Source: Xanthomonas sontii
GTDB lineage: Bacteria > Pseudomonadota > Gammaproteobacteria > Xanthomonadales > Xanthomonadaceae
Assembly (NCBI RefSeq): GCF_040529055.1
Contig: NZ_CP132342.1
Location: 1,300,001 to 1,364,000, forward strand
Direction: 5' to 3'
Length of the DNA stretch: 64,000 nucleotides
The position numbers were made by a program, and so were the translations under genes. Below, piece by piece: positions 1 to 64,000 of this stretch (position 1 is its first letter; every line of letters starts with the position of its first letter). The notes under the pieces were generated by a model, which saw only the letters and a program-made list of their open reading frames with translations, made no database searches and was not told where the DNA came from.

Positions 1-2
1 TT

Positions 3-79
<77 letters not shown>

Positions 80-134
80 CTCTGAATGTATCGCACACTA
101 AGAATTTAGATGCTCGGCGTTGAGGCCGTAGCGT

Positions 135-147
135 TGTTCTTTAATAA
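135..147 (+). promoter_or_regulatory. boxA antitermination element in the 16S-23S spacer
   Basis: The sequence TGTTCTTTAATAA closely matches the bacterial rRNA boxA consensus (TGCTCTTTAACA). It sits between tRNA-Ile and 23S, where the spacer boxA is found in other rrn operons. The expected role is loading of the Nus antitermination complex on the rRNA transcript; that role is inferred from position and similarity. Confidence 0.7.
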
Positions 148-289
148 TTTGTGATGTAGCGAGCGTTTGAGAACATACTTCTCGACGTGTCGTTGTGGCT
201 AAGGCGGGGACCTCGAGTCCCTAGAAATTGAGTCGTTATAGTTCGCGTCCAGGCTTTGTACCCCTGGACTGAATATGACCTTGAGGCAA

Positions 290-302
290 CTTGAGGTTAT
301 AT

Positions 303-309
<7 letters not shown>
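290..309 (+). repeat. 5' arm of the 23S rRNA processing stem
   Basis: These 20 bases are exactly the reverse complement of 3174-3193 on the other side of 23S. The two arms would pair across the whole 23S precursor, bringing its ends together for RNase III cleavage, as established for bacterial 23S maturation. A second outer pair, 151-165 with 3245-3259 (15 bases, perfect), extends the structure. Imperfect complementarity between about 190-215 and 3211-3235 lies between the two pairs. Confidence 0.85.
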
Positions 310-3182
<2,873 letters not shown>

Positions 3183-3335
3183 ATAACCTCAAGATGCTTC
3201 CTCATAAGCATCCCTTAGCGCGACACACGTCGATCGCTCTCACTCGCTCGCTACATCACACCCCATGAGAGGCTGGCGCCCTGCCGTCCTCGGTCCAACA
3301 ACCGAGTACACGCACGCGGCGACACTCCAACCGTC

Positions 3336-3453
3336 TCCCTGGTGAAATTAGCGCTGTGGAACCACCCGATCCCATCCCGAACTCGGAAGTGAAACGCAGC
3401 TGCGCCGATGGTAGTGTGGCTCAAGCCATGCGAGAGTAGGTCATCGCCAGGGG
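3336..3453 (+). rRNA. 5S ribosomal RNA
   Basis: The conserved 5S core CCCGATCCCATCCCGAACTC, followed by GGAAGTGAAACGC, is present. The terminal helix I is formed by CCTGGTGA at the start and TCATCGCCAGG at the end. The gene lies about 150 bp after 23S and just before a strong terminator, the usual position of the last gene of an rrn operon. The ends are set by helix I pairing and are good to a few bases. Confidence 0.93.
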
Positions 3454-3462
3454 CTTTACCCC

Positions 3463-3495
3463 AAATCCCCGTCCCACTAGGACGGGGATTTTTTA
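3463..3495 (+). terminator. Intrinsic terminator of the rRNA operon
   Basis: A perfect GC-rich hairpin (AAATCCCCGTCC, a five-base loop, GGACGGGGATTT) is followed by a run of T residues, ten bases after the end of 5S. This is a textbook Rho-independent terminator. Confidence 0.93.
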
Positions 3496-4232
3496 TTGCG
3501 TGTGCGAAAAACAACGCGCATGCGAGCGAAGCACGGGCGCAGGCCCCGCGGCGACATGCCACCCGAGGGCTGCGCGCCGTACCCTCACCCCAACCCCTCT
3601 CCCGGCGGGAGAGGGGCTCGGTTCTTCCTTCTCCTGTCGGGACCATGGCCCCCTTTGCGGGGGAAGGTGCCCCGCAGGGGCGGATGAGGGGGCGGGCGAA
3701 GCCTCGCAGTGACCGATCGGCGCTGCGCGCGCCGTACCCTCACCCCAGCCCCTCTCCCGGCGGGAGAGGGGCTCGGTTCCTCCACGGCCTCCTGGGCGTC
3801 TGTTGTCGACAAGCGGCAACCCTGCCTACAAGCATCTGCCTGCCAAGGCCTACTGCACGATCGAACCGACTCTGCGTCCAAAGTGGACAGAGCATGTAGG
3901 CGATCCTGTGACTGGTCATTGGACGCATTGCGCGCACTTCTTGGTGCGCGTTTCTCATCGATTGCAGATCCGCTCACGTGCAATCTGCCGATGAATGCCG
4001 ATCAGCGCGTCCACATGTCACCGTCAAGTGCATTGGCGTTCAGCCGAACATGTGCGCCAGTCCGCACTCGGTGAGGCGTTTTGACGACGCGCATCGCACC
4101 GTTCCATGTGGCGATGCGTCTCTTTCATGCCCCGCCGCTTAGACTTTTCCGCCTCAGGCGACCGCGTAGGCATCGATTGCTCTACATGCGCACCGCCCTT
4201 CGGCCCCTTTCACCCACCACGAGGCCTTCCCC
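3496..4232. other. Gene-free spacer between rrn and the alcohol dehydrogenase
   Basis: No credible gene is seen in these 737 bp. The left half is made of dispersed GC-rich repeats (see 3572-3779). Two weaker hairpins follow. One at about 3933-3958 has GCGCAC/GTGCGC arms followed by TTT. One at about 4082-4120 has GACGCGCATCGC pairing with GCGATGCGTC, followed by a pyrimidine run, and could be a terminator. The promoter of the dehydrogenase should lie near the right end, but no clear -35/-10 pair was found. Confidence 0.6.
3572..3779 (+). repeat. Two direct copies of a 53-bp palindromic intergenic repeat
   Basis: Positions 3572-3624 and 3727-3779 are almost identical. Each contains an internal hairpin CCCCTCTCCCG/CGGGAGAGGGG. 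Between them (about 3649-3690) is another GC-rich palindromic stretch of the same style. This looks like the dispersed intergenic repeats common in Xanthomonas genomes and has no coding potential. Confidence 0.8.
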
Positions 4233-5300
4233 ATGAGCCAAGCCAATGGATACGCCGCCAAGGCGTCCGATCAGCCGCTGACCCCGTTCACCTTCGAGCG
4301 CCGCGCGCTCGGTGCGCACGACGTCAGTATCGAGATCCTCTACTGTGGCGTCTGCCACTCGGATCTGCATACCGCCCGCAACGAGTGGCACAACACCCAG
4401 TACCCGTCGGTGCCGGGCCATGAAATCGTCGGTCGCATCACCGCGGTGGGCGACCAGGTCAGTGCCTTCAAGGTCGGTGATCTTGCCGGTGTCGGCTGCA
4501 TGGTCGACAGCTGTCGGCATTGTGCTTCCTGTGCCGATGGCGAGGAGCAGTATTGCGAGAACGGCTTCGTCGGCACCTACAACGGTCCGATGTTCGGCGG
4601 CGAGAACACGTATGGCGGCTACTCCGATCACATCGTGGTCGACGAGAAGTACACGTTGCATATTCGCCACGATGCCGAGCAACTGGCGGCGGTGGCGCCG
4701 CTGCTGTGCGCCGGCATCACCACATATTCGCCGCTGAATCACTGGAAGGTCGGCCCGGGCAAGAAGGTCGGCATCGTTGGGCTGGGCGGCCTCGGGCACA
4801 TGGGCGTGAAGATTGCCCATGCGATGGGCGCGCACGTGGTGCTGTTCACCACCTCGGCCGGCAAGCGCGAGGACGCGCTGCGCCTGGGAGCGAACGAGGT
4901 GGTGGTGTCGAAGAATGCCGACGAGATGGCGGCGCACACCAACAGCTTCGATTTCATCCTCAACACCGTCGCGGCGCCGCACGATCTGGATGCGTTCCTG
5001 ACCCTGCTCAAGCGCGACGGCACCATGACCCTGGTCGGCGCGCCGGCCGAGCCGCATCCGTCGCCGACGGTGTTCAACCTGATCATGAAGCGGCGCCAGT
5101 TGGCCGGTTCGCTGATCGGTGGCATTCGCGAGACGCAGGAGATGCTGGATTTCTGCGCCAAGCACGGCATCGTGTCCGACATCGAAACGATCGAGATGGC
5201 GCAGATCAACGAGGCCTACGAGCGCATGCTCAAGGGCGACGTGAAGTACCGCTTCGTCATCGACATGGCCAGCCTGGCGCAGACCAAGCAGGCCGCCTGA
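4233..5300 (+). CDS. NAD(P)-dependent zinc alcohol dehydrogenase (YahK/CAD-like)
   Basis: The 355-aa protein belongs to the medium-chain zinc alcohol dehydrogenase family, in the cinnamyl-alcohol/YahK-type branch, which interconverts aldehydes and alcohols with NADP(H) in the cytoplasm. Visible motifs are the catalytic-zinc segment GVCHSDLH near residue 45, PGHEIVG near 70, and the four-cysteine structural zinc loop (CRHCASC...QYC) near 95-110. The nucleotide-binding GLGGLGHMG is near 185. The length matches the family. It stands alone: rRNA operon upstream, convergent peptidase gene downstream, with two hairpins just after its stop codon. The substrate cannot be told from sequence. Confidence 0.92.
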   Translation: MSQANGYAAKASDQPLTPFTFERRALGAHDVSIEILYCGVCHSDLHTARNEWHNTQYPSVPGHEIVGRITAVGDQVSAFKVGDLAGVGCMVDSCRHCASCADGEEQYCENGFVGTYNGPMFGGENTYGGYSDHIVVDEKYTLHIRHDAEQLAAVAPLLCAGITTYSPLNHWKVGPGKKVGIVGLGGLGHMGVKIAHAMGAHVVLFTTSAGKREDALRLGANEVVVSKNADEMAAHTNSFDFILNTVAAPHDLDAFLTLLKRDGTMTLVGAPAEPHPSPTVFNLIMKRRQLAGSLIGGIRETQEMLDFCAKHGIVSDIETIEMAQINEAYERMLKGDVKYRFVIDMASLAQTKQAA

Positions 5301-5309
5301 GCCGACGGC

Positions 5310-5335
5310 GACCGTGGCGGTCAGCCGCCACGGTC
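5310..5335. terminator. Hairpin after the alcohol dehydrogenase gene
   Basis: A perfect 11-bp stem (GACCGTGGCGG/CCGCCACGGTC) with a four-base loop begins ten bases after the stop codon. It has no T-run, so it could be a transcript-stabilising hairpin rather than a true terminator. Confidence 0.5.
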
Positions 5336-5360
5336 ACGTCATGCGGCATAGTCATCCCAT

Positions 5361-5394
5361 GAAAGCCCGGGCAGCGCATGCCCGGGCGTTTCTA
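5361..5394 (+). terminator. Rho-independent terminator between convergent genes
   Basis: The perfect stem GCCCGGGCA/TGCCCGGGC with a five-base loop is followed by GTTTCT on the plus strand and preceded by GAAA, so it may work in both directions. It ends the alcohol dehydrogenase transcript. The remaining 220 bp up to the M28 peptidase stop hold nothing recognisable. Confidence 0.7.
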
Positions 5395-5614
5395 TAGCGG
5401 TAGCTCTCGTCGCCGCCGAAGTGCTCTACGCGTGGGCTTCCGATCGGCATTCGAGGCGCTCGGAAGACGTCCGGCAACCGCGCACCGCTGCGTGCGGTAA
5501 GCGATTTGCACGATGTGGTGGCAGCGACGATGCCCGGTGCGCCGCGCGACCGATGGGGGCAGAGACGACAACGGCGCCGAAGCGCCGCTGCCATGACACT
5601 AAGGAAGCCGCCGC

Positions 5615-7357
5615 CTACTTGCCGGCGGCAGGCTCGGCCGCGGGCAACGACGTCGGCCTGCCCATCATCTTGTCGCGTGCGGCCTTGAAGGGATTGTCCG
5701 CGTACCAGTTCGGCCAGCTGTCGCCGGCGGCCAGTTCCTTGCCAACGCCGTACACCGCCTGCAGGTCGTCCATCACACCGTCGAGCTTCCAGGTCGCCGG
5801 GTCGTACTCGTCGGCTGGCGTGTGGTAGCGCTTGGCGTACTCGGCTGCCGCACGGCGTCCTGCTTCGATGCCACCGTCGACCAGGTCTTCGCCGCCGTCG
5901 ATGTACAGCGCCGGCACGCCGGCCTTGGCGAAGTTGAAGTGATCCGAACGGAAGTAGAACCCGCTCTGCGGCGCGTCTTCGGCGTGCAGCACGCGGCCTT
6001 GCGCGGCCGCGATCGGCTTGAGCAGGTCTTCCAGCTGTGAGCTGCCGAACCCGTTGACCACCAGGTCCTTGGCGCGCCCGGCCACCGGCATCGCATCCAG
6101 GTTGATGACGCCGGCGATCTTGTTCAGCGGGAAGGTCGGATGCGCCACGTAGTACTTGGAACCGAGCAGCCCCGACTCCTCCAGCGTCACCCCCAGGAAC
6201 ACCACCGAACGCTCGGGCTTGGGCTGCTGGTGCGCGAACGCCTCGGCGATTTCGAGGATGCCGGCCACGCCGGTGGCGTTGTCGACCGCGCCGTTGTAGA
6301 TGTTGTCGCCGGGCTCGCCCTCGTGCTTGCCCAGGTGATCCCAGTGCGCCATGTACAGCACTGCCTCGTCGGCGCGGCTGCCGCCGGGCAGCACGCCGAC
6401 CACGTTGCGCGAGGTCTTCTCGGCGATGGTGCTCTTCAGGTCCACCGAGAGCTTGGCCTTCAGCGGGATCGGCTTGAAGCCGCGCTTGCTGGCGTCCTTG
6501 TAGGCCTGCGCCAGATCCAGGCCGGCGTCGGCGAACAGCTGCTTGGCCGCCTCGGCGGTGAGCCAGCCCTGCACCGGAATGCGCGGCTCCGGATCGTCCT
6601 TCGCCGGCAGGTCGTACTGCGCGCCGGACCAGGAGTTCTTGACCACGTCCCAGCCGTAGCTGGCGCCGGGCGTGTCATGCACGATCAATGCGGCGGCGGC
6701 GCCCTTGCGCGCGGCTTCCTCGAACTTGTAGGTCCAGCGCCCGTAGTAGGTCATGCGCTTGCCTTCGAACAGGCTGCCGTCGCCGGTGTGGAAGCCGGGG
6801 TCGTTGACGAACATCACCACGGTCTTGCCCTTCCAGTCCTGGCCGGCATAGTCGTTCCACTTCTGCTCCGGCGCGTCCACGCCGTAGCCGACGAAGACCA
6901 TGTCGCTGCCATCGAGCTTGACCTCGGGCTGGCCGGTGCGCGTGCCCACCACCATGTCGGTGCCGAAGGCCAGCTGCCGTGCTGCGCCGTCGTGGGCGAT
7001 GGTGAGCGTGGTGCCCGGCGCCGCGGTGGTCTCGGTCATCGCCACGTCCTGGAACCAGCTGTCGCCGTTGCCCGGTTGCAGGCCGATGCGCTGCATCTGG
7101 TCGCGGATGTAGCTGACCGTCTTGTCTTCGCCCGGCGTACCCGGACCGCGGCCTTCGAAGGCATCCGAGGACAGCGTCTTGACCAGTTCCGCGAAGTCCG
7201 CCGGTGCGATTCCGGTGGAGAACGCGTGCGTGGGCGCCGCAGCGGGTGCGGGCGCCGCGGCCGGTGGCGCGGTGTCGGCGGCCGGGGCAGGCGCTTCGCG
7301 TTTGCACGCGGTCAGCGCCGCGGCTGCGGCCAGGCACAGCACGAGCTTGCGGGACAT
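5615..7357 (-). CDS. M28-family metallopeptidase, lipoprotein
   Basis: This 580-aa protein is predicted to be an exported zinc aminopeptidase of the M28 family. It starts at MSRKLVLC and has a lipobox LTAC with Cys18, so it should be membrane-anchored in the periplasm or outer membrane. A Pro/Ala-rich linker follows. The C-terminal peptidase domain shows zinc-ligand segments HWDHLG, DNATGV, the catalytic EESGLLGS and a late SDHFNF. The middle part resembles an inserted PA domain, as in many M28 proteins. An open frame continues 26 codons upstream, but the lipoprotein signal sets the start at 7357. The next gene upstream on this strand is 81 bp away and could be cotranscribed. Confidence 0.9.
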   Translation of the reverse strand: MSRKLVLCLAAAAALTACKREAPAPAADTAPPAAAPAPAAAPTHAFSTGIAPADFAELVKTLSSDAFEGRGPGTPGEDKTVSYIRDQMQRIGLQPGNGDSWFQDVAMTETTAAPGTTLTIAHDGAARQLAFGTDMVVGTRTGQPEVKLDGSDMVFVGYGVDAPEQKWNDYAGQDWKGKTVVMFVNDPGFHTGDGSLFEGKRMTYYGRWTYKFEEAARKGAAAALIVHDTPGASYGWDVVKNSWSGAQYDLPAKDDPEPRIPVQGWLTAEAAKQLFADAGLDLAQAYKDASKRGFKPIPLKAKLSVDLKSTIAEKTSRNVVGVLPGGSRADEAVLYMAHWDHLGKHEGEPGDNIYNGAVDNATGVAGILEIAEAFAHQQPKPERSVVFLGVTLEESGLLGSKYYVAHPTFPLNKIAGVINLDAMPVAGRAKDLVVNGFGSSQLEDLLKPIAAAQGRVLHAEDAPQSGFYFRSDHFNFAKAGVPALYIDGGEDLVDGGIEAGRRAAAEYAKRYHTPADEYDPATWKLDGVMDDLQAVYGVGKELAAGDSWPNWYADNPFKAARDKMMGRPTSLPAAEPAAGK

Positions 7358-7438
7358 GGGGGCTCCTGATGGCGAGGGAACCCCGGATTCTATAGGCAAG
7401 CCGCACGCGCCCGGGCGGGCGCGTCGTCGCGGCACGGC

Positions 7439-8101
7439 TCAGTTGTTCGGCGCGGTGTCGCCGTCGAAGGGCAGCGCGGTGGCGCCGGTGATCGGCCCGG
7501 TCTTGGCGCTGCGGTGCACGTACAGGGTCACTTCGCGCTCGAAGCGCAGCGGGCCGTCCACCACCGCACGCGGGCCGACGATGACCCGCGGCTTGCGCGT
7601 CGGCTTGAACGACATGCTGAAACTGGGCTTGTTGATCGAAATGCCACCACCGACATGCGAATCGTGGCCGACGGTGATGTCGCCGTTGACCGTCTCGATG
7701 CCCTTGTCCAACTGCGTGGCGACCAGGCCGATGCTGCCGTTGACGCTCTCGATGCCGCCGCCGACGCGGCCGCCGCGGTCGACGAAGATGCCGCCGTTGA
7801 CGGTTTCGATGGAACCGGCGACCTGTGCGCGCTCGCCGAGGGTGATGCCGCCGTTGACCGTGGACAAGCCCTTGGTCTGCGCGCCGTCGGCGACCTTGAC
7901 GCTGCCGTTGACCGTTTCCACGCTGCCCACCTGGGCGCCGGACTGGACGGTGATGCTGCCGTTGACCGTTTCCAGATCGCCGTACTGCTTGCCGGCGTCG
8001 GCGGTGATGCTGCCGTTGACCTTGCTGATGCCTTCGCCCGCGAACGCCGGGCCGGCCGTCAGGGCCAGCGTCAGCACAACCGCCAGATGCATGCGTTTCA
8101 T
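7439..8101 (-). CDS. Secreted VNGSI-repeat protein (predicted beta-solenoid)
   Basis: This is a 220-aa protein with a clear signal peptide (cleavage after PAFA, about residue 21). The body is built of seven repeats of the pattern (E)TVNGSI, spaced exactly 18 or 19 residues apart between about residues 27 and 150. A basic, less regular C-terminal part follows. Regular repeats of this length, with alternating hydrophobic residues and a fixed Asn-Gly turn, suggest a right-handed beta-helix, as in bactofilin or DUF4097-like adhesin-type proteins. The function is unknown. It sits upstream of the M28 lipoprotein on the same strand and is divergent from the EnvC-like gene. Confidence 0.85.
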   Translation of the reverse strand: MKRMHLAVVLTLALTAGPAFAGEGISKVNGSITADAGKQYGDLETVNGSITVQSGAQVGSVETVNGSVKVADGAQTKGLSTVNGGITLGERAQVAGSIETVNGGIFVDRGGRVGGGIESVNGSIGLVATQLDKGIETVNGDITVGHDSHVGGGISINKPSFSMSFKPTRKPRVIVGPRAVVDGPLRFEREVTLYVHRSAKTGPITGATALPFDGDTAPNN

Positions 8102-8204
8102 CCTTCACCTCCCGGGCGCCGGCGATGCGGCCGCAATCAATCGTGGGGCGATCACAACACGCTTCGCTACAATCCACACCTGCCTGAAGTCACTGGACCC
8201 TCGC

Positions 8205-9515
8205 TTGCCCGCAGCCGCGCCTGTCCCATCGCATTCCGCCGCGCCCCGCGCGGCCGAGCGGCGTGCGCCCGGACACTGGCGCGGCCTTGTGCGCCGCCTG
8301 CTGGCGCTGACGTGGCTGCTGACCGCCGGCGTAGCCGCGGCGCAGAATCCGCGCGAGGCCGAGAAGCGCCTGGAAAAGGTGCGCAGCGAGCTGAAGAGCG
8401 TGGCCGAGGAGCGCCGGCAACTGGAAGGCAAGCGCGGCGACGCCGCACGCCAGTTGCGCGAGGCCGACGAGAAGGTCGCCGTCACCGGCCGCAGCCTGGC
8501 GCAGACGCAACAGGCGCTGCAGCGGCACCAGCAGACCCTGGCCGAGCTCGAGCGCAAGCGCGATGGCCTGCGCAGTGGCTTGACGCGCCAGCGCGCCGAA
8601 CTGGCGCAGCTGCTGCGGGCGGCCTATGCCATCGGCGGCAATGCGCCGCTGAAGCTGCTGCTGGCGCAGGACCGCGTGGCCGATGCCAACCGCCTGCTGG
8701 CGTATCACCGTTATCTGCAGCGCGAGCGCGCGCAGCGCATCGCGACCTTGACCCACGAGTTGCAGGCGCTGGAACAGGTGCAGCGCGAGGTCGTCGAACA
8801 GAAGCAGCAACTGAGCGAGGCCCAGCGCCGCCAGCAGGAACAGGCCCAGGCGCTGCAGCGCGACCGCAAGCAGCGCGCCAGCGTGGTCTCGGAACTGGAC
8901 CAGCGCTACCAGGACCGCAGCGAACGCGAGAAGGCGCTGGGCCAGGATGCCAAGGCGCTGGAAACCCTGCTCGCCAACCTGCGTGCCGCCGCCGCCCGCG
9001 CCGAGGCCGAGCGCCGCGCCGCGGCCAGGCGCGAGGCGGCCGAACAGGCGGCGCAGGCCAAGGCCGCGGCGAAGGCCGGGCGTGGCGGCGGCAAGATACC
9101 GCCCAAGGTGGTCGCCTCGGCACCGCCGCTGAAGGTCGGTGGCCTGGGCTGGCCGCTGTCGGGCGACCTGATCGCGCGCTACGGCGGCAGGCTGCCCGAT
9201 GGGCGTACCAGCAGCGGCGTGCTGATCGCCGCGCCCGCCGGCAGCACCGTCACCGCGGTCGCCGACGGTACTGTGGTGTTCTCCGACTGGATGACCGGCT
9301 ACGGCATGATCCTGATCGTGGACCACGGCAATGGCTACATGAGCCTGTACGCGCACAACGACACCCTGCTGCGCGACGCGGGCGCCAAGGTCAAGCGCGG
9401 CGATGCGGTGGCCAAGGTCGGCAATTCCGGCGGCCAGGGCCGTCCGGCGCTGTACTTCGAACTGCGTCGCAATGGTCAGCCGGTGGATCCATCGTCGTGG
9501 CTGCAGCGCCGCTGA
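8205..9515 (+). CDS. EnvC-like murein hydrolase activator (M23/LytM domain)
   Basis: The protein (about 436 aa) has an N-terminal signal segment (RRLLALTWLL...AGVAAAQ), a long coiled coil rich in Gln, Glu, Arg and Ala (about residues 50-310), and a C-terminal LytM/M23 domain ending in LYFELRRNGQPVDPSSWL. This is the EnvC architecture. EnvC proteins act in the periplasm and activate septal amidases; their LytM domain is usually degenerate. The frame is open far upstream, antisense to other genes. A TTG at 8205 is chosen because translation could begin just after the divergent promoter region; a GTG at 8289 would give a more ordinary signal peptide and is a real alternative. ctpA follows 104 bp downstream, a common arrangement. 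Confidence 0.85.
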   Translation: MPAAAPVPSHSAAPRAAERRAPGHWRGLVRRLLALTWLLTAGVAAAQNPREAEKRLEKVRSELKSVAEERRQLEGKRGDAARQLREADEKVAVTGRSLAQTQQALQRHQQTLAELERKRDGLRSGLTRQRAELAQLLRAAYAIGGNAPLKLLLAQDRVADANRLLAYHRYLQRERAQRIATLTHELQALEQVQREVVEQKQQLSEAQRRQQEQAQALQRDRKQRASVVSELDQRYQDRSEREKALGQDAKALETLLANLRAAAARAEAERRAAARREAAEQAAQAKAAAKAGRGGGKIPPKVVASAPPLKVGGLGWPLSGDLIARYGGRLPDGRTSSGVLIAAPAGSTVTAVADGTVVFSDWMTGYGMILIVDHGNGYMSLYAHNDTLLRDAGAKVKRGDAVAKVGNSGGQGRPALYFELRRNGQPVDPSSWLQRR

Positions 9516-9619
9516 GCCACGCGGCCGCGACGCGTTCAACGCGAATTTAGCTCGGCTTCGCGCATAATCCGGACAACCGCGCCGTGCACGGTGCGGGTCT
9601 TCCCCAATCGGAGTGCTTC

Positions 9620-11164
9620 ATGCGCGTAGTCCTGTCCGCAGCCCTGTTGCTCGCTCTGGCGCCGCTGCCGTCGATGGCGCAACGCGCCGAGGCGCAGACG
9701 CCCACGGCCCCGGCGGCCAGCGCCGACGATCCGGATTCCACCGAATCGGCCAGTGCCAAGGTGCCGCTGGACGAGATCCGCCGCTACGTGGCGGTCTACA
9801 ACGCGGTGAAGGAAGCCTACGTCGATCCGGTCGACGACAAGAAGCTGATGCAGTCCGCCATCCGCGGCCTGCTGCTGGACCTGGATCCGCACAGCACGTA
9901 TTTCAGCAAGGAAGACGCCGAAGCCTTCGACGAGCAGACCAGCGGCGCCTACGACGGCATCGGCGTGGAGCTGCTGCAGCTGCCGGACAACACGCTCAAG
10001 GTGGTGTCGCCGATCGACGACACGCCCGCCGCGCGCGCCGGCCTGCGCTCGGGCGACATCATCATCGCCATCGACGGCAAGCCGATCAGCGCGGTCAAGG
10101 CGATGGAGCCGCTGCGCGGCGAGCCGGGCAGCAAGGTCGTACTGACCATCGCCCGCGACAAGGTCGCCAAGCCGTTCGACGTGACCCTGACCCGGCAGAC
10201 CATCCGCGTGGCCAGCGTGCGCAGCCGCATGCTCGAACCGGGCTACGGCTATATCCGCATCAGCACCTTCCAGGCCGACACCGGCGCCGATTTCCACAAG
10301 CAGTTGCAGCAGTTGCAGGCGCAGGCCGGCGGCAAGCTGCGCGGCCTGGTGCTGGACCTGCGCAGCAATCCGGGTGGCCTGCTTACCGCGGCGGTGCAGG
10401 TGGCCGACGACGTGCTCGACAAGGGCACCATCGTCAGTACCCGCGGGCGCATCTCGGTCAGCGATTCCAAGTTCGACGCCACCCCCGGCGACCTGCTCAA
10501 CGGCGCGCCGATGGTGGTGCTGGTGGATGCCGGTTCGGCCAGCGCCTCGGAAGTGCTGGCCGGTGCGCTGCGCGACAACAAGCGCGCGCGCATCGTCGGC
10601 AGCCGCACCTTCGGCAAGGGCTCGGTGCAGACCGTGCTGCCGCTGGACAACGGCGACTCGGTCAAGCTGACCACGGCGCGGTACTACACCCCCAGCGGCA
10701 AGTCGATCCAGGCCAGCGGCATCGTGCCCGACGTGGTGCTGCATCCGGAGGCCAGCGCGGACGATGCCGACAAGCCGGCGGCGATCGCCGACTACAGCGA
10801 AGCGACCCTTCCGGGCCACCTGCATGGCGACGACGAGGGCGCCGAGGGCTACACCGCCGGCGACGTACTGCCGGGCGATGGCCCGATCGCGCAGGCGCTG
10901 GCCGAACTGAAGCAGCCCGGCGCGGTGGCGCGGGCGGCCGTGGCGGCACCGGCCGGCAAGGGCAAGGCCAAGCCGGCGCACAAGCCTGCGGGCGCGGCGC
11001 CGAAGGCCGCCCCGGCGAAGCCGCCGGCGGCGGAACCGGCCAAGCCCGAGTCCGACAAGACCGGCTCCGACAAGACCGAGCCTGCCAAGCCCGAGTCAGA
11101 CAAGACCGGCTCCGACAAGACCGGCTCCGACAAGACCGGGCCTGCGCCGGCCTCCGGTACCTGA
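9620..11164 (+). CDS. C-terminal processing peptidase, S41 family (CtpA-like)
   Basis: This 514-aa protein has a signal peptide (MRVVLSAALLLALAPLPSMAQ), a PDZ domain at about residues 100-190 (GIGVELLQLP...GDIIIAIDGKPI) and an S41 tail-specific protease domain. The catalytic serine is in the DAGSASASE segment and the lysine in SRTFGKGSVQTV. It is expected to cleave periplasmic or envelope proteins near their C-terminus. The start is set by GGAG six bases before ATG 9620. The last 90 residues are unusual: an Ala/Lys/Pro-rich stretch ending in tandem SDKTG units. It is probably transcribed with the EnvC-like gene, as both act on the cell envelope. Confidence 0.93.
   Translation: MRVVLSAALLLALAPLPSMAQRAEAQTPTAPAASADDPDSTESASAKVPLDEIRRYVAVYNAVKEAYVDPVDDKKLMQSAIRGLLLDLDPHSTYFSKEDAEAFDEQTSGAYDGIGVELLQLPDNTLKVVSPIDDTPAARAGLRSGDIIIAIDGKPISAVKAMEPLRGEPGSKVVLTIARDKVAKPFDVTLTRQTIRVASVRSRMLEPGYGYIRISTFQADTGADFHKQLQQLQAQAGGKLRGLVLDLRSNPGGLLTAAVQVADDVLDKGTIVSTRGRISVSDSKFDATPGDLLNGAPMVVLVDAGSASASEVLAGALRDNKRARIVGSRTFGKGSVQTVLPLDNGDSVKLTTARYYTPSGKSIQASGIVPDVVLHPEASADDADKPAAIADYSEATLPGHLHGDDEGAEGYTAGDVLPGDGPIAQALAELKQPGAVARAAVAAPAGKGKAKPAHKPAGAAPKAAPAKPPAAEPAKPESDKTGSDKTEPAKPESDKTGSDKTGSDKTGPAPASGT
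11049..11140 (+). repeat. In-frame 15-bp tandem repeat at the end of ctpA
   Basis: The unit TCCGACAAGACCGGC (coding SDKTG) occurs in two blocks of two and three near-identical copies, separated by a short EPAKPE segment. The repeat stays in frame, so copy-number change would lengthen or shorten the protein tail without breaking the protease domain. Confidence 0.85.
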
Positions 11165-11230
11165 GCCGACGGCGGCCCGCCTCGCCATCGCGCGCGGCGT
11201 GGCCGCTGCGCGGCGGCGGTGGCCAGCCGC

Positions 11231-12217
11231 TCAGTCGGCGACGCTGAGGACCTCTGGATTGGCCAGCCGCTGCGGCGCATCGGCGGCGAAGGCCAGCACG
11301 TTGTCGAAGGCGGCGCCGAAATACAGGTCGTAGCTGCCCTGTTCGACGTAGCCCAGGTGCGGCGTCGCCAGCACCCGCGGATGCCGCAGCAGCGGATGCT
11401 GCGGATCCAGCACCGGTTCCTGCTCGAACACGTCCAGCGCCGCCTGTCCAGGACGGCCGGCGTCCAGCGCGGCCAGCAGCGCGCCGGGCGCGATGAGTTC
11501 GGCGCGGCTGGTGTTGACCAGCAGCGCGTCCGATTTCATCCGCAGCAGGTCGTCCAGTCCGATCTGGTGGCGGGTGGCCGCGACCAGGCGGCGATGCAGC
11601 GTCAGCACATCGCTCTCGGCGAACAACGCCTCGCGGCTGGCGGCGACCGCAAAGCCGTCGGCGCGCGCCTGCGCACAACTGTCCTCGCTCCCCCATACCT
11701 GCACGCGCATGCCGAAGCCACGGCCGTAGGCGGCGACGCGGCGGCCGATCTTGCCGTAGCTCCAGATGCCCAGGGTCAGCCCGTCCAGGCTGCGGCCCAG
11801 CTGCGCATCGCCGGTGGCCTGCCAGTGTCCGGCCAGCAGCGCATCGCGGTAGGCGGGCAGGCGCCGGCTGGCGGCCATCAGCAGCGCCCAGGTCAGTTCT
11901 GCCGGTGCCACCGGCGCGCCGACGCCTTCGGCCACGGCCACACCGCGCGCGGTGCAGGCGGCCAGGTCGATGTGTTCGCCGATCCGCCCGGTCTGGCTGA
12001 TCAGGCGCAGCTTCGGCAGTCGCGCCAGCAGGGCAGCGTCGATGCGGGTGCGCTCGCGGATCAGCACCAGCGCCTCGGCCTCGGCGGCGTGGCGAACGAA
12101 GGTCTCGCGCTCGGGCACCAGCGCGGTCAGCACCCGCACATTGTGCGCCTGCAGCCGCGCGAAGCAGGGCAGGTGGCGCACCGCATCCTGATAGTCGTCG
12201 GCGATCAGGATGCGCAT
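11231..12217 (-). CDS. D-2-hydroxyacid dehydrogenase family protein
   Basis: The 328-aa protein is of the NAD-dependent D-2-hydroxyacid dehydrogenase type, a cytoplasmic oxidoreductase of 2-keto and 2-hydroxy acids. The NAD-binding motif is in GIWSYGKIGRRVAAYGRG (near residue 150). The catalytic triad is visible: Arg in NTSRAELI, Glu in VFEQEPV and His in TPHLGYVEQ. The start at MRILIADDY is chosen because the longer open frame adds a basic tail without family similarity. It starts four bases after the stop codon of the DUF1820 gene, so the two are surely cotranscribed. The substrate is not evident. Confidence 0.9.
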   Translation of the reverse strand: MRILIADDYQDAVRHLPCFARLQAHNVRVLTALVPERETFVRHAAEAEALVLIRERTRIDAALLARLPKLRLISQTGRIGEHIDLAACTARGVAVAEGVGAPVAPAELTWALLMAASRRLPAYRDALLAGHWQATGDAQLGRSLDGLTLGIWSYGKIGRRVAAYGRGFGMRVQVWGSEDSCAQARADGFAVAASREALFAESDVLTLHRRLVAATRHQIGLDDLLRMKSDALLVNTSRAELIAPGALLAALDAGRPGQAALDVFEQEPVLDPQHPLLRHPRVLATPHLGYVEQGSYDLYFGAAFDNVLAFAADAPQRLANPEVLSVAD

Positions 12218-12221
12218 CGGC

Positions 12222-12542
12222 TCAGCGTGGCTTGCCGGGCATCGGGAACGGCGTGACCACCTTCTCGCCGGTGGCCGCGTCGCGGATCGTCGATTGGCCC
12301 TTCTTCTCCACTTCCTCGATGCGCACAATGCTCTGCATCGGCAAGTGCAGCGTCTTGGTGTCGCCGAACTCCTCGCGCAGGCGTTCCTCGGTGGGATCGA
12401 TCACCAGCCCGTCGTGCACGTCGAACACCAGCGTGCCGATCTCGGTGAAGCCCCACAGGTGGCTGCTGCCGACGTGCTGGCAATACAGCTCGTAGACCTT
12501 TCCGTGGTTGAGGAAGGTCACTTTGTACAAATGCTTGAACAT
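12222..12542 (-). CDS. DUF1820 family protein
   Basis: This 106-aa soluble protein begins MFKHLYKVTFLNHGKVYELY and matches my memory of the DUF1820 family, small proteins of unknown function found in gamma-proteobacteria. No signal peptide or membrane segment is seen. It lies between the rhomboid gene (35 bp upstream) and the hydroxyacid dehydrogenase (4 bp downstream), in a three-gene minus-strand operon. Confidence 0.85.
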   Translation of the reverse strand: MFKHLYKVTFLNHGKVYELYCQHVGSSHLWGFTEIGTLVFDVHDGLVIDPTEERLREEFGDTKTLHLPMQSIVRIEEVEKKGQSTIRDAATGEKVVTPFPMPGKPR

Positions 12543-12577
12543 GCGCGCAGTATACGGGCGCCGTTGCCGCAGGCGGC

Positions 12578-13270
12578 TCAGAAGCCCTTGCGCTTGCGCA
12601 GCCGCCGCGCGATCGCCGCGCGCACGTACAGCCCGTAGACCATGCCGAAGGCGAAGCCGGCCAGGTGCGCCGACCACGCCACCATGCCGAAGGCCGGGCC
12701 GATGTAGGCGAACACCACCTGCAGCGCCGCCCAGGTGCCGATCAGCAGCGAGGCCGGGGCGCGCACGAATTCCAGGAACAGCCCCAGCGGCAGCACCACG
12801 CCGAGCTTGGCCCGCGGGAACAGCGCCAGGTAGGTGCCGATCAGCGCCGAGACCGCGCCGCTGGCGCCGATGATCACCCGGTCCGGGGTGCCGACCGCGA
12901 ACACCGCGGCCAGGTTGGAAATCGCCCCGCCGCCCAGGAACAGCAGCAGGAACCGCCACGGCCCCAGCACGCGTTCGGCGGGCAGGCCGAAGATCAGCAG
13001 GAACACCAGGTTGCCGAGCAGGTGCGACCAGTCGGCGTGCAGGAACAGGGCGGTGAACAGGCGCAGCACGCTGCCGTCCTGCACCGTGGCCAGCCAGTCG
13101 CGCGGGCTGCCCACCCCGGCCGAGAGCGCGCCCCAGTCCAGCCACAGGGTCGCGCGCGCCTCGTCGGGGCGGCTGATCGACCACAGGAAGGCCAGCCACA
13201 TCGCCGCGAACAACAACGGCGTGGCCCAGCGCAGCGTGGTGCGTTCGCGGGAGGGGATGGAAACGAACAT
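12578..13270 (-). CDS. Rhomboid-family intramembrane serine protease
   Basis: The protein of about 230 aa has six or so transmembrane segments. The rhomboid signatures are present: HADWSHLLGN in the second or third helix, the catalytic serine in IIGASGAVSALIG, and the histidine in WSAHLAGFAFG. Rhomboids cleave transmembrane substrates inside the bilayer. ATG 13270 is used; an in-frame ATG at 13324 would add 18 residues, and no strong Shine-Dalgarno sequence favours either. First gene of a minus-strand operon with DUF1820 and the hydroxyacid dehydrogenase. Confidence 0.9.
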   Translation of the reverse strand: MFVSIPSRERTTLRWATPLLFAAMWLAFLWSISRPDEARATLWLDWGALSAGVGSPRDWLATVQDGSVLRLFTALFLHADWSHLLGNLVFLLIFGLPAERVLGPWRFLLLFLGGGAISNLAAVFAVGTPDRVIIGASGAVSALIGTYLALFPRAKLGVVLPLGLFLEFVRAPASLLIGTWAALQVVFAYIGPAFGMVAWSAHLAGFAFGMVYGLYVRAAIARRLRKRKGF

Positions 13271-13374
13271 GCGAGGGAACGGGGGAGCCGGAGACCGCCA
13301 GGGACGCCACGATAACGACTTCATCCGGCTGAACGCACGCCGACTCCACACGAAGCTGAACGCATCATGTCGTT

Positions 13375-13403
13375 ATTGTTTAGTTAACGGTGCGGGGTAT
13401 ACT
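13375..13403 (+). promoter_or_regulatory. Putative promoter of fadL
   Basis: A good -10 hexamer TATACT at 13398-13403 is preceded by the weak -35-like ATTGTT at 13375-13380 with 17-bp spacing. It lies about 115 bp before the fadL start, in a locally AT-rich patch (GTTATTGTTTAGTTAAC) that stands out from the GC-rich surroundings. Confidence 0.5.
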
Positions 13404-13515
13404 CGCATACGGCGTCGTATGTCGGGAGGGGACTCCGGCGCGTATTCCTGGACCATTCCGGCCCGGGAATGCGCAGGCGCGAACACAGACACTCGTCTTC
13501 CGGAGAAAGCTAGCC

Positions 13516-14856
13516 ATGCAAAACGCAACCCAGTTCGTCCGTTTCACCGCTCTGGCCGTCGGCATCGTCGGCGCGCTGGCCATGGGCCAGGCGCACGGCG
13601 CCGCGTTCCAGCTCAAGGAGAACAGCGCCAAGGGTCTGGGCCGCGCCTTTGCCGGCTCCGGTAGCGCCCCCGGCGATGCCTCGATCATCGCCGTGAACCC
13701 GGCCGGCATGCGCCAGCTCGACGGCAAGGTGTTCCAGGCCGACGTCAGCGCCATCCAGTTCTCGGCCAAGTACCAGGGCAACGGCGGCACCTACGCCAAT
13801 GGCCAGCCGATCTCCGGTGGCCGTGGCGGCGACGCCGGCATGATCGCGCCGGTTCCGGCCGCGTACTTCCACATGCCGTTCGGCGAAAACAACAACATGC
13901 ACTTCGGCACCTCGCTGACCGTGCCGTTCGGCTTCAAGACCGAATACGACCGCGACTGGGTCGGCCGCTACAACGGCGTGAAGACCGAGCTGCAGGCGAT
14001 CGACCTGAACTTCGCCTTCTCCTACGACGTCAACCCGTACGTGTCCTTCGGCGCGTCCGTGTTCGCCGAGCGCCTGAACATCGAACTGACCAACGCCATC
14101 GACTTCGGCACCGTCCTGGCCTCGCGCCGAGTGCCGGGCTTCGCGCCGGGCAGCGCCGACGGTTTCTCGCGCATCAAGGGCGACAACACCGCGGTCGGCT
14201 TCACCCTGGGCGGCCTGTTCAGCGTCGACGAGCACACCCACATCGGCTTCAGCTACCGCTCGCAGGTCGAGCACAAGATCACCGACGGCGACGCCGACTT
14301 CACCGTGCCGGGCAATGCCGCCACCGTGTTGGCCTTCGCCGCGCCGGGCACCTTCGTCGACACCAAGGGCCGCGCCACGGTCAAGCTGCCGGCCAGCGCC
14401 ACCGCCAGCTTCACCCACGACATCAACGAGCAGTGGACGGTGATGGCTGACGTCACCCGCACCGCCTGGAGCAAGTTCGACAAGGTCACCGTCGACTTCG
14501 CCTCCAACCAGCCCGACAGCGTGCTGGACTTCTCGTACCGCGACACCACCTTCGTGTCGCTGGGTGCCGACTACCGCATGAGCGACACGCTGACCCTGCG
14601 TGGCGGCCTGGCCTACGACCAGACCCCGACCACCGACCAGCACCGCGACGTGCGCGTGCCGGACGCGAGCCGCAAGTGGGTCTCGTTGGGTCTGACCTGG
14701 AAGCCGTCCGAGCAGACCGAGTACAGCTTCGGCTACACCCACCTGTTCACCAACGACCCGAGCATCGCCACCACCAGCGCCACCGGCAATCGCCTGGTCG
14801 GCGACTACGACGTGAGCGGCAACGTGCTGGCGGCCTCGGTCAACTACAAGTTCTGA
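13516..14856 (+). CDS. fadL: FadL/OmpP1-family outer membrane transporter
   Basis: This 446-aa protein has a signal peptide ending QAHGA. It is followed by the FadL N-terminal hatch-type sequence (FQLKENSAKGLGRAFAG..., then IIAVNPAGM), and it ends with the outer-membrane C-terminal phenylalanine (VNYKF). FadL-family beta-barrels carry long-chain fatty acids or other hydrophobic compounds across the outer membrane. A strong Shine-Dalgarno GGAGAAAG lies upstream of ATG 13516, which rejects the longer frame. It is a single-gene unit with its own promoter and terminator. Confidence 0.93.
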   Translation: MQNATQFVRFTALAVGIVGALAMGQAHGAAFQLKENSAKGLGRAFAGSGSAPGDASIIAVNPAGMRQLDGKVFQADVSAIQFSAKYQGNGGTYANGQPISGGRGGDAGMIAPVPAAYFHMPFGENNNMHFGTSLTVPFGFKTEYDRDWVGRYNGVKTELQAIDLNFAFSYDVNPYVSFGASVFAERLNIELTNAIDFGTVLASRRVPGFAPGSADGFSRIKGDNTAVGFTLGGLFSVDEHTHIGFSYRSQVEHKITDGDADFTVPGNAATVLAFAAPGTFVDTKGRATVKLPASATASFTHDINEQWTVMADVTRTAWSKFDKVTVDFASNQPDSVLDFSYRDTTFVSLGADYRMSDTLTLRGGLAYDQTPTTDQHRDVRVPDASRKWVSLGLTWKPSEQTEYSFGYTHLFTNDPSIATTSATGNRLVGDYDVSGNVLAASVNYKF

Positions 14857-14880
14857 TCGCAGGCGCTTCGCAGTTCCACG

Positions 14881-14911
14881 AAAAAGCCCCGCTTCGGCGG
14901 GGCTTTTTTTA
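14881..14911 (+). terminator. Rho-independent terminator of fadL
   Basis: The stem AAAAAGCCCCGC/GCGGGGCTTTTT around a TTCG tetraloop has a long T-run and starts 25 bases after the fadL stop. The A-run on its left makes it probably bidirectional. Confidence 0.93.
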
Positions 14912-14996
14912 TGCCTGTCCGCGGCGCATGGCGCGCGCTGCGGCAGGCGGCGCTCGGCGCAGGTTCCGGGCGGAACGCTGCGCCGAAGCGGGCCGG

Positions 14997-17900
14997 TCAG
15001 TCGCCCAGGGTCAGCAGCGAGGCGTTGCCGCCGGCGGCGGTGGTGTTGACCGTCACCACCTTCTCGGTGGCGAAGCGCAGCAGGTAGTGCGGGCCGCCGG
15101 CCTTGGGGCCGGTACCGGACAGGCCCTGGCCGCCGAACGGCTGCACGCCGACCACCGCGCCGATCTGGTTGCGGTTGACGTAGACGTTGCCCACCGCCAC
15201 GCGCGAGGCGATGCGCTCGATGGTCTCGTCGATGCGCGAATGCACGCCCAGGGTCAGGCCGTAGCCGGTGGCGTTGATCTGGTCGATCACCGCGTCGAGC
15301 TGGTCGGCCTTCCAGCGGATCACGTGCAGCACCGGGCCGAAGATCTCGCGCTGCAGCTGCGTCAGCGACTGCAGCTCGTAGGCGCGCGGGGCGAAGAAGC
15401 TGCCGTGGGCGGTAGCGGCGTCGGTGGCGGCGACGGCGATCGCGCGCGCTTCGCGGTCCATGCGTGCGGCGTGGTCGGTGAGGATCTGCAGCGCATCGGC
15501 ATCGATCACCGGGCCGACGTCGGTGGACAGCAGGCCGGGGTCGCCGACCTTCAGTTCGGCCATGGCGCCGGCCAGCATGGTCATCACCTTGTCGGCGATG
15601 TCGTCCTGCACGAACAGCACGCGTGCGGCCGAGCAGCGCTGGCCGGCGGAGATGAAGGCGCTGGAGATCGCGTCCTTGACCACCGCTTCCGGCAGCGACG
15701 AGGAGTCGGCGATGAAGGCGTTCTGGCCGCCGGTCTCGGCGATCAGCACGCCGATGGCGGCATCGCGCGCGGCCAGCGCGCGGTTGATCGCGCGGGCGGT
15801 GTCGGTGGAGCCGGTGAAGGCGACGCCGGCCACGCGCGGATCGCGGGTCAGCGCGGCGCCGACGGTGGCGCCGTCGCCGGGCAGGAACTGCACCACCGCC
15901 TCCGGCACGCCGGCTTCGTGCAGCAGCTTCACCGCGGCATGGCCGACCAGGTTGGTCTGCTCGGCCGGCTTGGCGATGACGCTGTTGCCGGCGGCCAGCG
16001 CCGCGGCGACCTGGCCGAGGAAGATGGCCAGCGGGAAATTCCACGGGCTGATGCAGACAAACACGCCACGGCCGTGCAGTTGCAGTTCGTTGGATTCGCC
16101 GGTCGGCCCGGGCAGGCGCTCGGGGGCGCCGAACTGCGCACGCGCCTGGCCGGCGTAGTAGCGCAGGAAATCCACCGCTTCGCGCACTTCGGCGACGCCG
16201 TCGGGCAGGGTCTTGCCGGCTTCCTTGACGCACAGCGCCATGAACTCGGGCATGCGCGCTTCCAGCAGGTCGGCGGCGTGTTCGAGGATGGTGGCGCGGC
16301 TGGCGGCCGGGGTGCGATTCCAGGCCGGATAGGCGGCTGCGGCATTGCTGAGCGCCTTCTCCACGGTGGCGGCATCGGCCGGCTTCCAGTGGCCGACCAC
16401 CTGGCGGCGGTCGGCCGGGTTGGCGACCGGCAGGGCGTCGCCGGCGATCACCGCGCCGGGCACCAGCGGCGCGGCCTGCCAGGGCTTGAGCGCGGTGTTG
16501 AGCTGGTCGGCCAGCGCGCGCAGATCGTTGTCGTTGGCGAGGTTGGCGCCCATGGAGTTCTTCCTGTTGTGGTTCTGGCTGCGCAGCAGATCGACCGGCA
16601 GCGGAATCTTCGGATGCGGGATGGAGGCGAACGCGGACACGGCCTCGACCGGGTCGCGGATCAGGTCTTCGATGGCCACGTCTTCGTCGGTGATGCGGTT
16701 GACGAAGCTGGAGTTGGCGCCGTTCTCCAGCAGGCGCCGCACCAGGTAGGGCAGCAGGTCCTCGTGCGAACCCACCGGCGCGTACACGCGGCAGGGCACG
16801 CCGAGGCGGTCGGCGGGGATCACTTCGGCATAGAGGTCGTCGCCCATGCCGTGCAGCTTCTGGTGCTCGTAGTCGCGGCCGCCGGCGATGGCGCGCACCG
16901 CGGCGATGGTCTGCGCGTTGTGGGTGGCGAACATCGGATACAGCGCATCGCTGTGCGCGAACAGGCGCTTGGCGCAGGCCAGGTAGGACACATCGGTGTT
17001 CTGCTTGCGGGTGAACACCGGATAGCCCGGGTGGCCCTCGACCTGCGCGCGCTTGATCTCCGCGTCCCAGTAGGCGCCCTTGACCAGGCGCACCGGGATG
17101 CGGCGGCCGACGCGGCGCGCCAGGTCGGCGAGGAAATCGATCGTGTACGGGGTGCGCTTCTGGTATGCCTGCACCGCCAGGCCGTAGCCTTCCCAACCGT
17201 CCAGCGAGGGATCGGAGAAGGTGGCCTCGATGATGTCCAGCGACAGTTCCAGGCGGTCGGCTTCTTCGGCGTCGACCGTGTAGCCGATGCCGTAGGACTT
17301 GGCCAGTTGCGCCAGTTCCAGCACGCCGGGCACCAGTTCGGCCATCACCCGCGTGCGCTTGGCGTGCTCGTAGCGCGGATACAGCGCCGAGAGCTTGATC
17401 GAGATGCTGGGCGCGGCGAACACCGCGTCCTTGCCGCCGCCCTGCTGGCGCTGCGCGGCGAAGTGCTTGCCGATGGCGTGGATCGCCTGGCGGTAGGCAT
17501 CGAGATAGCGCTGCGCGTCCTTCATGGTCAGCGCGCCTTCGCCGAGCATGTCGAACGAGTAGCGGTAGTGGGCGTTGTCGCCCTTCTTCGAGCGGGTCAG
17601 CGCCTCGCCGATGGTCCGGCCCATCACGAACTGATGGCCCATGATCTTCATTGCCTGGCGCACCGCCAGACGAATCACCGGCTCGCCGACGCGGCCGATC
17701 AGACGCTTGAACGCGCCGGACACGTCGGCGCGGGTGAGGTCGTTGATCTGCACGAGCTTACCGGTGAGCATCAGGCCCCAGGTCGACGCATTGACCAGGA
17801 TCGAGTCGCTCTCGCCCATGTGCTTCTTCCAGTCCGCATCGCCGAGCTTGTCGCGGATCAGCTTGTCGGCGGTGTCCTGGTCGGGGATGCGCAGCAGCGC

Positions 17901-18227
17901 TTCGGCCACGCACATCAGCAGCACGCCTTCCTCGCTGCCGAGGTCGTACTGGCGCATGAAGGCCTCGATCGCGCCCTGGTCCTGGGCGCGGGCGCGCACG
18001 CGGGTGACCAGGTCGGCGGCCAGCGCCTGCACCCTGGCCTGGTCGGCCGCGGGCAGGCGCGCCTGCTCGAGCAGTTCGCGTACGTGTTCGGCTTCGTCCT
18101 TGAGCCAGGCGGCGGTGATCGCCGCGCGCAGGGCCTGCGGCGCGGGCGGGAGTTCGGGGGACAGCAAGGGCGAAGGAGACGCGGACGGCATCGCCGGAAC
18201 AGAGCCGGCGCCAGGCAGAGCGTTCAT
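14997..18227 (-). CDS. putA: Bifunctional proline dehydrogenase / glutamate semialdehyde dehydrogenase
   Basis: The 1076-aa protein oxidises proline to glutamate in two steps. The FAD-linked proline dehydrogenase barrel occupies about residues 150-480, with the flavin and substrate segments RLVKGAYWD and YPVFTRKQNTDVSYLACA. The aldehyde dehydrogenase half occupies about 560-1060, with Glu in ETGGQNAF, the catalytic Cys in SAGQRCSAAR, and NRNQIGAVVGVQPFGG. It lacks the N-terminal ribbon-helix-helix repressor domain of E. coli PutA and is about 240 residues shorter, so it should not regulate its own gene. The Ala/Pro-rich first 30 residues are variable. Single gene, divergent from the cytochrome oxidase cluster. 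Confidence 0.96.
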   Translation of the reverse strand: MNALPGAGSVPAMPSASPSPLLSPELPPAPQALRAAITAAWLKDEAEHVRELLEQARLPAADQARVQALAADLVTRVRARAQDQGAIEAFMRQYDLGSEEGVLLMCVAEALLRIPDQDTADKLIRDKLGDADWKKHMGESDSILVNASTWGLMLTGKLVQINDLTRADVSGAFKRLIGRVGEPVIRLAVRQAMKIMGHQFVMGRTIGEALTRSKKGDNAHYRYSFDMLGEGALTMKDAQRYLDAYRQAIHAIGKHFAAQRQQGGGKDAVFAAPSISIKLSALYPRYEHAKRTRVMAELVPGVLELAQLAKSYGIGYTVDAEEADRLELSLDIIEATFSDPSLDGWEGYGLAVQAYQKRTPYTIDFLADLARRVGRRIPVRLVKGAYWDAEIKRAQVEGHPGYPVFTRKQNTDVSYLACAKRLFAHSDALYPMFATHNAQTIAAVRAIAGGRDYEHQKLHGMGDDLYAEVIPADRLGVPCRVYAPVGSHEDLLPYLVRRLLENGANSSFVNRITDEDVAIEDLIRDPVEAVSAFASIPHPKIPLPVDLLRSQNHNRKNSMGANLANDNDLRALADQLNTALKPWQAAPLVPGAVIAGDALPVANPADRRQVVGHWKPADAATVEKALSNAAAAYPAWNRTPAASRATILEHAADLLEARMPEFMALCVKEAGKTLPDGVAEVREAVDFLRYYAGQARAQFGAPERLPGPTGESNELQLHGRGVFVCISPWNFPLAIFLGQVAAALAAGNSVIAKPAEQTNLVGHAAVKLLHEAGVPEAVVQFLPGDGATVGAALTRDPRVAGVAFTGSTDTARAINRALAARDAAIGVLIAETGGQNAFIADSSSLPEAVVKDAISSAFISAGQRCSAARVLFVQDDIADKVMTMLAGAMAELKVGDPGLLSTDVGPVIDADALQILTDHAARMDREARAIAVAATDAATAHGSFFAPRAYELQSLTQLQREIFGPVLHVIRWKADQLDAVIDQINATGYGLTLGVHSRIDETIERIASRVAVGNVYVNRNQIGAVVGVQPFGGQGLSGTGPKAGGPHYLLRFATEKVVTVNTTAAGGNASLLTLGD

Positions 18228-18454
18228 GCGGGAAAGGCCAGGGACAGAGCCCGCTATTTTATGTCAGCGCCTGCACGCGCAGGGGGTTGCCGGCATCGCC
18301 ACGGCGATGGCGGACGCGTCCAGGCTGAACGCACATCTTGTTGCGCTACAGCATTTTTTGTGGTGAACGCGCGCTTGCCGCCGCGCAGGCCGGGGGCTAC
18401 CATCCAGGCGTGCTCGCGGCTCGGGCACGAGCGGTTCGGAAGCGGCGGTTCGAC

Positions 18455-18931
18455 ATGATCGAAATGTTTCCGTTTTCTCCGGAGGGGTCGGGTACGCAGC
18501 TGCGGCTGCGACCGCCGCGGGCGTTGAATGCCCGGCAATTCGTTCTGTTGTTCGTCGCACTGGCCGGGGCGATGTGGGCCGTGGCTGGGCTGGGGTGGCT
18601 CGCCGGCAATGTGTTCGCGCCTGCGTTCGCCCTGTTGCACAGCATCGTGGTGGCGCTCGCGCTGCATTGGTCGTGGCGTGGCGGCGAGCGCGAAGAGGAT
18701 ATCCGGGTGGGTCCGGCCTGCGTGGAAGTGACCCGTCCGAATGCAGGAACGCCGGCGTTCCGCGCCCACCCGCATTGGGTGCGGTTGCGGATCGAAGGCG
18801 ACGACAGGGTGGTGCTGGCATCCAGCGGCAAGCAGGTCAGGGTCGGCGAATTCCTCGGCCCCGACGAACGCCGGCAACTGGCGCAGACCCTGGAAGGCTT
18901 GCTCGCGGCCGTGACCGGCCGCAACCGATGA
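18455..18931 (+). CDS. DUF2244 membrane protein, first gene of the oxidase cluster
   Basis: The 158-aa protein has two hydrophobic helices (about residues 30-50 and 55-75) and a soluble C-terminal half (VRVGEFLGPDERRQL...), the layout of DUF2244 proteins. Members are often encoded beside cytochrome c oxidase genes, and no mechanism is established as far as I know. It ends 20 bp before ctaC, so it is probably cotranscribed. ATG 18455 (MIEMFPFSPEG) is taken because the longer frame adds sequence unlike the family. Confidence 0.85.
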   Translation: MIEMFPFSPEGSGTQLRLRPPRALNARQFVLLFVALAGAMWAVAGLGWLAGNVFAPAFALLHSIVVALALHWSWRGGEREEDIRVGPACVEVTRPNAGTPAFRAHPHWVRLRIEGDDRVVLASSGKQVRVGEFLGPDERRQLAQTLEGLLAAVTGRNR

Positions 18932-18951
18932 CGCTCCAAGGGGTCTAGGCA

Positions 18952-19944
18952 ATGAAGCAACGCGGCGGGTGGGTGCAACAGGCGGTCAGGGGCGGGATGG
19001 CGTTGGCGGCGGCGATGGCCGCACCGCTGGCGTGGGCGCAATCGGCCGATCCCAAGCCGTGGCAGCTCAACATGGGCAGGGGCGTCACCCAGAGCGCGCG
19101 CAACGCCTACGACGCGCACATGGTCGCGTTGTGGGTGTGCGTGGTCATCGGCGTGCTGGTGTTCGGCGCGATGTCCTATGCGATCTTCAAGTTCCGCAAG
19201 TCCAAGGGCGCGGTGCCGGCGCAGTTCAGCCACAACACCAAGGCCGAGATCGTGTGGACGGTGATCCCGGTGCTGATCCTGATCGTGATGGCCTGGCCGG
19301 CCACCGCCAAGCTGATCGCGATGTACGACACTCGCGATGCCGAGATGACGGTGAAGGTCACCGGCTACCAGTGGATGTGGCGCTACGAATACCTGGGCGA
19401 GAACGTCTCGTTCACCAGCCGCCTGGCGCGCAGTTCCGACCGGCTGCGGCAGAGCGGCGCGGTGCCGACGGCCGAGCACGACCCGCACTACCTGCTCGAC
19501 GTGGACAACCGGCTGGTGCTGCCGGTGAACACCAAGGTGCGCTTCGTCATCACCGCCGACGACGTCATCCACGCCTGGTGGGTGCCGGCGCTGGGCTGGA
19601 AGCAGGACGCCATCCCCGGGATCATCAACGAAGCCTGGACCAGCATCGACACGCCCGGGGTGTACCGCGGCCAGTGCGCCGAACTGTGCGGCAAGGACCA
19701 CGGCTTCATGCCGATCGTGGTCGAGGCCGTGAGCAAGCAGGACTTCCAGAAGTGGCTGGCATCGCGCAAGCCGGCGCCCGCCGCTGCGCCCGCCCCGGCC
19801 ACGCCGGCGGCGGCCCCGGATGCTGCGCCGGCCTCCACCGAACCCGCTGCCGCGCCCGCCGACGCCCAGGCGCCGGCACCGCCGCCGCAGGCGCGGCTGT
19901 CGCGTCCTCGTTCCGACTCGCACCTGATCGTGCAAGCCGCCTGA
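18952..19944 (+). CDS. ctaC: Cytochrome c oxidase subunit II
   Basis: The 330-aa subunit II has a signal peptide (cleavage near AWAQ), two transmembrane helices and a periplasmic CuA domain. The copper site is seen in GQCAELCGKDHGFMP (the two Cys, His and Met ligands) plus the earlier His in DDVIHAWWVP. It accepts electrons from cytochrome c and passes them to subunit I. The last 70 residues form an Ala/Pro-rich tail that is not part of the core fold. It lies 31 bp before ctaD. Confidence 0.97.
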   Translation: MKQRGGWVQQAVRGGMALAAAMAAPLAWAQSADPKPWQLNMGRGVTQSARNAYDAHMVALWVCVVIGVLVFGAMSYAIFKFRKSKGAVPAQFSHNTKAEIVWTVIPVLILIVMAWPATAKLIAMYDTRDAEMTVKVTGYQWMWRYEYLGENVSFTSRLARSSDRLRQSGAVPTAEHDPHYLLDVDNRLVLPVNTKVRFVITADDVIHAWWVPALGWKQDAIPGIINEAWTSIDTPGVYRGQCAELCGKDHGFMPIVVEAVSKQDFQKWLASRKPAPAAAPAPATPAAAPDAAPASTEPAAAPADAQAPAPPPQARLSRPRSDSHLIVQAA

Positions 19945-19975
19945 TCTCCAGCATTCCTTTTCTGAGGTAGCCGCC

Positions 19976-21586
19976 ATGGCCCATTCGGCAGTCGATCACC
20001 ACGACGAGCACGGGCATCAGCAGAGCTTCGTCGAGCGTTGGTTCTTCTCCACCAACCACAAGGACATCGGCACGCTGTACCTGCTCTTCAGCTTCACCAT
20101 GTTCGTCATCGGTGCGGCGATGAGCGTGGTGATCCGCGCCGAACTGGCGCAGCCGGGCCTGCAGTTCGTCAAGCCCGAGTTCTTCAACCAGATGACCACC
20201 GTGCACGCGCTGGTGATGATCTTCGGCGGGGTGATGCCGGCCTTCGTCGGCCTGGCCAACTGGATGATCCCGCTGCAGATCGGCGCGCCGGACATGGCGC
20301 TGCCGCGCATGAACAACTGGTCGTTCTGGCTGCTGCCGGTGGCCTTCACCCTGCTGCTGCTGACCCTGTTCCTGCCCGGCGGCGCGCCGGCCGGCGGCTG
20401 GACCATGTATCCGCCGCTGATGCTGCAGGGCGGCTACAACGTCGCCTTCTCGGTGTTCGCCATCCACGTCGCCGGCATCAGCTCGATCATGGGCGCGATC
20501 AACATCATCGCCACCGTGCTCAACATGCGCGCGCCGGGCATCGACCTGCTGAAGATGCCGATCTTCTGCTGGGCCTGGCTGATCACCGCGTTCCTGCTGA
20601 TCGCGGTGATGCCGGTGCTGGCCGGCGCGGTGACCATGCTGCTCACCGACAAGTTCTTCGGCACCTCGTTCTTCAACGCCGCCGGCGGCGGCGACCCGGT
20701 GATGTACCAGCACATCTTCTGGTTCTTCGGGCACCCCGAGGTCTACATCATGATCCTGCCGGCGTTCGGCGTGATCAGCGAAATCATCCCGACCTTCAGC
20801 CGCAAGCCGCTGTTCGGCTACCAGGCGATGGTCTACGCGATCGCGGCGATCGCATTCCTGAGCTTCATCGTCTGGGCGCACCACATGTTCACCGTGGGCA
20901 TGCCGTTGGGCGGCGAGATCTACTTCATGTTCGCCACCATGCTGATCTCTATCCCCACCGGGGTGAAGGTGTTCAACTGGGTCAGCACCATGTGGCAGGG
21001 CTCGATGACCTTCGAGTCGCCGATGCTGTGGGCCATCGCCTTCGTCATCCTGTTCACCATCGGCGGTTTCTCCGGGCTGATGCTGGCGATCGTGCCGGCC
21101 GACTTCCAGTACCACGACACCTACTTCGTGGTCGCGCACTTCCACTACGTGCTGGTCACCGGCGCGGTGTTCGCGCTGATCGCGGCGGTGTACTACTGGT
21201 GGCCGAAGTGGACCGGGCGCATGTACAACGAGACTTGGGCCAAGTTCCACTTCTGGTGGACGATGCTGTTCGTCAACCTGCTGTTCTTCCCGCAGCACTT
21301 CCTTGGCCTGGCCGGCATGCCGCGGCGCATCCCCGACTACAACGTGGTGTTCGCCGACTGGAACCTGGTCAGCTCGATCGGTGCGTTCGGCATGTTCGTC
21401 ACCCCGTTCCTGATGGCCGGCATCCTGCTGGCGTCGCTGCGCAACGGCGCGCGCGCCGAAGCGCGCTCGTGGGAAGGCGCGCGCGGCCTGGAGTGGACGG
21501 TGCCGTCGCCGGCACCGGCGCACACCTTCACCCTGCCGCCGGTGCTCAAGCCCGGCGATCTGGCCCACGACGACATCAGCCACTGA
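19976..21586 (+). CDS. ctaD: Cytochrome c oxidase subunit I
   Basis: The 536-aa heme-copper oxidase core has twelve expected membrane helices. Conserved segments include [15 protein letters not shown] (heme a ligand His), [15 protein letters not shown] (CuB His and the cross-linked Tyr), [10 protein letters not shown] (CuB His pair) and [11 protein letters not shown] (heme ligands). The E residue in GHPEVY fits an A-type proton-pumping oxidase. Its stop codon overlaps the start of the next small gene (TGATG). Confidence 0.98.
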
Positions 21587-21717
21587 TGACCGCGCAACCG
21601 CCGCTCGACGACCTGGTCCTGCGCCGCAAACGTGCGGTGCGCACCGCGCTGGTGGTCGGCGCGGTGGCGCTGGCGATCTACGTCGCCTTCGTCCTTTCGG
21701 GGGTGTTGGGCCGATGA
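21586..21717 (+). CDS. 43-aa single-helix membrane protein (oxidase assembly?)
   Basis: A tiny gene lies between ctaD and ctaG: ATG 21586 overlaps the ctaD stop (TGATG) and its own stop overlaps the ctaG start (ATGA). The peptide is basic at the N-terminus ([14 protein letters not shown]) and then has one hydrophobic helix ([20 protein letters not shown]). Both overlaps imply translational coupling and argue that it is real. Small proteins at this position in other proteobacteria are annotated as cytochrome oxidase small assembly proteins; the function here is inferred from position only. Confidence 0.8.
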
Positions 21718-22304
21718 ACGCGCCAGCGCCGCGGGTGCACAGCAGCGCCGGGCTGTTCAAGCTGGTCGGCGTGGCGCTGGCGGTGTTCGTGCTGACCTTC
21801 TCGCTGGTGCCGCTGTACCGCATCGCCTGCGAGAAGGTGTTCGGCGTGCGCCTGGAGCGCGGCCCCGGCGAAGGGCCGCAGGCCGGCAAACCGCTCGCGG
21901 GCAAGCGCACGGTCACGGTGCAGTTCGATGGCGGGGTGAACTCCAAGCTGCCCTGGTCGTTCCATCCGGAGCAGCTGACCATGCAGGTGGTGCCGGGCGA
22001 ACTCAACGAGGCGCTGTACTACGCGCACAACGATGGCGCGCACGCCATCGTCGGCAGTGCGGTGCCGTCGGTGGCGCCGGCACGCGCGTCCGGCTACTTC
22101 ACCAAGACCGAGTGCTTCTGCTTCACCGCGCAGACCCTGCAGGCCGGCGAGAAACGCGATATGCCGGTGCGCTTCATCGTCGATCCCAACCTGCCCAGCG
22201 ACATCAGCACCATCACCCTGTCCTACACCTTCTACAAGAACGATGCGCTGAGCGCGGAACTGGGATCGCCGAAACTGGCCGGTTCCGCGCGCGCGGCTCC
22301 CTGA
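21714..22304 (+). CDS. ctaG: Cytochrome c oxidase assembly protein CtaG (Cox11)
   Basis: The 196-aa protein has a single N-terminal membrane anchor and a periplasmic immunoglobulin-like domain. The Cox11 copper-binding motif is in [16 protein letters not shown], and [16 protein letters not shown] is the conserved first part. Cox11/CtaG inserts copper into the CuB site of subunit I. The start overlaps the stop of the 43-aa gene by four bases. Confidence 0.96.
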
Positions 22305-22323
22305 CCCGACCGGAATGCCTGCC

Positions 22324-23205
22324 ATGGCCCAGCCCAGCACCGACGCCACCGCCAACGCCTATTACGTGCCCAGCCAGAGCCGCTGGCCGTTCATCGGCTC
22401 GATCGCGATGTTCGTGACCATGATCGGCGTGGCCAGTTGGCTCAACGACGCGTCCTGGGGCAAGTGGACCTTCTTCACCGGCATCGCGATGCTGGTGGCG
22501 ACGCTGTTCATGTGGTTCGGCGATGTGATCCGCGAATCGATCGCCGGGCACTACAACCGCCAGGTCGACGTGTCGTTCCGCATGGGCATGGTGTGGTTCA
22601 TCTTCTCCGAGGTGATGTTCTTCGGCGCCTTCTTCGGCGCGCTGTTCTACACCCGCACCTTCATCCTGCCGTGGCTGGGCGGCGAGGGCGACGGGGTGAT
22701 GACCAATGCGCTGCTGTGGGACGGCTATTCCGCCGCCTGGCCGACCAACGGCCCGGGCGGCATCGGCGGCCAGTTCCAGACCATCCCGGCCTGGGGCCTG
22801 CCGCTGATCAACACGCTGATCCTGCTCAGCTCCGGCGTGACCCTGACCATCGCCCACCACGCGCTCAAGGCCGGACAGCGCACCCGGCTGATGGTGTTCC
22901 AGGCGCTGACCGTGGCGCTGGGCTGCACCTTCCTGTACTTCCAGGCCGAGGAGTACATGCATGCCTACAAGGAACTCAACCTGACCCTGGGCTCGGGCAT
23001 CTACGGCTCGACCTTCTTCATGCTCACCGGCTTCCACGGCGCGCACGTGCTGCTGGGCACGATCATGCTGCTGGTGATGCTGCTGCGGATCAGCCGCGGC
23101 CACTTCAGCCGCGACAACCACTTCGCCTTCGAAGCGGCGGCGTGGTACTGGCACTTCGTCGACGTGGTGTGGCTGGCGCTGTTCCTGTTCGTCTATGTGC
23201 TTTGA
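22324..23205 (+). CDS. ctaE: Cytochrome c oxidase subunit III
   Basis: The protein of about 293 aa has seven predicted membrane helices and the subunit III signatures MVWFIFSEVMFFGAFF, HHALKAGQR, GFHGAHVLLGTIML and AWYWHFVDVVWLALF. Subunit III stabilises subunit I. ATG 22324 is preferred because the GGA at 22312-22314 is correctly spaced; an ATG at 22315 would add three residues. Confidence 0.95.
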   Translation: MAQPSTDATANAYYVPSQSRWPFIGSIAMFVTMIGVASWLNDASWGKWTFFTGIAMLVATLFMWFGDVIRESIAGHYNRQVDVSFRMGMVWFIFSEVMFFGAFFGALFYTRTFILPWLGGEGDGVMTNALLWDGYSAAWPTNGPGGIGGQFQTIPAWGLPLINTLILLSSGVTLTIAHHALKAGQRTRLMVFQALTVALGCTFLYFQAEEYMHAYKELNLTLGSGIYGSTFFMLTGFHGAHVLLGTIMLLVMLLRISRGHFSRDNHFAFEAAAWYWHFVDVVWLALFLFVYVL

Positions 23206-23216
23206 CTGCTGGAAAT

Positions 23217-23302
23217 AGGGAATCGGGAATGGGGAATCGCAAGAGCGGCTTTCGCTTGCGCTCCCGCTTTGCCGATTCTCTTTTCCCGATTCCCCATTCC
23301 CG
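23217..23302. repeat. Palindromic GGGAATCGGGAATGGGGAATC repeat between convergent genes
   Basis: The left arm (23217-23239) and right arm (23273-23302) are inverted copies of an A/G-rich tri-unit built on GGGAATC. The centre (AAGAGCGGC...GCTTGCGC) is also partly self-complementary. It lies between the ctaE stop and the stop of the opposite-strand gene, and could end transcription in both directions. A related element lies at 38211-38314. Confidence 0.8.
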
Positions 23303-23307
23303 GCTTC

Positions 23308-23526
23308 TCAGCGGCCAAGGCCGTGAGGCTTGATCACTCCCGTGTAGATGCCCAGGATCACCAGCAGGATCAGGCACACCGATAGGCCGATGCGCCAGGT
23401 CAACGCGTTCACCGTGCGCTTGCTCTGGCCGCGGTCCACCAACAGGTAGTACAGGCCGGCGCCCAGGTTCCACAGGATGAGCAGCAGGAACGCGACGATC
23501 AGCAAAGTCTTCAGCGAGTCGTTCAT
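23308..23526 (-). CDS. Twin-transmembrane small protein (DUF2909-like)
   Basis: This 72-aa protein consists of two hydrophobic helices, TLLIVAFLLLILWNLGAGLYY and the stretch after WRIGLSVCLILLVILGIY, joined by a short basic loop (DRGQSKRTVN). This matches the DUF2909 'twin transmembrane' proteins encoded in oxidase clusters of gamma-proteobacteria. It is on the opposite strand to its neighbours. Its start lies 30 bp from the SURF1 start, so the two share a divergent promoter region. The function is unknown. Confidence 0.85.
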   Translation of the reverse strand: MNDSLKTLLIVAFLLLILWNLGAGLYYLLVDRGQSKRTVNALTWRIGLSVCLILLVILGIYTGVIKPHGLGR

Positions 23527-23556
23527 GGGCGTCTCGGCGCATGGTGTGTCCGCATT

Positions 23557-24315
23557 ATGACCCTCGCCGCTGCCTCGCGCGTGGGTGCGCGCCGGCGCAT
23601 GCCGCTGTGGCTGGGTTGGAGCGTAGCGGTGGCGGTGGCGCTGTGCTTTTGCATGCTCGGCCGCTGGCAGTTGCAGCGCATGCACGAGAAGCAGGCCTTG
23701 CTGGCGCAGGCGGCGCATGTGCGCGATCGTCCGCAGACGCTGGCCGATGCGCTGCGTGCGACGCCGCCACGACAGTTGCGCTGGGTGCATGGTGCCGGCC
23801 GCTTCCTGCCCGGGCAGATCCTGCTCGACAACCAGCTGCGGCAGGGCCGCAGCGGGGTCAAGGTGTACCAGCCGTTCCTGGCCGACGGCGCGGCGGCGCC
23901 GCTGCTGGTGGAACTGGGCTGGCTGCCGCTGCCGGCCGATCGCGCGCTGCCCGAGCCGGCGCCGCTGCAGGGCCGCTACACCGTGGCCGGCCTGCTCGGA
24001 CCGGCACCGTCGCATGGGCTGGCCCTGGGTCCGGCGCTGGTGGCGGCGCCGTCGCCGCAGCGCTGGCTGGCGATGCGCATCGAGCCGGGAGCGATCGGCG
24101 AGGCGCTCGGCCGCCGCGACATTTTGTCGCAGGTGCTGCGCCTGGATCCGGCCCTGCCGCTGGGCTATCCGCGCGACCTGGACCTGCTGCCGAACACGCT
24201 GCCGCCCGAGCGCCACTTGGGTTACGCGGTGCAATGGTTCGGCCTGGCGCTGGCGGTGCTGGTCACCGCGGCGCTGCTCAGCTGGCGCGCGCGCAGGGGG
24301 CGGGGCGGGCGCTGA
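23557..24315 (+). CDS. SURF1-family cytochrome oxidase biogenesis protein
   Basis: The 252-aa protein has two transmembrane helices, near the N-terminus (WLGWSVAVAVALCFCMLGRW) and the C-terminus (AVQWFGLALAVLVTAALLSW), flanking a periplasmic domain. The family signatures LGRWQLQRMHEKQ and GRFLPGQILLDNQ are visible. SURF1 proteins help heme a insertion into subunit I. It is followed closely by the SCO-like gene, ctaA and ctaB, all needed for the same enzyme. Confidence 0.92.
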   Translation: MTLAAASRVGARRRMPLWLGWSVAVAVALCFCMLGRWQLQRMHEKQALLAQAAHVRDRPQTLADALRATPPRQLRWVHGAGRFLPGQILLDNQLRQGRSGVKVYQPFLADGAAAPLLVELGWLPLPADRALPEPAPLQGRYTVAGLLGPAPSHGLALGPALVAAPSPQRWLAMRIEPGAIGEALGRRDILSQVLRLDPALPLGYPRDLDLLPNTLPPERHLGYAVQWFGLALAVLVTAALLSWRARRGRGGR

Positions 24316-24342
24316 GCGCGCGCGCATGAGAAAATCCCCGGC

Positions 24343-24918
24343 ATGAATGCTCCCACCCCGGCCCCGCGCCCGGCGGCCGCACGCGGCCGCTGGCCGCTGA
24401 TCGTGTTGTTCGTCCTGTTCTTCGGCTCGATGCTGGTCGCCGGCGCGTTGCGCTTTTCCGGCTGGCAGCCGGCCGCCAGCCGCAACCACGGCGAACTGCT
24501 GCAGCCGCCGGCCGACCTGCGCGCGCTGCAGCCGCGGCTGGCCGACGGCCGCGTCTACGCCTGGGAGCCGCAGCGGCGGCTGTGGCGCATCGCGCTGGCG
24601 CCGCCGGCGGACTGCGGCAGCGCCTGCGAGGCGCTGGCGCGCGACCTGGACAAGGTCTGGCAGCTGTTCGGCCACGATGCCGACCACGTGCAGATCCTGT
24701 GGATCGGCACGCCGCCGGCCGCCGCCCAGGCCCTGCCGCAGGTGCAGGCGTTGCGCGCGGATCCGGCGCTGCTGGCGGCGCTCCCGCGGGTGCGCGATGC
24801 GGCCGGGGTGCCGGTCTACGTCATCGATCCGAACGGTTTCGTGGTGCTGCGCTATGCCCCCGGGTTCGACCCGGCCGGGTTGCGCGCGGACCTGGCGAAA
24901 CTGCTGAAACTCCTGTGA
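24343..24918 (+). CDS. SCO1/SenC-like membrane-anchored thioredoxin-fold protein
   Basis: The 191-aa protein has one N-terminal membrane anchor (residues 18-36) and a periplasmic domain. A CxxxC pair at Cys91 and Cys95 (DCGSACEAL), the spacing of copper-chaperone SCO proteins, is followed by a thioredoxin-like pattern (VPVYVIDPNGFVVLRYAPG). The late histidine that completes the copper site in classic SCO proteins is not evident, so it may be a thiol-disulfide partner rather than a copper carrier. It lies between SURF1 and ctaA (10 bp before ctaA). Confidence 0.75.
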   Translation: MNAPTPAPRPAAARGRWPLIVLFVLFFGSMLVAGALRFSGWQPAASRNHGELLQPPADLRALQPRLADGRVYAWEPQRRLWRIALAPPADCGSACEALARDLDKVWQLFGHDADHVQILWIGTPPAAAQALPQVQALRADPALLAALPRVRDAAGVPVYVIDPNGFVVLRYAPGFDPAGLRADLAKLLKLL

Positions 24919-24928
24919 GCCGCTTCCT

Positions 24929-26092
24929 ATGACCTTGTTCGCGCGCCCGGCGCTGTTCCGGCATTTCCACCGCATGGCCTGGCTGGCGGCGCTGTTCACC
25001 GCCAGCACCATCATGTTCGGCTCGTTCGTGCGCCTGTCCGATGCGGGCATGAGCTGCCCGGACTGGCCGACCTGCTACGGGCGCATCACCTGGCCACAGA
25101 CCAGTGCCGAAGCCGATACCCACGCCGCCAGCAAGATCCGGCCGCTGGAAACGCACAAGGCGTGGCGCGAGCAGATCCACCGCTTCCTGGCCGGTGCGCT
25201 GGGCGTGGAGGTGCTGGTGCTGTCGCTGCTGGCGGCGCGGCGGCGCCGGCTCGGCATCGCCCAGATCGTGACGGCGGCGGCGCTGGTGGCGCTGTCGATC
25301 CCGCTGTACATGTCCGGCTGGCCGGGGCTGGCGATGCTGGTGGCAGTCGGCGGCGAGGCGATCCTGCTGCTGGCGGCGCTGCGCTGGTCCAACGACGACC
25401 TGGCCCGTGCCGCGGTGCTGACCCTGTCGGTGGTGATCTTCCAGGCCCTGCTGGGCATGTGGACGGTGACCCTGCTGCTCAAGCCGATCGTGGTGATGGG
25501 GCATCTGCTGGGCGGCCTGCTGATGTTCTCGCTGCTGGTGTGGATGGCCTGGCGCGCCACCCACCTGCCGATCACCCTGGCCGATGCGCCACGCCTGAAG
25601 TGGCTGCTGCGCCTGGGCGTGGCGGTGCTGGTGCTGCAGATCGCGCTGGGCGGCTGGGTCAGCGCCAACTACGCGGCGCTGGCCTGCGGCGGCGGCAGCT
25701 GGTCGGCCGACAACTTCCCGCGCTGCGTCAGCCAGTGGTGGCCGCCGCACGATTTCCGCGAGGGCTTCACCCTGTGGCGCGGCATCGGCGTGGACTACGA
25801 AGGCGGCGTGCTCGACGGCGCGGCGCGCATCGCGATCCAGATGGCGCACCGGATGATGGCGATGGTGGTGGCGGCCTACCTGCTGTGGCTGAGCTGGCGC
25901 CTGAGCCGCACGCCGGGCATGCGCGGCTGGGCCGCGGCGCTGGCGCTGCTGCTGGTCGCGCAGGTGTGCCTGGGCATCCTCAACGTCAAGCTGGCGCTGC
26001 CCTTGCCGGTGGCGGTGCTGCACAACGCCGGCGCGGTGGCGCTGCTGTTCGTGCTGGTGTCGTTGCTGGCGCGCTTGCGGGCGCCGCAATGA
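24929..26092 (+). CDS. ctaA: Heme A synthase
   Basis: The 387-aa protein has eight expected membrane helices. It is of the COX15/CtaA type, which oxidises a methyl group of heme O to make heme A. Visible motifs are the start [21 protein letters not shown], the [12 protein letters not shown] histidine segment and the late [13 protein letters not shown]. Its last bases overlap the ctaB start (ATGA), so the two are coupled in the same heme pathway. Confidence 0.96.
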
Positions 26093-26982
26093 GCGCGCAT
26101 CGCGTCCACTGGCGCGACTACTGGGACCTGACCAAGCCCAAGGTCGTGGCGCTGATCGTGTTCACCGCCCTGGTCGGCATGTGCCTGGCGATCCCGGGGC
26201 TGCCGACCTGGGCGCAGGTGCGCACCGGCCTGCTCGGCTTCTTCGGCATCTGGCTGGCGGCCTCGGCGGCGGCGGCGATCAACCAGTTGCTGGACGCGCG
26301 CATCGATGCGCAGATGGCGCGCACCTCCTGGCGTCCGCTGGTGGTGGGCAAGGTGCTGCCGTGGCAGGTGCTGCTGTTCGCCACCGTGCTGACGGCGCTG
26401 TCGATGACCGTGCTGGTGGTGTGGGTCAACTGGATTACCGCGGTGCTGACCTTCGCCTCGCTGATCGGCTATGCGGTGATCTACACGGTGTTCCTCAAGC
26501 GCACCACGCCGCAGAACATCGTCATCGGCGGCCTGGCCGGCGCGGCGCCACCGCTGCTGGGCTGGGCCGCGATCACCGGCATGCAGGGCCAGTGGGACTG
26601 GGCCTATGCCTCGCTGCTGGTGCTGATCATCTTCGTGTGGACGCCGCCGCACTTCTGGGCATTGGCGATCTTCCGCCGCGCCGACTACGCCAAGGCCTCG
26701 ATCCCGATGCTGCCGGTCACCCATGGCGTGGCGCATACCCGCCGGCAGATCCTGGTGTACACGGTGCTGCTGGTGGTGGTGACGCTGCTGCCGGTGGCGG
26801 TGGGCATGAGCGGGGTGTTCTACCTCGGCGGCACCCTGGTGCTGGACGCGGTGTTCCTCTGGTACGCCTGGCGCATGCTCGATCCGCCGGACGAGATGTT
26901 CTCGATGCGCATGTTCGGCTACTCCATCGTGTACCTGATGGCGCTGTTCGCGTTCCTGCTGGTCGATCACTGGATCGCCTGA
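26089..26982 (+). CDS. ctaB: Protoheme IX farnesyltransferase (heme O synthase)
   Basis: The 297-aa UbiA-family prenyltransferase attaches a farnesyl group to heme B to form heme O, the substrate of CtaA. The prenyl-diphosphate-binding motif is seen in [20 protein letters not shown], the second Asp-rich segment comes after [19 protein letters not shown], and [15 protein letters not shown] is typical. The start ATG overlaps the ctaA stop. It is the last gene of the oxidase cluster. Confidence 0.97.
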
Positions 26983-27070
26983 ACAGGTCGTTCAGTTTTC
27001 CGCTCAAGTGTTGCCGGTCGCGGTCGTTACCGGGCGAACGACCAAGATCGGCAAAGCCGCGGAGACATCC

Positions 27071-28795
27071 ATGTGGGGCAAGAGCAAGCAAGACGCGGCG
27101 AAGCTGCAGGCACTGACCGAGCGCCTGCGCGAGGCCGAGGCCGAGCGTGACCGCGCCCGTGCGCAGGCCGACAGCGCCCTCGCCAATGTGGACGACATGC
27201 GCGTCCGTTTCGACCTGGTCACCAAGGCGACCACCGACGGCCTGTGGGAAATGCGGGTGATCGCCGGCGATCCGGTCAACCCCGCCAACGAATTCTGGTG
27301 GTCCTCGCAGTTCCGCGCGATGCTGGGCTTCTCCTCCGAGCTCGACTTCCCCAACGTGCTCGACAGTTGGGCCTCGCGCCTGCATCCGGACGACAAGCAG
27401 GCCACGCTGGACGCGTTCGCCAAGCACCTGGGCGACCGCAGCGGCCAGACCCCGTACGACGTGGACTACCGCCTGCAGCTGAAGAACGGTCAGTACCGCT
27501 GGTTCCGCGCGATCGGTACCACCCAGCGCGACGCCCAGGGCTTACCGCTGCGGGTGGCCGGCGCGCTCACCGACATCACCGAGCGGCGCGAGCGCGAGGC
27601 GTTCCTGGACATCGTGCTGACGCGCTTCGAGCTGGGCCAGCAGATGCTCAACGACGGCCTGTGGGACATGAGCGTGACCGCCGGCGATCCGATCAATCCG
27701 GCCAACGAGTTCTGGTGGTCGCCGCAGTTCCGCGCGTTGCTGGGCTTCGCCTCCGAGGCCGAGTTCCCCAACGTGCTCGACAGTTGGTCCTCGCGCCTGC
27801 ATCCGGAGGACGCGGAATTCGCGCTCAATGCCTTCGCGTCGCATATCAACGACCGCACCGGCCGGACCGGCTTCGACATTCAGTATCGGATCAAGCTGAA
27901 GAGCGGTGAGTACCGCTGGGTCCACGCGCGCGGCCTGACCAAGCGCGCCGCCGACGGCACCCCGCTGCGTGCGGTCGGCGCGTTGCTGGACATCCATGCC
28001 ACGCGTCAGCTCGGCGAGGCGGCGCACACGCTGCAGACCGCGGCCGCGGAGATGGTCGAGGACAACAACGATCTGGCCCGGCGTACCGAGCAGCAGGCTG
28101 CGGCGCTGGAAGAGGCGGCCAGCTCGATGGAGGAGATCACCGGCACCGTGCAGCGCAACGTCGAGCACGTCGGTCACGCCAACCGCCTGGTGGATGGTGC
28201 CAGCGACGTCGCCCAGCGCGGTGGCGAGGTGGTGCGCGACGTGGTGCAGACCATGGCCGGCATCGAGAGCGCCTCACGCAAGATCGCCGACATCATCAGC
28301 GTGATCGACGGCATCGCCTTCCAGACCAACATCCTGGCGCTGAACGCGGCGGTGGAAGCCGCGCGTGCCGGCGAGCAGGGCCGTGGTTTCGCCGTGGTCG
28401 CCACCGAAGTGCGCAGCCTGGCGCAGCGCTGCGCCGATGCGGCCAAGGAAGTGCGCGGCCTGATCGCCAGCTCCAGCGAGCAGGTCGATCGCGGTTCGGC
28501 GCTGGTCGCACGCGCCGGTGCCACCATGGAAGAACTGCTCGGCTCGGTGCGCGAGGTGCAGCGCATCATGACCGACATCGCCGGCGCCAGCCGCGAGCAG
28601 AGTGCCGGCATCGGCCAGGTCAACCAGATCGTGGTGCAGATGGACACCGCCACGCAGCAGAACGCGGCGCTGGTCGAAAAGATGGCCGAAGCGGCGCGCG
28701 CGCTGGAAAACCAGGCCAGCGGCCTGAACGCGCATACCGCCAAGGAGCAGCAGCGCGCGGCCAACCAGGCGGCGCCGGTGCGCGTGGCGGCCTGA
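27071..28795 (+). CDS. Soluble methyl-accepting chemotaxis protein with two PAS domains
   Basis: The 574-aa chemoreceptor has no membrane segment or HAMP domain. A short coiled coil (1-40) is followed by two very similar PAS domains (about 45-175 and 185-312), each with DGLWxM, [12 protein letters not shown] and [16 protein letters not shown]. The signalling domain follows, with the conserved hairpin tip ([20 protein letters not shown], then [17 protein letters not shown], near residues 410-455). It should sense a cytoplasmic cue and control CheA. ATG 27071 is set by CGGAGAC upstream. The PAS pair is an internal duplication. The basal cofactor or ligand is unknown. Confidence 0.93.
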
Positions 28796-28806
28796 TCGGG
28801 AGCGGC

Positions 28807-28840
28807 CCAGCCCACGGCGCGTCTGCCGCGTCGTGGGCGT
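28807..28840 (+). terminator. Hairpin after the chemoreceptor gene
   Basis: A 12-bp stem (28810-28821 with 28827-28838, one G-T pair) and a five-base loop start about a dozen bases after the stop. No T-run follows, so termination is uncertain. The rest of the 168-bp gap to the opposite-strand thioredoxin gene has no other feature. Confidence 0.4.
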
Positions 28841-28963
28841 GAGGGGGGCTGTCGCGTCCTGCGACGCGGCAGATCCGCCGGGTCGGGAGCGGACAGCTGT
28901 GCAGGCACTGGCGGTCGCTCCCGGCGCAGTGCCCTGCCGTGGTGCGTGAGGCGCCTCTCGCGC

Positions 28964-30550
28964 TCACCCCAGCCAATGCTGGCAGCCGTCGCCCTCCTGG
29001 CTGCCGCAGCTCTGCTGCATCTTGTGCTGCAGCCGCGCGAGCACCGCGCTGCCGTCGTGGCCCTTGCTCCAGGCCTGCAGGGTCTTGGCCAGGGTGTCGA
29101 AACGCTGCCGGGTACGCTGGTGATAGCCGTCGGGCTGGCCGGCCAACTCCCCGATCACCTGTCCGGCGGCCGCCTCGATCGCGGCCGGATTGTCCGGCTG
29201 CAGCCGGACCAGCCCATCGACATAGAGCACGCCCCATTGCACGCGGGTGGCCGGGCCCTGCGCGCTCTCGTAGGCCTTCTTCAGCCAGAACAGCGCCGTC
29301 TGCTTGTCGCCGCGCGCCTCGGCCAGGCCGGCCAGTTCCGGCATGTAGTAGTACGGGGTCTTGCTGCGCTGAAGCTCGGCCAGCAGCAGTTGTTCGGCAC
29401 CGGCGCTGTCGCCGGCGGCGTCCAGCAGGCCGGCGGCGCTGCTGATCGTGGACTGGCGTTCGTAGTCGGTCCTGGCGGCCTGCTCGGCCCAGTGCACGCG
29501 CTGCTGCACCTTGGCGGCCACCGCCGGCGGCAGCGGCGGATGCGGACCGTCGCCGGCCTCGGCCGGCTGGCCTTGCGCCAAGCGTGCCAGGGCGATGTCC
29601 GCGGCGGCGGTGTCCAGGCGATCGCTGATCGGCAGGCTGCTGTCGGCGTAGACCTGGTCCAGCGCATGGGTCAGCGCGGCCGACAGCGTGCTGCGCTCGG
29701 CGGCGTCGCTGGCCGCGGCCTGCACCAGCTCGCGCGCCGCATAGGTCAGCGTGCTGCGGTTGGCGCGCACCTCGGCCGGGTCGGCCAGCACCGCCTGCAG
29801 CAGCTCGCGGTCGGCGGCGCGGTGCTTGGCATCCACCTTGGCAGCCTTGGCCGGATCCTGCGCGGCCAGCGCCAGCAACGCGAAACGGCGCTGCAAGGCC
29901 GGCTGCGGCGCGGCCGCGGCAAGGCGCGTGAGCACGTCGGCCGCCTGACCCGGCTTGACCAGTTGGGCCGCATCCACCGCCCAGCCGTATTCGCCGAGCA
30001 GGGTCCAGTCGTCGGCGCTGAGCGTGGCCGGCGCTTTCAGCGCTTGCTGCAGCAACTGCGCCGAGGTGGTGGTGCGGGTCGCGGCCACGCGCAGGGCCTC
30101 GGCCAGGCGCACGGTATCGCTGTCGCCGGCCAGGCGGGTGATCTCGCTGCGGTCCGGGCGCAACACGATGATGGTCGGATAGCCCTTGATGCCGAAGCGT
30201 TCGCCCCAGGCCTGCGCGCCTTCCGAATCGCCATCCAGGTGCACCGCGACGAAGGCGCGGGTGCGGGCGATGAACGCCGGGTCCTTGAACAGCGTGGCCT
30301 TGAGCCGATTGCAGGGCGGGCACCAAGCCGCGCCCCAGTACAGCAGCACCGGCTTGTCGTGCTCGCGCGCTTCGGCGAAGGCGTCGTCGACGTCGCCCTC
30401 GCGCCAGGCGATGCCGGCGCTGTCGGCGGCAGGTGCCGCTGGGGCGGCCTTGGGTGCGGCAGGCGCGGGCGGTTGCTGGCAGGCGCTCAGCGCCAGCAGC
30501 GCGGCCAGGCTGGCGGAGATCGTCGCGGAACGGCGGAACATGCGTCTCAT
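28964..30550 (-). CDS. Thioredoxin-family lipoprotein
   Basis: This protein of about 528 aa has a lipoprotein signal (lipobox LSAC, Cys24), an Ala/Pro linker, and a thioredoxin domain at about residues 50-160. The redox motif is WCPPC at Cys77-Cys80, followed by the cis-proline segment KGYPTIIVL. The remaining 350 residues are Ala-rich and helical, perhaps TPR-like repeats. It is predicted to be a periplasmic membrane-anchored thiol-disulfide protein. ATG 30550 is used; ATG 30541 is an alternative three codons in. Other starts lie too far upstream of the signal peptide. Confidence 0.88.
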   Translation of the reverse strand: MRRMFRRSATISASLAALLALSACQQPPAPAAPKAAPAAPAADSAGIAWREGDVDDAFAEAREHDKPVLLYWGAAWCPPCNRLKATLFKDPAFIARTRAFVAVHLDGDSEGAQAWGERFGIKGYPTIIVLRPDRSEITRLAGDSDTVRLAEALRVAATRTTTSAQLLQQALKAPATLSADDWTLLGEYGWAVDAAQLVKPGQAADVLTRLAAAAPQPALQRRFALLALAAQDPAKAAKVDAKHRAADRELLQAVLADPAEVRANRSTLTYAARELVQAAASDAAERSTLSAALTHALDQVYADSSLPISDRLDTAAADIALARLAQGQPAEAGDGPHPPLPPAVAAKVQQRVHWAEQAARTDYERQSTISSAAGLLDAAGDSAGAEQLLLAELQRSKTPYYYMPELAGLAEARGDKQTALFWLKKAYESAQGPATRVQWGVLYVDGLVRLQPDNPAAIEAAAGQVIGELAGQPDGYHQRTRQRFDTLAKTLQAWSKGHDGSAVLARLQHKMQQSCGSQEGDGCQHWLG

Positions 30551-30752
30551 GGGGGCACCGGGAGGGGAGGGAGACACGGCGCCGGCCGTGCCGGCCGTCT
30601 ACTGTACGCAGCCGTTGCCGTCATCGCTCATGCCGGCTGCGCATCTGCATATGTCGCCCGTGCAGGTGCTGCGCGGCGCATGACACGCGCTTGCGGCCCG
30701 CGTCGGCGCGGCGTGCCGGCCGGCGCCCGCGACCGCCCCTTGCCGTTCGCCG

Positions 30753-31742
30753 CTAGCCGGTCGCTTCTGCCTTCGCCGCGCGCGCGTAGCGTTGCGCGAT
30801 CACCGCGCAGACGATCAGCTGGATCTGGTGGTAGATCATCACCGGCAACACGATCGCGCCGAGGCTGCCGCTGGCGAACAGTACCTTGGCCATCGGCACG
30901 CCGGTGGCCAGGCTCTTCTTGGAGCCGCAGAACACGATCGGAATCTCGTCCTCGCGGGAAAAGCCCAGGCGCCGTGCGCCGAAGGTGATCAACGCCATCG
31001 CCAGCGCCAGCAGCACCGCGCCGACCACGGCGACGCCGAGCAGCGCCGGCAGCGGCGTCTTGCGCCACAGGCCTTCGACCACCGCGGCGCTGAACGCGGT
31101 GTACACCACCAGCAGGATGGTGCTCTGGTCGGTGTAGCGCAGCACCGCGCGGCGGCGCTCGACCCAGCCGCCGATCCAGCGCTGCAGCAGATGGCCGGCG
31201 ACGAACGGCACCAGCAGCTGCAGCATGATCTTGCCCATCGCCTCCAGCGGATTGGACATGGCGTTCTGCGCGTCGGTCAGCACGCCCATCAGCAGCGGCG
31301 TCAGGAACACCCCGAGCAGGCTCGACAGCGAGGCGCTGCACACCGCCGCCGGCACGTTGCCGCCGGCCATCGAGGTGAAGGCGATCGACGACTGCACCGT
31401 GGACGGCAGCGTGCACAGGAACAGCACACCGATGTACAGGTCCGGGGTCAGCAGCCAGTGCGACAGCGGCTTGAACAGCAGGCCCAGCAGCGGGAACAGG
31501 ATGAAGGTGGCGGCGAAGATGGTCAGGTGCAGGCGCCAGTGCAATGCGCCGGCGACGATGGCCTCGCGCGACAGCCGCGCGCCATGCAGGAAGAACAGCG
31601 CGGCGATCGCCAGATCGGTGACCACGTCCATCACCGACGCCGCGCGCCCCTGCACCGGCAGCAGCGAGGCCAGCAGCACCGTGCACAGCAGCGCCAGGGT
31701 GAAGGGTTCGATGCGCAGGCGCGCAAGCCAGGACTTGATCAT
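30753..31742 (-). CDS. SBF-like / bile acid:sodium symporter family transporter
   Basis: The 329-aa protein has about ten membrane helices. It matches the bacterial SBF-like branch of the bile acid:sodium symporter family, with IAALFFLHGARLSREAI, LPSTVQSSIAFTSMAGGN and FCGSKKSLATGVPMA visible. Natural substrates of these bacterial proteins are mostly unknown, so a specific solute is not claimed. MIKSWLARL at 31742 is taken as the start; an upstream in-frame ATG at 31772 is possible. It lies 200 bp upstream of the thioredoxin gene on the same strand. Confidence 0.88.
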   Translation of the reverse strand: MIKSWLARLRIEPFTLALLCTVLLASLLPVQGRAASVMDVVTDLAIAALFFLHGARLSREAIVAGALHWRLHLTIFAATFILFPLLGLLFKPLSHWLLTPDLYIGVLFLCTLPSTVQSSIAFTSMAGGNVPAAVCSASLSSLLGVFLTPLLMGVLTDAQNAMSNPLEAMGKIMLQLLVPFVAGHLLQRWIGGWVERRRAVLRYTDQSTILLVVYTAFSAAVVEGLWRKTPLPALLGVAVVGAVLLALAMALITFGARRLGFSREDEIPIVFCGSKKSLATGVPMAKVLFASGSLGAIVLPVMIYHQIQLIVCAVIAQRYARAAKAEATG

Positions 31743-31982
31743 CGGGGAAGGTCGAGCGGGGGAGTCGTGCATTTTAGGAAGCCTGGCGCCCGCACGCGAA
31801 TCCGGACGCACGGCGTAGACAACTCGCAGACATGTTGCGGTGACGGCCGTTTCCGGCGGATGCGCGCATCGGTGGCTTGCTAGATTGCCTTTGCCCGTCC
31901 GAGTGGGGGAGCGCGTCGGGCACGATGGCGCGCCACGCGTGCGCCATCGCCTCCCGCTTCTCCAGGGATCAGGAGCACGCAC

Positions 31983-33179
31983 ATGCAATACGATCAGTAC
32001 CAGACCGTGTTTGCGCTTTCGAGCTTGGCCAATTGAGTGGGGACGCGGACCGGAATCGCCCCAGCACTGCAGTCCGATTATCAGCGCATGTTGCTGGACA
32101 CCCTGAAGTCGGCGCCAGCGCAGCAGAAGATCGGGACCTGGGAACTGGTCTGGGGGCCGCAGGTGTGGCAGGGGCAACACTCCGATCTTTCTGACAATGC
32201 AATGTTCGTCGCCAAGTGCGCGGACATGCCTGGCTTTTCGACCGCCGTCTATGTGGTGGCGATCTGCGCCACCAACCCGAAGTCTCCCTACGATTGGTTG
32301 GTCGAGGATTTCGATGTCGCTTCGGTGGTCGACTTCGCCACCTACGATCCTTTGGCAAGCGCTGCGCCGACAAGGGCATCCAAGCCGATCCCGCAGGATG
32401 CCGCGGTCATCTCGATGGGCACGGCACTGGGCGTATGGCATCTGCTCACTATGGTGAGTCCAGACACTGCCATGGCGCCAAAGACGACCTTGTGCAGCTT
32501 CCTGCAGAGCAACGCGAGCAACGATGCCACGGTGATCTTCGCCGGGCACAGCCTCGGTGGCGCGTTGTCGCCGACCACCGCGGCCTGGCTCAAGCAGGCG
32601 GGCAAGTTCGATGGATACAACGCGGTGTACTGCTATCCCACCGCAGGAGCTACGCCAGGTAACGCTGCGTTCGCCAGTCTCTACGCGCAGCTGTTACCGC
32701 CCACGCCGGCCAACGGTTACCAGGCATGGAACCGCGATATGTGGAATACCCTGGACGCGGTGCCGCACGCGTGGGTCATTGCCATGCTTCGGCAGATCAA
32801 GACGCTCTACGACAACAAGCCCATCTCGGATGTCGATCTGGCGGTGAATGCAGCCATCGTGCAAGCATGGGCGTCGGGTGTGGCCTACACGCAGATTGCC
32901 AATCAGCCGCTGGCCGGAACGCCGAGCGGTAGTCCTTCGACCGACCTGAAGACGTTCCTGCAGCAGGTGGCGTTCCAGCACACCAAGGCTTACGAGGCGC
33001 TGATCGCGAACTGGCTGCAGCCGGTATTTCCGCCCGGTGCCACGCCGCAGACGCTGCCGCTGGATGCAGATGCGCTGCTGGATGCGCTGGTCGCGCGTAT
33101 CGAAGCCAAGGGGGCGGAGTGGGAGAAGCTGGAGGCGGACGCGATAGCGGCGTTGGCGCGCGCAGAAACGTCGGCATAG
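31983..33179 (+). pseudogene. Class 3 lipase-like gene interrupted by an in-frame TGA
   Basis: An ATG at 31983 with a good AGGAG ribosome site opens a frame of 17 codons (MQYDQYQTVFALSSLAN). It then hits TGA at 32034-32036. The same frame continues without a break from GTG 32037 to 33179 for another 380 codons. The downstream part is an alpha/beta-hydrolase with the nucleophile elbow FAGHSLGGALSP, and with the later segments PTAGATPGNAAFA and DAVPHAWV typical of lipase_3 proteins. Either the gene is damaged, or translation restarts at TGA-GTG. The body is intact, so the lesion is recent or the restart is real. Base composition is slightly less GC-rich than its neighbours. Confidence 0.75.
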
Positions 33180-33254
33180 TTCTGACGGGGTGGGGTCAGA
33201 GCTGGCGGTCCGGCATACGGATCGCCGCCATTTCGGACGTCCGCGCGCATTGCG

Positions 33255-34997
33255 TCAATGCAGCCCCGCGCGCGCCTTCAACAGCTCCCGCAGCTCGTAC
33301 TTGTCGGTCTCGTCCAAACCTTGCGCGCGCTGCTTGGCCTGCAGTTCGTCCAGGCGCTGCTGCAGCGTCTGCTTTTCCAGCTGCACGACCACGTCGTGCA
33401 GTTCCTGGCGCCAGCTGGCGGTCTCGCCGGCGATCTCCTGCACCGCCAGCTTCTGCAGTGCGGCCAGTTCCTCGCGTTCGTGGAAGTGTTCGAGCAGGGC
33501 GCCGGTGGTGATCTCCGGGCGCGTATGCACGATCTGCAGCAGTTCGATCATCAGCTCGATGCCGGGCAGGCGCAGGCCGGCGAACGGGTAGGGCGGCGGC
33601 AGGTCCAGCGCCAGCGACGGCGCCTGCAGCAGGCGCACGATCCCCTCGCGGACCAGGCTGCGCTTGTGCGCCGGGCGCGGCGCGCGCGGCGGCGGCCGGC
33701 TCGCCGCGGCCGTGGCGACTGCCGGTGCGGCGGCGCCGATGCCGGTGAGTTCGGCCAGGCGCTGGCGCATCAGGTCGCCGAAGGCGCCGTCGGGAATCTG
33801 CGCCAGCATCGGCCGCGCGCGTTCGGCCAGGCGCGCCTTGCCGTCGAGCGTGCCGAGGTTGATCTCGCGCGAGAGTTCGTCGAAGAAGAACTGCGACAGC
33901 GGCGTGGCCTGGACCAGGCGCGCGTCGAAGGCCGCGGCGCCTTCCTTGCGCACGATGGTGTCCGGATCCTCGCCATCGGGCAGGAACAGGAAGAACGCCT
34001 GGCGTCCGTCCTTCATCCGCGGCAGCACCGATTCCAGCGCCTTCCAGCCGGCGCGGCGGCCGGCGGCGTCGCCGTCGAAGCAGAAGAACACGTCCGGCGC
34101 GTTGCGGAACAGCAGTTCGGCATGGTCCGGCGTGGTCGCGGTGCCCAGTGTCGCCACCGCCTGGGTGACGCCGAACTGGAACAGCGAGACCACGTCCATG
34201 TAACCCTCGACCACGATCAGCCGCTCGATCTTCTGGTTGGCCTGGCGCACCTGCCACAGGCCGTACAGTTCCCGGCCCTTGTGGAACAGCGCGGTCTCCG
34301 GCGAGTTCAGGTACTTGGGGCCGTCGTCCTTGTCGAGCACGCGGCCGCCGAAGGCGATGACCCGGCCGCGGCGGTCGAAGATCGGGAACATCACCCGGTC
34401 GCGGAACTTGTCGTAGACGTGGCCGCGGTCGTTCTTGGAGAACAGCCCGGCGCGGTCGAGCAGCTTGAGCCGGCGTTCGTCGGTGCCCAATGCGTCCTTC
34501 AGCGCGCTGTAGCCGTCCGGGGCGTAGCCGATCTGGAAGCGCGCGCGGTTCTCCGCGTCCACGCCGCGGCCGTCCAGGTAGGCGCGCGCCTTCTCGCTGC
34601 CGTCGAACTGGCGCTGGAAGAACTTGGCCGCCGCTTCCAGCGCGGAGTACAGGTCGCGATGGTCGTCGCCGGCGGCCTGGGCGGCACCGCGCTGCTGGGC
34701 GTCGCGCGGGATCTCCATGCCGGCGCGCTTGGCCAGCTCGTCGACCGCGTCGAGGAATTCGAGGCGGTCGTAGTTCATCAGGAAGCTGATCGCGGTGCCG
34801 TGCGCGCCGCAGCCGAAGCAGTGGTAGAACTGCTTGGTCGGCGACACCGTGAACGAGGCCGAGCGCTCGTCGTGGAACGGGCAGCGCGCCGCGTACTCCT
34901 TGCCCTGGCGCTTCAGCGGCACGCGCGTGCCGATCACCTCGACGATGTCGGTGCGTGCGAGCAGGTCGTCGATGAATGCGTCGGGGATGCGGGCCAT
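33255..34997 (-). CDS. dnaG: DNA primase
   Basis: The 580-aa primase has an N-terminal zinc-binding domain (CPFHDERSASFTVSPTKQFY followed by HCFGCGAHG, residues 40-65). The TOPRIM catalytic core includes IVVEGYMDVVSLFQFG and the metal-binding DGDAAGRRA, and a helical C-terminal helicase-binding domain follows. It makes RNA primers at the replication fork. The start MARIPDAFID at 34997 is the family start; an ATG at 35003 adds two residues. It follows yihY, yqeY and rpsU on the same strand. The rpoD gene that often ends this operon is not here. Confidence 0.97.
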   Translation of the reverse strand: MARIPDAFIDDLLARTDIVEVIGTRVPLKRQGKEYAARCPFHDERSASFTVSPTKQFYHCFGCGAHGTAISFLMNYDRLEFLDAVDELAKRAGMEIPRDAQQRGAAQAAGDDHRDLYSALEAAAKFFQRQFDGSEKARAYLDGRGVDAENRARFQIGYAPDGYSALKDALGTDERRLKLLDRAGLFSKNDRGHVYDKFRDRVMFPIFDRRGRVIAFGGRVLDKDDGPKYLNSPETALFHKGRELYGLWQVRQANQKIERLIVVEGYMDVVSLFQFGVTQAVATLGTATTPDHAELLFRNAPDVFFCFDGDAAGRRAGWKALESVLPRMKDGRQAFFLFLPDGEDPDTIVRKEGAAAFDARLVQATPLSQFFFDELSREINLGTLDGKARLAERARPMLAQIPDGAFGDLMRQRLAELTGIGAAAPAVATAAASRPPPRAPRPAHKRSLVREGIVRLLQAPSLALDLPPPYPFAGLRLPGIELMIELLQIVHTRPEITTGALLEHFHEREELAALQKLAVQEIAGETASWRQELHDVVVQLEKQTLQQRLDELQAKQRAQGLDETDKYELRELLKARAGLH

Positions 34998-35068
34998 CCG
35001 CATAGGATGCCACGCGCGTGCGCCGTCACGCTGGCCGCGCGGCCTGCGTGTGGTTCAGCGCCGTGCGG

Positions 35069-35983
35069 TCAGGGCGTCGGCGGTGCCTGCGCAGCGCTGC
35101 GCGGGTCGATCCCGGCCGCGACGAGCTTGCTGTGCGAGCGCAGCCGCTCGTCGATCACCGCGGTGATCAGCGCGCCGACGAAGAACACCACGGTGGCGTA
35201 GTAGATCCACACCAGCAGGATCACCAGCGCGCCCATCGAGCCGTAGGCGCTGCCGGGCGCGGCGGTGGCGATGTACAGGCCGATCGCGTAGCGCCCGGCC
35301 ACGAACAGGCAGGCGGTGATCGCGCCGCCGATGATGGCCTGGCGCCATTCCACGCGGCGGTCGGGCAGGTAGTGATAGAGCACGGCGAAGGCCAGCACGT
35401 AGATCGCCAGGGTCGAGACGTAGCCGACCGCCGGCAGCACCGACGGCATCCGCGCGAACACCACCTGCAGCACGGTGGTCAGGATCATCGAGATCAGCAG
35501 CAGGAAGCCCAGCGCGAATACCACGCCGAAGGAGAACACGCGCTTCTTCAGCCAGGCCATGAGGCCGTCCAGGCGCTGCTTGTCGGTGCGGAAGATCAGG
35601 TTCAGCGCGTTCTGCAACTGCGCGAACACCGCGGTGGCGCCGACGAACAGCAACAGGGTGCTCCACAGCCCCGCCAGCGAGCCCACGCTGGGCTGGTTCT
35701 TGGCGTTGTCGATCACCGTCTGCGCGACCTCGCGCGCGCCGTGCCCGGCCAGTTGCCCGATCTGCGCGATCAACGCCTCCTGCGCCTGCGGATACAGCGA
35801 GGCGGTGAGCCACAGCAGCAGCACCAGCAGCGGCGCCAGCGACAGCAGCGCGTAGAACGACAGCGACGCCGCCTGGGTCATCACGTCGATCTCGACGAAG
35901 CGCCGCACCAGCGCGGCCGGCAGGCTCTGCTGCAGGCGGTCGAGATGTTTGTGCAGGCGATCGGACGACAGGGGCATGGACAT
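35069..35983 (-). CDS. YihY/UPF0761-family inner membrane protein
   Basis: The 304-aa protein has six or so membrane helices. It is of the YihY/virulence factor BrkB family (ASLSFYALLSLAPLLVLLLW, VGATAVFAQLQNALNLIF, GSMGALVILLVWIYYA). These proteins were once called ribonuclease BN, but the RNase activity was later assigned to a different gene, so the function remains open. It sits between yqeY and dnaG, an unusual insert in the rpsU-dnaG operon. Confidence 0.9.
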   Translation of the reverse strand: MSMPLSSDRLHKHLDRLQQSLPAALVRRFVEIDVMTQAASLSFYALLSLAPLLVLLLWLTASLYPQAQEALIAQIGQLAGHGAREVAQTVIDNAKNQPSVGSLAGLWSTLLLFVGATAVFAQLQNALNLIFRTDKQRLDGLMAWLKKRVFSFGVVFALGFLLLISMILTTVLQVVFARMPSVLPAVGYVSTLAIYVLAFAVLYHYLPDRRVEWRQAIIGGAITACLFVAGRYAIGLYIATAAPGSAYGSMGALVILLVWIYYATVVFFVGALITAVIDERLRSHSKLVAAGIDPRSAAQAPPTP

Positions 35984-36124
35984 GGGCGCGTGACCTTCGG
36001 TGCGCGGCGTCGCAACGCCGGTCCCGCACTGCGCGCAGAAGGGGGCGCGGGCTTGCCGGCGTTGTAGCAGCCCGTCGCCGAAAGGCGGGTGAAGCCCGCC
36101 GCGCGCGCTAACGCATCGGTGCGG

Positions 36125-36571
36125 TCAGCCGGCCAACTGCTGCTTGACCAGCACCGAGACCTGGCCCATGTCGGCCTTGCCCGCGAGCATCGGCTTGAGC
36201 ACGGCCATCAGCTTGCCCATGTCGGCCGGGCTGGCGGCGCCGGTCTGCGCCTTCGCCGCCTGGATCGCGGCGACGATCTCGGCCTCGCCCATCTTGCTCG
36301 GCAGGTAGCGCTCGATCACCACGATCTCCTCGCGCTCCACCTGGGCCAGGTCGTCGCGGCCGGCGGCCTCGTACTGGCTCACCGAGTCCTTGCGCTGCTT
36401 GACCATCTTGTCCATCACCGCGATCACCGCGGCGTCGTCCATCTCCACGCGCTCGTCCACTTCCTTCTGCTTGATCGCGGCGTTGATCAGCCGGATCACG
36501 CCCAGGCTGTGCTTGTCGCCGGACTTCATCGCGGCCTTCATGTCGTCGGTGAGCTGCTGCTTGAGGGTCAT
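36125..36571 (-). CDS. GatB/YqeY-domain protein
   Basis: The 148-aa protein matches YqeY: MTLKQQLTDDMKAAMKSGDK at the start, SQYEAAGRDDLAQVEREE in the middle, and a C-terminal helical domain resembling the tRNA-binding tail of GatB. YqeY is commonly encoded between rpsU and dnaG; its role is not well defined. The start at 36571 is supported by GGAG six bases before ATG, against a longer frame rich in arginine and proline. Confidence 0.93.
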   Translation of the reverse strand: MTLKQQLTDDMKAAMKSGDKHSLGVIRLINAAIKQKEVDERVEMDDAAVIAVMDKMVKQRKDSVSQYEAAGRDDLAQVEREEIVVIERYLPSKMGEAEIVAAIQAAKAQTGAASPADMGKLMAVLKPMLAGKADMGQVSVLVKQQLAG

Positions 36572-36731
36572 GAGGGGCTCCACAGGGAAGAGAAAAGGGG
36601 GGAAGGGCATTCTAGGCAAGCGCGCTGGCGCTGGCCGTGGCCGTGGCCGAGGCGGCACGCGGGTGCCGAGGGACAGGGATGGGACCGATGCCCGCGCGGG
36701 GCGGAGCGCCTGGCCAAGACGGAAGACGCAC

Positions 36732-36763
36732 AAAAAGCCGGCGACGCTTGCGCGTGCCGGCTT
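36732..36763 (-). terminator. Rho-independent terminator downstream of rpsU
   Basis: On the minus strand the stem AGCCGGCACGCGC/GCGTCGCCGGCT is followed by TTTTT. It lies 60 bases after the rpsU stop, between rpsU and yqeY. It would end most rpsU transcripts and reduce read-through into yqeY, yihY and dnaG, a known way to give high ribosomal protein but low primase levels. Confidence 0.85.
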
Positions 36764-36823
36764 CGTGGGCTTACCGTAGCGGATGCCGAAACCGGCACAT
36801 CCCGCTACCGCAGGCCGCGATCC

Positions 36824-37039
36824 TCAGTACAGACGCTGGCGCTTGGTGACGTCGCGCGAGGTGCGACGCAGCTGGCGCTTCACCGCGGCAGCGGCCTTGC
36901 GCTTGCGTTCCTGGGTCGGCTTTTCGTAGAACTCGCGCTTGCGGGTTTCGGCCAGCACGCCGGCCTTTTCGCAGGTGCGCTTGAAGCGACGGAGCGCAAA
37001 CTCGAAGGGCTCGTTCTCGCGGACTTTAACGCTGGGCAT
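36824..37039 (-). CDS. rpsU: 30S ribosomal protein S21
   Basis: The 71-aa basic protein begins [20 protein letters not shown] and ends with a Lys/Arg-rich helix, identical in layout to bS21. It binds near the 3' end of 16S rRNA and helps initiation. ATG 37039 has GGAGATTCC upstream. First gene of the minus-strand macromolecule-synthesis group, divergent from tsaD, as in E. coli. Confidence 0.97.
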
Positions 37040-37161
37040 GGAATCTCCGGGACACAATGGTGACCGGGTCAGGCCCGGCGAGCCGCACATTATAGCGACA
37101 GATTTCGCGGCTGCAAGCACCCCGTTTGGCCTGCCGCCGATTCGGCCGCACAATGCACCCC

Positions 37162-38244
37162 ATGAACGTGCTCGGCATCGAATCCAGTTGCGACGAAACC
37201 GGCGTCGCCGTCTACGACACCACTCGCTCCGGGGCGGCCGCGCTGCGTGCGCATGCGCTGTACAGCCAGATCGCCCTGCACGCCGAGTACGGCGGGGTGG
37301 TGCCGGAGCTGGCCAGCCGCGACCACGTGCGCAAGCTGCTGCCGCTGATCCGCCAGACCCTGGCCGAGGCCGGCCTGCAGGTGCGCGACCTGGACGGGGT
37401 GGCCTATACCGCCGGCCCGGGCCTGGTCGGCGCGCTGCTGGTCGGTGCCGGCGTGGCCCGCGCCCTGGCCTGGGCGCTGGAGGTGCCGGCGATCGGCGTG
37501 CACCACATGGAAGGCCACCTGCTGGCGCCGTTGATGGAGGATCCGGACCCGGTGCACGGCGCGCCGGCGCCGCCGTTCGTGGCGCTGCTGGTCTCCGGCG
37601 GCCACACCCAGCTGATCGCGGTGGAGGCCATCGGCCGCTACCGCCTGCTCGGCGAGACCCTGGACGACGCCGCCGGCGAGGCCTTCGACAAGACCGCCAA
37701 GCTGATGGGGCTGCCGTATCCGGGCGGCCCGCAACTGGCGGCGCTGGCCACGCAGGGCACCTCGGGGCGCTTCCGCTTCGCCCGGCCGATGACCGACCGG
37801 CCCGGCCTGGACTTCAGCTTTTCCGGGCTCAAGACCCAGGTGCTGCTGGCCTGGCGCGACAGCGACCAGTCCGACGCGGTGCGCGCCGACATCGCCCGCG
37901 GCTTCGAGGACGCGGTGGTGGACACGCTGGCGATCAAGTGCGAGCGCGCGCTGGAGGCGGCCGGCAGCGACACCATCGTGGTCGCCGGCGGCGTCGGCGC
38001 CAATCTGCGCCTGCGCGCCAAGCTGCAGGCGATGGCGCAGGCCCGCGGCGGCCGTGCCTGCTTCCCGCGCCCGGCGCTGTGCACCGACAACGGCGCGATG
38101 ATCGCCTTCGCTGGCGCCCTGCGCCTGCAGGCCGGCCTGCACGACACCGCGTCCGCGGTGCAGGTGACGCCGCGCTGGGACATGGCGGACTTGCCGCCAT
38201 TGGCGGCAAGTCGAGAATCGGGAATGGAGAATCGGGAATCGTGA
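37162..38244 (+). CDS. tsaD: tRNA N6-adenosine threonylcarbamoyltransferase
   Basis: The 360-aa ASKHA-fold protein transfers the threonylcarbamoyl group to A37 of tRNAs decoding ANN codons. The metal-binding HHMEGH is seen in [13 protein letters not shown], the family start [14 protein letters not shown] sets the start, and VSGGHTQLI and [17 protein letters not shown] are conserved. The C-terminus is odd. After the normal end, near [10 protein letters not shown], the reading frame runs into the dispersed GGGAATC repeat, adding the tail [12 protein letters not shown]. An in-frame ATG at 37153 would add three residues. Confidence 0.96.
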
Positions 38245-38314
38245 GCGGCTCACGCGCCGCTTTTGCCTCTGCTCTTACCATTCCCCACTCCCTATTCCCC
38301 ATTCCCCGCTCCCC
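38211..38314. repeat. Palindromic GGGAATC-type repeat between tsaD and folB
   Basis: The left arm (about 38213-38240, GAATCGGGAATGGAGAATC) and right arm (about 38278-38310, CCATTCCCCACTCCCTATTC) are inverted and match the element at 23217-23302. It overlaps the last codons of tsaD and ends directly at the folB ATG, so folB has no purine-rich ribosome site. Confidence 0.8.
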
Positions 38315-38668
38315 ATGGATAAAGTCTTCATCGAAGGTCTGGAAATCGACGCGCTGATCGGCATCTACGATTGGGAGCGGCGGATCCGGCAGACGCTGCG
38401 CTTCGATCTGGAAATGGGCTTCGACAACCGCAAGCCCGCGGCCAGCGACGACATCGCCGACACGCTCAACTACAAGGCGGTGAGCAAGCGCCTGGTGGAA
38501 CTGGTCGAGCAGTCCGGCTACGGGCTGGTGGAAACCCTGGCCGAGCGCTGCGCGGAAGCGGTGTTGCATGAATTCGACGTGCAGTGGCTGCGGCTGAAGC
38601 TGAGCAAGCCGGGCGCGGTGCGCGGAGCGCAGGCAGTGGGGGTCATCATCGAGCGCAGCCGCGCATGA
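38315..38668 (+). CDS. folB: Dihydroneopterin aldolase
   Basis: The 117-aa protein is of the FolB/tunnelling-fold type (MDKVFIEGLEIDALIGIYDWE, then the catalytic Glu/Tyr segment DTLNYKAVSKRL and VETLAERCAEAVL). It makes 6-hydroxymethyl-dihydropterin for folate. Typical length. The upstream repeat leaves only CCCCGCTCCCC before the ATG, so translation may be weak or leaderless-like. Its stop overlaps the start of the channel gene (ATGA). Confidence 0.94.
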   Translation: MDKVFIEGLEIDALIGIYDWERRIRQTLRFDLEMGFDNRKPAASDDIADTLNYKAVSKRLVELVEQSGYGLVETLAERCAEAVLHEFDVQWLRLKLSKPGAVRGAQAVGVIIERSRA

Positions 38669-39984
38669 GCACGCAGGCATCGCTGCCATTCGCCAGCGCC
38701 GCGCCGGCGGCGCTGCCCGGCGCACGTTTCTTCGCCGACCTGCAGCACACCCTGGCGCCGTATCCCTGGGCCTACGACGCGATGGTGATCGTGGCGCTGC
38801 TGCTGGCGGCGTGGCTGGCCAACTGGGTGACCAAGCGGATCCTGCTGCGCGGGCTGCGGCGGGTGCTGCGCGCCACCGTGCTCAGCGACAAGGAAGTGAA
38901 GCTGAGCGTGATCCCGCGCCTGGCCAACGTGATCCCGGCGCTGGTGCTGTCGCTGGGCATCGGCGCGGTGCCGCACCTGCCGGCGGCGATGGTCAGCGTG
39001 GTGCGCAACGTCTGCGCCGCCTTCATCGTGCTGACCGTGGCGCTGGCCCTGTCGCGGGTGCTGGATCTGCTCAACCACGTCTACGAGCGGCGCCCGGATG
39101 CGCACAACAAGCCGATCAAGGGCTACATGCAGTTGCTCAAGATCGTGCTCGGCGTGGTCGCGGCGGTGCTGATGGTGTCGGTGCTGGTCGACAAGTCGCC
39201 GGTGATCCTGCTGTCGGGCGTGGGCGCGATGATGGCGGTGCTGATCCTGGTGTTCCAGGACACCCTGCTGTCGCTGGTGGCCAGCGTCACCATCAGTTCC
39301 AACGACATGGTCCGCGTCGGCGACTGGATCGAGATGCCGCAGCAGAACGCCGACGGCGACGTGATCGACATCGCGCTGCATACGGTCAAGGTCCAGAACT
39401 GGGACAAGACCATCACCACCATCCCGACCAAGAAGCTGATCAGCGACTCGTTCAAGAACTGGCGCGGGATGAGCGAGGCCGGCGGGCGCCGGATCAAGCG
39501 CGCGCTATATCTGGACCAGCACAGTGTGCGCTTCCTCGACGCTGCCGAGATCGAGCAGATGCGGCAGTTGACCGTGCTGCGCGAGTACATCGACCGCAAG
39601 CGCGACGAACTCGGCGCGTGGAACGGGGCGCTGGCCGAACGTGGGGTGGCGCCGATCAACGGCCGCCGGATCACCAACCTCGGCACCTTCCGCGCCTACG
39701 TCGAACATTACCTGCGCGCCAGCCCGCACGTGCGCCAGGACATGACCCTGCTGGTGCGGCAGCTGGAACCCGGCGCCAACGGCCTGCCGCTGGAGCTGTA
39801 CTGCTTCGCCAACGACACCCGCTGGGCGATGTACGAGCAGATCCAGGCGGACCTGTTCGATCACCTGCTGGCGATCCTGCCCAATTTCGACCTGCGCGTG
39901 TTCCAGGCTTCCAGCGACGCGATGTTCATGGACAGCGCGCGGATCCGCCGCGCCCCGGACGCCGTGCCGCCGCCGGCGGCTTGA
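38665..39984 (+). CDS. MscS-family mechanosensitive channel (YbdG-like)
   Basis: The 439-aa protein has five or so membrane helices. The pore-lining helix and MscS domain include GVGAMMAVLILVFQDTLLSL, SVTISSNDMVRVGDWIEMP, and then TIPTKKLISDSFKNWRGM. The large soluble C-terminal part is typical of YbdG-type channels, which respond to mild osmotic downshock. Its start overlaps the folB stop by four bases, so the genes are coupled though unrelated in function. Confidence 0.92.
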   Translation: MSTQASLPFASAAPAALPGARFFADLQHTLAPYPWAYDAMVIVALLLAAWLANWVTKRILLRGLRRVLRATVLSDKEVKLSVIPRLANVIPALVLSLGIGAVPHLPAAMVSVVRNVCAAFIVLTVALALSRVLDLLNHVYERRPDAHNKPIKGYMQLLKIVLGVVAAVLMVSVLVDKSPVILLSGVGAMMAVLILVFQDTLLSLVASVTISSNDMVRVGDWIEMPQQNADGDVIDIALHTVKVQNWDKTITTIPTKKLISDSFKNWRGMSEAGGRRIKRALYLDQHSVRFLDAAEIEQMRQLTVLREYIDRKRDELGAWNGALAERGVAPINGRRITNLGTFRAYVEHYLRASPHVRQDMTLLVRQLEPGANGLPLELYCFANDTRWAMYEQIQADLFDHLLAILPNFDLRVFQASSDAMFMDSARIRRAPDAVPPPAA

Positions 39985-40063
39985 CGGCTGTCACGTCTGC
40001 GGGCATGTTGCGGGACAACATGCCGGCGCCTCTCGCCGCCGGCCCGCAGCAACAAGGGGCGCG

Positions 40064-41512
40064 ATGGACTGGAGCAAGTACCGCACGGCCACCTTCGACG
40101 AGCTGATCCAGTCCGACGGGCAGCCACGTCCGGCCGCGCGCCGGGTCATCGAGTACCTGTCCAGCCTCAGTGGACGCGAATTGTCCGAACGCCAGCTCGC
40201 CGCCGACGTCGCCGCGCGGGTCATGGGCATCACCTTCACCGTCTACTCCGACGGCCGCAACGTCGACCGCACGCTGCCGTTCGACCTGATCCCGCGGGTG
40301 ATCCCGCTGCACGAATGGCAACGCACCGAGGCCGGGCTGAAGCAGCGCATGCGCGCGCTCAACCTGTTCATCGGCGACATCTACGGCGCCCAGCGCATCG
40401 TCAAGGACAAGGTGTTCCCGGCGATGCTGCTGGAGCACTCGGTGAACTTCCGCCCGCAGTGCGTGGGCATCACCCCGGCACTGGGTGTGTGGGCGCACGT
40501 GTGCGGCTCGGACCTGGTGCGCGACGCCGACGGCACCCTGTACGCGTTGGAGGACAACCTGCGCATCCCCAGCGGCGTGTCGTACATGCTCGAGAACCGC
40601 ATGGTCGCCAAGCGGGTGTTCCCGGAGCTGTTCGAGACCAGCGCGATCCTGCCGGTGGACGATTACCCGGCGCAGCTCTACGACACCCTGGCGGCGCTGT
40701 CGCCGCGCCCGGGCGACCAGCCGGTGATCGCGTTGCTGACCCCGGGCATCTTCAACAGCGCCTACTTCGAGCATGCCTACCTGGCGCAGGCGATGGGCAT
40801 CGAGCTGGTCGAGGGCGACGATCTGTTCGTGGCCGACGACGACTGCACCTACATGCGCACGGTGTACGGGCCGCGCCGGGTCGACGTGATCTACCGCCGG
40901 GTCGACGACCTGTTCCTGGATCCGGAGGCGTTCCGCGCCGATTCGGTGCTGGGCGTGGCCGGACTGATCCGCAGCTGGCGCGCCGGCAAGGTGGCGCTGG
41001 CCAATGCGCCGGGCGCCGGCGTGGCCGACGACAAGGTGGTGTTCGCCTACGTGCCGAAGATGATCCGCTACTACCTGGACGAGGAGCCGATCCTGCCCAA
41101 CGTGCCCAGCTACCTGTGCCACGACGACACCGACCGCCAGTACGTGCTTGAGCACCTGGACGAACTGGTGGTGAAGCCGGCCAACGAGTCCGGCGGCTAC
41201 GGCATGCTGATCGGCCCGCGCTCGACCACGCGCCAGCGCGAGCAGTTCCGCAAGCTGATCCTGGCAGACCCGCGCAACTACATGGCGCAGCCGACCCTGG
41301 GCCTGTCCACCGCGCCGATCGTGACCGAGGCCGGACCGGCGCCGCGGCACCTGGACCTGCGCCCGTTCATCCTCTCCCGCGAGGACGTCTACGTGACCAC
41401 CGGCGGGTTGACCCGGGTGGCGATGGAGGAGGGCTCGCTGGTGGTCAATTCCTCGCAGGGCGGCGGCGCCAAGGACACCTGGGTGGTGGACCTGGACGAG
41501 GAGCTGGACTGA
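40064..41512 (+). CDS. Circularly permuted ATP-grasp protein
   Basis: The 482-aa protein matches the circularly permuted ATP-grasp type 2 family. Conserved segments are LPFDLIPRVIPLHEW, ITPALGVWAHVCGSDLVRD, ALEDNLRIPSGVSYMLENR, DELVVKPANESGGYGMLIGP and LVVNSSQGGGAKDTWV. ATP-grasp enzymes form amide or ester bonds to peptides or metabolites. The family is predicted, with alpha-E proteins, to make or modify a small peptide-like product, but no product is known. Its stop overlaps the alpha-E start (TGATG). Confidence 0.93.
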   Translation: MDWSKYRTATFDELIQSDGQPRPAARRVIEYLSSLSGRELSERQLAADVAARVMGITFTVYSDGRNVDRTLPFDLIPRVIPLHEWQRTEAGLKQRMRALNLFIGDIYGAQRIVKDKVFPAMLLEHSVNFRPQCVGITPALGVWAHVCGSDLVRDADGTLYALEDNLRIPSGVSYMLENRMVAKRVFPELFETSAILPVDDYPAQLYDTLAALSPRPGDQPVIALLTPGIFNSAYFEHAYLAQAMGIELVEGDDLFVADDDCTYMRTVYGPRRVDVIYRRVDDLFLDPEAFRADSVLGVAGLIRSWRAGKVALANAPGAGVADDKVVFAYVPKMIRYYLDEEPILPNVPSYLCHDDTDRQYVLEHLDELVVKPANESGGYGMLIGPRSTTRQREQFRKLILADPRNYMAQPTLGLSTAPIVTEAGPAPRHLDLRPFILSREDVYVTTGGLTRVAMEEGSLVVNSSQGGGAKDTWVVDLDEELD

Positions 41513-42453
41513 TGCTCTCGCGCGTCGCCGACAACCTCTACTGGTTCAGCCGCTACGTGCGCCGCGCCGAGACCACCGCGCGGCTGGTCGGGGTGGGCAG
41601 CCTGCTGCAGCTGGACCTGCCGCGCTCGGTGCGCTTCGCCTGGCGGCCGATGATCGACACGGTCGGCGCCGGCGAGATCTTCGCGCTGTGGTTCCCCAAC
41701 GCCGGCGACGACGTCGGCGACGCCGACGTGGTGCGCTTCCTGCTGCTGGACGAGCGCAATCCGTCCTCGCTGCGCAGTTCGGTGCAGTACGCGCGCGAAC
41801 TGCTGCGCAGCATCCGCGACACCCTGCCGCAGGAGATCTGGGAAGCGGTCAACGACCTGCACCTGTACATCGACGCCAACGGCGAGCGCAGCGTCGGTCG
41901 CCGTTACCGCATGGAGTTCCTGGGCCACGTGACCGACGCCTGCCTGAAGGTGTCCGGGCTGCTGACCGCCAACGTCAGCCGCGACATCGGCTTCCAGTTC
42001 CTGCGCCTGGGCACGGCGATCGAACAGGCCGACATGACCACGCGCATCATCGATGCCGGTGCCTCGGGCCTGATCACCCCGCGCAAGGCCGACGACCGCG
42101 AGGCCTACCAGGCCATGCAGTGGATGAGCGTGCTGCGCGCGCAGGCCGCCTACCAGATGTACCGCCGCCACGTGCGCCAGCGCGTCACCGGCGAGCAGGC
42201 GCTGCGCTTCCTGCTGCAGAACAACGATTTCCCGCGCAGCGTGCAGTTCTGCCTGGTCCGCGCCCAGCACATCCTGCCGACCATGCCGCCGCGGCCGCCG
42301 GTGGAGCGCGCGCTGATGCGCATCAGCGGGCTGGTGCGCAATGCCGATCCGGCCTACCTGGCCGCGCACAACCCGGCCGGGTTCATGGACGAGATCCAGA
42401 CCCACCTCGGCCACCTGCACAGCGCCATCGCCGAGGCCTACTTCAGCTCCTGA
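41512..42453 (+). CDS. Alpha-E domain protein, partner of the ATP-grasp gene
   Basis: The 313-aa all-helical protein begins MLSRVADNLYWFSRYVRRAE, the characteristic start of the alpha-E domain family, and contains RTAQHPR-like conserved arginine clusters. It is always found beside the circularly permuted ATP-grasp gene, often with a transglutaminase-like protease gene. Here the transglutaminase is absent from the immediate downstream position. Translational coupling with the ATP-grasp gene is shown by the overlap at 41512. Confidence 0.93.
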   Translation: MLSRVADNLYWFSRYVRRAETTARLVGVGSLLQLDLPRSVRFAWRPMIDTVGAGEIFALWFPNAGDDVGDADVVRFLLLDERNPSSLRSSVQYARELLRSIRDTLPQEIWEAVNDLHLYIDANGERSVGRRYRMEFLGHVTDACLKVSGLLTANVSRDIGFQFLRLGTAIEQADMTTRIIDAGASGLITPRKADDREAYQAMQWMSVLRAQAAYQMYRRHVRQRVTGEQALRFLLQNNDFPRSVQFCLVRAQHILPTMPPRPPVERALMRISGLVRNADPAYLAAHNPAGFMDEIQTHLGHLHSAIAEAYFSS

Positions 42454-42642
42454 GCTGAGGCGGGTGGCCTGTGCGCCGCGCCAGCGGCCGGCCGCGGCGA
42501 TCCGGGATCCACGCCGGGCCGGGCCCGGCTTCCCCTCGAGTCCCCCCTAGGCGGCGCCCCTTCGCCGGCGTATGGTGCGCGGCGGCCGGGTCGGGCCCGG
42601 TCGGTAGACAGTTTTATGAATAGGCGATTCCGGCGCCGGAAC

Positions 42643-42696
42643 TTGCCCCATCGACTGGCCGCAGAGCTAGAATTGGCGGCTATGTAAACGTTTTCT
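42643..42696 (+). promoter_or_regulatory. Promoter with LacI-type operator before the GH3 gene
   Basis: A good -10 (TAGAAT, 42668-42673) lies after a weak -35-like TTGCCC (42643-42648). A near-palindrome TGTAAACGTTTTC at 42683-42696, centred on AACGTT, follows. LacI/GalR-family repressors recognise such sites (consensus around TGTAAACGTTTACA). Its position just after the -10 suggests repression of the beta-glucosidase until a sugar is present. The regulator is not encoded next to it. Confidence 0.6.
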
Positions 42697-42707
42697 CAAA
42701 GGACCCC

Positions 42708-44882
42708 ATGGCTTCGGATCGTATCGAATCGCTCATCGCCCGCATGACCGTCGAGGAGAAGGTCGGCCAGCTCGGCGTCTTCGCCGACATGGTGCGCCCG
42801 TTCGCCCCCGACGTGAATCCGGAAGCCAACGTCCGCAATGCCGACGAGGTGCTGCAGCAGGTGCGCGCCGGTCGGGTCGGCTCGCTGTTCAACGGCGTCG
42901 GCGCGGAACTGGGGCGGCGCATCCAGCAGGTGGCGCTGGAGGAGAGCCGGCTGGGGATCCCGGTGATCCTGGCTGCGGACGTGATCCACGGCATGCGCAC
43001 GGTGTTCCCGATCCCGCTGGGCGAGGCCGCCAGCTTCGAGCCGGAACTGGCCGAGCGCACCGCGCGCGCCACCGCGGTCGAGGCCACCGCCGCCGGCATC
43101 CACTGGACCTACGCGCCGGCGGTGGACATCGCCCGCGATCAGCGCTGGGGCCGCGGCGCCGAGGGCGCCGGCGAGGATGTGGTGCTGGGCTGCGCCTTCG
43201 CCGCCGCGCGCGTGCGCGGCTTCCACGGGCCGGACCTGCGCGCCGACGACGCCTTGCTGGCCACGCCCAAGCACTTCGCCGCCTATGGCGCGGTCGCCGC
43301 CGGCATGGAGTACGCCAGCGTCGACATCGCCCCGCAGACCCTGCGCGACGTGCATCTGCCGCCGTTCCAGGCCGCCTTCGAGGCCGGCGCGCTGAGCGTG
43401 ATGACCTCCTTCAACGACATCAACGGCGTGCCGGCCAGCGCCAACCACGAACTGCTGACCGAGATCCTGCGCGGCGAATGGAAATTCCCCGGCGTGGTGA
43501 TCTCCGACTACACCGCCGACATGGAGCTGATCGCGCACGGCTATGCCGCCGACGAGCGCGACGCGACCAAGAAGGCCTTCCTGGCCGGCATGGACATGAG
43601 CATGCAGAGCGGCTTCTACGCCGCGCACCTGCCGTCGCTGGTGGAGGACGGCGAGGTGCCGATGGCGCTGCTGGATGCCTCGGTGCGCCGCGTGCTGGAA
43701 CTGAAGGAAGCGATCGGCCTGCTCGACGATCCGTACCGTTCGCTGGACCCGGCGCGCGAGGCCGACCTGTCGCACATCGCCGCGCACGATGCGCTGGCGC
43801 GCGACGCGGCGCGGCGCTCGATCGTGCTGTTGAAGAACGACGGCCCGGTGCTGCCGCTGCGCAAGCAGGGCCAGAAGATCGCGCTGATCGGCCCGTTCGC
43901 GCAGGACCGCGACAACATCGAGGGCTGCTGGACCCTGTTCGGCGACAAGAGCCGCTATGTGACCCTGGAAGCCGGCGTGCGCGCCGCGCTGGACGACGCG
44001 CAGGCGCTGACCGTGGTGCCCGGCTGCGGCCTGGAAGCGCCGCTGGACGGCGGCATCGAGGCGGCGGTGGCCGCCGCGCGCGCCGCCGACGTGGTGGTGC
44101 TGGCGCTGGGCGAGCCGCAGCGCTACAGCGGCGAGGCGCAGTCGCGCACGCAGATCGTGCTGCCGCCGGCGCAGCAGGCGCTGGCCGAGGCGGTCGCCGC
44201 CACCGGCACGCCGCTGGTGGTGCTGCTGCGCAACGGCCGCGCGCTGGCGCTGCAGGGTGCGGTGCGCGACGCCGCGGCGATCGCGGTGACCTGGTACCTG
44301 GGCACGCAGACCGGTCCGGCGGTGGCCGACGTGCTGTTCGGCGACTACAACCCGTCCGCGCGCCTGCCGGTGAGCTTCCCGCTGGATGCCGGGCAGCAGC
44401 CGTACTTCTACAACCACCCGCGCACCGGCCGGCCGGAACTGCCGACGATGAGCGAGTTCAAGTCGCGCTGGCGCGAGGTGCCGAACGCGCCGCTGTATCC
44501 GTTCGGCCATGGCCTCGGCTACACGCAGTTCGCCTATGGCGCGCCGCAGCTCGACCGCACCCAGGTCGGCTGGGACGACACCCTGACCGTGACCACGCGC
44601 ATCGACAACGTCGGCGAGCGCGAAGGCGAGGAAGTGGTGCAGCTGTACATCCACGACCGCGTCGCCAGCCGGGTGCGCCCGGTGCGCGAGTTGAAGGCGT
44701 TCCGCAAGGTGCGGCTGGCCGCAGGCGAGGGCATGGAGGTCCGCTTCACCCTCGATCGCCACGCGCTGGCCTTCACCGGCCGCGACGGACAGTGCGCGGC
44801 CGAGCCGGGCCTGTTCGACCTGTGGGTGTGCGCGTCCTCGGCCAGCGGCGAGCCCGTGGCCTTCGAGCTGCTGCCCGGCTGA
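42708..44882 (+). CDS. Glycoside hydrolase family 3 beta-glucosidase, BglX-like, no signal peptide
   Basis: The 724-aa protein has the GH3 N-terminal barrel (VILAADVIHGMRTVFPIPLG, WTYAPAVDIARDQRWGRGAE, LATPKHFAAYG), the nucleophile Asp in VVISDYTADM, a GH3 C-terminal domain (SIVLLKNDGPVLPL) and a fibronectin-like tail. Unlike E. coli BglX it has no signal peptide at this start, so it probably works in the cytoplasm on imported gluco-oligosaccharides. ATG 42708 lies after AAAGGA at 42698-42703. The upstream operator suggests sugar-inducible expression. Confidence 0.9.
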   Translation: MASDRIESLIARMTVEEKVGQLGVFADMVRPFAPDVNPEANVRNADEVLQQVRAGRVGSLFNGVGAELGRRIQQVALEESRLGIPVILAADVIHGMRTVFPIPLGEAASFEPELAERTARATAVEATAAGIHWTYAPAVDIARDQRWGRGAEGAGEDVVLGCAFAAARVRGFHGPDLRADDALLATPKHFAAYGAVAAGMEYASVDIAPQTLRDVHLPPFQAAFEAGALSVMTSFNDINGVPASANHELLTEILRGEWKFPGVVISDYTADMELIAHGYAADERDATKKAFLAGMDMSMQSGFYAAHLPSLVEDGEVPMALLDASVRRVLELKEAIGLLDDPYRSLDPAREADLSHIAAHDALARDAARRSIVLLKNDGPVLPLRKQGQKIALIGPFAQDRDNIEGCWTLFGDKSRYVTLEAGVRAALDDAQALTVVPGCGLEAPLDGGIEAAVAAARAADVVVLALGEPQRYSGEAQSRTQIVLPPAQQALAEAVAATGTPLVVLLRNGRALALQGAVRDAAAIAVTWYLGTQTGPAVADVLFGDYNPSARLPVSFPLDAGQQPYFYNHPRTGRPELPTMSEFKSRWREVPNAPLYPFGHGLGYTQFAYGAPQLDRTQVGWDDTLTVTTRIDNVGEREGEEVVQLYIHDRVASRVRPVRELKAFRKVRLAAGEGMEVRFTLDRHALAFTGRDGQCAAEPGLFDLWVCASSASGEPVAFELLPG

Positions 44883-45337
44883 GCCTGGCGCAGCGCCAGC
44901 CGTCGCCGACGTGGGCGTGACGCCGATGGTGATTCGGCCGCGCGGATCGCCCCGATCCGGAGGCAGCGCCATGCCGCCCGGAGGACGCGCGCTGGCTGCT
45001 CTTGCAGCCACTTTCATGGTCTGGCGTGCCTCTGTGGGGTCGCAACGGACGCCTGTCGTGGGTGCGGGCGCGTGTACTCGTCGCGTCGGCTCCTGCCTGC
45101 GGCCTGCGTTCCCGGCCTTCCATGCAGGACGCGGCGTGACGCCGCCTGCATCTGCGGAAGCGTTCCGATGCGGCCTGCTGCAGGCATCTACGGCGGGGGC
45201 GGCGCGGCATCCACTGTGATCGGGTGCGTAACTCGCCGCTTTCCTCTACCTTATGCATTCAGGTTGCGTTGTCGGGATGCGCGCTGCGCCTCGCCCATGC
45301 GCCGATCCTAGTCTTCCCTCATCACAAGGAATTTCTC
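44883..45337. other. Spacer without a recognisable gene
   Basis: These 455 bp between the beta-glucosidase and yiaA contain only short open frames without family similarity or ribosome sites. One stretch near 45118-45190 is rich in short complementary GC words (TGCAGG, CCTGCA), but no clear terminator, repeat family or RNA gene can be named. Confidence 0.5.
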
Positions 45338-45781
45338 ATGCAAGCTGCGCCCAAGACCTCCGCCGCCTTTATCGCTGCCTCCTGGGGGGCGTTGCTGCTG
45401 GGCACGGGCGGGTTCCTGATCGGCTTGTGGAATGCCGAAATGATGTTGAACGAGAAGGGGTATTACTTCACGGTCCTGCTGTTCGGCCTGTTTTCCGCGG
45501 TCTCGCTGCAAAAGAGCGTGCGCGACCGCGTCGAGGACATTCCGGTGAGCGCGTTGTATTACTCGATCTGCTGGTTCTCGGTGATCGCGGCGCTGGTGCT
45601 GTTGGCAGTCGGTCTGTTCAATGCAACCTTGTTGCTGAGCGAGAAAGGCTTCTATGCCATGGCCTTCGCGCTTAGCCTGTTCGGTGCAGTGGCGGTGCAG
45701 AAGAACACCCGCGATGCGGTGGGGGCCGGTCAAGGCGGCAAGCGCCACGTCGGGCAGACGCTGCCGCCTCCGCTGGAGTGA
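45338..45781 (+). CDS. yiaA: YiaA/YiaB-type inner membrane protein
   Basis: The 147-aa protein is made of two copies of a two-helix module. Each has a [15 protein letters not shown] or [15 protein letters not shown] stretch and a following [10 protein letters not shown] or [10 protein letters not shown] motif. This is the YiaAB two-helix domain. Four membrane helices are expected; the function is unknown. ATG 45338 has AAGGA eight bases upstream, which sets the start well inside a longer open frame. Confidence 0.9.
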
Positions 45782-45916
45782 TCCGGTCTGGCGCGCTGCC
45801 CCGGGCGGGCAGACCGCTGCCGTCGTGACCGCGACCACGGCTTGGCCGCGGCATGCTTGCCGTGCACGCGGGCTCTGCTAGGTTCGGGATTCGACCCCAA
45901 CCGATAGGTGCACGTC

Positions 45917-47059
45917 ATGCGAACTCCCCTGGGTTTGGCTTGCGCGCTGGCCATGGGCCTGGCGATCTCTGCGGCGCACGCCGCCCCCGCCGACACGGCC
46001 GCCGAGCGGCGCGGCGACTGGCCGTTCTCGGCGACGCCGGTCGCCACCTTCAACGAACCCTGGGCGATGAGCTTCCTGCCCGATGGCACTGCGCTGGTCA
46101 GCGAGAAGGGTGGCACGTTGAAGCGCATCGACCCGGTCAGCGGCCATACCGGCACGGTCAGCGGCGTCCCCACCGTGGCGTACGGCGGCCAGGGCGGTCT
46201 CGGCGACGTGCTGCCGCATCCGGGCTTCGCCAAGAACGGATGGGTCTACCTGAGCTACGCCGAACCCGGCAGCGGCGACACTCGCGGCGCGGCGGTGATG
46301 CGCGCCAAGCTGACCCTGGACAGCAGCGGCGGCGGCACCCTGTCGCAGCAGCAGGTGATCTGGCGGCAGCAGCCCAAGGTGTCCGGCAACGGCCACTTCG
46401 GCCATCGGCTGGCGTTCGGCCCGGACGGCAAGCTGTGGATCAGTTCCAGCGAGCGGCAGAAGTTCGATCCGGCGCAGGACATGAGTGGCAACCTGGGCAA
46501 GATCGTGCGTCTCAACGACGACGGCAGCGTGCCGGCCGACAATCCGTTCGCCAACCGCGGCGGCGTCGCCGCGCAGGTGTGGTCGCTGGGCCACCGCAAC
46601 GTGCTCGGTCTGGCCTTCGACGCCAACGGGCGGTTGTGGGAACACGAAATGGGCCCGGCCGGCGGCGACGAGCTGAACCTGATCCAGCGCGGCGCCAATT
46701 ACGGCTACCCGATCGTGTCCAATGGCGACCACTACGATGGACGCCCGATTCCCGATCACAGCACGCGCCCGGAATTCGCTGCGCCCAAGGTGAGCTGGAC
46801 GCCGGTGATCTCGCCGGCCGGCTTCGTCATCTACAACGGCAGCCGCTTCCCGCAGTGGCGCGGCAACGGCTTCATCGGCGGCCTGTCCTCGCAGTCGCTG
46901 GTGCGGATCGAGTTCGACGGCGAGAGCGCACGCGAGGCGGCGCGCTACGACATGGGCAAGCGCATCCGCGAGGTGGAGCAGGGGCCGGATGGCGCGCTGT
47001 GGCTGCTGGAGGATGGCGCCGGTGGGCGGTTGCTGAAGTTGCAGCCGCTGGAGAGTTGA
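45917..47059 (+). CDS. PQQ-dependent aldose sugar dehydrogenase (YliI-like), periplasmic
   Basis: The 380-aa protein has a signal peptide (cleavage near AHAA) and a six-bladed propeller of the soluble glucose-dehydrogenase/YliI type. Family segments are [64 protein letters not shown], and then [14 protein letters not shown] with [10 protein letters not shown]. These bind the PQQ cofactor and calcium and oxidise aldoses in the periplasm. A GTG at 45908 would add three residues. Whether this organism makes PQQ cannot be judged from the window. Confidence 0.92.
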
Positions 47060-47179
47060 GGAGTACACCCGGCAGCGGCGGTTGCGCCGCTGCCGGGTGA
47101 GCAGCATGGGGCGTGCCTGCCTGCCGATGCGTAGGTGATGGCACCGTGGGTGCGATCAGGACATCGCCGTGCTGCCATC

Positions 47180-47245
47180 GTAGGCGCGGCTTCAGCCGCG
47201 ACAGGCTTTCTTGGTAAAGCCCGTCGCGGCTGAAGCCGCTTCTAC
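47180..47245. repeat. Palindromic TAGG-GCGGCTTCAGCCGCGAC repeat (REP-like)
   Basis: Two inverted arms, 47180-47206 (GTAGGCGCGGCTTCAGCC then GCGACAGGC) and 47219-47245 (GCCCGTCGCGGCTGAAGCC then GCTTCTAC), are separated by 12 bases. Half-copies of the same word flank the IS110 element at 51627-51635 and 52817-52842. It lies between two genes and could fold into a long hairpin in RNA. Confidence 0.85.
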
Positions 47246-47268
47246 AGGTGGGAAGGTGGCGCGTCGCC

Positions 47269-47577
47269 TTATTCGCCGTTGCCGGCACGCTCCCAGGCGC
47301 GGCGCACCGCGTGGCGGGCCTTGCTCCAGCTCAGCGTCTGCGAGCCCTTGTTGTTGTCCCAGTCGCGGTGCAGTTCCGCTTCCACCTGCTCGTAGGCGCG
47401 GTTGAAGTCGCGGATGCGCGCCTCGTGGCCGGCGTGGTAGGCGGGCTCGTAGTCCTCGAAGCGCTCGCCTTCGCTGTAATAGGGCTCGTCGGCGAAACGA
47501 TCGCGCCAGTACTGCGAGACGCTGTTGCGGTCCTCGTCGTTGGGCGCACGGCCGGGAATCTGATACGGAACGCTCAT
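47269..47577 (-). CDS. Conserved-looking small acidic hypothetical protein
   Basis: The 102-aa protein is soluble and rich in Asp, Glu, Arg, Trp and Tyr (for example YWRDRFADEPYYSEGERFED, then YEPAYHAGHEARIRD). No signal peptide or membrane helix is seen, and I do not recognise a named domain. The high charge, with aromatic residues at regular spacing, resembles small stress-associated proteins, but that is only an impression. GGAGACCC on the minus strand before ATG 47577 supports the start. It is flanked by a palindromic repeat on one side and a divergent gene on the other. Confidence 0.75.
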   Translation of the reverse strand: MSVPYQIPGRAPNDEDRNSVSQYWRDRFADEPYYSEGERFEDYEPAYHAGHEARIRDFNRAYEQVEAELHRDWDNNKGSQTLSWSKARHAVRRAWERAGNGE

Positions 47578-47746
47578 CTTGGGTCTCCGTTGCGGTGAAT
47601 GCGCTTCACGCTAGCCACGCGGCCGTTAATCCGGCCCCTGCGCGGCGTGATCGCGATATGAAACATTCATGCCTTCTGGCAGGCTGCGCAGGCGCTCGGG
47701 GTGGCTTACGATCCGCCGCTACGCCCCCTCTCTACCGACAGATCCC

Positions 47747-48253
47747 ATGGCCGCCAACGGCATCGCCTTGTTGACCCCGTACCTGGCCACGGCCGGCGTC
47801 GGCTGGCTGTATTACCGACGCATCCGTCGCTACTTCGGCCGCCAGCCCTGGCAGCCGCGGCGCACCGGCGTGCGGCTGGGGTTCCTGCTGCTGGTCGCGG
47901 GCCTGCTGACCTGGCTGGCCGTCCAGTTGCCGGCCGTGCGCCTGGGCATGGCGCTGGGCGCCGTGGGCGGCGCCGCGCTGGGCGCCTTTGCCCTGCACCA
48001 CACCCGCATCGAGCTGCAGGACGGCGCGCGCTGGTATACGCCCAATCCCTGGATCGGTGCCGCGCTGAGCGTGCTGTTGCTCGGGCGCCTGGCCTGGCGC
48101 TGGGCCAGCGGCGCCTTCGCCGGCGGCAGCGCGGAAACCCTGCAGAACGCCAGTCCGCTGACCATGAGCATCGCCGCGGCGCTGATCGCCTACGGGCTGG
48201 TGTACGCCGCGGGTCTGTTGGTGCGCATGCGGTCGCTGACACCGGCCGCCTGA
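47747..48253 (+). CDS. DUF1453-like membrane protein
   Basis: The 168-aa protein has four to five hydrophobic helices and a basic cytoplasmic loop (YYRRIRRYFGRQPWQPRRTG) typical, as I recall, of DUF1453/CcdC-like proteins. The function is unknown. ATG 47747 (MAANGIALLTPYL) is chosen because the upstream 26 residues are arginine-rich and off-pattern; no strong ribosome site is seen. Confidence 0.75.
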   Translation: MAANGIALLTPYLATAGVGWLYYRRIRRYFGRQPWQPRRTGVRLGFLLLVAGLLTWLAVQLPAVRLGMALGAVGGAALGAFALHHTRIELQDGARWYTPNPWIGAALSVLLLGRLAWRWASGAFAGGSAETLQNASPLTMSIAAALIAYGLVYAAGLLVRMRSLTPAA

Positions 48254-48384
48254 CGAACGACACGCGCGCGGATGACGACGCCATGGCGGCCATGGCGGCG
48301 GGCCTTCGGGCCGTGCAACCGCGTCAGTACGGAACTGCGCAACGGAGAGCGTCTCGCGCCAGGCCTGGCCTAGCTGGCGTGATG

Positions 48385-48882
48385 TCAGTGCGCGGCAGCC
48401 GCCGCTTCGTAAGGCAAGGCCGTGGTGCCGACCGCGCGCAGCGGCGCATCGGCGGCATCCAACTGGTCCGGTTCGCCTTCGATCACCACCAGGATGCGTC
48501 CGGCCTCGATTTCCTCTTCGAAGTTGCGCCGTACCGGGTCGGGTACGGTGGATCCGACCAGTGCTGAGGACCAACTGCCGACCAGGGCGCCGGCGATGGC
48601 CATGACCCCTGCGCCGGCCAGGGTGATGCCCAGCGGCGGCACCGCGATCGCCGCCAGCCCAGCCAGCAGGCCGGCGGCGCCGCCGCCCAGGGCGCCGCGC
48701 GCCGCGGCCGGCACGGTGTCGGTCTTGCCTTCCTTGCGGTCGTCGGGGATGGCGTCCAGCTCGATGTCGCCGCGCGCGACCAGCGACAGATCGTCGTTGT
48801 CGAGACCGGCGCTGCGCGCGGCCTGCAGCGCACGCGTCGCGGTGGGCAGATCCGGAGCGCTGTAGACGCGGCGTCGTTTCAT
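48385..48882 (-). CDS. DUF1269-like protein with a glycine-zipper segment
   Basis: The 165-aa protein starts MKRRRVYSAPDLPTATRAL, and residues 62-110 form an Ala/Gly-rich hydrophobic segment (GALGGGAAGLLAGLAAIAV, then GITLAGAGVMAIAGALVGSW). The C-terminal part is amphipathic (IEAGRILVVIEGEPDQ). This layout fits DUF1269 proteins, which are of unknown function and may associate with membranes. It is a single gene. Confidence 0.7.
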   Translation of the reverse strand: MKRRRVYSAPDLPTATRALQAARSAGLDNDDLSLVARGDIELDAIPDDRKEGKTDTVPAAARGALGGGAAGLLAGLAAIAVPPLGITLAGAGVMAIAGALVGSWSSALVGSTVPDPVRRNFEEEIEAGRILVVIEGEPDQLDAADAPLRAVGTTALPYEAAAAAH

Positions 48883-48969
48883 GGCGGGCGGCTCTCGCTG
48901 GTGGGCGTCCAGCGTCCGGGCGCCGCGGTTATCCGCGCGTGACCTGCGCGCAAGGCGGCGTGAAGGCGT

Positions 48970-50265
48970 TCACGCCGCGTCCTTGCGCGGGAACCGATAG
49001 AACAGCGCGCCCACCAGCAGCGCCACGCCCGCGGCGGCCAGGTTCTGCCAGCTGGCGCTGAGCAACAATGCCAGCGCCAGCAACAGCGCCGCCAGCGGAA
49101 TCAGCGGTCCGCCCGGCAGCCGCAGCGCGCCTGGCCGGTCGCGGTAGCGCCGTGCCAGCACCAGCACCGCCGCGGCGGTGCCGATGTAGGCGAACAGGCG
49201 GGTGACCATCGACAGCAGCGCCAGTTGCACGAACGAGCCGGACAGCGCCAGCGCCAGCGACAGCACGCCTTGCAGCAGGATCGCCGCGGCCGGCGTGCGG
49301 AAGCGCGGATGCACCCGCGCCAGGAACGCCGGGCCGTAGCCGTCCTTGGCCAGCGCGAACAGGAAGCGTGGCCCCAGCATCACCGTGTTGCTGGTGGTGC
49401 CGAGGATGGAGATGGTGGCGCCGACGGTGAGGATCAGCGCCAGCGCTTCGCCACCGAAGCCGCTGGCGGCATCGGCCAGCGGCGTCGCCGATTGCGCCAC
49501 GTTGGGCAGCGTGCCCTGCGCCACCACCTGCACCGCGGCATAGATCAAGGTGACGGTGACGATCATGGTGATCAGCGCGAACGGCACGTCGCGGCGCGGA
49601 TTGCGGTATTCGCCGGCGGCGGCCGGGATGTTCTCGAAGCCGGCGTACGCGAACAGCAGCAGCAACGCCGCCTCGCCGAGGTTGCCGACATCGTGCGGGT
49701 CCGGGGTCTTGCCCGAGAACGCCCACGACCAGTCCACGTAGAACACGCCGATCGCCACGAACAGCAGCAGCGGCACCAGCTTGCCGATCACCAGCGCCAC
49801 GCCGGTGCGCGCGGCCGACTTTACCCCGATCACGTTGATCGCGGTGAGCAGGCCGAGCGAGCCGATCACGATGGCCAGGCGCGCGCCGCCCCCGGCCGCG
49901 GCCGGCCAGAAGCGCACCACCGCATCGGCCAGGCCGTTGCTCAGCGCCGCCGCCGAACTGATCCGGGTCAGCCAGATCATCCAGCCGATCTCGAAGCCGG
50001 CGAAACGGCCGAACGCCTCGCGCGCATATAGATAGCTGCCGCCGGGTTCGTCGAAGTAACTGGCCGCCTGCGCGTAACACAGCACCAGCAGCGCCACCGC
50101 CACACCGGCCAGCAACACCGCCCACAGGCTCAACGGCCCGAGCAGGGCGGCGGTGGCGGCCGGCAGCAGGTAGATGCCGCTGCCGATCACGTCGTTGATC
50201 GACAACCCGACGATCTGCCAGCGGCTGACCGCGCGGACCAGCCCGGGTGCGGGCGCCTGGCTCAC
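48970..50265 (-). CDS. APC-family amino acid permease
   Basis: The 431-aa protein has about twelve membrane helices. APC-family segments include the first helix IVGLSINDVIGSGIYLLPA and later YFDEPGGSYLYAREAFG. It carries amino acids or polyamines across the inner membrane; the substrate is not evident. It starts at GTG 50265, whose GTGA overlaps the stop of the upstream L,D-transpeptidase gene, implying translational coupling. Confidence 0.88.
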   Translation of the reverse strand: MSQAPAPGLVRAVSRWQIVGLSINDVIGSGIYLLPAATAALLGPLSLWAVLLAGVAVALLVLCYAQAASYFDEPGGSYLYAREAFGRFAGFEIGWMIWLTRISSAAALSNGLADAVVRFWPAAAGGGARLAIVIGSLGLLTAINVIGVKSAARTGVALVIGKLVPLLLFVAIGVFYVDWSWAFSGKTPDPHDVGNLGEAALLLLFAYAGFENIPAAAGEYRNPRRDVPFALITMIVTVTLIYAAVQVVAQGTLPNVAQSATPLADAASGFGGEALALILTVGATISILGTTSNTVMLGPRFLFALAKDGYGPAFLARVHPRFRTPAAAILLQGVLSLALALSGSFVQLALLSMVTRLFAYIGTAAAVLVLARRYRDRPGALRLPGGPLIPLAALLLALALLLSASWQNLAAAGVALLVGALFYRFPRKDAA

Positions 50266-51077
50266 GACGCCGGCTCCACGGCCGGCAGCGCCCAGTCGGC
50301 CTGCAGGCGCCGGTAGGCATCGCGCGGCAGCAGCACGAACAGCGGCGCGGCCGACGGCCGCAGCCACGCCAGCAGCCGCTGCATGTCCGCTGGCTGCATC
50401 GCGGTGCAGCCGGCGGTGGGCGCGCCGGGCGCGCGCCACAGGTGGGCGAAGATGCAGCTGCCGGCGCCCGGCGTGGCCTGCGCGTTGTGCTGGATCACGA
50501 AGCCTTCGCGGTAGCGCTGGTCGCCGGCGTGTTGCAGGTCCAGGCGCATCGGTTCGGTGGACCCGGCCACCGCGGCGCTGCCGACCTTGTCGGCATCGAC
50601 GATCTGGTTGTACAGCGGCGATCCGGGCACATCGATGCAGTAGTTGCTCTGCTGCATCGCCTGGTAGGGCATGGCGCTGTCGATGCGCGGCGCGTAGCCG
50701 AAGGCTTCGCCGATGGTGAACACGCCGGCCGGGCTGCGGCCATCGCCTTCGCGTTTCTGCGGGCCGTCGTCTTGTGCCGGATGCAGGCCCAGGCCCCAGG
50801 CGCTGCCGTGGCGGCCGAGGCTCACGTCGAAGGCCTTGCCCTGCGCGCGCCAGCCTTTCGCGTCGCGCTCGAACGCCTGCAACGTGCCCTGCGGGCTGTC
50901 CCAGTCCGGTGCCAGCACCAAGATCAGTTGCTGCGCGCGCTGCAGGGCCGGCACGGCGGTGTCGGCGGCCATGCCGGGCGCGGCGATCAGGGCGCACAGC
51001 AGTGCGAGGCCGATGCGCCAGGCGCGATGGCGGCTGGTGTGTTGTGGCGCGGTAGGGGACCGATGGAGCAGGGGCAT
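50262..51077 (-). CDS. L,D-transpeptidase family protein (YkuD-like), exported
   Basis: The 271-aa protein has a signal peptide (WRIGLALLCALIAAPGMAAD) and a YkuD-type catalytic domain. The conserved histidine is in SCIFAHLWRAPG and the catalytic cysteine in TAGCTAM, matching the variant HxxxxxxxTxGCTAM of this group. L,D-transpeptidases cross-link peptidoglycan or attach proteins to it. ATG 51077 has GGAG six bases upstream; the frame continues far upstream through repeat DNA and is ignored. The catalytic motif is a variant of the classic SHGCxR. Confidence 0.85.
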   Translation of the reverse strand: MPLLHRSPTAPQHTSRHRAWRIGLALLCALIAAPGMAADTAVPALQRAQQLILVLAPDWDSPQGTLQAFERDAKGWRAQGKAFDVSLGRHGSAWGLGLHPAQDDGPQKREGDGRSPAGVFTIGEAFGYAPRIDSAMPYQAMQQSNYCIDVPGSPLYNQIVDADKVGSAAVAGSTEPMRLDLQHAGDQRYREGFVIQHNAQATPGAGSCIFAHLWRAPGAPTAGCTAMQPADMQRLLAWLRPSAAPLFVLLPRDAYRRLQADWALPAVEPAS

Positions 51078-51277
51078 GTGATCTCCGGGGGCGGCTTGGG
51101 CGCGAGGGCGCGCCTTGGGTGCAAGGTAGCGCAGTTGCGAGGCGGATGGCGCGCGCTGGTGCGGCGATCTTGTCGACGACTTGGCCGACGCGGTGGGTGG
51201 CGGGGAACTAGGCGTTGGCAACGCGTCGCCGTCGGTCTGGTTTTTTCGATTGCTTGTTTCCGCACCGAGCAAGATGC

Positions 51278-51575
<298 letters not shown>

Positions 51576-51642
51576 CTCGCTATCGCACTTGCTCATGCAC
51601 TTGCTGTTACTACGGCGGCCGCTGGATTGTAGGAGTCAACTG

Positions 51643-52566
51643 TCATGCACCTGCGATGACAGGAGGAGCGTACGGGGCCTGATCGCGCGCGATGGCATTG
51701 AGCCAGCGCAGGAACTTGTGCATGCAGGCGACGATGGCGACCTTGGCCGGCTTGCCCGCTGCGCGCAGACGTGCGTAGGTGTTGGCCAAGGGGGATTTGG
51801 CGCGGATGCTGGCCCAGGTGGCCATGTACAGCACGCGCCGCACGTCGGCACGTCCACCTTTGATGCGGCGCTGGCCTTTCCAGCAACCGCTGTCGTGATT
51901 GAACGGGGCCAGCCCGACCAAGGCAGCGAGCTTGCGTGGCGGCAGCGTGCCCAGCTCTGGCAGCCGCGCGGCCAGAACCGCGCGCAGGATCGTCCCGAGC
52001 CCAGGCACCTTGGGTAGGCTCGAGCAGGTCTTGCCCTGCTGCTCGATCTCCTGCGTCAACGTCTGGATCTGCTGGTTCAGCAGGGCGATCACCTCTCGGC
52101 AGCGGTGTTGCGCCTTGGCGCTGGTAATGTGTTCCAAGCGCCGCCGATGGGCATCGCGCTGGCCCACCAGGGTGGCACGCAGGTCCAGCAGTTCGCGAAG
52201 AGACTGCTGGTGCCCGGGCACCACGGGCGTGGGGGTGGTCGGGATGTGCTGGGCGGCGATGGCCAGCAGGCGCGCGTCCAGGGCATCGGTCTTGGCATGC
52301 AGGCCCAAGGCCTGGGCGAGCTTGCGCGGACGATCGGCGGCCATCCGCACTGCCGGCAGGTCCGCCTCTCGGAGCACCTGCAGCACGGCATGTTCGTAGC
52401 CGCCACTGGCTTCCAGCACGATCCGCTCGCAGTCCATCCCAGCCAGACGTTGGGCCAGCGCACGCTGCCCCTGTGGCGTATTGGGCTGGGTCCAGGCCTG
52501 CTCGTCCGGCAGGACATGAATGACCAGCTCAGCCTTGGATACATCGATCCCGACATGGCGCCGCAT
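51643..52566 (-). CDS. IS110-family transposase (DEDD recombinase)
   Basis: The 307-aa protein has the IS110 architecture. An N-terminal RuvC-like DEDD domain has Asp8 (GIDVSKAEL), Glu52 (VLEASGGYE), Asp94 and Asp97 (KTDALDARL). A helical linker follows (about 125-180), and the C-terminal Tnp domain has the catalytic serine at about Ser226 (APFNHDSGCWKG). IS110 enzymes use a structured bridge RNA to choose target and donor DNA. All key residues are present, so the protein looks active. ATG 52566 has GGAG eight bases upstream. Confidence 0.93.
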   Translation of the reverse strand: MRRHVGIDVSKAELVIHVLPDEQAWTQPNTPQGQRALAQRLAGMDCERIVLEASGGYEHAVLQVLREADLPAVRMAADRPRKLAQALGLHAKTDALDARLLAIAAQHIPTTPTPVVPGHQQSLRELLDLRATLVGQRDAHRRRLEHITSAKAQHRCREVIALLNQQIQTLTQEIEQQGKTCSSLPKVPGLGTILRAVLAARLPELGTLPPRKLAALVGLAPFNHDSGCWKGQRRIKGGRADVRRVLYMATWASIRAKSPLANTYARLRAAGKPAKVAIVACMHKFLRWLNAIARDQAPYAPPVIAGA

Positions 52567-52816
52567 AGACGTTCTCCGCAGTAGACTCATGGACGAGAGC
52601 GCTCCTGCCGATGCCCATGCTTGTGGAGTTCGAGCTCGTCACTCGGGCAACTGTTCGGGCTTGTCAGGCAGGAGAACCGGAGTGCGGCGGCGCTGACTCC
52701 TACTCGTGCTTGCTGGCACTGCGGCTAAACGGCCTGCCGCACTCCGCTCTCACCTACAACGATAGACCCTTATTTGACACAAGCGGCTTACGCCACGACA
52801 TGCATGACCGATTACG
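52567..52816 (-). ncRNA. Candidate bridge RNA region of the IS110 element
   Basis: These 250 bases upstream of the transposase hold no gene and contain many self-complementary words (for example AGTGCGGCGG/CCTGCCGCACTCCG and GAGTTCGAGCTC). In the IS110 group the bridge RNA is encoded in the long non-coding end upstream of the recombinase gene. Here that end is long and the other end short, fitting the IS110 rather than the IS1111 arrangement. Position and layout are the only evidence; target-binding and donor-binding loops were not identified. Confidence 0.4.
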
Positions 52817-52842
52817 TTGGTCGCGGCTGAATCCGCTTCTAC
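52817..52842. repeat. Half-copy of the palindromic REP-like repeat at the IS edge
   Basis: TTGGTCGCGGCTGAATCCGC followed by TTCTAC matches the right arm of the repeat at 47219-47245. On the other side of the IS, TTGTAGGAG (51627-51635) matches the repeat's outer end. The simplest reading is that the IS landed in such a repeat and part of it was lost. Confidence 0.55.
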
Positions 52843-52865
52843 GGTTCTTCTTGTCTGACACGAAA

Positions 52866-53160
52866 GCTTGAAGCAACAGCAAAGGCTTTCGCCCTTTCGG
52901 GCGAGTTACTTTGATCAGCCTTCGGCTGCTGAGAAGCGCTTCTTTGCTCGCGCAAAGAAAAGGTAACCAAAAGAAAGCGCGCCCTGCCTACGCGCCCTCC
53001 GCGCTGCGCGCTCCGGGTCCGCGAACCAGGCGGGATCCGCGGAAGGGGCATCCTGCCCCTGCCGCGGACGGCGCACGTCCATGTGCGCCGCCCTTCGGGT
53101 TTTTCCCGCCTGGTTCGCCGCTTCGGAAGGGAACCCGGTAAGTCAAAAGCAACAGCAAAA
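52866..53160. repeat. Right arm of the inverted repeat flanking the IS110 element
   Basis: This is the inverted counterpart of 51311-51575 (see that entry for shared blocks). It differs by an extra self-complementary segment (GATCAGCCTTCGGCTGCTGA, about 52913-52932). It differs also by AACCAGGCGGGA in place of GCCGGCCCGGGG next to the shared GGGTTCCCTTCCGAAGCGGC block. The region down to the LacI gene has no coding potential. Confidence 0.8.
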
Positions 53161-53232
53161 GCCACAGCCACAGCAACAGCAACAGCCACAGCCACAGCAA
53201 AGGCAACGACAACGGCAACGGCAACGGCAAAA
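53152..53232. repeat. Degenerate CAACGG/CAACAG hexanucleotide tract
   Basis: Runs of CAACAG, CCACAG and CAACGG units form an A/C-rich strand of about 80 bp. They are the reverse-complement relative of the GTTGCC tract at the other end of the repeat pair, with more sequence drift. Confidence 0.8.
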
Positions 53233-53318
53233 GCGTTCGGCGAATGAGCGTTTTACGTACCTGAGACACAGACGCCGCATCTGCAGCGGCTTCCCGGTCG
53301 CTCGTCTATGGCACGAGG

Positions 53319-54407
53319 TTAGCGAACCAGCGAAGGCCGCAACACCGAATCGCGCGCGACCAATCGATGCGGCACCACATGATCGACATAGGCGCGCTCG
53401 GAACCAGCCCCTTGCCGGATCTCCCGCAACAACAGATCGATGGCCGCATCGGTCATGTCCGCCACCGGTTGATGGATGGTCGTCAGCTCCGGCCACACCA
53501 TCGTCGACGCCGACGTGTCGTCGAATCCCACCACCGACAGATCCTGCGGCACCTTCAGGCGGCGACGATGCGCCACCGACACCACCGCCGAGGCCATGTC
53601 GTCGTTGCTCGCGAAAATCGCACTGGGGCGTGCCCGCAACGCCAACAGTCGCTCGGCGGCCTCGAGTCCGGCGCGATAGGTGAAGTCGCCCGGCTGCACG
53701 AGCGCGGCGTCGTAGTCGATGCCCGCATCCGCCAGGGCATCGCGGTAACCCTGCCAGCGGTGCGCACTGGCGGTCTGGTTCGGGTCGCCGGTGATGTAGC
53801 CGATGCGCGTATGCCCGTGCGCGATCAGGTGCGAGACCATGTCATGGCTGGCGCGGCGGTCGTCGATGTGCACGCAGGACAGCCTGTCGCTGAACCGGCT
53901 CGACGCAATGGAGACGACGGGAATGCCGGCGTCGACGAACACGGCGACGATGGCTTTCGATTCGCACAAGGGCGCGGGGAGAATCACCCCTGCCACGCTG
54001 CTGCAGAGCGTGCGTGCGGCCTCGCGGCGTGCCCGCGGACCCAGTCCGTCCCACGTGGCGATCACCAGTTGCGCCGCCACGCGGGTCGAACCACGCAGCG
54101 CGCCGACCAGCAGTTCGCGCAGATAGCTGGAGCTGGGATTGGTATAGATCAACGCGATGCAGGTGCGCTGCGCGGCGGCGAGCGCGCTGGCGGCCGGGTT
54201 GGGCCGGTAGTCCAGCGCGCGCACGCTGTGCGTCACTCGCTCGCGCGTGCTCTCGCGCACGCCGGCGTGACCGTGGGTGACGCGCGAGACGGTCATCGGC
54301 GAGACGCCCGCATGCGCCGCGACGTCGTCGATGGTGATGGCGTTCCCTCTTCGACGCGTCGTTTTGGGGGTGTTCTTCAAGGAATGCAGTCCTTTGTTGC
54401 GACGCAT
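53319..54407 (-). CDS. LacI-family transcriptional regulator of the xylose locus
   Basis: The 362-aa repressor has an N-terminal helix-turn-helix (TIDDVAAHAGVSPMTVSRV, residues 24-44) and a periplasmic-binding-protein-like sensor domain ending in QDLSVVGFDDTSAS and TTIHQPVADMTDAAIDLL. It is divergent from the TonB receptor genes and precedes xylB and xylA, so a XylR-like role is likely. A perfect palindrome TGATAGCGCTATCA lies 46 bases upstream, suggesting autoregulation. ATG 54407 (MRRNKGLHSLK) is used; the open frame continues back to 54467, inside the operator. Confidence 0.88.
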   Translation of the reverse strand: MRRNKGLHSLKNTPKTTRRRGNAITIDDVAAHAGVSPMTVSRVTHGHAGVRESTRERVTHSVRALDYRPNPAASALAAAQRTCIALIYTNPSSSYLRELLVGALRGSTRVAAQLVIATWDGLGPRARREAARTLCSSVAGVILPAPLCESKAIVAVFVDAGIPVVSIASSRFSDRLSCVHIDDRRASHDMVSHLIAHGHTRIGYITGDPNQTASAHRWQGYRDALADAGIDYDAALVQPGDFTYRAGLEAAERLLALRARPSAIFASNDDMASAVVSVAHRRRLKVPQDLSVVGFDDTSASTMVWPELTTIHQPVADMTDAAIDLLLREIRQGAGSERAYVDHVVPHRLVARDSVLRPSLVR

Positions 54408-54452
54408 GATGACAAGCGATGTCCCGGGTGCGTAGTCTGCGCCGTGACGCGA

Positions 54453-54466
54453 TGATAGCGCTATCA
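54453..54466. promoter_or_regulatory. Perfect 14-bp operator palindrome TGATAGCGCTATCA
   Basis: This palindrome lies between the divergent LacI gene and the TonB receptor gene. It resembles the reported xyl-box of Xanthomonas XylR (TGGTAGCGCTAACA, recalled from memory) and the site at 61276-61289. Binding of the adjacent LacI protein is inferred. Confidence 0.75.
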
Positions 54467-54652
54467 ATCAGCGGCAGTCGGGCTCGGGGGGAGCCTTTAT
54501 CGCGCGTCGTCTGGCAATCCTGAAACGGAGTTTTGAGTCGCAGCGACCGCAGAGCGCGCTGCGATGTTCGGCGTGGAAGACGGGCATCGCCCGTGCGTGC
54601 CTCTTAGGGGAGGGGCGGTACATCCATCGATCGCATGTCAGAGGGGAGAGTC

Positions 54653-54703
54653 ATGAGCGCTTCTATGTTTCGTCGTAGCCCAGACCTGGGGGCTCGTCCA
54701 TGA
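54653..54703 (+). CDS. 16-codon leader ORF overlapping the TonB receptor start
   Basis: ATG 54653 follows a strong GGGGAGAG ribosome site and encodes MSASMFRRSPDLGARP. Its TGA overlaps the receptor ATG (ATGA). It may couple translation of the receptor, or be a chance reading. The receptor's own weaker GGGGG site at 54688-54692 could also be used. Confidence 0.4.
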   Translation: MSASMFRRSPDLGARP

Positions 54704-57700
54704 GCCGCACGCTGGCGAAGTTCAAATCCAGGGCCATGTTCACCTTCGTCGGTGGCGTCCTGGTCATCAATCCCGCATTCGCACAGGACGCGTCGACGCC
54801 CGCGCCGGCGGCAGAGCAACAGGCGCAGAGCAGCCCGACGCAGCTGGACACGGTCCAGGTCACCGGCCTGCGCAACAGCCTCAGCCAGGCGATGGACATC
54901 AAGCGCGACGCCGCGGGCGTGGTGGATGCCATCAGTGCCGAAGACATCGGCAAGTTCCCCGATACCAACCTGGCCGAGTCGCTGCAGCGCATCACCGGTA
55001 TCTCCATCGAACGGCGCGATGGCGAAGGCGCGCAGGTCACCGCGCGCGGCTTCGGCCCGCAGTTCAACATGGTGACGCTCAACGGGCGGCAGATGCCGGG
55101 CGCCGATGCGTTCGGCGCTGCCGGCCAGGTCGCCATCGGCGGCGTCGATGGCGGTACCCGCGCCTTCAACTTCGCCCAGCTCGCCGCCGAGGCGATCAAT
55201 GGCATCGAGGTCTACAAGACCAGCCAGGCCAACATGCCCAGCGGCGGCATCGGCGCCACCATCAACATCCTGACCGCGCGCCCGTTCGACCACCAGGGCA
55301 TCGTCGCCAGTGCCGGCGCCAAGGCCGTCTCCGACCGCAGCCAGCCGTTCGACAACGACATCACCCCGGAACTGTCGGGCATCTTCAGCTACAGCAATCC
55401 GGACAAGACCTTCGGCGTCGGCGTGAGCGCGAGCTACCAGAAGCGCAAGGGCGGCTCGGTGCAGGCCACCGAGAACTATTGGAACGTGCAGCCGTGGACG
55501 GGCTCGATGCCCGGCAATCCGACCGTGGTCAATGCGCCGCAGATCGGCGCGCTGTACGCCCGCCCGAACGACCTGCGCTATGCGTTCTCCGAGTTCGAAC
55601 GCGAGCGCGTCAACGGCCAGGCGGTGCTGCAGTTCGCACCCACCGACAGCCTGACGCTGACCCTGGACTACACCTACTCGACCAACGAGATCACCGAGAA
55701 TCGTGGCGAGCAGGGCATGTGGCTGCAGAACAGCAACTACACCGATGTGACGTTCGATACCAGCGGCGCGGTGGCCGTGCCGACCTACATCCGCGAGATC
55801 GCCGGCACCAAGGATTTCGGCCTTGAGCAGCAGCGCAGCATGCAGAAGTACAAGCTGGGCTCGCTCGGTCTGAATGCGGTGTGGAACGTGACCGACCGGC
55901 TCAAGCTCAGCTTCGACGCGCACGACTCGAAGAACGAAAGCCGTCCGAACGATCCGCTGACCGGTGGCGGCTCCCTCTTCATGAGCATCGCCGGCACCAA
56001 CAACTGCACCACCGGGCCGCACTGCGGCGGCTCCTGGGTGCAGGAGCTGAACTTCAACAATGGCCTGCCGATCGGCACCCAGGTCTGGTATCCGAGCGAC
56101 GCCGCTGCCGCGGCCAAGGCCAATGGCGTGGTCAATCCGGGCTTCGTGCCCGGCGAGATCGGTTCGCAGGTGCTGCGGGTCAACTCGCAGAGCCAGATCA
56201 GCCAGATCAAGCAGGCGCGCGTCGACGGGGAATGGAGCTTCGACCAGGGCCGCTTCCAGTTCGGCGTGGACACCAACAAGTCGACCACCCACCGCATCCA
56301 GGCCGCCGAGGCGTACTCCACGCTGGGCGACTGGGGCGTGGCCAACGTCGATCGGGATACCGCCGGCGGCCTGATGAACCTGATGCAGCCGGTCAACATC
56401 ATCGGCCTGTTCCATGACTACGGCGGGACGAGTTGGCCGGCATGGCGCGGCGATGCGGGCCGGCTGGCGGAATGGGCGGCCAGCCAGTACGGCGTCGGCC
56501 TGGGCGTGAGCCCGCAGCGCGCCGCCGACAACTTCGTGGAGGAGAAGACCCGCTCGGCGTACTTCCAGGTGGAACTGGATGGCGAGCTGGCCGGTCGGCG
56601 CACCAATACACGGCTTGGCGTGCGCTACGAAACCACCGACGTGGTGTCGACCTCGATCATCGCCACGCCCGAGGCGATCGAGTGGCAGTCCAACAACGAC
56701 TTCCGCGTGGTGCTGTCCAACGAGCAGCAGCCGTTCAGCGAGAAGACCACGTACAGCTACATCCTGCCCAACCTGGATTTCAGCATCGACCTCACCGATA
56801 CGCTGAAAGGCCGCGTCTCCTTCGGCAAGAGCATCGCGCGCGCGCCGATCGGCAATCTGTATGCCGGCCCCGGGGCGCAGCAGCCGTTCGGCTCGGTGCT
56901 GATCGATCCGTCCTCGCGGGCCAGCGGCAACGCGCAGAATCCGTCGCTGAAGCCGCTGGAGTCCGACAACCTCGACCTGGCGCTGGAGTGGTACTTCGCC
57001 GATGCGAGCTACCTGTCGGTGACGTACTGGAACAAGTCGGTCAACAACTTCATCGGCAACACCGTCGTGCAGGAGAATCTGTACGGCCTGCGCGATCCCA
57101 CCTCGGGTCCGGACGCGAAGTCGGCGCTGGCGTTCCTCACCAGCGGCGCTTGTCTGGCCCAGGTCGGCCCGGCCAATGCGGCGGCCTGCTCGGCCAACGA
57201 CACCTCGCTGTTCACCGCGCTGGCCCTGCTGCGCAACAACCCGGCCGGCCTGGCCGCCTACAACGGCACCGGTGCGCAGGTGCTGGCGACCGAAGCGGCC
57301 TACGATCTCTACGGCGAGGCCGACGATCCGCTGTACGAGTTCAACGTCAACCGTCCGATCAACCAGAACCAGGCCAAGCTGCACGGCTGGGAGCTCGGCG
57401 GGCAGTACTTCCTCGGCGACACCGGGTTCGGCATCCTCGCCAACTACACCATCGTCAAGGGCGACGTCGGCTACGACAACGGTGGCGACCCGGGCATCGA
57501 CCAGTTCGCGCTCACCGGCCTGAGCGACACCGCCAACGCGGTGCTGATGTACGAGAAGTACGGCTGGTCGGTGCGCCTGGCCTGGAACTGGCGCGACCAG
57601 TACCTGATCCTGGCCAACCAGGGTACCAGCCGCAATCCGTACTATGTGGAACCCTACGAACAGTGGGATCTCAGCGTGAACTACACGTTGAACGATCACT

Positions 57701-57831
57701 GGTCGTTCGGGCTGGAGGCGATCAACCTGACCGGCGAGGACGTACGCTGGCGCTCGCGCACCTCGAAGATGATCGTGAAGCTGGCCGACCAGAGCCCGCG
57801 TTATATGCTGGGCGTTCGCTATAAGTTCTGA
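54700..57831 (+). CDS. TonB-dependent outer membrane receptor
   Basis: This 1043-aa protein has a signal peptide (cleavage near NPAFAQ), a plug domain (about residues 50-170: DAISAEDIGKFPDTNLAES, TARGFGPQFNMVTLNGRQMP) and a beta-barrel ending in YMLGVRYKF. The style of plug and barrel is that of the large Caulobacter/Xanthomonas receptors used for uptake of plant oligosaccharides. Its place beside a LacI regulator and xylose genes suggests import of xylo-oligosaccharides or a xyloside. It is the first gene of a run with SapC, cupin and halogenase genes. Confidence 0.93.
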   Translation: MSRTLAKFKSRAMFTFVGGVLVINPAFAQDASTPAPAAEQQAQSSPTQLDTVQVTGLRNSLSQAMDIKRDAAGVVDAISAEDIGKFPDTNLAESLQRITGISIERRDGEGAQVTARGFGPQFNMVTLNGRQMPGADAFGAAGQVAIGGVDGGTRAFNFAQLAAEAINGIEVYKTSQANMPSGGIGATINILTARPFDHQGIVASAGAKAVSDRSQPFDNDITPELSGIFSYSNPDKTFGVGVSASYQKRKGGSVQATENYWNVQPWTGSMPGNPTVVNAPQIGALYARPNDLRYAFSEFERERVNGQAVLQFAPTDSLTLTLDYTYSTNEITENRGEQGMWLQNSNYTDVTFDTSGAVAVPTYIREIAGTKDFGLEQQRSMQKYKLGSLGLNAVWNVTDRLKLSFDAHDSKNESRPNDPLTGGGSLFMSIAGTNNCTTGPHCGGSWVQELNFNNGLPIGTQVWYPSDAAAAAKANGVVNPGFVPGEIGSQVLRVNSQSQISQIKQARVDGEWSFDQGRFQFGVDTNKSTTHRIQAAEAYSTLGDWGVANVDRDTAGGLMNLMQPVNIIGLFHDYGGTSWPAWRGDAGRLAEWAASQYGVGLGVSPQRAADNFVEEKTRSAYFQVELDGELAGRRTNTRLGVRYETTDVVSTSIIATPEAIEWQSNNDFRVVLSNEQQPFSEKTTYSYILPNLDFSIDLTDTLKGRVSFGKSIARAPIGNLYAGPGAQQPFGSVLIDPSSRASGNAQNPSLKPLESDNLDLALEWYFADASYLSVTYWNKSVNNFIGNTVVQENLYGLRDPTSGPDAKSALAFLTSGACLAQVGPANAAACSANDTSLFTALALLRNNPAGLAAYNGTGAQVLATEAAYDLYGEADDPLYEFNVNRPINQNQAKLHGWELGGQYFLGDTGFGILANYTIVKGDVGYDNGGDPGIDQFALTGLSDTANAVLMYEKYGWSVRLAWNWRDQYLILANQGTSRNPYYVEPYEQWDLSVNYTLNDHWSFGLEAINLTGEDVRWRSRTSKMIVKLADQSPRYMLGVRYKF

Positions 57832-57926
57832 ACAAGGCGGAGAGGTTCTCTTCGCATGTCGCCACGGGCGCCGCTGCGATTGCGGCGGCGCCCCGTGCCG
57901 GACTCCAGAGGGGAGTGCGCACCACC

Positions 57927-58685
57927 ATGCCGCGTTACGAGATGCTCAACAACATCGCCCATCGCGACCTGCGCGTGGCCACCGACTTCGGTCCGGAGTT
58001 CGGCGACGCGGTGGGGATGGTGCCGGCCTACCCCAGCGAGTACGCCGAGCTGCAGCGGGAATATCCGATCTTCCTGCGCAAGGATCCGGCGGACGGCGCC
58101 TGGCAGTCGGTGGTGCTGCTGGGGTTCGAGCAGCACGAGAACCTGTTCCTGCAGGAGCGGCGCTGGACGGCCTCCTATCTCCCTGGGGCGGCGGCCAAGG
58201 GGCCGTTCCTGATCGGCTTCCAGGAGCAGCGCATCGACGGCGTGCTGACCCAGGACGCGGTGCTGCACGTGGACATGGAGCATCCGCGGGTGACGGCGCT
58301 GCAGGGCGAGCCGGTGTTTCTGCCGCAGGGCGGCAACACGCCCTATCTCGACCACATCGCCGGCGTGCTGCGCGGTATCCACGAAGGCCATGCATTCGGC
58401 GCGGAGATGTTCGCCGCGCTCGATGCACACGGCTTGATCCAGCCGGTGGCGCTCGACGTGCAGCTCGATGCGCAGCACCGCGTCGGCGTGAACGGCCTGC
58501 ACGCGATCGACCGTGAGCGCCTGGCCCAACTGGACGGCGCCGCGCTGGCCGCGCTCAACCGCGCCGGCTATCTGGAAGGCGCGTACCTGATGCTGGCCTC
58601 GCTGCACAACATGCGCCGCCTGATCGCCGAGAAGCAGCGGCGCCTGCGCCTGCAGGATGCCGCCGGCGCGGCAGGCAGGAACTGA
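57927..58685 (+). CDS. SapC-family protein
   Basis: The 252-aa soluble protein matches the SapC family by its start (MPRYEMLNNIAHRDLRVAT) and by QSVVLLGFEQHENLFL. The name comes from a Campylobacter surface-layer locus, but in Xanthomonadaceae and alteromonads such genes sit beside TonB receptors and halogenases, with no known biochemical function. ATG 57927 is chosen over GTG 57915 because the AGGGGAG site fits it better. The gap to the cupin gene is 2 bp. Confidence 0.85.
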   Translation: MPRYEMLNNIAHRDLRVATDFGPEFGDAVGMVPAYPSEYAELQREYPIFLRKDPADGAWQSVVLLGFEQHENLFLQERRWTASYLPGAAAKGPFLIGFQEQRIDGVLTQDAVLHVDMEHPRVTALQGEPVFLPQGGNTPYLDHIAGVLRGIHEGHAFGAEMFAALDAHGLIQPVALDVQLDAQHRVGVNGLHAIDRERLAQLDGAALAALNRAGYLEGAYLMLASLHNMRRLIAEKQRRLRLQDAAGAAGRN

Positions 58686-58687
58686 GC

Positions 58688-59707
58688 GTGCCGGACGGCG
58701 CAGCCATGCGGACACTGGAGGGCGTGCAGCCCACCGCGCTGCCACTGCAGGACCTGGTGGCGGCCGGGGAGCCGGTGGTGTTGCGCGGCATCGCGCGCGA
58801 CTGGGGACTTGTCCAGGCCGGCTTGCGCTCCACGCAGGACGCCCTGTCCTACCTGCGCGGCTTCGATACGGGCGTGCCTGTTCCATATTCCTTCGGCGAG
58901 CCCGGGATCGAAGGACGCCCGTTCTACAACGCCGACTTCACCGCGTTGAATTTCGAGGTCCGCCGCGGAACGCTCACGCAGGTGCTGGAGGCGATCGCCG
59001 CGACCTTCGAGGATCCGCGGCCGCCCACGTACTATGTCGCGTCGCTGCCGATCGAGCGGGCGCTGCCCGGCTTCGCCCAGGCCAACGACGCCGGCCTGGC
59101 CGGGCAGGGCGTCGATGCGCCGCCGAGCATCTGGATCGGCAACCGGGTGACGGCGTCCTGTCATTTCGACACGCCGGACAACCTGGCCTGCTGTGCGGTG
59201 GGCCGGCGCCACGTCACCCTGTTTCCGCCCGAGCAGATCGACAACCTGTATCCGGGGCCGCTGGAGCCGACGCCGGGCGGCCAGGTGGTCAGCGTGGTCG
59301 ATGTCGACCGCCCCGACTTCGCGCGCTATCCGCGTTTCCGCGATGCGCTGGCCAGCGCACGGCACGCAGAGCTGGAGCCGGGCGATGCGCTGTTCATCCC
59401 CAGCATGTGGTGGCACCACGTACGCAGCCTCGCGCCGTTCAACGTGCTGGTGAACTACTGGTGGCGCAGTGCGCCGGCGTTCCTGCCCTCGCCGCTGACG
59501 GCGTTGCAGCACGCGATGTGGGCGTTGCGCGATCTGCCGGCGCGCGAGAAGCAGGCCTGGGCCAAGCTCTTCGACTACTACGTGTTCGGCCCCGGCGAAC
59601 GCGCAGGCCAGCACCTGCCCGAGGCCGCCCGGGGCGAACTGGCCCCGTTCGACGAGGCACGGGCACGCCGCACGCGCGCGCAGCTGTTGGCGCGGCTCAA
59701 CCGTTGA
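58688..59707 (+). CDS. Cupin-like (JmjC-type) Fe(II)/2-oxoglutarate oxygenase homologue
   Basis: The 339-aa protein has a JmjC-like cupin fold with a likely iron triad His159, Asp161 (ASCHFDTPDN) and a His at 243-244 (SMWWHHVRS), the HxD...H pattern of 2-oxoglutarate oxygenases. Such proteins hydroxylate proteins or small molecules. GTG 58688 is used because AGGAA lies eight bases upstream; ATG 58706 is an alternative. It lies 2 bp after SapC and 13 bp before the halogenase, so it is surely cotranscribed. Confidence 0.85.
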   Translation: MPDGAAMRTLEGVQPTALPLQDLVAAGEPVVLRGIARDWGLVQAGLRSTQDALSYLRGFDTGVPVPYSFGEPGIEGRPFYNADFTALNFEVRRGTLTQVLEAIAATFEDPRPPTYYVASLPIERALPGFAQANDAGLAGQGVDAPPSIWIGNRVTASCHFDTPDNLACCAVGRRHVTLFPPEQIDNLYPGPLEPTPGGQVVSVVDVDRPDFARYPRFRDALASARHAELEPGDALFIPSMWWHHVRSLAPFNVLVNYWWRSAPAFLPSPLTALQHAMWALRDLPAREKQAWAKLFDYYVFGPGERAGQHLPEAARGELAPFDEARARRTRAQLLARLNR

Positions 59708-59720
59708 TGGGGACTTTGTC

Positions 59721-61250
59721 GTGAACCTAGCCAACACCACGGACGGACGCATCCGCAAGGTCGTCATCGCCGGCGGCGGCACCGCGGGCTGGCTGGCCGG
59801 CTGCGCGCTGGCCCACCAGTTCCGCGATCGCCTGGACATCACCCTGGTGGAGTCCGAGCAGATCGGCACCGTGGGCGTCGGCGAGTCGACCGTGCCGCCG
59901 ATCCGCGCCTTCCACCGCTTTTTGCAGATCGACGAACAGGAATTCCTGCGCGCCGTCGCCGGCACGTTCAAGCTGTCGATCTCGTTCGAACATTGGCGCC
60001 GCCCCGGCGATCGCTTCATCCATCCGTTCGGCACGATCGGGCAGGGCACCTGGGCCACGCCGTTCCATCATTTCTGGCTGGACAGCCTGCGCCGCGGCAT
60101 GCCGTCGGACCTGGGCGATTTCTGCCTGGAGAGCGTGGCCTCGCGTGCGGACCGGTTCTCGCTGGAGACGCAACCGCAGGTCAACTACGCCTATCACTTC
60201 GATGCCGCGCTCTACGCGAAGTTCCTGCGCAAGAAGGCCGAAGGGTACGGCCTGTGCCGGGTCGAGGGACAGATCCGCGAGGTCCGGCAACATGCGCACG
60301 ACGGCTCGGTCGCGGCGCTGCTGCTGGAAGACGGGCAGCTCATCGAGGGCGATCTGTTCATCGACTGCACCGGATTCCGCGGCCTGCTGACCGAGCAGAC
60401 CCTGCACACCGGCTACGAAGACTGGCGCGAATGGTTGCCCAGCGATCGCGCCGTGGCGGTGCAGACCGAGGCGGTCGCGCCGCCGGTGCCGTATACCCGT
60501 GCCATCGCGCACGAGGCTGGGTGGCGTTGGCATATCGCCCTGCAGCACCGGGTCGGGTGCGGGTTGGTGTTCTCCAGCCGGCACATGTCCGACGACGAGG
60601 CGCACGCCAAGCTGCTGCGCGACGTCGACGGCCCGCCGCTGCGCGACCCGTGGCTGGTGCCGTTTCGCAGCGGGCGCAGGCTGCAGGCCTGGAACAGGAA
60701 CGTGGTGGCGCTGGGCCTGGCCAGCGGCTTCATCGAGCCGCTGGAATCGACCAGCATCCACCTGACCATCAGTGCGGTGGTGCGCCTGATCCAGCTGTTT
60801 CCCCACGAGGGCATCAGCCCGGCGCTGGTGGAGCTGTACAACACGGTCAGCCGCCAGGAGATGGAGCACGTGCGCGATTTCATCATCCTGCACTACCACG
60901 CCACCCAGCGCGACGAGCCGATGTGGAAAGCCTGCCGCGAAATGGCGCTGCCGGAGTCGCTGGCGATTCGGCTGCGCGCCTGGCGCGAACGGGCGCACGC
61001 CTGGCAGGGCCCGGGCGAGTTGTTCCGCGTGGACTCCTGGACCAGCGTGTTGCTGGGGCAGGGCATCCAGCCGGGACCGCCGCATCCGCTGGCCGCCGCC
61101 ATCGGCGACGCGGATCTGCGCACGCTGCTGACGCGGATCCGGCAGCCGCTGCAGCAGGCCAGCGCGGCGATGCCGTCGCAGGCGGAGTTCATCGAACGCT
61201 ATTGCAAGGCGTCGCCCGAGGTCTGGCAACGGAGCAGTTCCCTGGCGTAA
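59721..61250 (+). CDS. Flavin-dependent tryptophan-halogenase family protein
   Basis: The 509-aa protein has the FAD-binding motif GGGTAGW (18-24) and GVGESTVPP (52-60). The lysine equivalent to the catalytic Lys79 of PrnA is at about Lys84 (GTFKLSISF). The halogenase WxWxI motif is at Trp268-Trp270 (GWRWHIALQHR), and the late EPLEST box is at 339-344. It could halogenate an aromatic or sugar-linked substrate, but many members of this TonB-linked branch have no proven activity, and a flavin reductase is not encoded nearby. GTG 59721 has a good ATGGGGA site. Confidence 0.9.
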   Translation: MNLANTTDGRIRKVVIAGGGTAGWLAGCALAHQFRDRLDITLVESEQIGTVGVGESTVPPIRAFHRFLQIDEQEFLRAVAGTFKLSISFEHWRRPGDRFIHPFGTIGQGTWATPFHHFWLDSLRRGMPSDLGDFCLESVASRADRFSLETQPQVNYAYHFDAALYAKFLRKKAEGYGLCRVEGQIREVRQHAHDGSVAALLLEDGQLIEGDLFIDCTGFRGLLTEQTLHTGYEDWREWLPSDRAVAVQTEAVAPPVPYTRAIAHEAGWRWHIALQHRVGCGLVFSSRHMSDDEAHAKLLRDVDGPPLRDPWLVPFRSGRRLQAWNRNVVALGLASGFIEPLESTSIHLTISAVVRLIQLFPHEGISPALVELYNTVSRQEMEHVRDFIILHYHATQRDEPMWKACREMALPESLAIRLRAWRERAHAWQGPGELFRVDSWTSVLLGQGIQPGPPHPLAAAIGDADLRTLLTRIRQPLQQASAAMPSQAEFIERYCKASPEVWQRSSSLA

Positions 61251-61275
61251 CGGCACCCACGCTGTCGTCCAAAAA

Positions 61276-61289
61276 TGATAGCGCTAACG
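61276..61289. promoter_or_regulatory. LacI-type operator before xylB
   Basis: TGATAGCGCTAACG shares its first 11 bases and its twelfth-position A-for-T variant with the palindrome at 54453-54466, and differs from the recalled Xanthomonas xyl-box (TGGTAGCGCTAACA) at two positions. It lies 16 bp before the xylB start, so a bound repressor would block transcription of xylB and xylA. Confidence 0.7.
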
Positions 61290-61304
61290 AAAAGGCGGTA
61301 CGAC

Positions 61305-62807
61305 GTGGAAGAAAGGGAACTGGTAGCCGGAATCGATGCGGGGACGCAGAGCCTGAAGGTCGTGGTCTACGACCCGGTCGGGCGCAGCGTCGTGGCCAGC
61401 AGCAGTGCGCCGCTGGAGTTGCATTCCGCCGCCGATGGCAGCCGTGAACAACATCCGGCCGACTGGGTCGCGGCCCTGCAGGTCTGCTTCCACGCCATCG
61501 ATCCTGCGCTGCGCTCGCGCCTCGCCGCGCTGGCGGTCTCCGGCCAGCAGCATGGCTTCGTGCCGGTCGATGCGGCAGGCGAGGTGCTGGCACCGGCCAA
61601 GCTGTGGTGCGACACCAGCACCTCGGCCGAGTGCGTGCAGATCATGGACGCGCTCGGCGGCGCGGCGCGCACCATCGCGCTGGCGGGCAATCCGATCCTC
61701 ACCGGTTACACAGCCTCCAAGCTGCCGTGGACCAAGACGCACCGGCCCGAGGCCTATGCGCGGCTCGCCACGATCCTGCTGCCGCACGACTACCTCAACT
61801 TCGTGCTGACCGGCCAGCGCTTCTGCGAGTACGGCGACGCCTCGGGCACGGGCTGGCTGGACGTGCGCACGCGCACCTGGTCGACCGAGCTGTTGCGCGC
61901 CACCGATCCGCAGCGCGATCTGGCGGCTTGCCTGCCGCGTTTCGCCGCGCCCGATGCCTTGTTCGACATCGACCCCGCCGCCGCGCACATGTTCGGTCTG
62001 CCGGCGACGCTGAAGGTCGCCGTCGGCGGCGGCGACAACATGATGGCGGCCATCGGCACCGGCTGCGTCGTGCCCGGCCGCCTGGCGATGAGTCTGGGCA
62101 CCTCCGGCACCCTGTTCGCCTACTCCGACACGCCGGTGGTCGACCCGGACGGTGCGTGGGCCGCGTTCTGCTCCTCCACCGGCGGCTGGTTGCCGCTGAT
62201 CTGCACGATGAACTGCACCGTGGCGACCGAGCAGGTCGCCGCCGCGTTCGGCTTCAGCACACGCGACGGCGATGCGCATCTGCACGCCACCGCGCCCGGT
62301 GCCGACGGCCTGGTGATGCTGCCGTTCCTCAATGGCGAGCGCACGCCGGACCTGCCGTTGGGCAAGGGCCTGCTGGCGGGCCTGGACACGCACAACATGA
62401 CCCCGGCCCACCTCTATCGCGCGGCGATGGAAGGGGCGACCTACAGCCTGAAGTACGGCTTCGACGCGTTCGTGCGTGCCGGCATGCAGTTCGAGCGCAT
62501 CGTGCTGACCGGCGGCGGCAGCAACAGCGGCGCGTGGCGGCAGCTGGTGGCCGATGTGTTCGGCCTGCCGGTGGACGTGCCCACGCAGCCGGAAGGCGCG
62601 GCGTTCGGTGCGGCCTTGCAGGCGCTGTGGGCCGTGGGCCTGGCACGCGGCGATGCCGCTTCCATTGCCGACATCGCGCAACAGCATGTGGCGGTCGATC
62701 CGCAGCTGTCCGCCCGTCCGGATCCGGCGCGCACCCAGGCCTATGCCGCGGCCTATGCACGCTTCCTGCGCCACCTCGACGCCTGCCTGCCGCTGTTCCG
62801 CGGCTGA
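61305..62807 (+). CDS. xylB: Xylulokinase
   Basis: The 500-aa FGGY-family kinase phosphorylates D-xylulose with ATP. The first beta-strand loop is [15 protein letters not shown], the active-site region is [15 protein letters not shown], and [20 protein letters not shown] is conserved. GTG 61305 with AAGGCGG upstream is preferred; an ATG at 61275 would add ten residues and overlap the operator. xylA follows after 44 bp, giving the xylose-to-xylulose-5-phosphate route. Confidence 0.93.
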
Positions 62808-62851
62808 TTGCCCGTTTCGCACGCCCTCCCACCACGACAGGAACCCGCACC

Positions 62852-64000
62852 ATGCACACTCAGCCCTTCATCGGCGCCAAGGAATATTTCTCCGGTATCG
62901 GCCGCATCCCCTTCGAAGGCCGCGGCTCGGACAACCCGCTGGCCTTCAAGGTCTACGACGCCAACAAGGTCGTCGGCGGAAAGACCATGCAGGACCATCT
63001 GCGCTTCGCAGTCTGCTACTGGCACACCTTCTGCAACGCCGGGCAGGATCCGTTCGGCCCGGGCACGCGCCATTTCCCGTGGGAGGTCGGTGCGCCGCTG
63101 GCCAGCGCCGAGGCGAAAGTGGATGCGGCGTTCGAGTTCTTCACCAAGCTCGGCGTGCCGTACTGGTGCTTCCACGACATCGACCTGGCGCCGGACGCTG
63201 ACGATGCCGGGCAGTACGAGAAGAACCTCAAGCACATGGTGGGCCTGGCCAAGGCGCGCCAGGACGCGACCGGCATGAAGCTGCTGTGGGGCACGGCGAA
63301 TCTGTTCTCGCATCCGCGCTACATGAACGGTGCCGCGACCAATCCCGATTTCGCCGTGGTGGCGCGCGCCGCCGTGCAGGTCAAGGCGGCGCTGGAAGCG
63401 ACGGTGGAACTGGGCGGCGAGCATTACGTGTTCTGGGGCGGCCGCGAAGGCTATGCCTCGCTGGTCAACACGCAGATGAAACGCGAACTCGAGCACTTCG
63501 CGCGCTTCCTCACCATGGCGCGCGACTACGGCCGCAGCATTGGCCTGAAGGGCAACTTCCTGATCGAGCCCAAGCCGATGGAGCCGATGAAGCACCAGTA
63601 CGACTTCGACAGCGCGACGGTGGCGGGCTTCCTGAAGCAGCACGGCCTGGACAAGGACTTCAAGCTCAACATCGAGGCCAACCACGCCACGCTGTCCGGC
63701 CACACCTTCGAGCACGACCTGCAGGTCGCCTCCGACCACGGCCTGCTGGGCAGCATCGACGCCAACCGCGGCAATGCGCAGAACGGCTGGGATACCGACC
63801 AGTTCCCGACCGACCTGTACGACACCGTGGGCGCCATGCTGGTGGTGCTGCGCCAGGGCGGCCTGGAGGGCGGCCTGAACTTCGACGCCAAGGTGCGCCG
63901 CGAGTCTACCGAGCTGGAGGATCTGTTCATCGCCCACATCGGTGGCATGGACGCGTTCGCCCGCGGGCTGGAAGTCGCCCATGCGTTGCTCAACGATTCG
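62852..64000 (+). CDS. xylA: Xylose isomerase (3' end beyond the window)
   Basis: The first 383 residues are present; the family length is about 440. Active-site segments are [13 protein letters not shown], the metal ligands in [16 protein letters not shown] and [18 protein letters not shown], and SIDANRGN. It converts D-xylose to D-xylulose, the substrate of XylB. ATG 62852 has AGGAA upstream. Expressed with xylB under the operator at 61276. Confidence 0.97.

Follow-up and report, generated by a model that had tools for sequence, protein, structure and literature searches.

The closest described counterpart of the locus reported here is the Xanthomonas xylan CUT/XylR regulon (the xytA, xylR, xytB and xylE loci), which combines TonB receptors, a LacI-type repressor, the xyl-box operator and control of xylA, and is spread over four separate main loci in the species described (PMC3826837). 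The xyl-box recognized by XylR is given as TGGTAGCGCTAACA, quoted from Dejean (PMC7748154, PMC10380989). A partial CUT locus in Xanthomonas campestris and Caulobacter includes XCC2828/CC0999, a TonB receptor induced by xylose or xylan and associated with a palindromic motif, and neither halogenase nor SapC occurs in the available text of that report (PMC1790865). A second point of reference is provided by flavin-dependent halogenases of the Xcc4156/BrvH type, for which structures have been solved but the native substrate is not known. Xcc4156 is described as lacking the long loops of free-tryptophan halogenases and as brominating model substrates in vitro; relatives use free indole and indole derivatives, and the authors propose larger substrates, possibly peptides (all PMC7336383). 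The word TonB is absent from the texts of the two Xcc4156/BrvH papers, and among open-licence full texts we found no paper on a receptor-SapC-cupin-halogenase set.

The window analysed is a stretch of 64,000 nt from the plant-associated bacterium Xanthomonas sontii (GCF_040529055.1, NZ_CP132342.1, forward-strand positions 1,300,001-1,364,000). Unlike the four loci of the described species, it holds the receptor module, the repressor, xylB and xylA together (Table 1). A divergent LacI gene is followed by the genes for the receptor, SapC, the cupin, the halogenase, xylB and xylA, all on the plus strand, with intergenic gaps of 83 bp (receptor-SapC), 2 bp (SapC-cupin), 13 bp (cupin-halogenase) and 24 bp (halogenase-xylB). 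The original prediction had placed these seven genes at the same positions and on the same strands, and the tight packing it described for the SapC, cupin and halogenase genes, leading into xylB and xylA, was reproduced when the gaps were recomputed. The two operators of Table 1 had not been noticed in that prediction. The ATG at 54407 is the more likely LacI start, because a start at the TTG at 54467 would put the operator at 54453-54466 inside the LacI gene. For xylB the GTG at 61305, 3' of the second operator, is more likely, and for SapC the ATG at 57927 appears to match relatives better than the GTG at 57915. The XCC2828/CC0999 locus and the cassette in the window are probably the same cassette.

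Table 1. Genes and operators of the xylose-linked receptor cassette in the window.
Feature	Position	Strand	Evidence and remarks
XylR-type LacI repressor	53319..54467 (TTG); 53319..54407 if ATG	-	PF00356, 56.8 bits; Peripla_BP_3
xyl-box 1	54453..54466		perfect palindrome TGATAGCGCTATCA; 233 bp 5' of the receptor ATG
TonB-dependent receptor	54700..57831	+	TIGR01782 (Xanthomonas/Caulobacter type), 780 bits, cut-off 310
SapC family protein	57915..58685	+	PF07277, 216 bits
Cupin_8 / FIH-like JmjC oxygenase	58688..59707	+	PF13621, 241 bits; HxD...H present
Flavin-dependent halogenase, Xcc4156 type	59721..61250	+	Trp_halogenase PF04820, 619 bits
xyl-box 2	61276..61289		TGATAGCGCTAACG, one mismatch; immediately 5' of the likely xylB start
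xylB, xylulokinase	61275..62807	+	XylB TIGR01312, 509 bits, cut-off 380
xylA, xylose isomerase	62852..64186	+	extends 186 bases past the window end; resembles that of relative L034

Both operators, before the receptor and before xylB, fit the published xyl-box. The exact sequence TGNTAGCGCTANCA occurs once in the 5.02 Mb genome, as xyl-box 1. Of 104 close cassettes, 91 have an exact box 5' of the receptor, and 99 do when one mismatch is allowed; the 91 include 64 of the 76 close cassettes in whose stretch neither LacI nor xyl genes were detected. A reversed-pattern control gave no exact and a single one-mismatch site across all 135 scanned cassettes. By the rule used, the xyl-box cassettes group as one clade. 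A box with at most one mismatch preceded the linked xylB at 22 of 25 loci, the window included. One-mismatch sites are not trustworthy genome-wide, being rarer (3) than those of the reversed control (16), and the assignment of xyl-box 2 is therefore based on location and conservation. This box suggests a second start before xylB, likewise XylR-controlled rather than xylose-independent. A promoter and terminator scan found no sigma-70-like promoter in the region, against 0.7 in shuffled sequence.

Within the genus, 18 genomes contain an exact box, and in each of them one lies at the cassette (coordinates compared by hand). In the seven where xylB is linked, the single exact box is the one at the cassette; the 11 genomes whose cassette is unlinked carry 3-6 each. 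No exact box was found in G005, where SapC has no adjoining receptor or halogenase, or in G019, which lacks SapC. The best match of the LacI protein is 61% identical in each of five other genomes, and in four of these (G192, G602, G603, G008) it lies ∼1.4-1.8 kb from another exact box. A further box is found 5' of a xylA-like gene away from the cassette in G192, G602 and G604, with a XylR-like LacI ∼1.5-1.7 kb from it in G192 and G602. The distribution of the box supports the idea that the cassette belongs to xylose control. The original prediction would have been refuted by loss of the linkage in related species, and such loss is seen in part: xylB adjoins the cassette in 7 of 20 genus genomes, and of 80 named SapC loci 17 have it in the stretch, so that linkage is variable while the operator persists. 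In Stenotrophomonas rhizophila, loci L159 and L160 have the cassette together with xylB and xylA.

With its LacI-family XylR, xyl-box and TIGR01782 receptor, the locus appears to be the XylR-controlled xylan/xylose CUT system in compact form. From the operators present in the DNA and published work on XylR, we have high confidence in the regulatory part of our interpretation: the divergent repressor would bind the box before the receptor operon and the second box before xylBA, and xylose or xylo-oligosaccharides would free both. The receptor itself would take up xylo-oligosaccharides.

The remaining three proteins very likely form a general receptor-accessory module that would not be specific for xylan, since the palindromes that precede the unit vary, as do the hydrolase genes next to it. 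Halogenase-receptor sets also adjoin galactosidases, GH95, GH16, GH2 and GH3 genes, and an S9 peptidase lies beside distant cassettes in 3 of 59 cassette loci. One plasmid cassette neighbours GH115, GH43 and a xylanase. Another, complete, has arsenic and type VI secretion genes around it, and its stretch contains no glycan gene, a point against the interpretation given here. A xylose-only role for the module was rejected because distant copies have palindromes other than the xyl-box or other glycan or peptidase neighbours. The same contexts bear on the suggestion in the original prediction that ferulate or another xylan aromatic is the general substrate. More broadly, the halogenase and cupin could act in the cytoplasm on a small aromatic entering with the glycan (ferulate, coumarate or a lignin-derived phenol), detoxifying or tagging it. 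Xylan bears ferulate- and coumarate-type groups, and the GH115 plasmid cassette and the activity of halogenase relatives on free indole derivatives fit such a role. To our knowledge, however, ferulate is not expected in the galactosidase, GH95, GH16, GH2, GH3 or S9 peptidase settings, which weakens the suggestion and leaves a small aromatic substrate unlikely.

Xcc4156 (6y1w; 539 bits) and BrvH (6frl; 437 bits) are among the closest solved relatives of the halogenase, Xcc4156 being the nearer of the two. In a sister cassette, L053, the halogenase shares 90% identity with Xcc4156 over 487 residues; the enzyme in the window, in contrast, is a paralogue inside a xyl-box cassette. The window enzyme has the GxGxxG, lysine and glutamate residues of variant A, presumably with their usual catalytic roles in flavin halogenases: K84, E339 and E342 are present in 135 of 135 main-class rows, and the lysine is kept in 23 of 26 members of a second class. 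Judged by alignment, with two one-residue gaps relative to Xcc4156, it lacks the long tryptophan-closing loops, as described for Xcc4156 (PMC7336383). The WxWxIP motif reads WRWHIA, retaining W, W and I, and alanine takes the place of the proline in 37 of the 162 halogenases aligned, that of the window among them. This replacement could mean that the protein no longer halogenates and is instead a flavin monooxygenase or maturase resembling LodB and QhpG, which act on protein tryptophan in cofactor biogenesis. NCBIfam matches to QhpG (27.7 bits, cut-off 240) and LodB (20.9 bits, cut-off 400) point the same way, although far below the cut-offs. The lysine and glutamates, invariant in the main class, together with bromination in vitro by Xcc4156, itself from a sister cassette, make the loss of halogenation improbable.

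The best PDB sequence match of the cupin is FIH (75 bits), a protein hydroxylase. It shares the HxD...H arrangement with FIH and JMJD5 but is bacterial, and the residues that we take to be its iron ligands are conserved (H159 and D161 in 134 of 137 rows, the other three being gapped; H243 in 137 of 137). The SapC protein contains the PF07277 domain of surface-layer SapC, from which its name is inherited. It had no convincing relative in the PDB (one chain at E 0.13; none by profile), nor was a second Pfam family convincingly matched (best E 0.0049; hits in 3 of 78 members); DUF6445 likewise had no convincing PDB relative. By eye, no export signal was seen in SapC, the cupin or the halogenase, so the three proteins would have to meet the receptor before its export, which counts against our interpretation.

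We propose tentatively, as a possibility, that the cupin, which is FIH-like, and the halogenase, with its open site, modify a peptide or protein, with the receptor or a partner as leading candidate and SapC as a putative adaptor. The original prediction likewise named the receptor, or a surface structure, as a candidate target. Receptor tryptophans were compared in loops whose alignment is weak. At this level of alignment, W341 is tryptophan in 30 of the 31 cassette receptors compared, which make up a quarter of the 121, in 8 of 10 halogenase-linked plasmid receptors and in 2 of 8 without a halogenase; the other tryptophan columns fail to tell these sets apart. The other halogenase-linked receptor of the same genome has gaps at W341 and at most of the seven tryptophan columns, and six of the seven are retained in a receptor that has none of the halogenase genes within 6 kb.

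Halogenases usually serve specialised metabolism, and the module might, on sensing of a glycan, produce a small halogenated metabolite for signalling or protection, its place beside the receptor reflecting co-regulation only. Receptors with a halogenase but without SapC or cupin, found in the same genome and on plasmids, would fit this idea, as halogenases there travel without those two partners. Against it, no biosynthetic family recurs with most cassettes (neighbour clustering, by eye), and receptor and SapC distances correlate strongly (r 0.963, 121 cassettes), a weak point that shows joint inheritance only, since all four genes are inherited together; we consider a metabolite product improbable. 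A chance gathering of unrelated genes beside xyl genes, which the adjacency of xylB in so few genus genomes might suggest, was rejected as scarcely credible, given the common operator and a four-gene block in nearly all 80 named SapC loci (receptor in 78, cupin in 79, halogenase in 79).

Taken as a whole, a XylR-controlled locus with a general accessory module that modifies a peptide or protein is a moderately probable account. The conserved set of SapC, hydroxylase-like cupin and halogenase is unstudied and recurs with receptors for other sugars. This set ties Xcc4156/BrvH-type halogenases to sugar-regulated receptor modules and, together with an operator retained where the genes are no longer linked, points to an inducer, partner proteins and a candidate substrate. 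A wider proposal, which we hold to be rather doubtful, is that sugar-inducible modification of TonB receptors is widespread, with a SapC-guided cupin and halogenase hydroxylating and/or halogenating the receptor or a peptide to tune glycan uptake, as a unit plugged into different sugar regulons. Should the modification fall on the receptor or a peptide, this would be a new kind of nutrient-uptake control in many glycan-eating Pseudomonadota.

The SapC family, in cassettes or alone, is present in 138 of 398 sampled genomes. The set is not always complete, which counts against our interpretation: no cupin was detected in 5 of 61 cassette rows, and SapC and cupin are absent beside some halogenase-linked receptors. 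By the rule used, 81 of 142 SapC rows have no receptor or halogenase; such lone genes were rejected as cassette evidence and set apart. One of them, L036, still has the cupin and resembles a decayed cassette.

The original prediction placed the LacI, TonB receptor, SapC, cupin and halogenase genes beside xylB and xylA, and gene calls with family searches recovered every gene in the family claimed (receptor TIGR01782, SapC PF07277, cupin Cupin_8). LacI is divergent; the remaining genes share one direction, with successive gaps of 83, 2, 13 and 24 bp from receptor through SapC, cupin and halogenase to xylB. xylA ends at 64,186, beyond the window edge, and is followed by a GH3-like gene and a second LacI gene, 62% identical to the first. 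The host genome is one contig of 5.02 Mb, in which the window occupies positions 1,300,001-1,364,000, and contains one SapC, one Cupin_8 and seven halogenase family matches (two full length). Left of the LacI gene, the inverted repeats (41-93 nt, 77-90% complementary) around an IS110-family gene contain a hexamer tract.

Features of the locus in window coordinates
Feature	Position	Location	Basis
IS110-family transposase gene	51643-52590	left of LacI gene	family search
Inverted repeat arms	51279-51440 and 53032-53230	flanking IS110 gene	
Box 1, perfect 14-bp palindrome TGATAGCGCTATCA	54453-54466	between likely LacI start and receptor	
Box 2, one mismatch to pattern	61276-61289	between halogenase and xylB	

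Both boxes fit the published xyl-box of the X. campestris repressor XylR, TGGTAGCGCTAACA, as quoted in PMC7748154 and PMC10380989; box 2 departs from the pattern TGNTAGCGCTANCA at one position. That pattern has a single exact occurrence in the genome; with one mismatch allowed it is found at two places in the window, against 0.05 expected. Genome-wide, the three one-mismatch sites are fewer than the 16 of the reversed-pattern control, and box 2 was therefore judged by place and conservation, not by rarity. A scan made without a control pattern covered the halogenase end in the 25 loci with linked xylB, one of them the window: the best site there carries one mismatch in 22 loci, two in two and four in one (L233), and in 21 it starts 24 to 30 bp past the halogenase stop. 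Box 2 overlaps the first ATG of the xylB open reading frame, so that GTG at 61305 is the more likely start. Because this conserved box precedes xylB, xylBA probably has its own XylR-controlled start. As for separate, xylose-independent halogenase transcripts, an alternative raised with the original prediction, the operators do not suggest them.

For comparison, 140 stretches were taken: 22 from other places in the genus, 57 from the order list, 60 among the phylum matches listed, and L039, a stretch around xylB in a genome without SapC. L039 was dropped before counting and the window's own locus added, giving 140 SapC loci. To these were added 80 named loci, taken from the top of 353 when ranked for closeness to the query; the two sets share some species. 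In the first set, 61 of 142 SapC rows (59 loci) stand with a receptor or halogenase; 60 of the 61 have a receptor, 60 a halogenase and 56 a cupin, the first two being favoured by the selection rule itself. The best 80 of 353 named stretches have a receptor in 78, a cupin in 79 and a halogenase in 79, together with xylB in 17, xylA in 16 and LacI in 18. Within these 80, the SapC proteins of Xanthomonas sp. F10 and NCPPB 1128 are closest to that of the window (94%), from which the host was taken to be a Xanthomonas. A second SapC class (∼25-32% identity) has neither receptor nor halogenase next to it, and in many cases dxs and a gene for an HNH endonuclease instead (L057-L064, L066, L069, L071-L074, L076, L080, L081 and others).

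The box scan took in 135 loci, 77 from the 80 named ones and 58 from the remaining 59 cassette loci. An exact box lies 5′ of the receptor in 91 of 104 close-SapC cassettes, and a site with at most one mismatch in 99; the reversed pattern gave no exact site and one with one mismatch over all 135. Of the 91, 64 come from the 76 cassettes with no LacI or xyl genes detected in the stretch. Judged by this sequence distribution, the operator goes with the cassette, not with the xyl genes. The predicted xylose link is borne out on better grounds than were first available, as a link of regulon more than of gene order. Removal of duplicates left 121 complete cassettes for a FastTree phylogeny of the four proteins, in which a cassette was labelled xyl-box if a site with no more than one mismatch lay 3300-3950 nt ahead of the receptor stop. 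Labelled cassettes fall in one clade (90 of its 95 members, support 1.0) and nowhere else. The label requires four changes on the tree, and none of 300 shuffles required fewer than 20; xyl-gene adjacency likewise requires four, against a shuffled minimum of 18. In four distant cassettes (L042, L079, L087, L143) a one-mismatch site lies 3243-3263 nt ahead of the receptor stop and goes unlabelled solely through the distance rule; these count against a clean clade split.

SapC is present in 19 of 20 genus genomes. The predicted order was found in part of them: xylB of the window type (92-100% identity) adjoins the cassette in 7 of 20, and the box remains where xylB does not. Each of the seven has exactly one exact box, at the cassette, and the 11 genomes with a cassette and unlinked xylB have three to six. 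Exact boxes occur in 18 of the genus genomes, and in all 18 one of them is at the cassette; the reversed pattern occurs zero to two times. In a count by single genome, G080, G192, G602, G603 and G604 have four or five boxes, G008 six and G100, where xylB is linked to the cassette (L084), one. No exact box was found in G005 or G019, both without a detected complete cassette: the G005 SapC (L036) has a cupin beside it, with receptor and halogenase not detected, and G019 (zero boxes) is without SapC. In the cut-out loci of G192, G602 and G604 a box stands directly 5′ of a gene identified by likeness as having a XylA-like N-terminus, and in the genus genome G015 one lies ∼40-50 bp 5′ of the closest xylB relative. 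The best match to the window LacI (61%) was located in five genomes. In the four where its surroundings could be judged (G192, G602, G603, G008), ∼1.4-1.8 kb separate it from a box; the G080 match sits close to the start of a contig, and the nearest box of that contig is 28 kb away. The pattern looks like that of a regulon whose genes are scattered in some species and close together in others.

Where xylB is unlinked, an M19 membrane dipeptidase gene and a glycerate kinase gene follow the cassette in several genus genomes (e.g. L028, L030, L032, L037, L038). In a second G080 cassette, an exact box oddly lies between two separate halogenase reading frames (G080:C21:484510; L247 1501, L054 12311), which may reflect an insertion or an assembly join.

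The module is not xylose-specific. Among 31 more distant cassettes, one has an exact xyl-box and four have one mismatch. Palindromes with an AGCGCT core precede the receptor in 15 of the 31, at 16 times their density in the rest of the loci, and were not found there in the other 16; they are xyl-box-like in two (L042, L092) and different in 13, e.g. TGTAAGCGCTTACA and TGTCAGCGCTGTCA, and would bind LacI-family proteins. Cassette neighbours vary, including GH3, a sugar transporter, DUF6445 and S9 and M3 peptidases, and, at genus xyl-box cassettes, M19 peptidase and glycerate kinase (9 and 8 of 59 cassette loci). Among 18 stretches examined from plasmid-record matches, halogenase, SapC and receptor stand beside GH3-MFS-LacI, alpha- and beta-galactosidase, GH2, or GH95 (the last three settings in three stretches), and with the cupin beside GH16-LacI-MFS-GH3-GH43 or GH115-GH43-xylanase. 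Halogenase and receptor without SapC adjoin GH3 and DUF6445 in one stretch and an alpha-L-fucosidase in another. Two sets lie in stretches that show no glycan hydrolase. One is a complete cassette with arsenic and type VI secretion genes around it; the other is a receptor-halogenase-SapC set. Neither annotation nor tblastn detected a halogenase in seven stretches (L262, L266, L268, L270-L273); L269 has one at a distance of 4.6 kb. DUF6445, for which no convincing PDB relative was found, adjoins the cassette in 24 of the 80 named loci ranked highest among the 353 (L184, L207 and L225, for example), and in L225 also lies between SapC and cupin.

Main-class halogenases keep Lys, both Glu and the W/W/I of WxWxIP in 135 of 135 rows (last position P 92, A 36, S 7), and in the second class 23 of 26 have the Lys. 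Of 137 cupin rows, 134 have H and D (the other three are gapped), and the distal H is present in all. Given the roles of these residues, both enzymes look active. The best PDB match of the cupin is FIH, a hydroxylase of proteins; no convincing solved relative of SapC was found. The closest solved relatives of the window halogenase are Xcc4156 (539 bits), 9luq and BrvH. Since Xcc4156, a crystallised orphan, shares 90% identity across 487 residues with the halogenase of a receptor-SapC-cupin-halogenase cassette (L053, in G192), its place is most likely in a sister module. PMC7336383 describes Xcc4156 as brominating model substrates, active on indoles and not on free tryptophan, with an open site and, per its authors, possible peptide substrates. 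From the likeness to FIH and to the open-site halogenase, and from the independence from any one glycan, we infer that the module may modify a peptide or protein. The most direct sequence test of this step compared Trp residues between halogenase-linked receptors and receptors lacking a halogenase, and gave no clear separation of the two sets.

The XylR regulon itself is already known: xylose lifts the repression that XylR exerts on xyl-box genes (PMC10380989, PMC13282271). PMC1790865 reports xylose, xylan and arabinose as inducers of the receptor genes XCC2828 and XCC4120, a palindromic motif in both promoters, and conservation of the XCC2828 locus in Caulobacter (CC0999). The window cassette would be the counterpart of XCC2828. 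Caulobacter vibrioides is the only control genome with SapC (1 of 14), and has Cupin_8 and halogenase matches too. As far as the open-licence literature was searched, three points are new: the operator stays with the cassette when genes are rearranged, the module also occurs under other palindromes, and Xcc4156 is given a place in such a module, whose chemistry is now testable. The other full-length halogenase of the host genome (G000:C1:676516-677895) is directly 3′ of a TonB receptor-like gene (L010 8402-9958 and 10038-13148), without SapC or cupin, and is 50% identical to Xcc4156.
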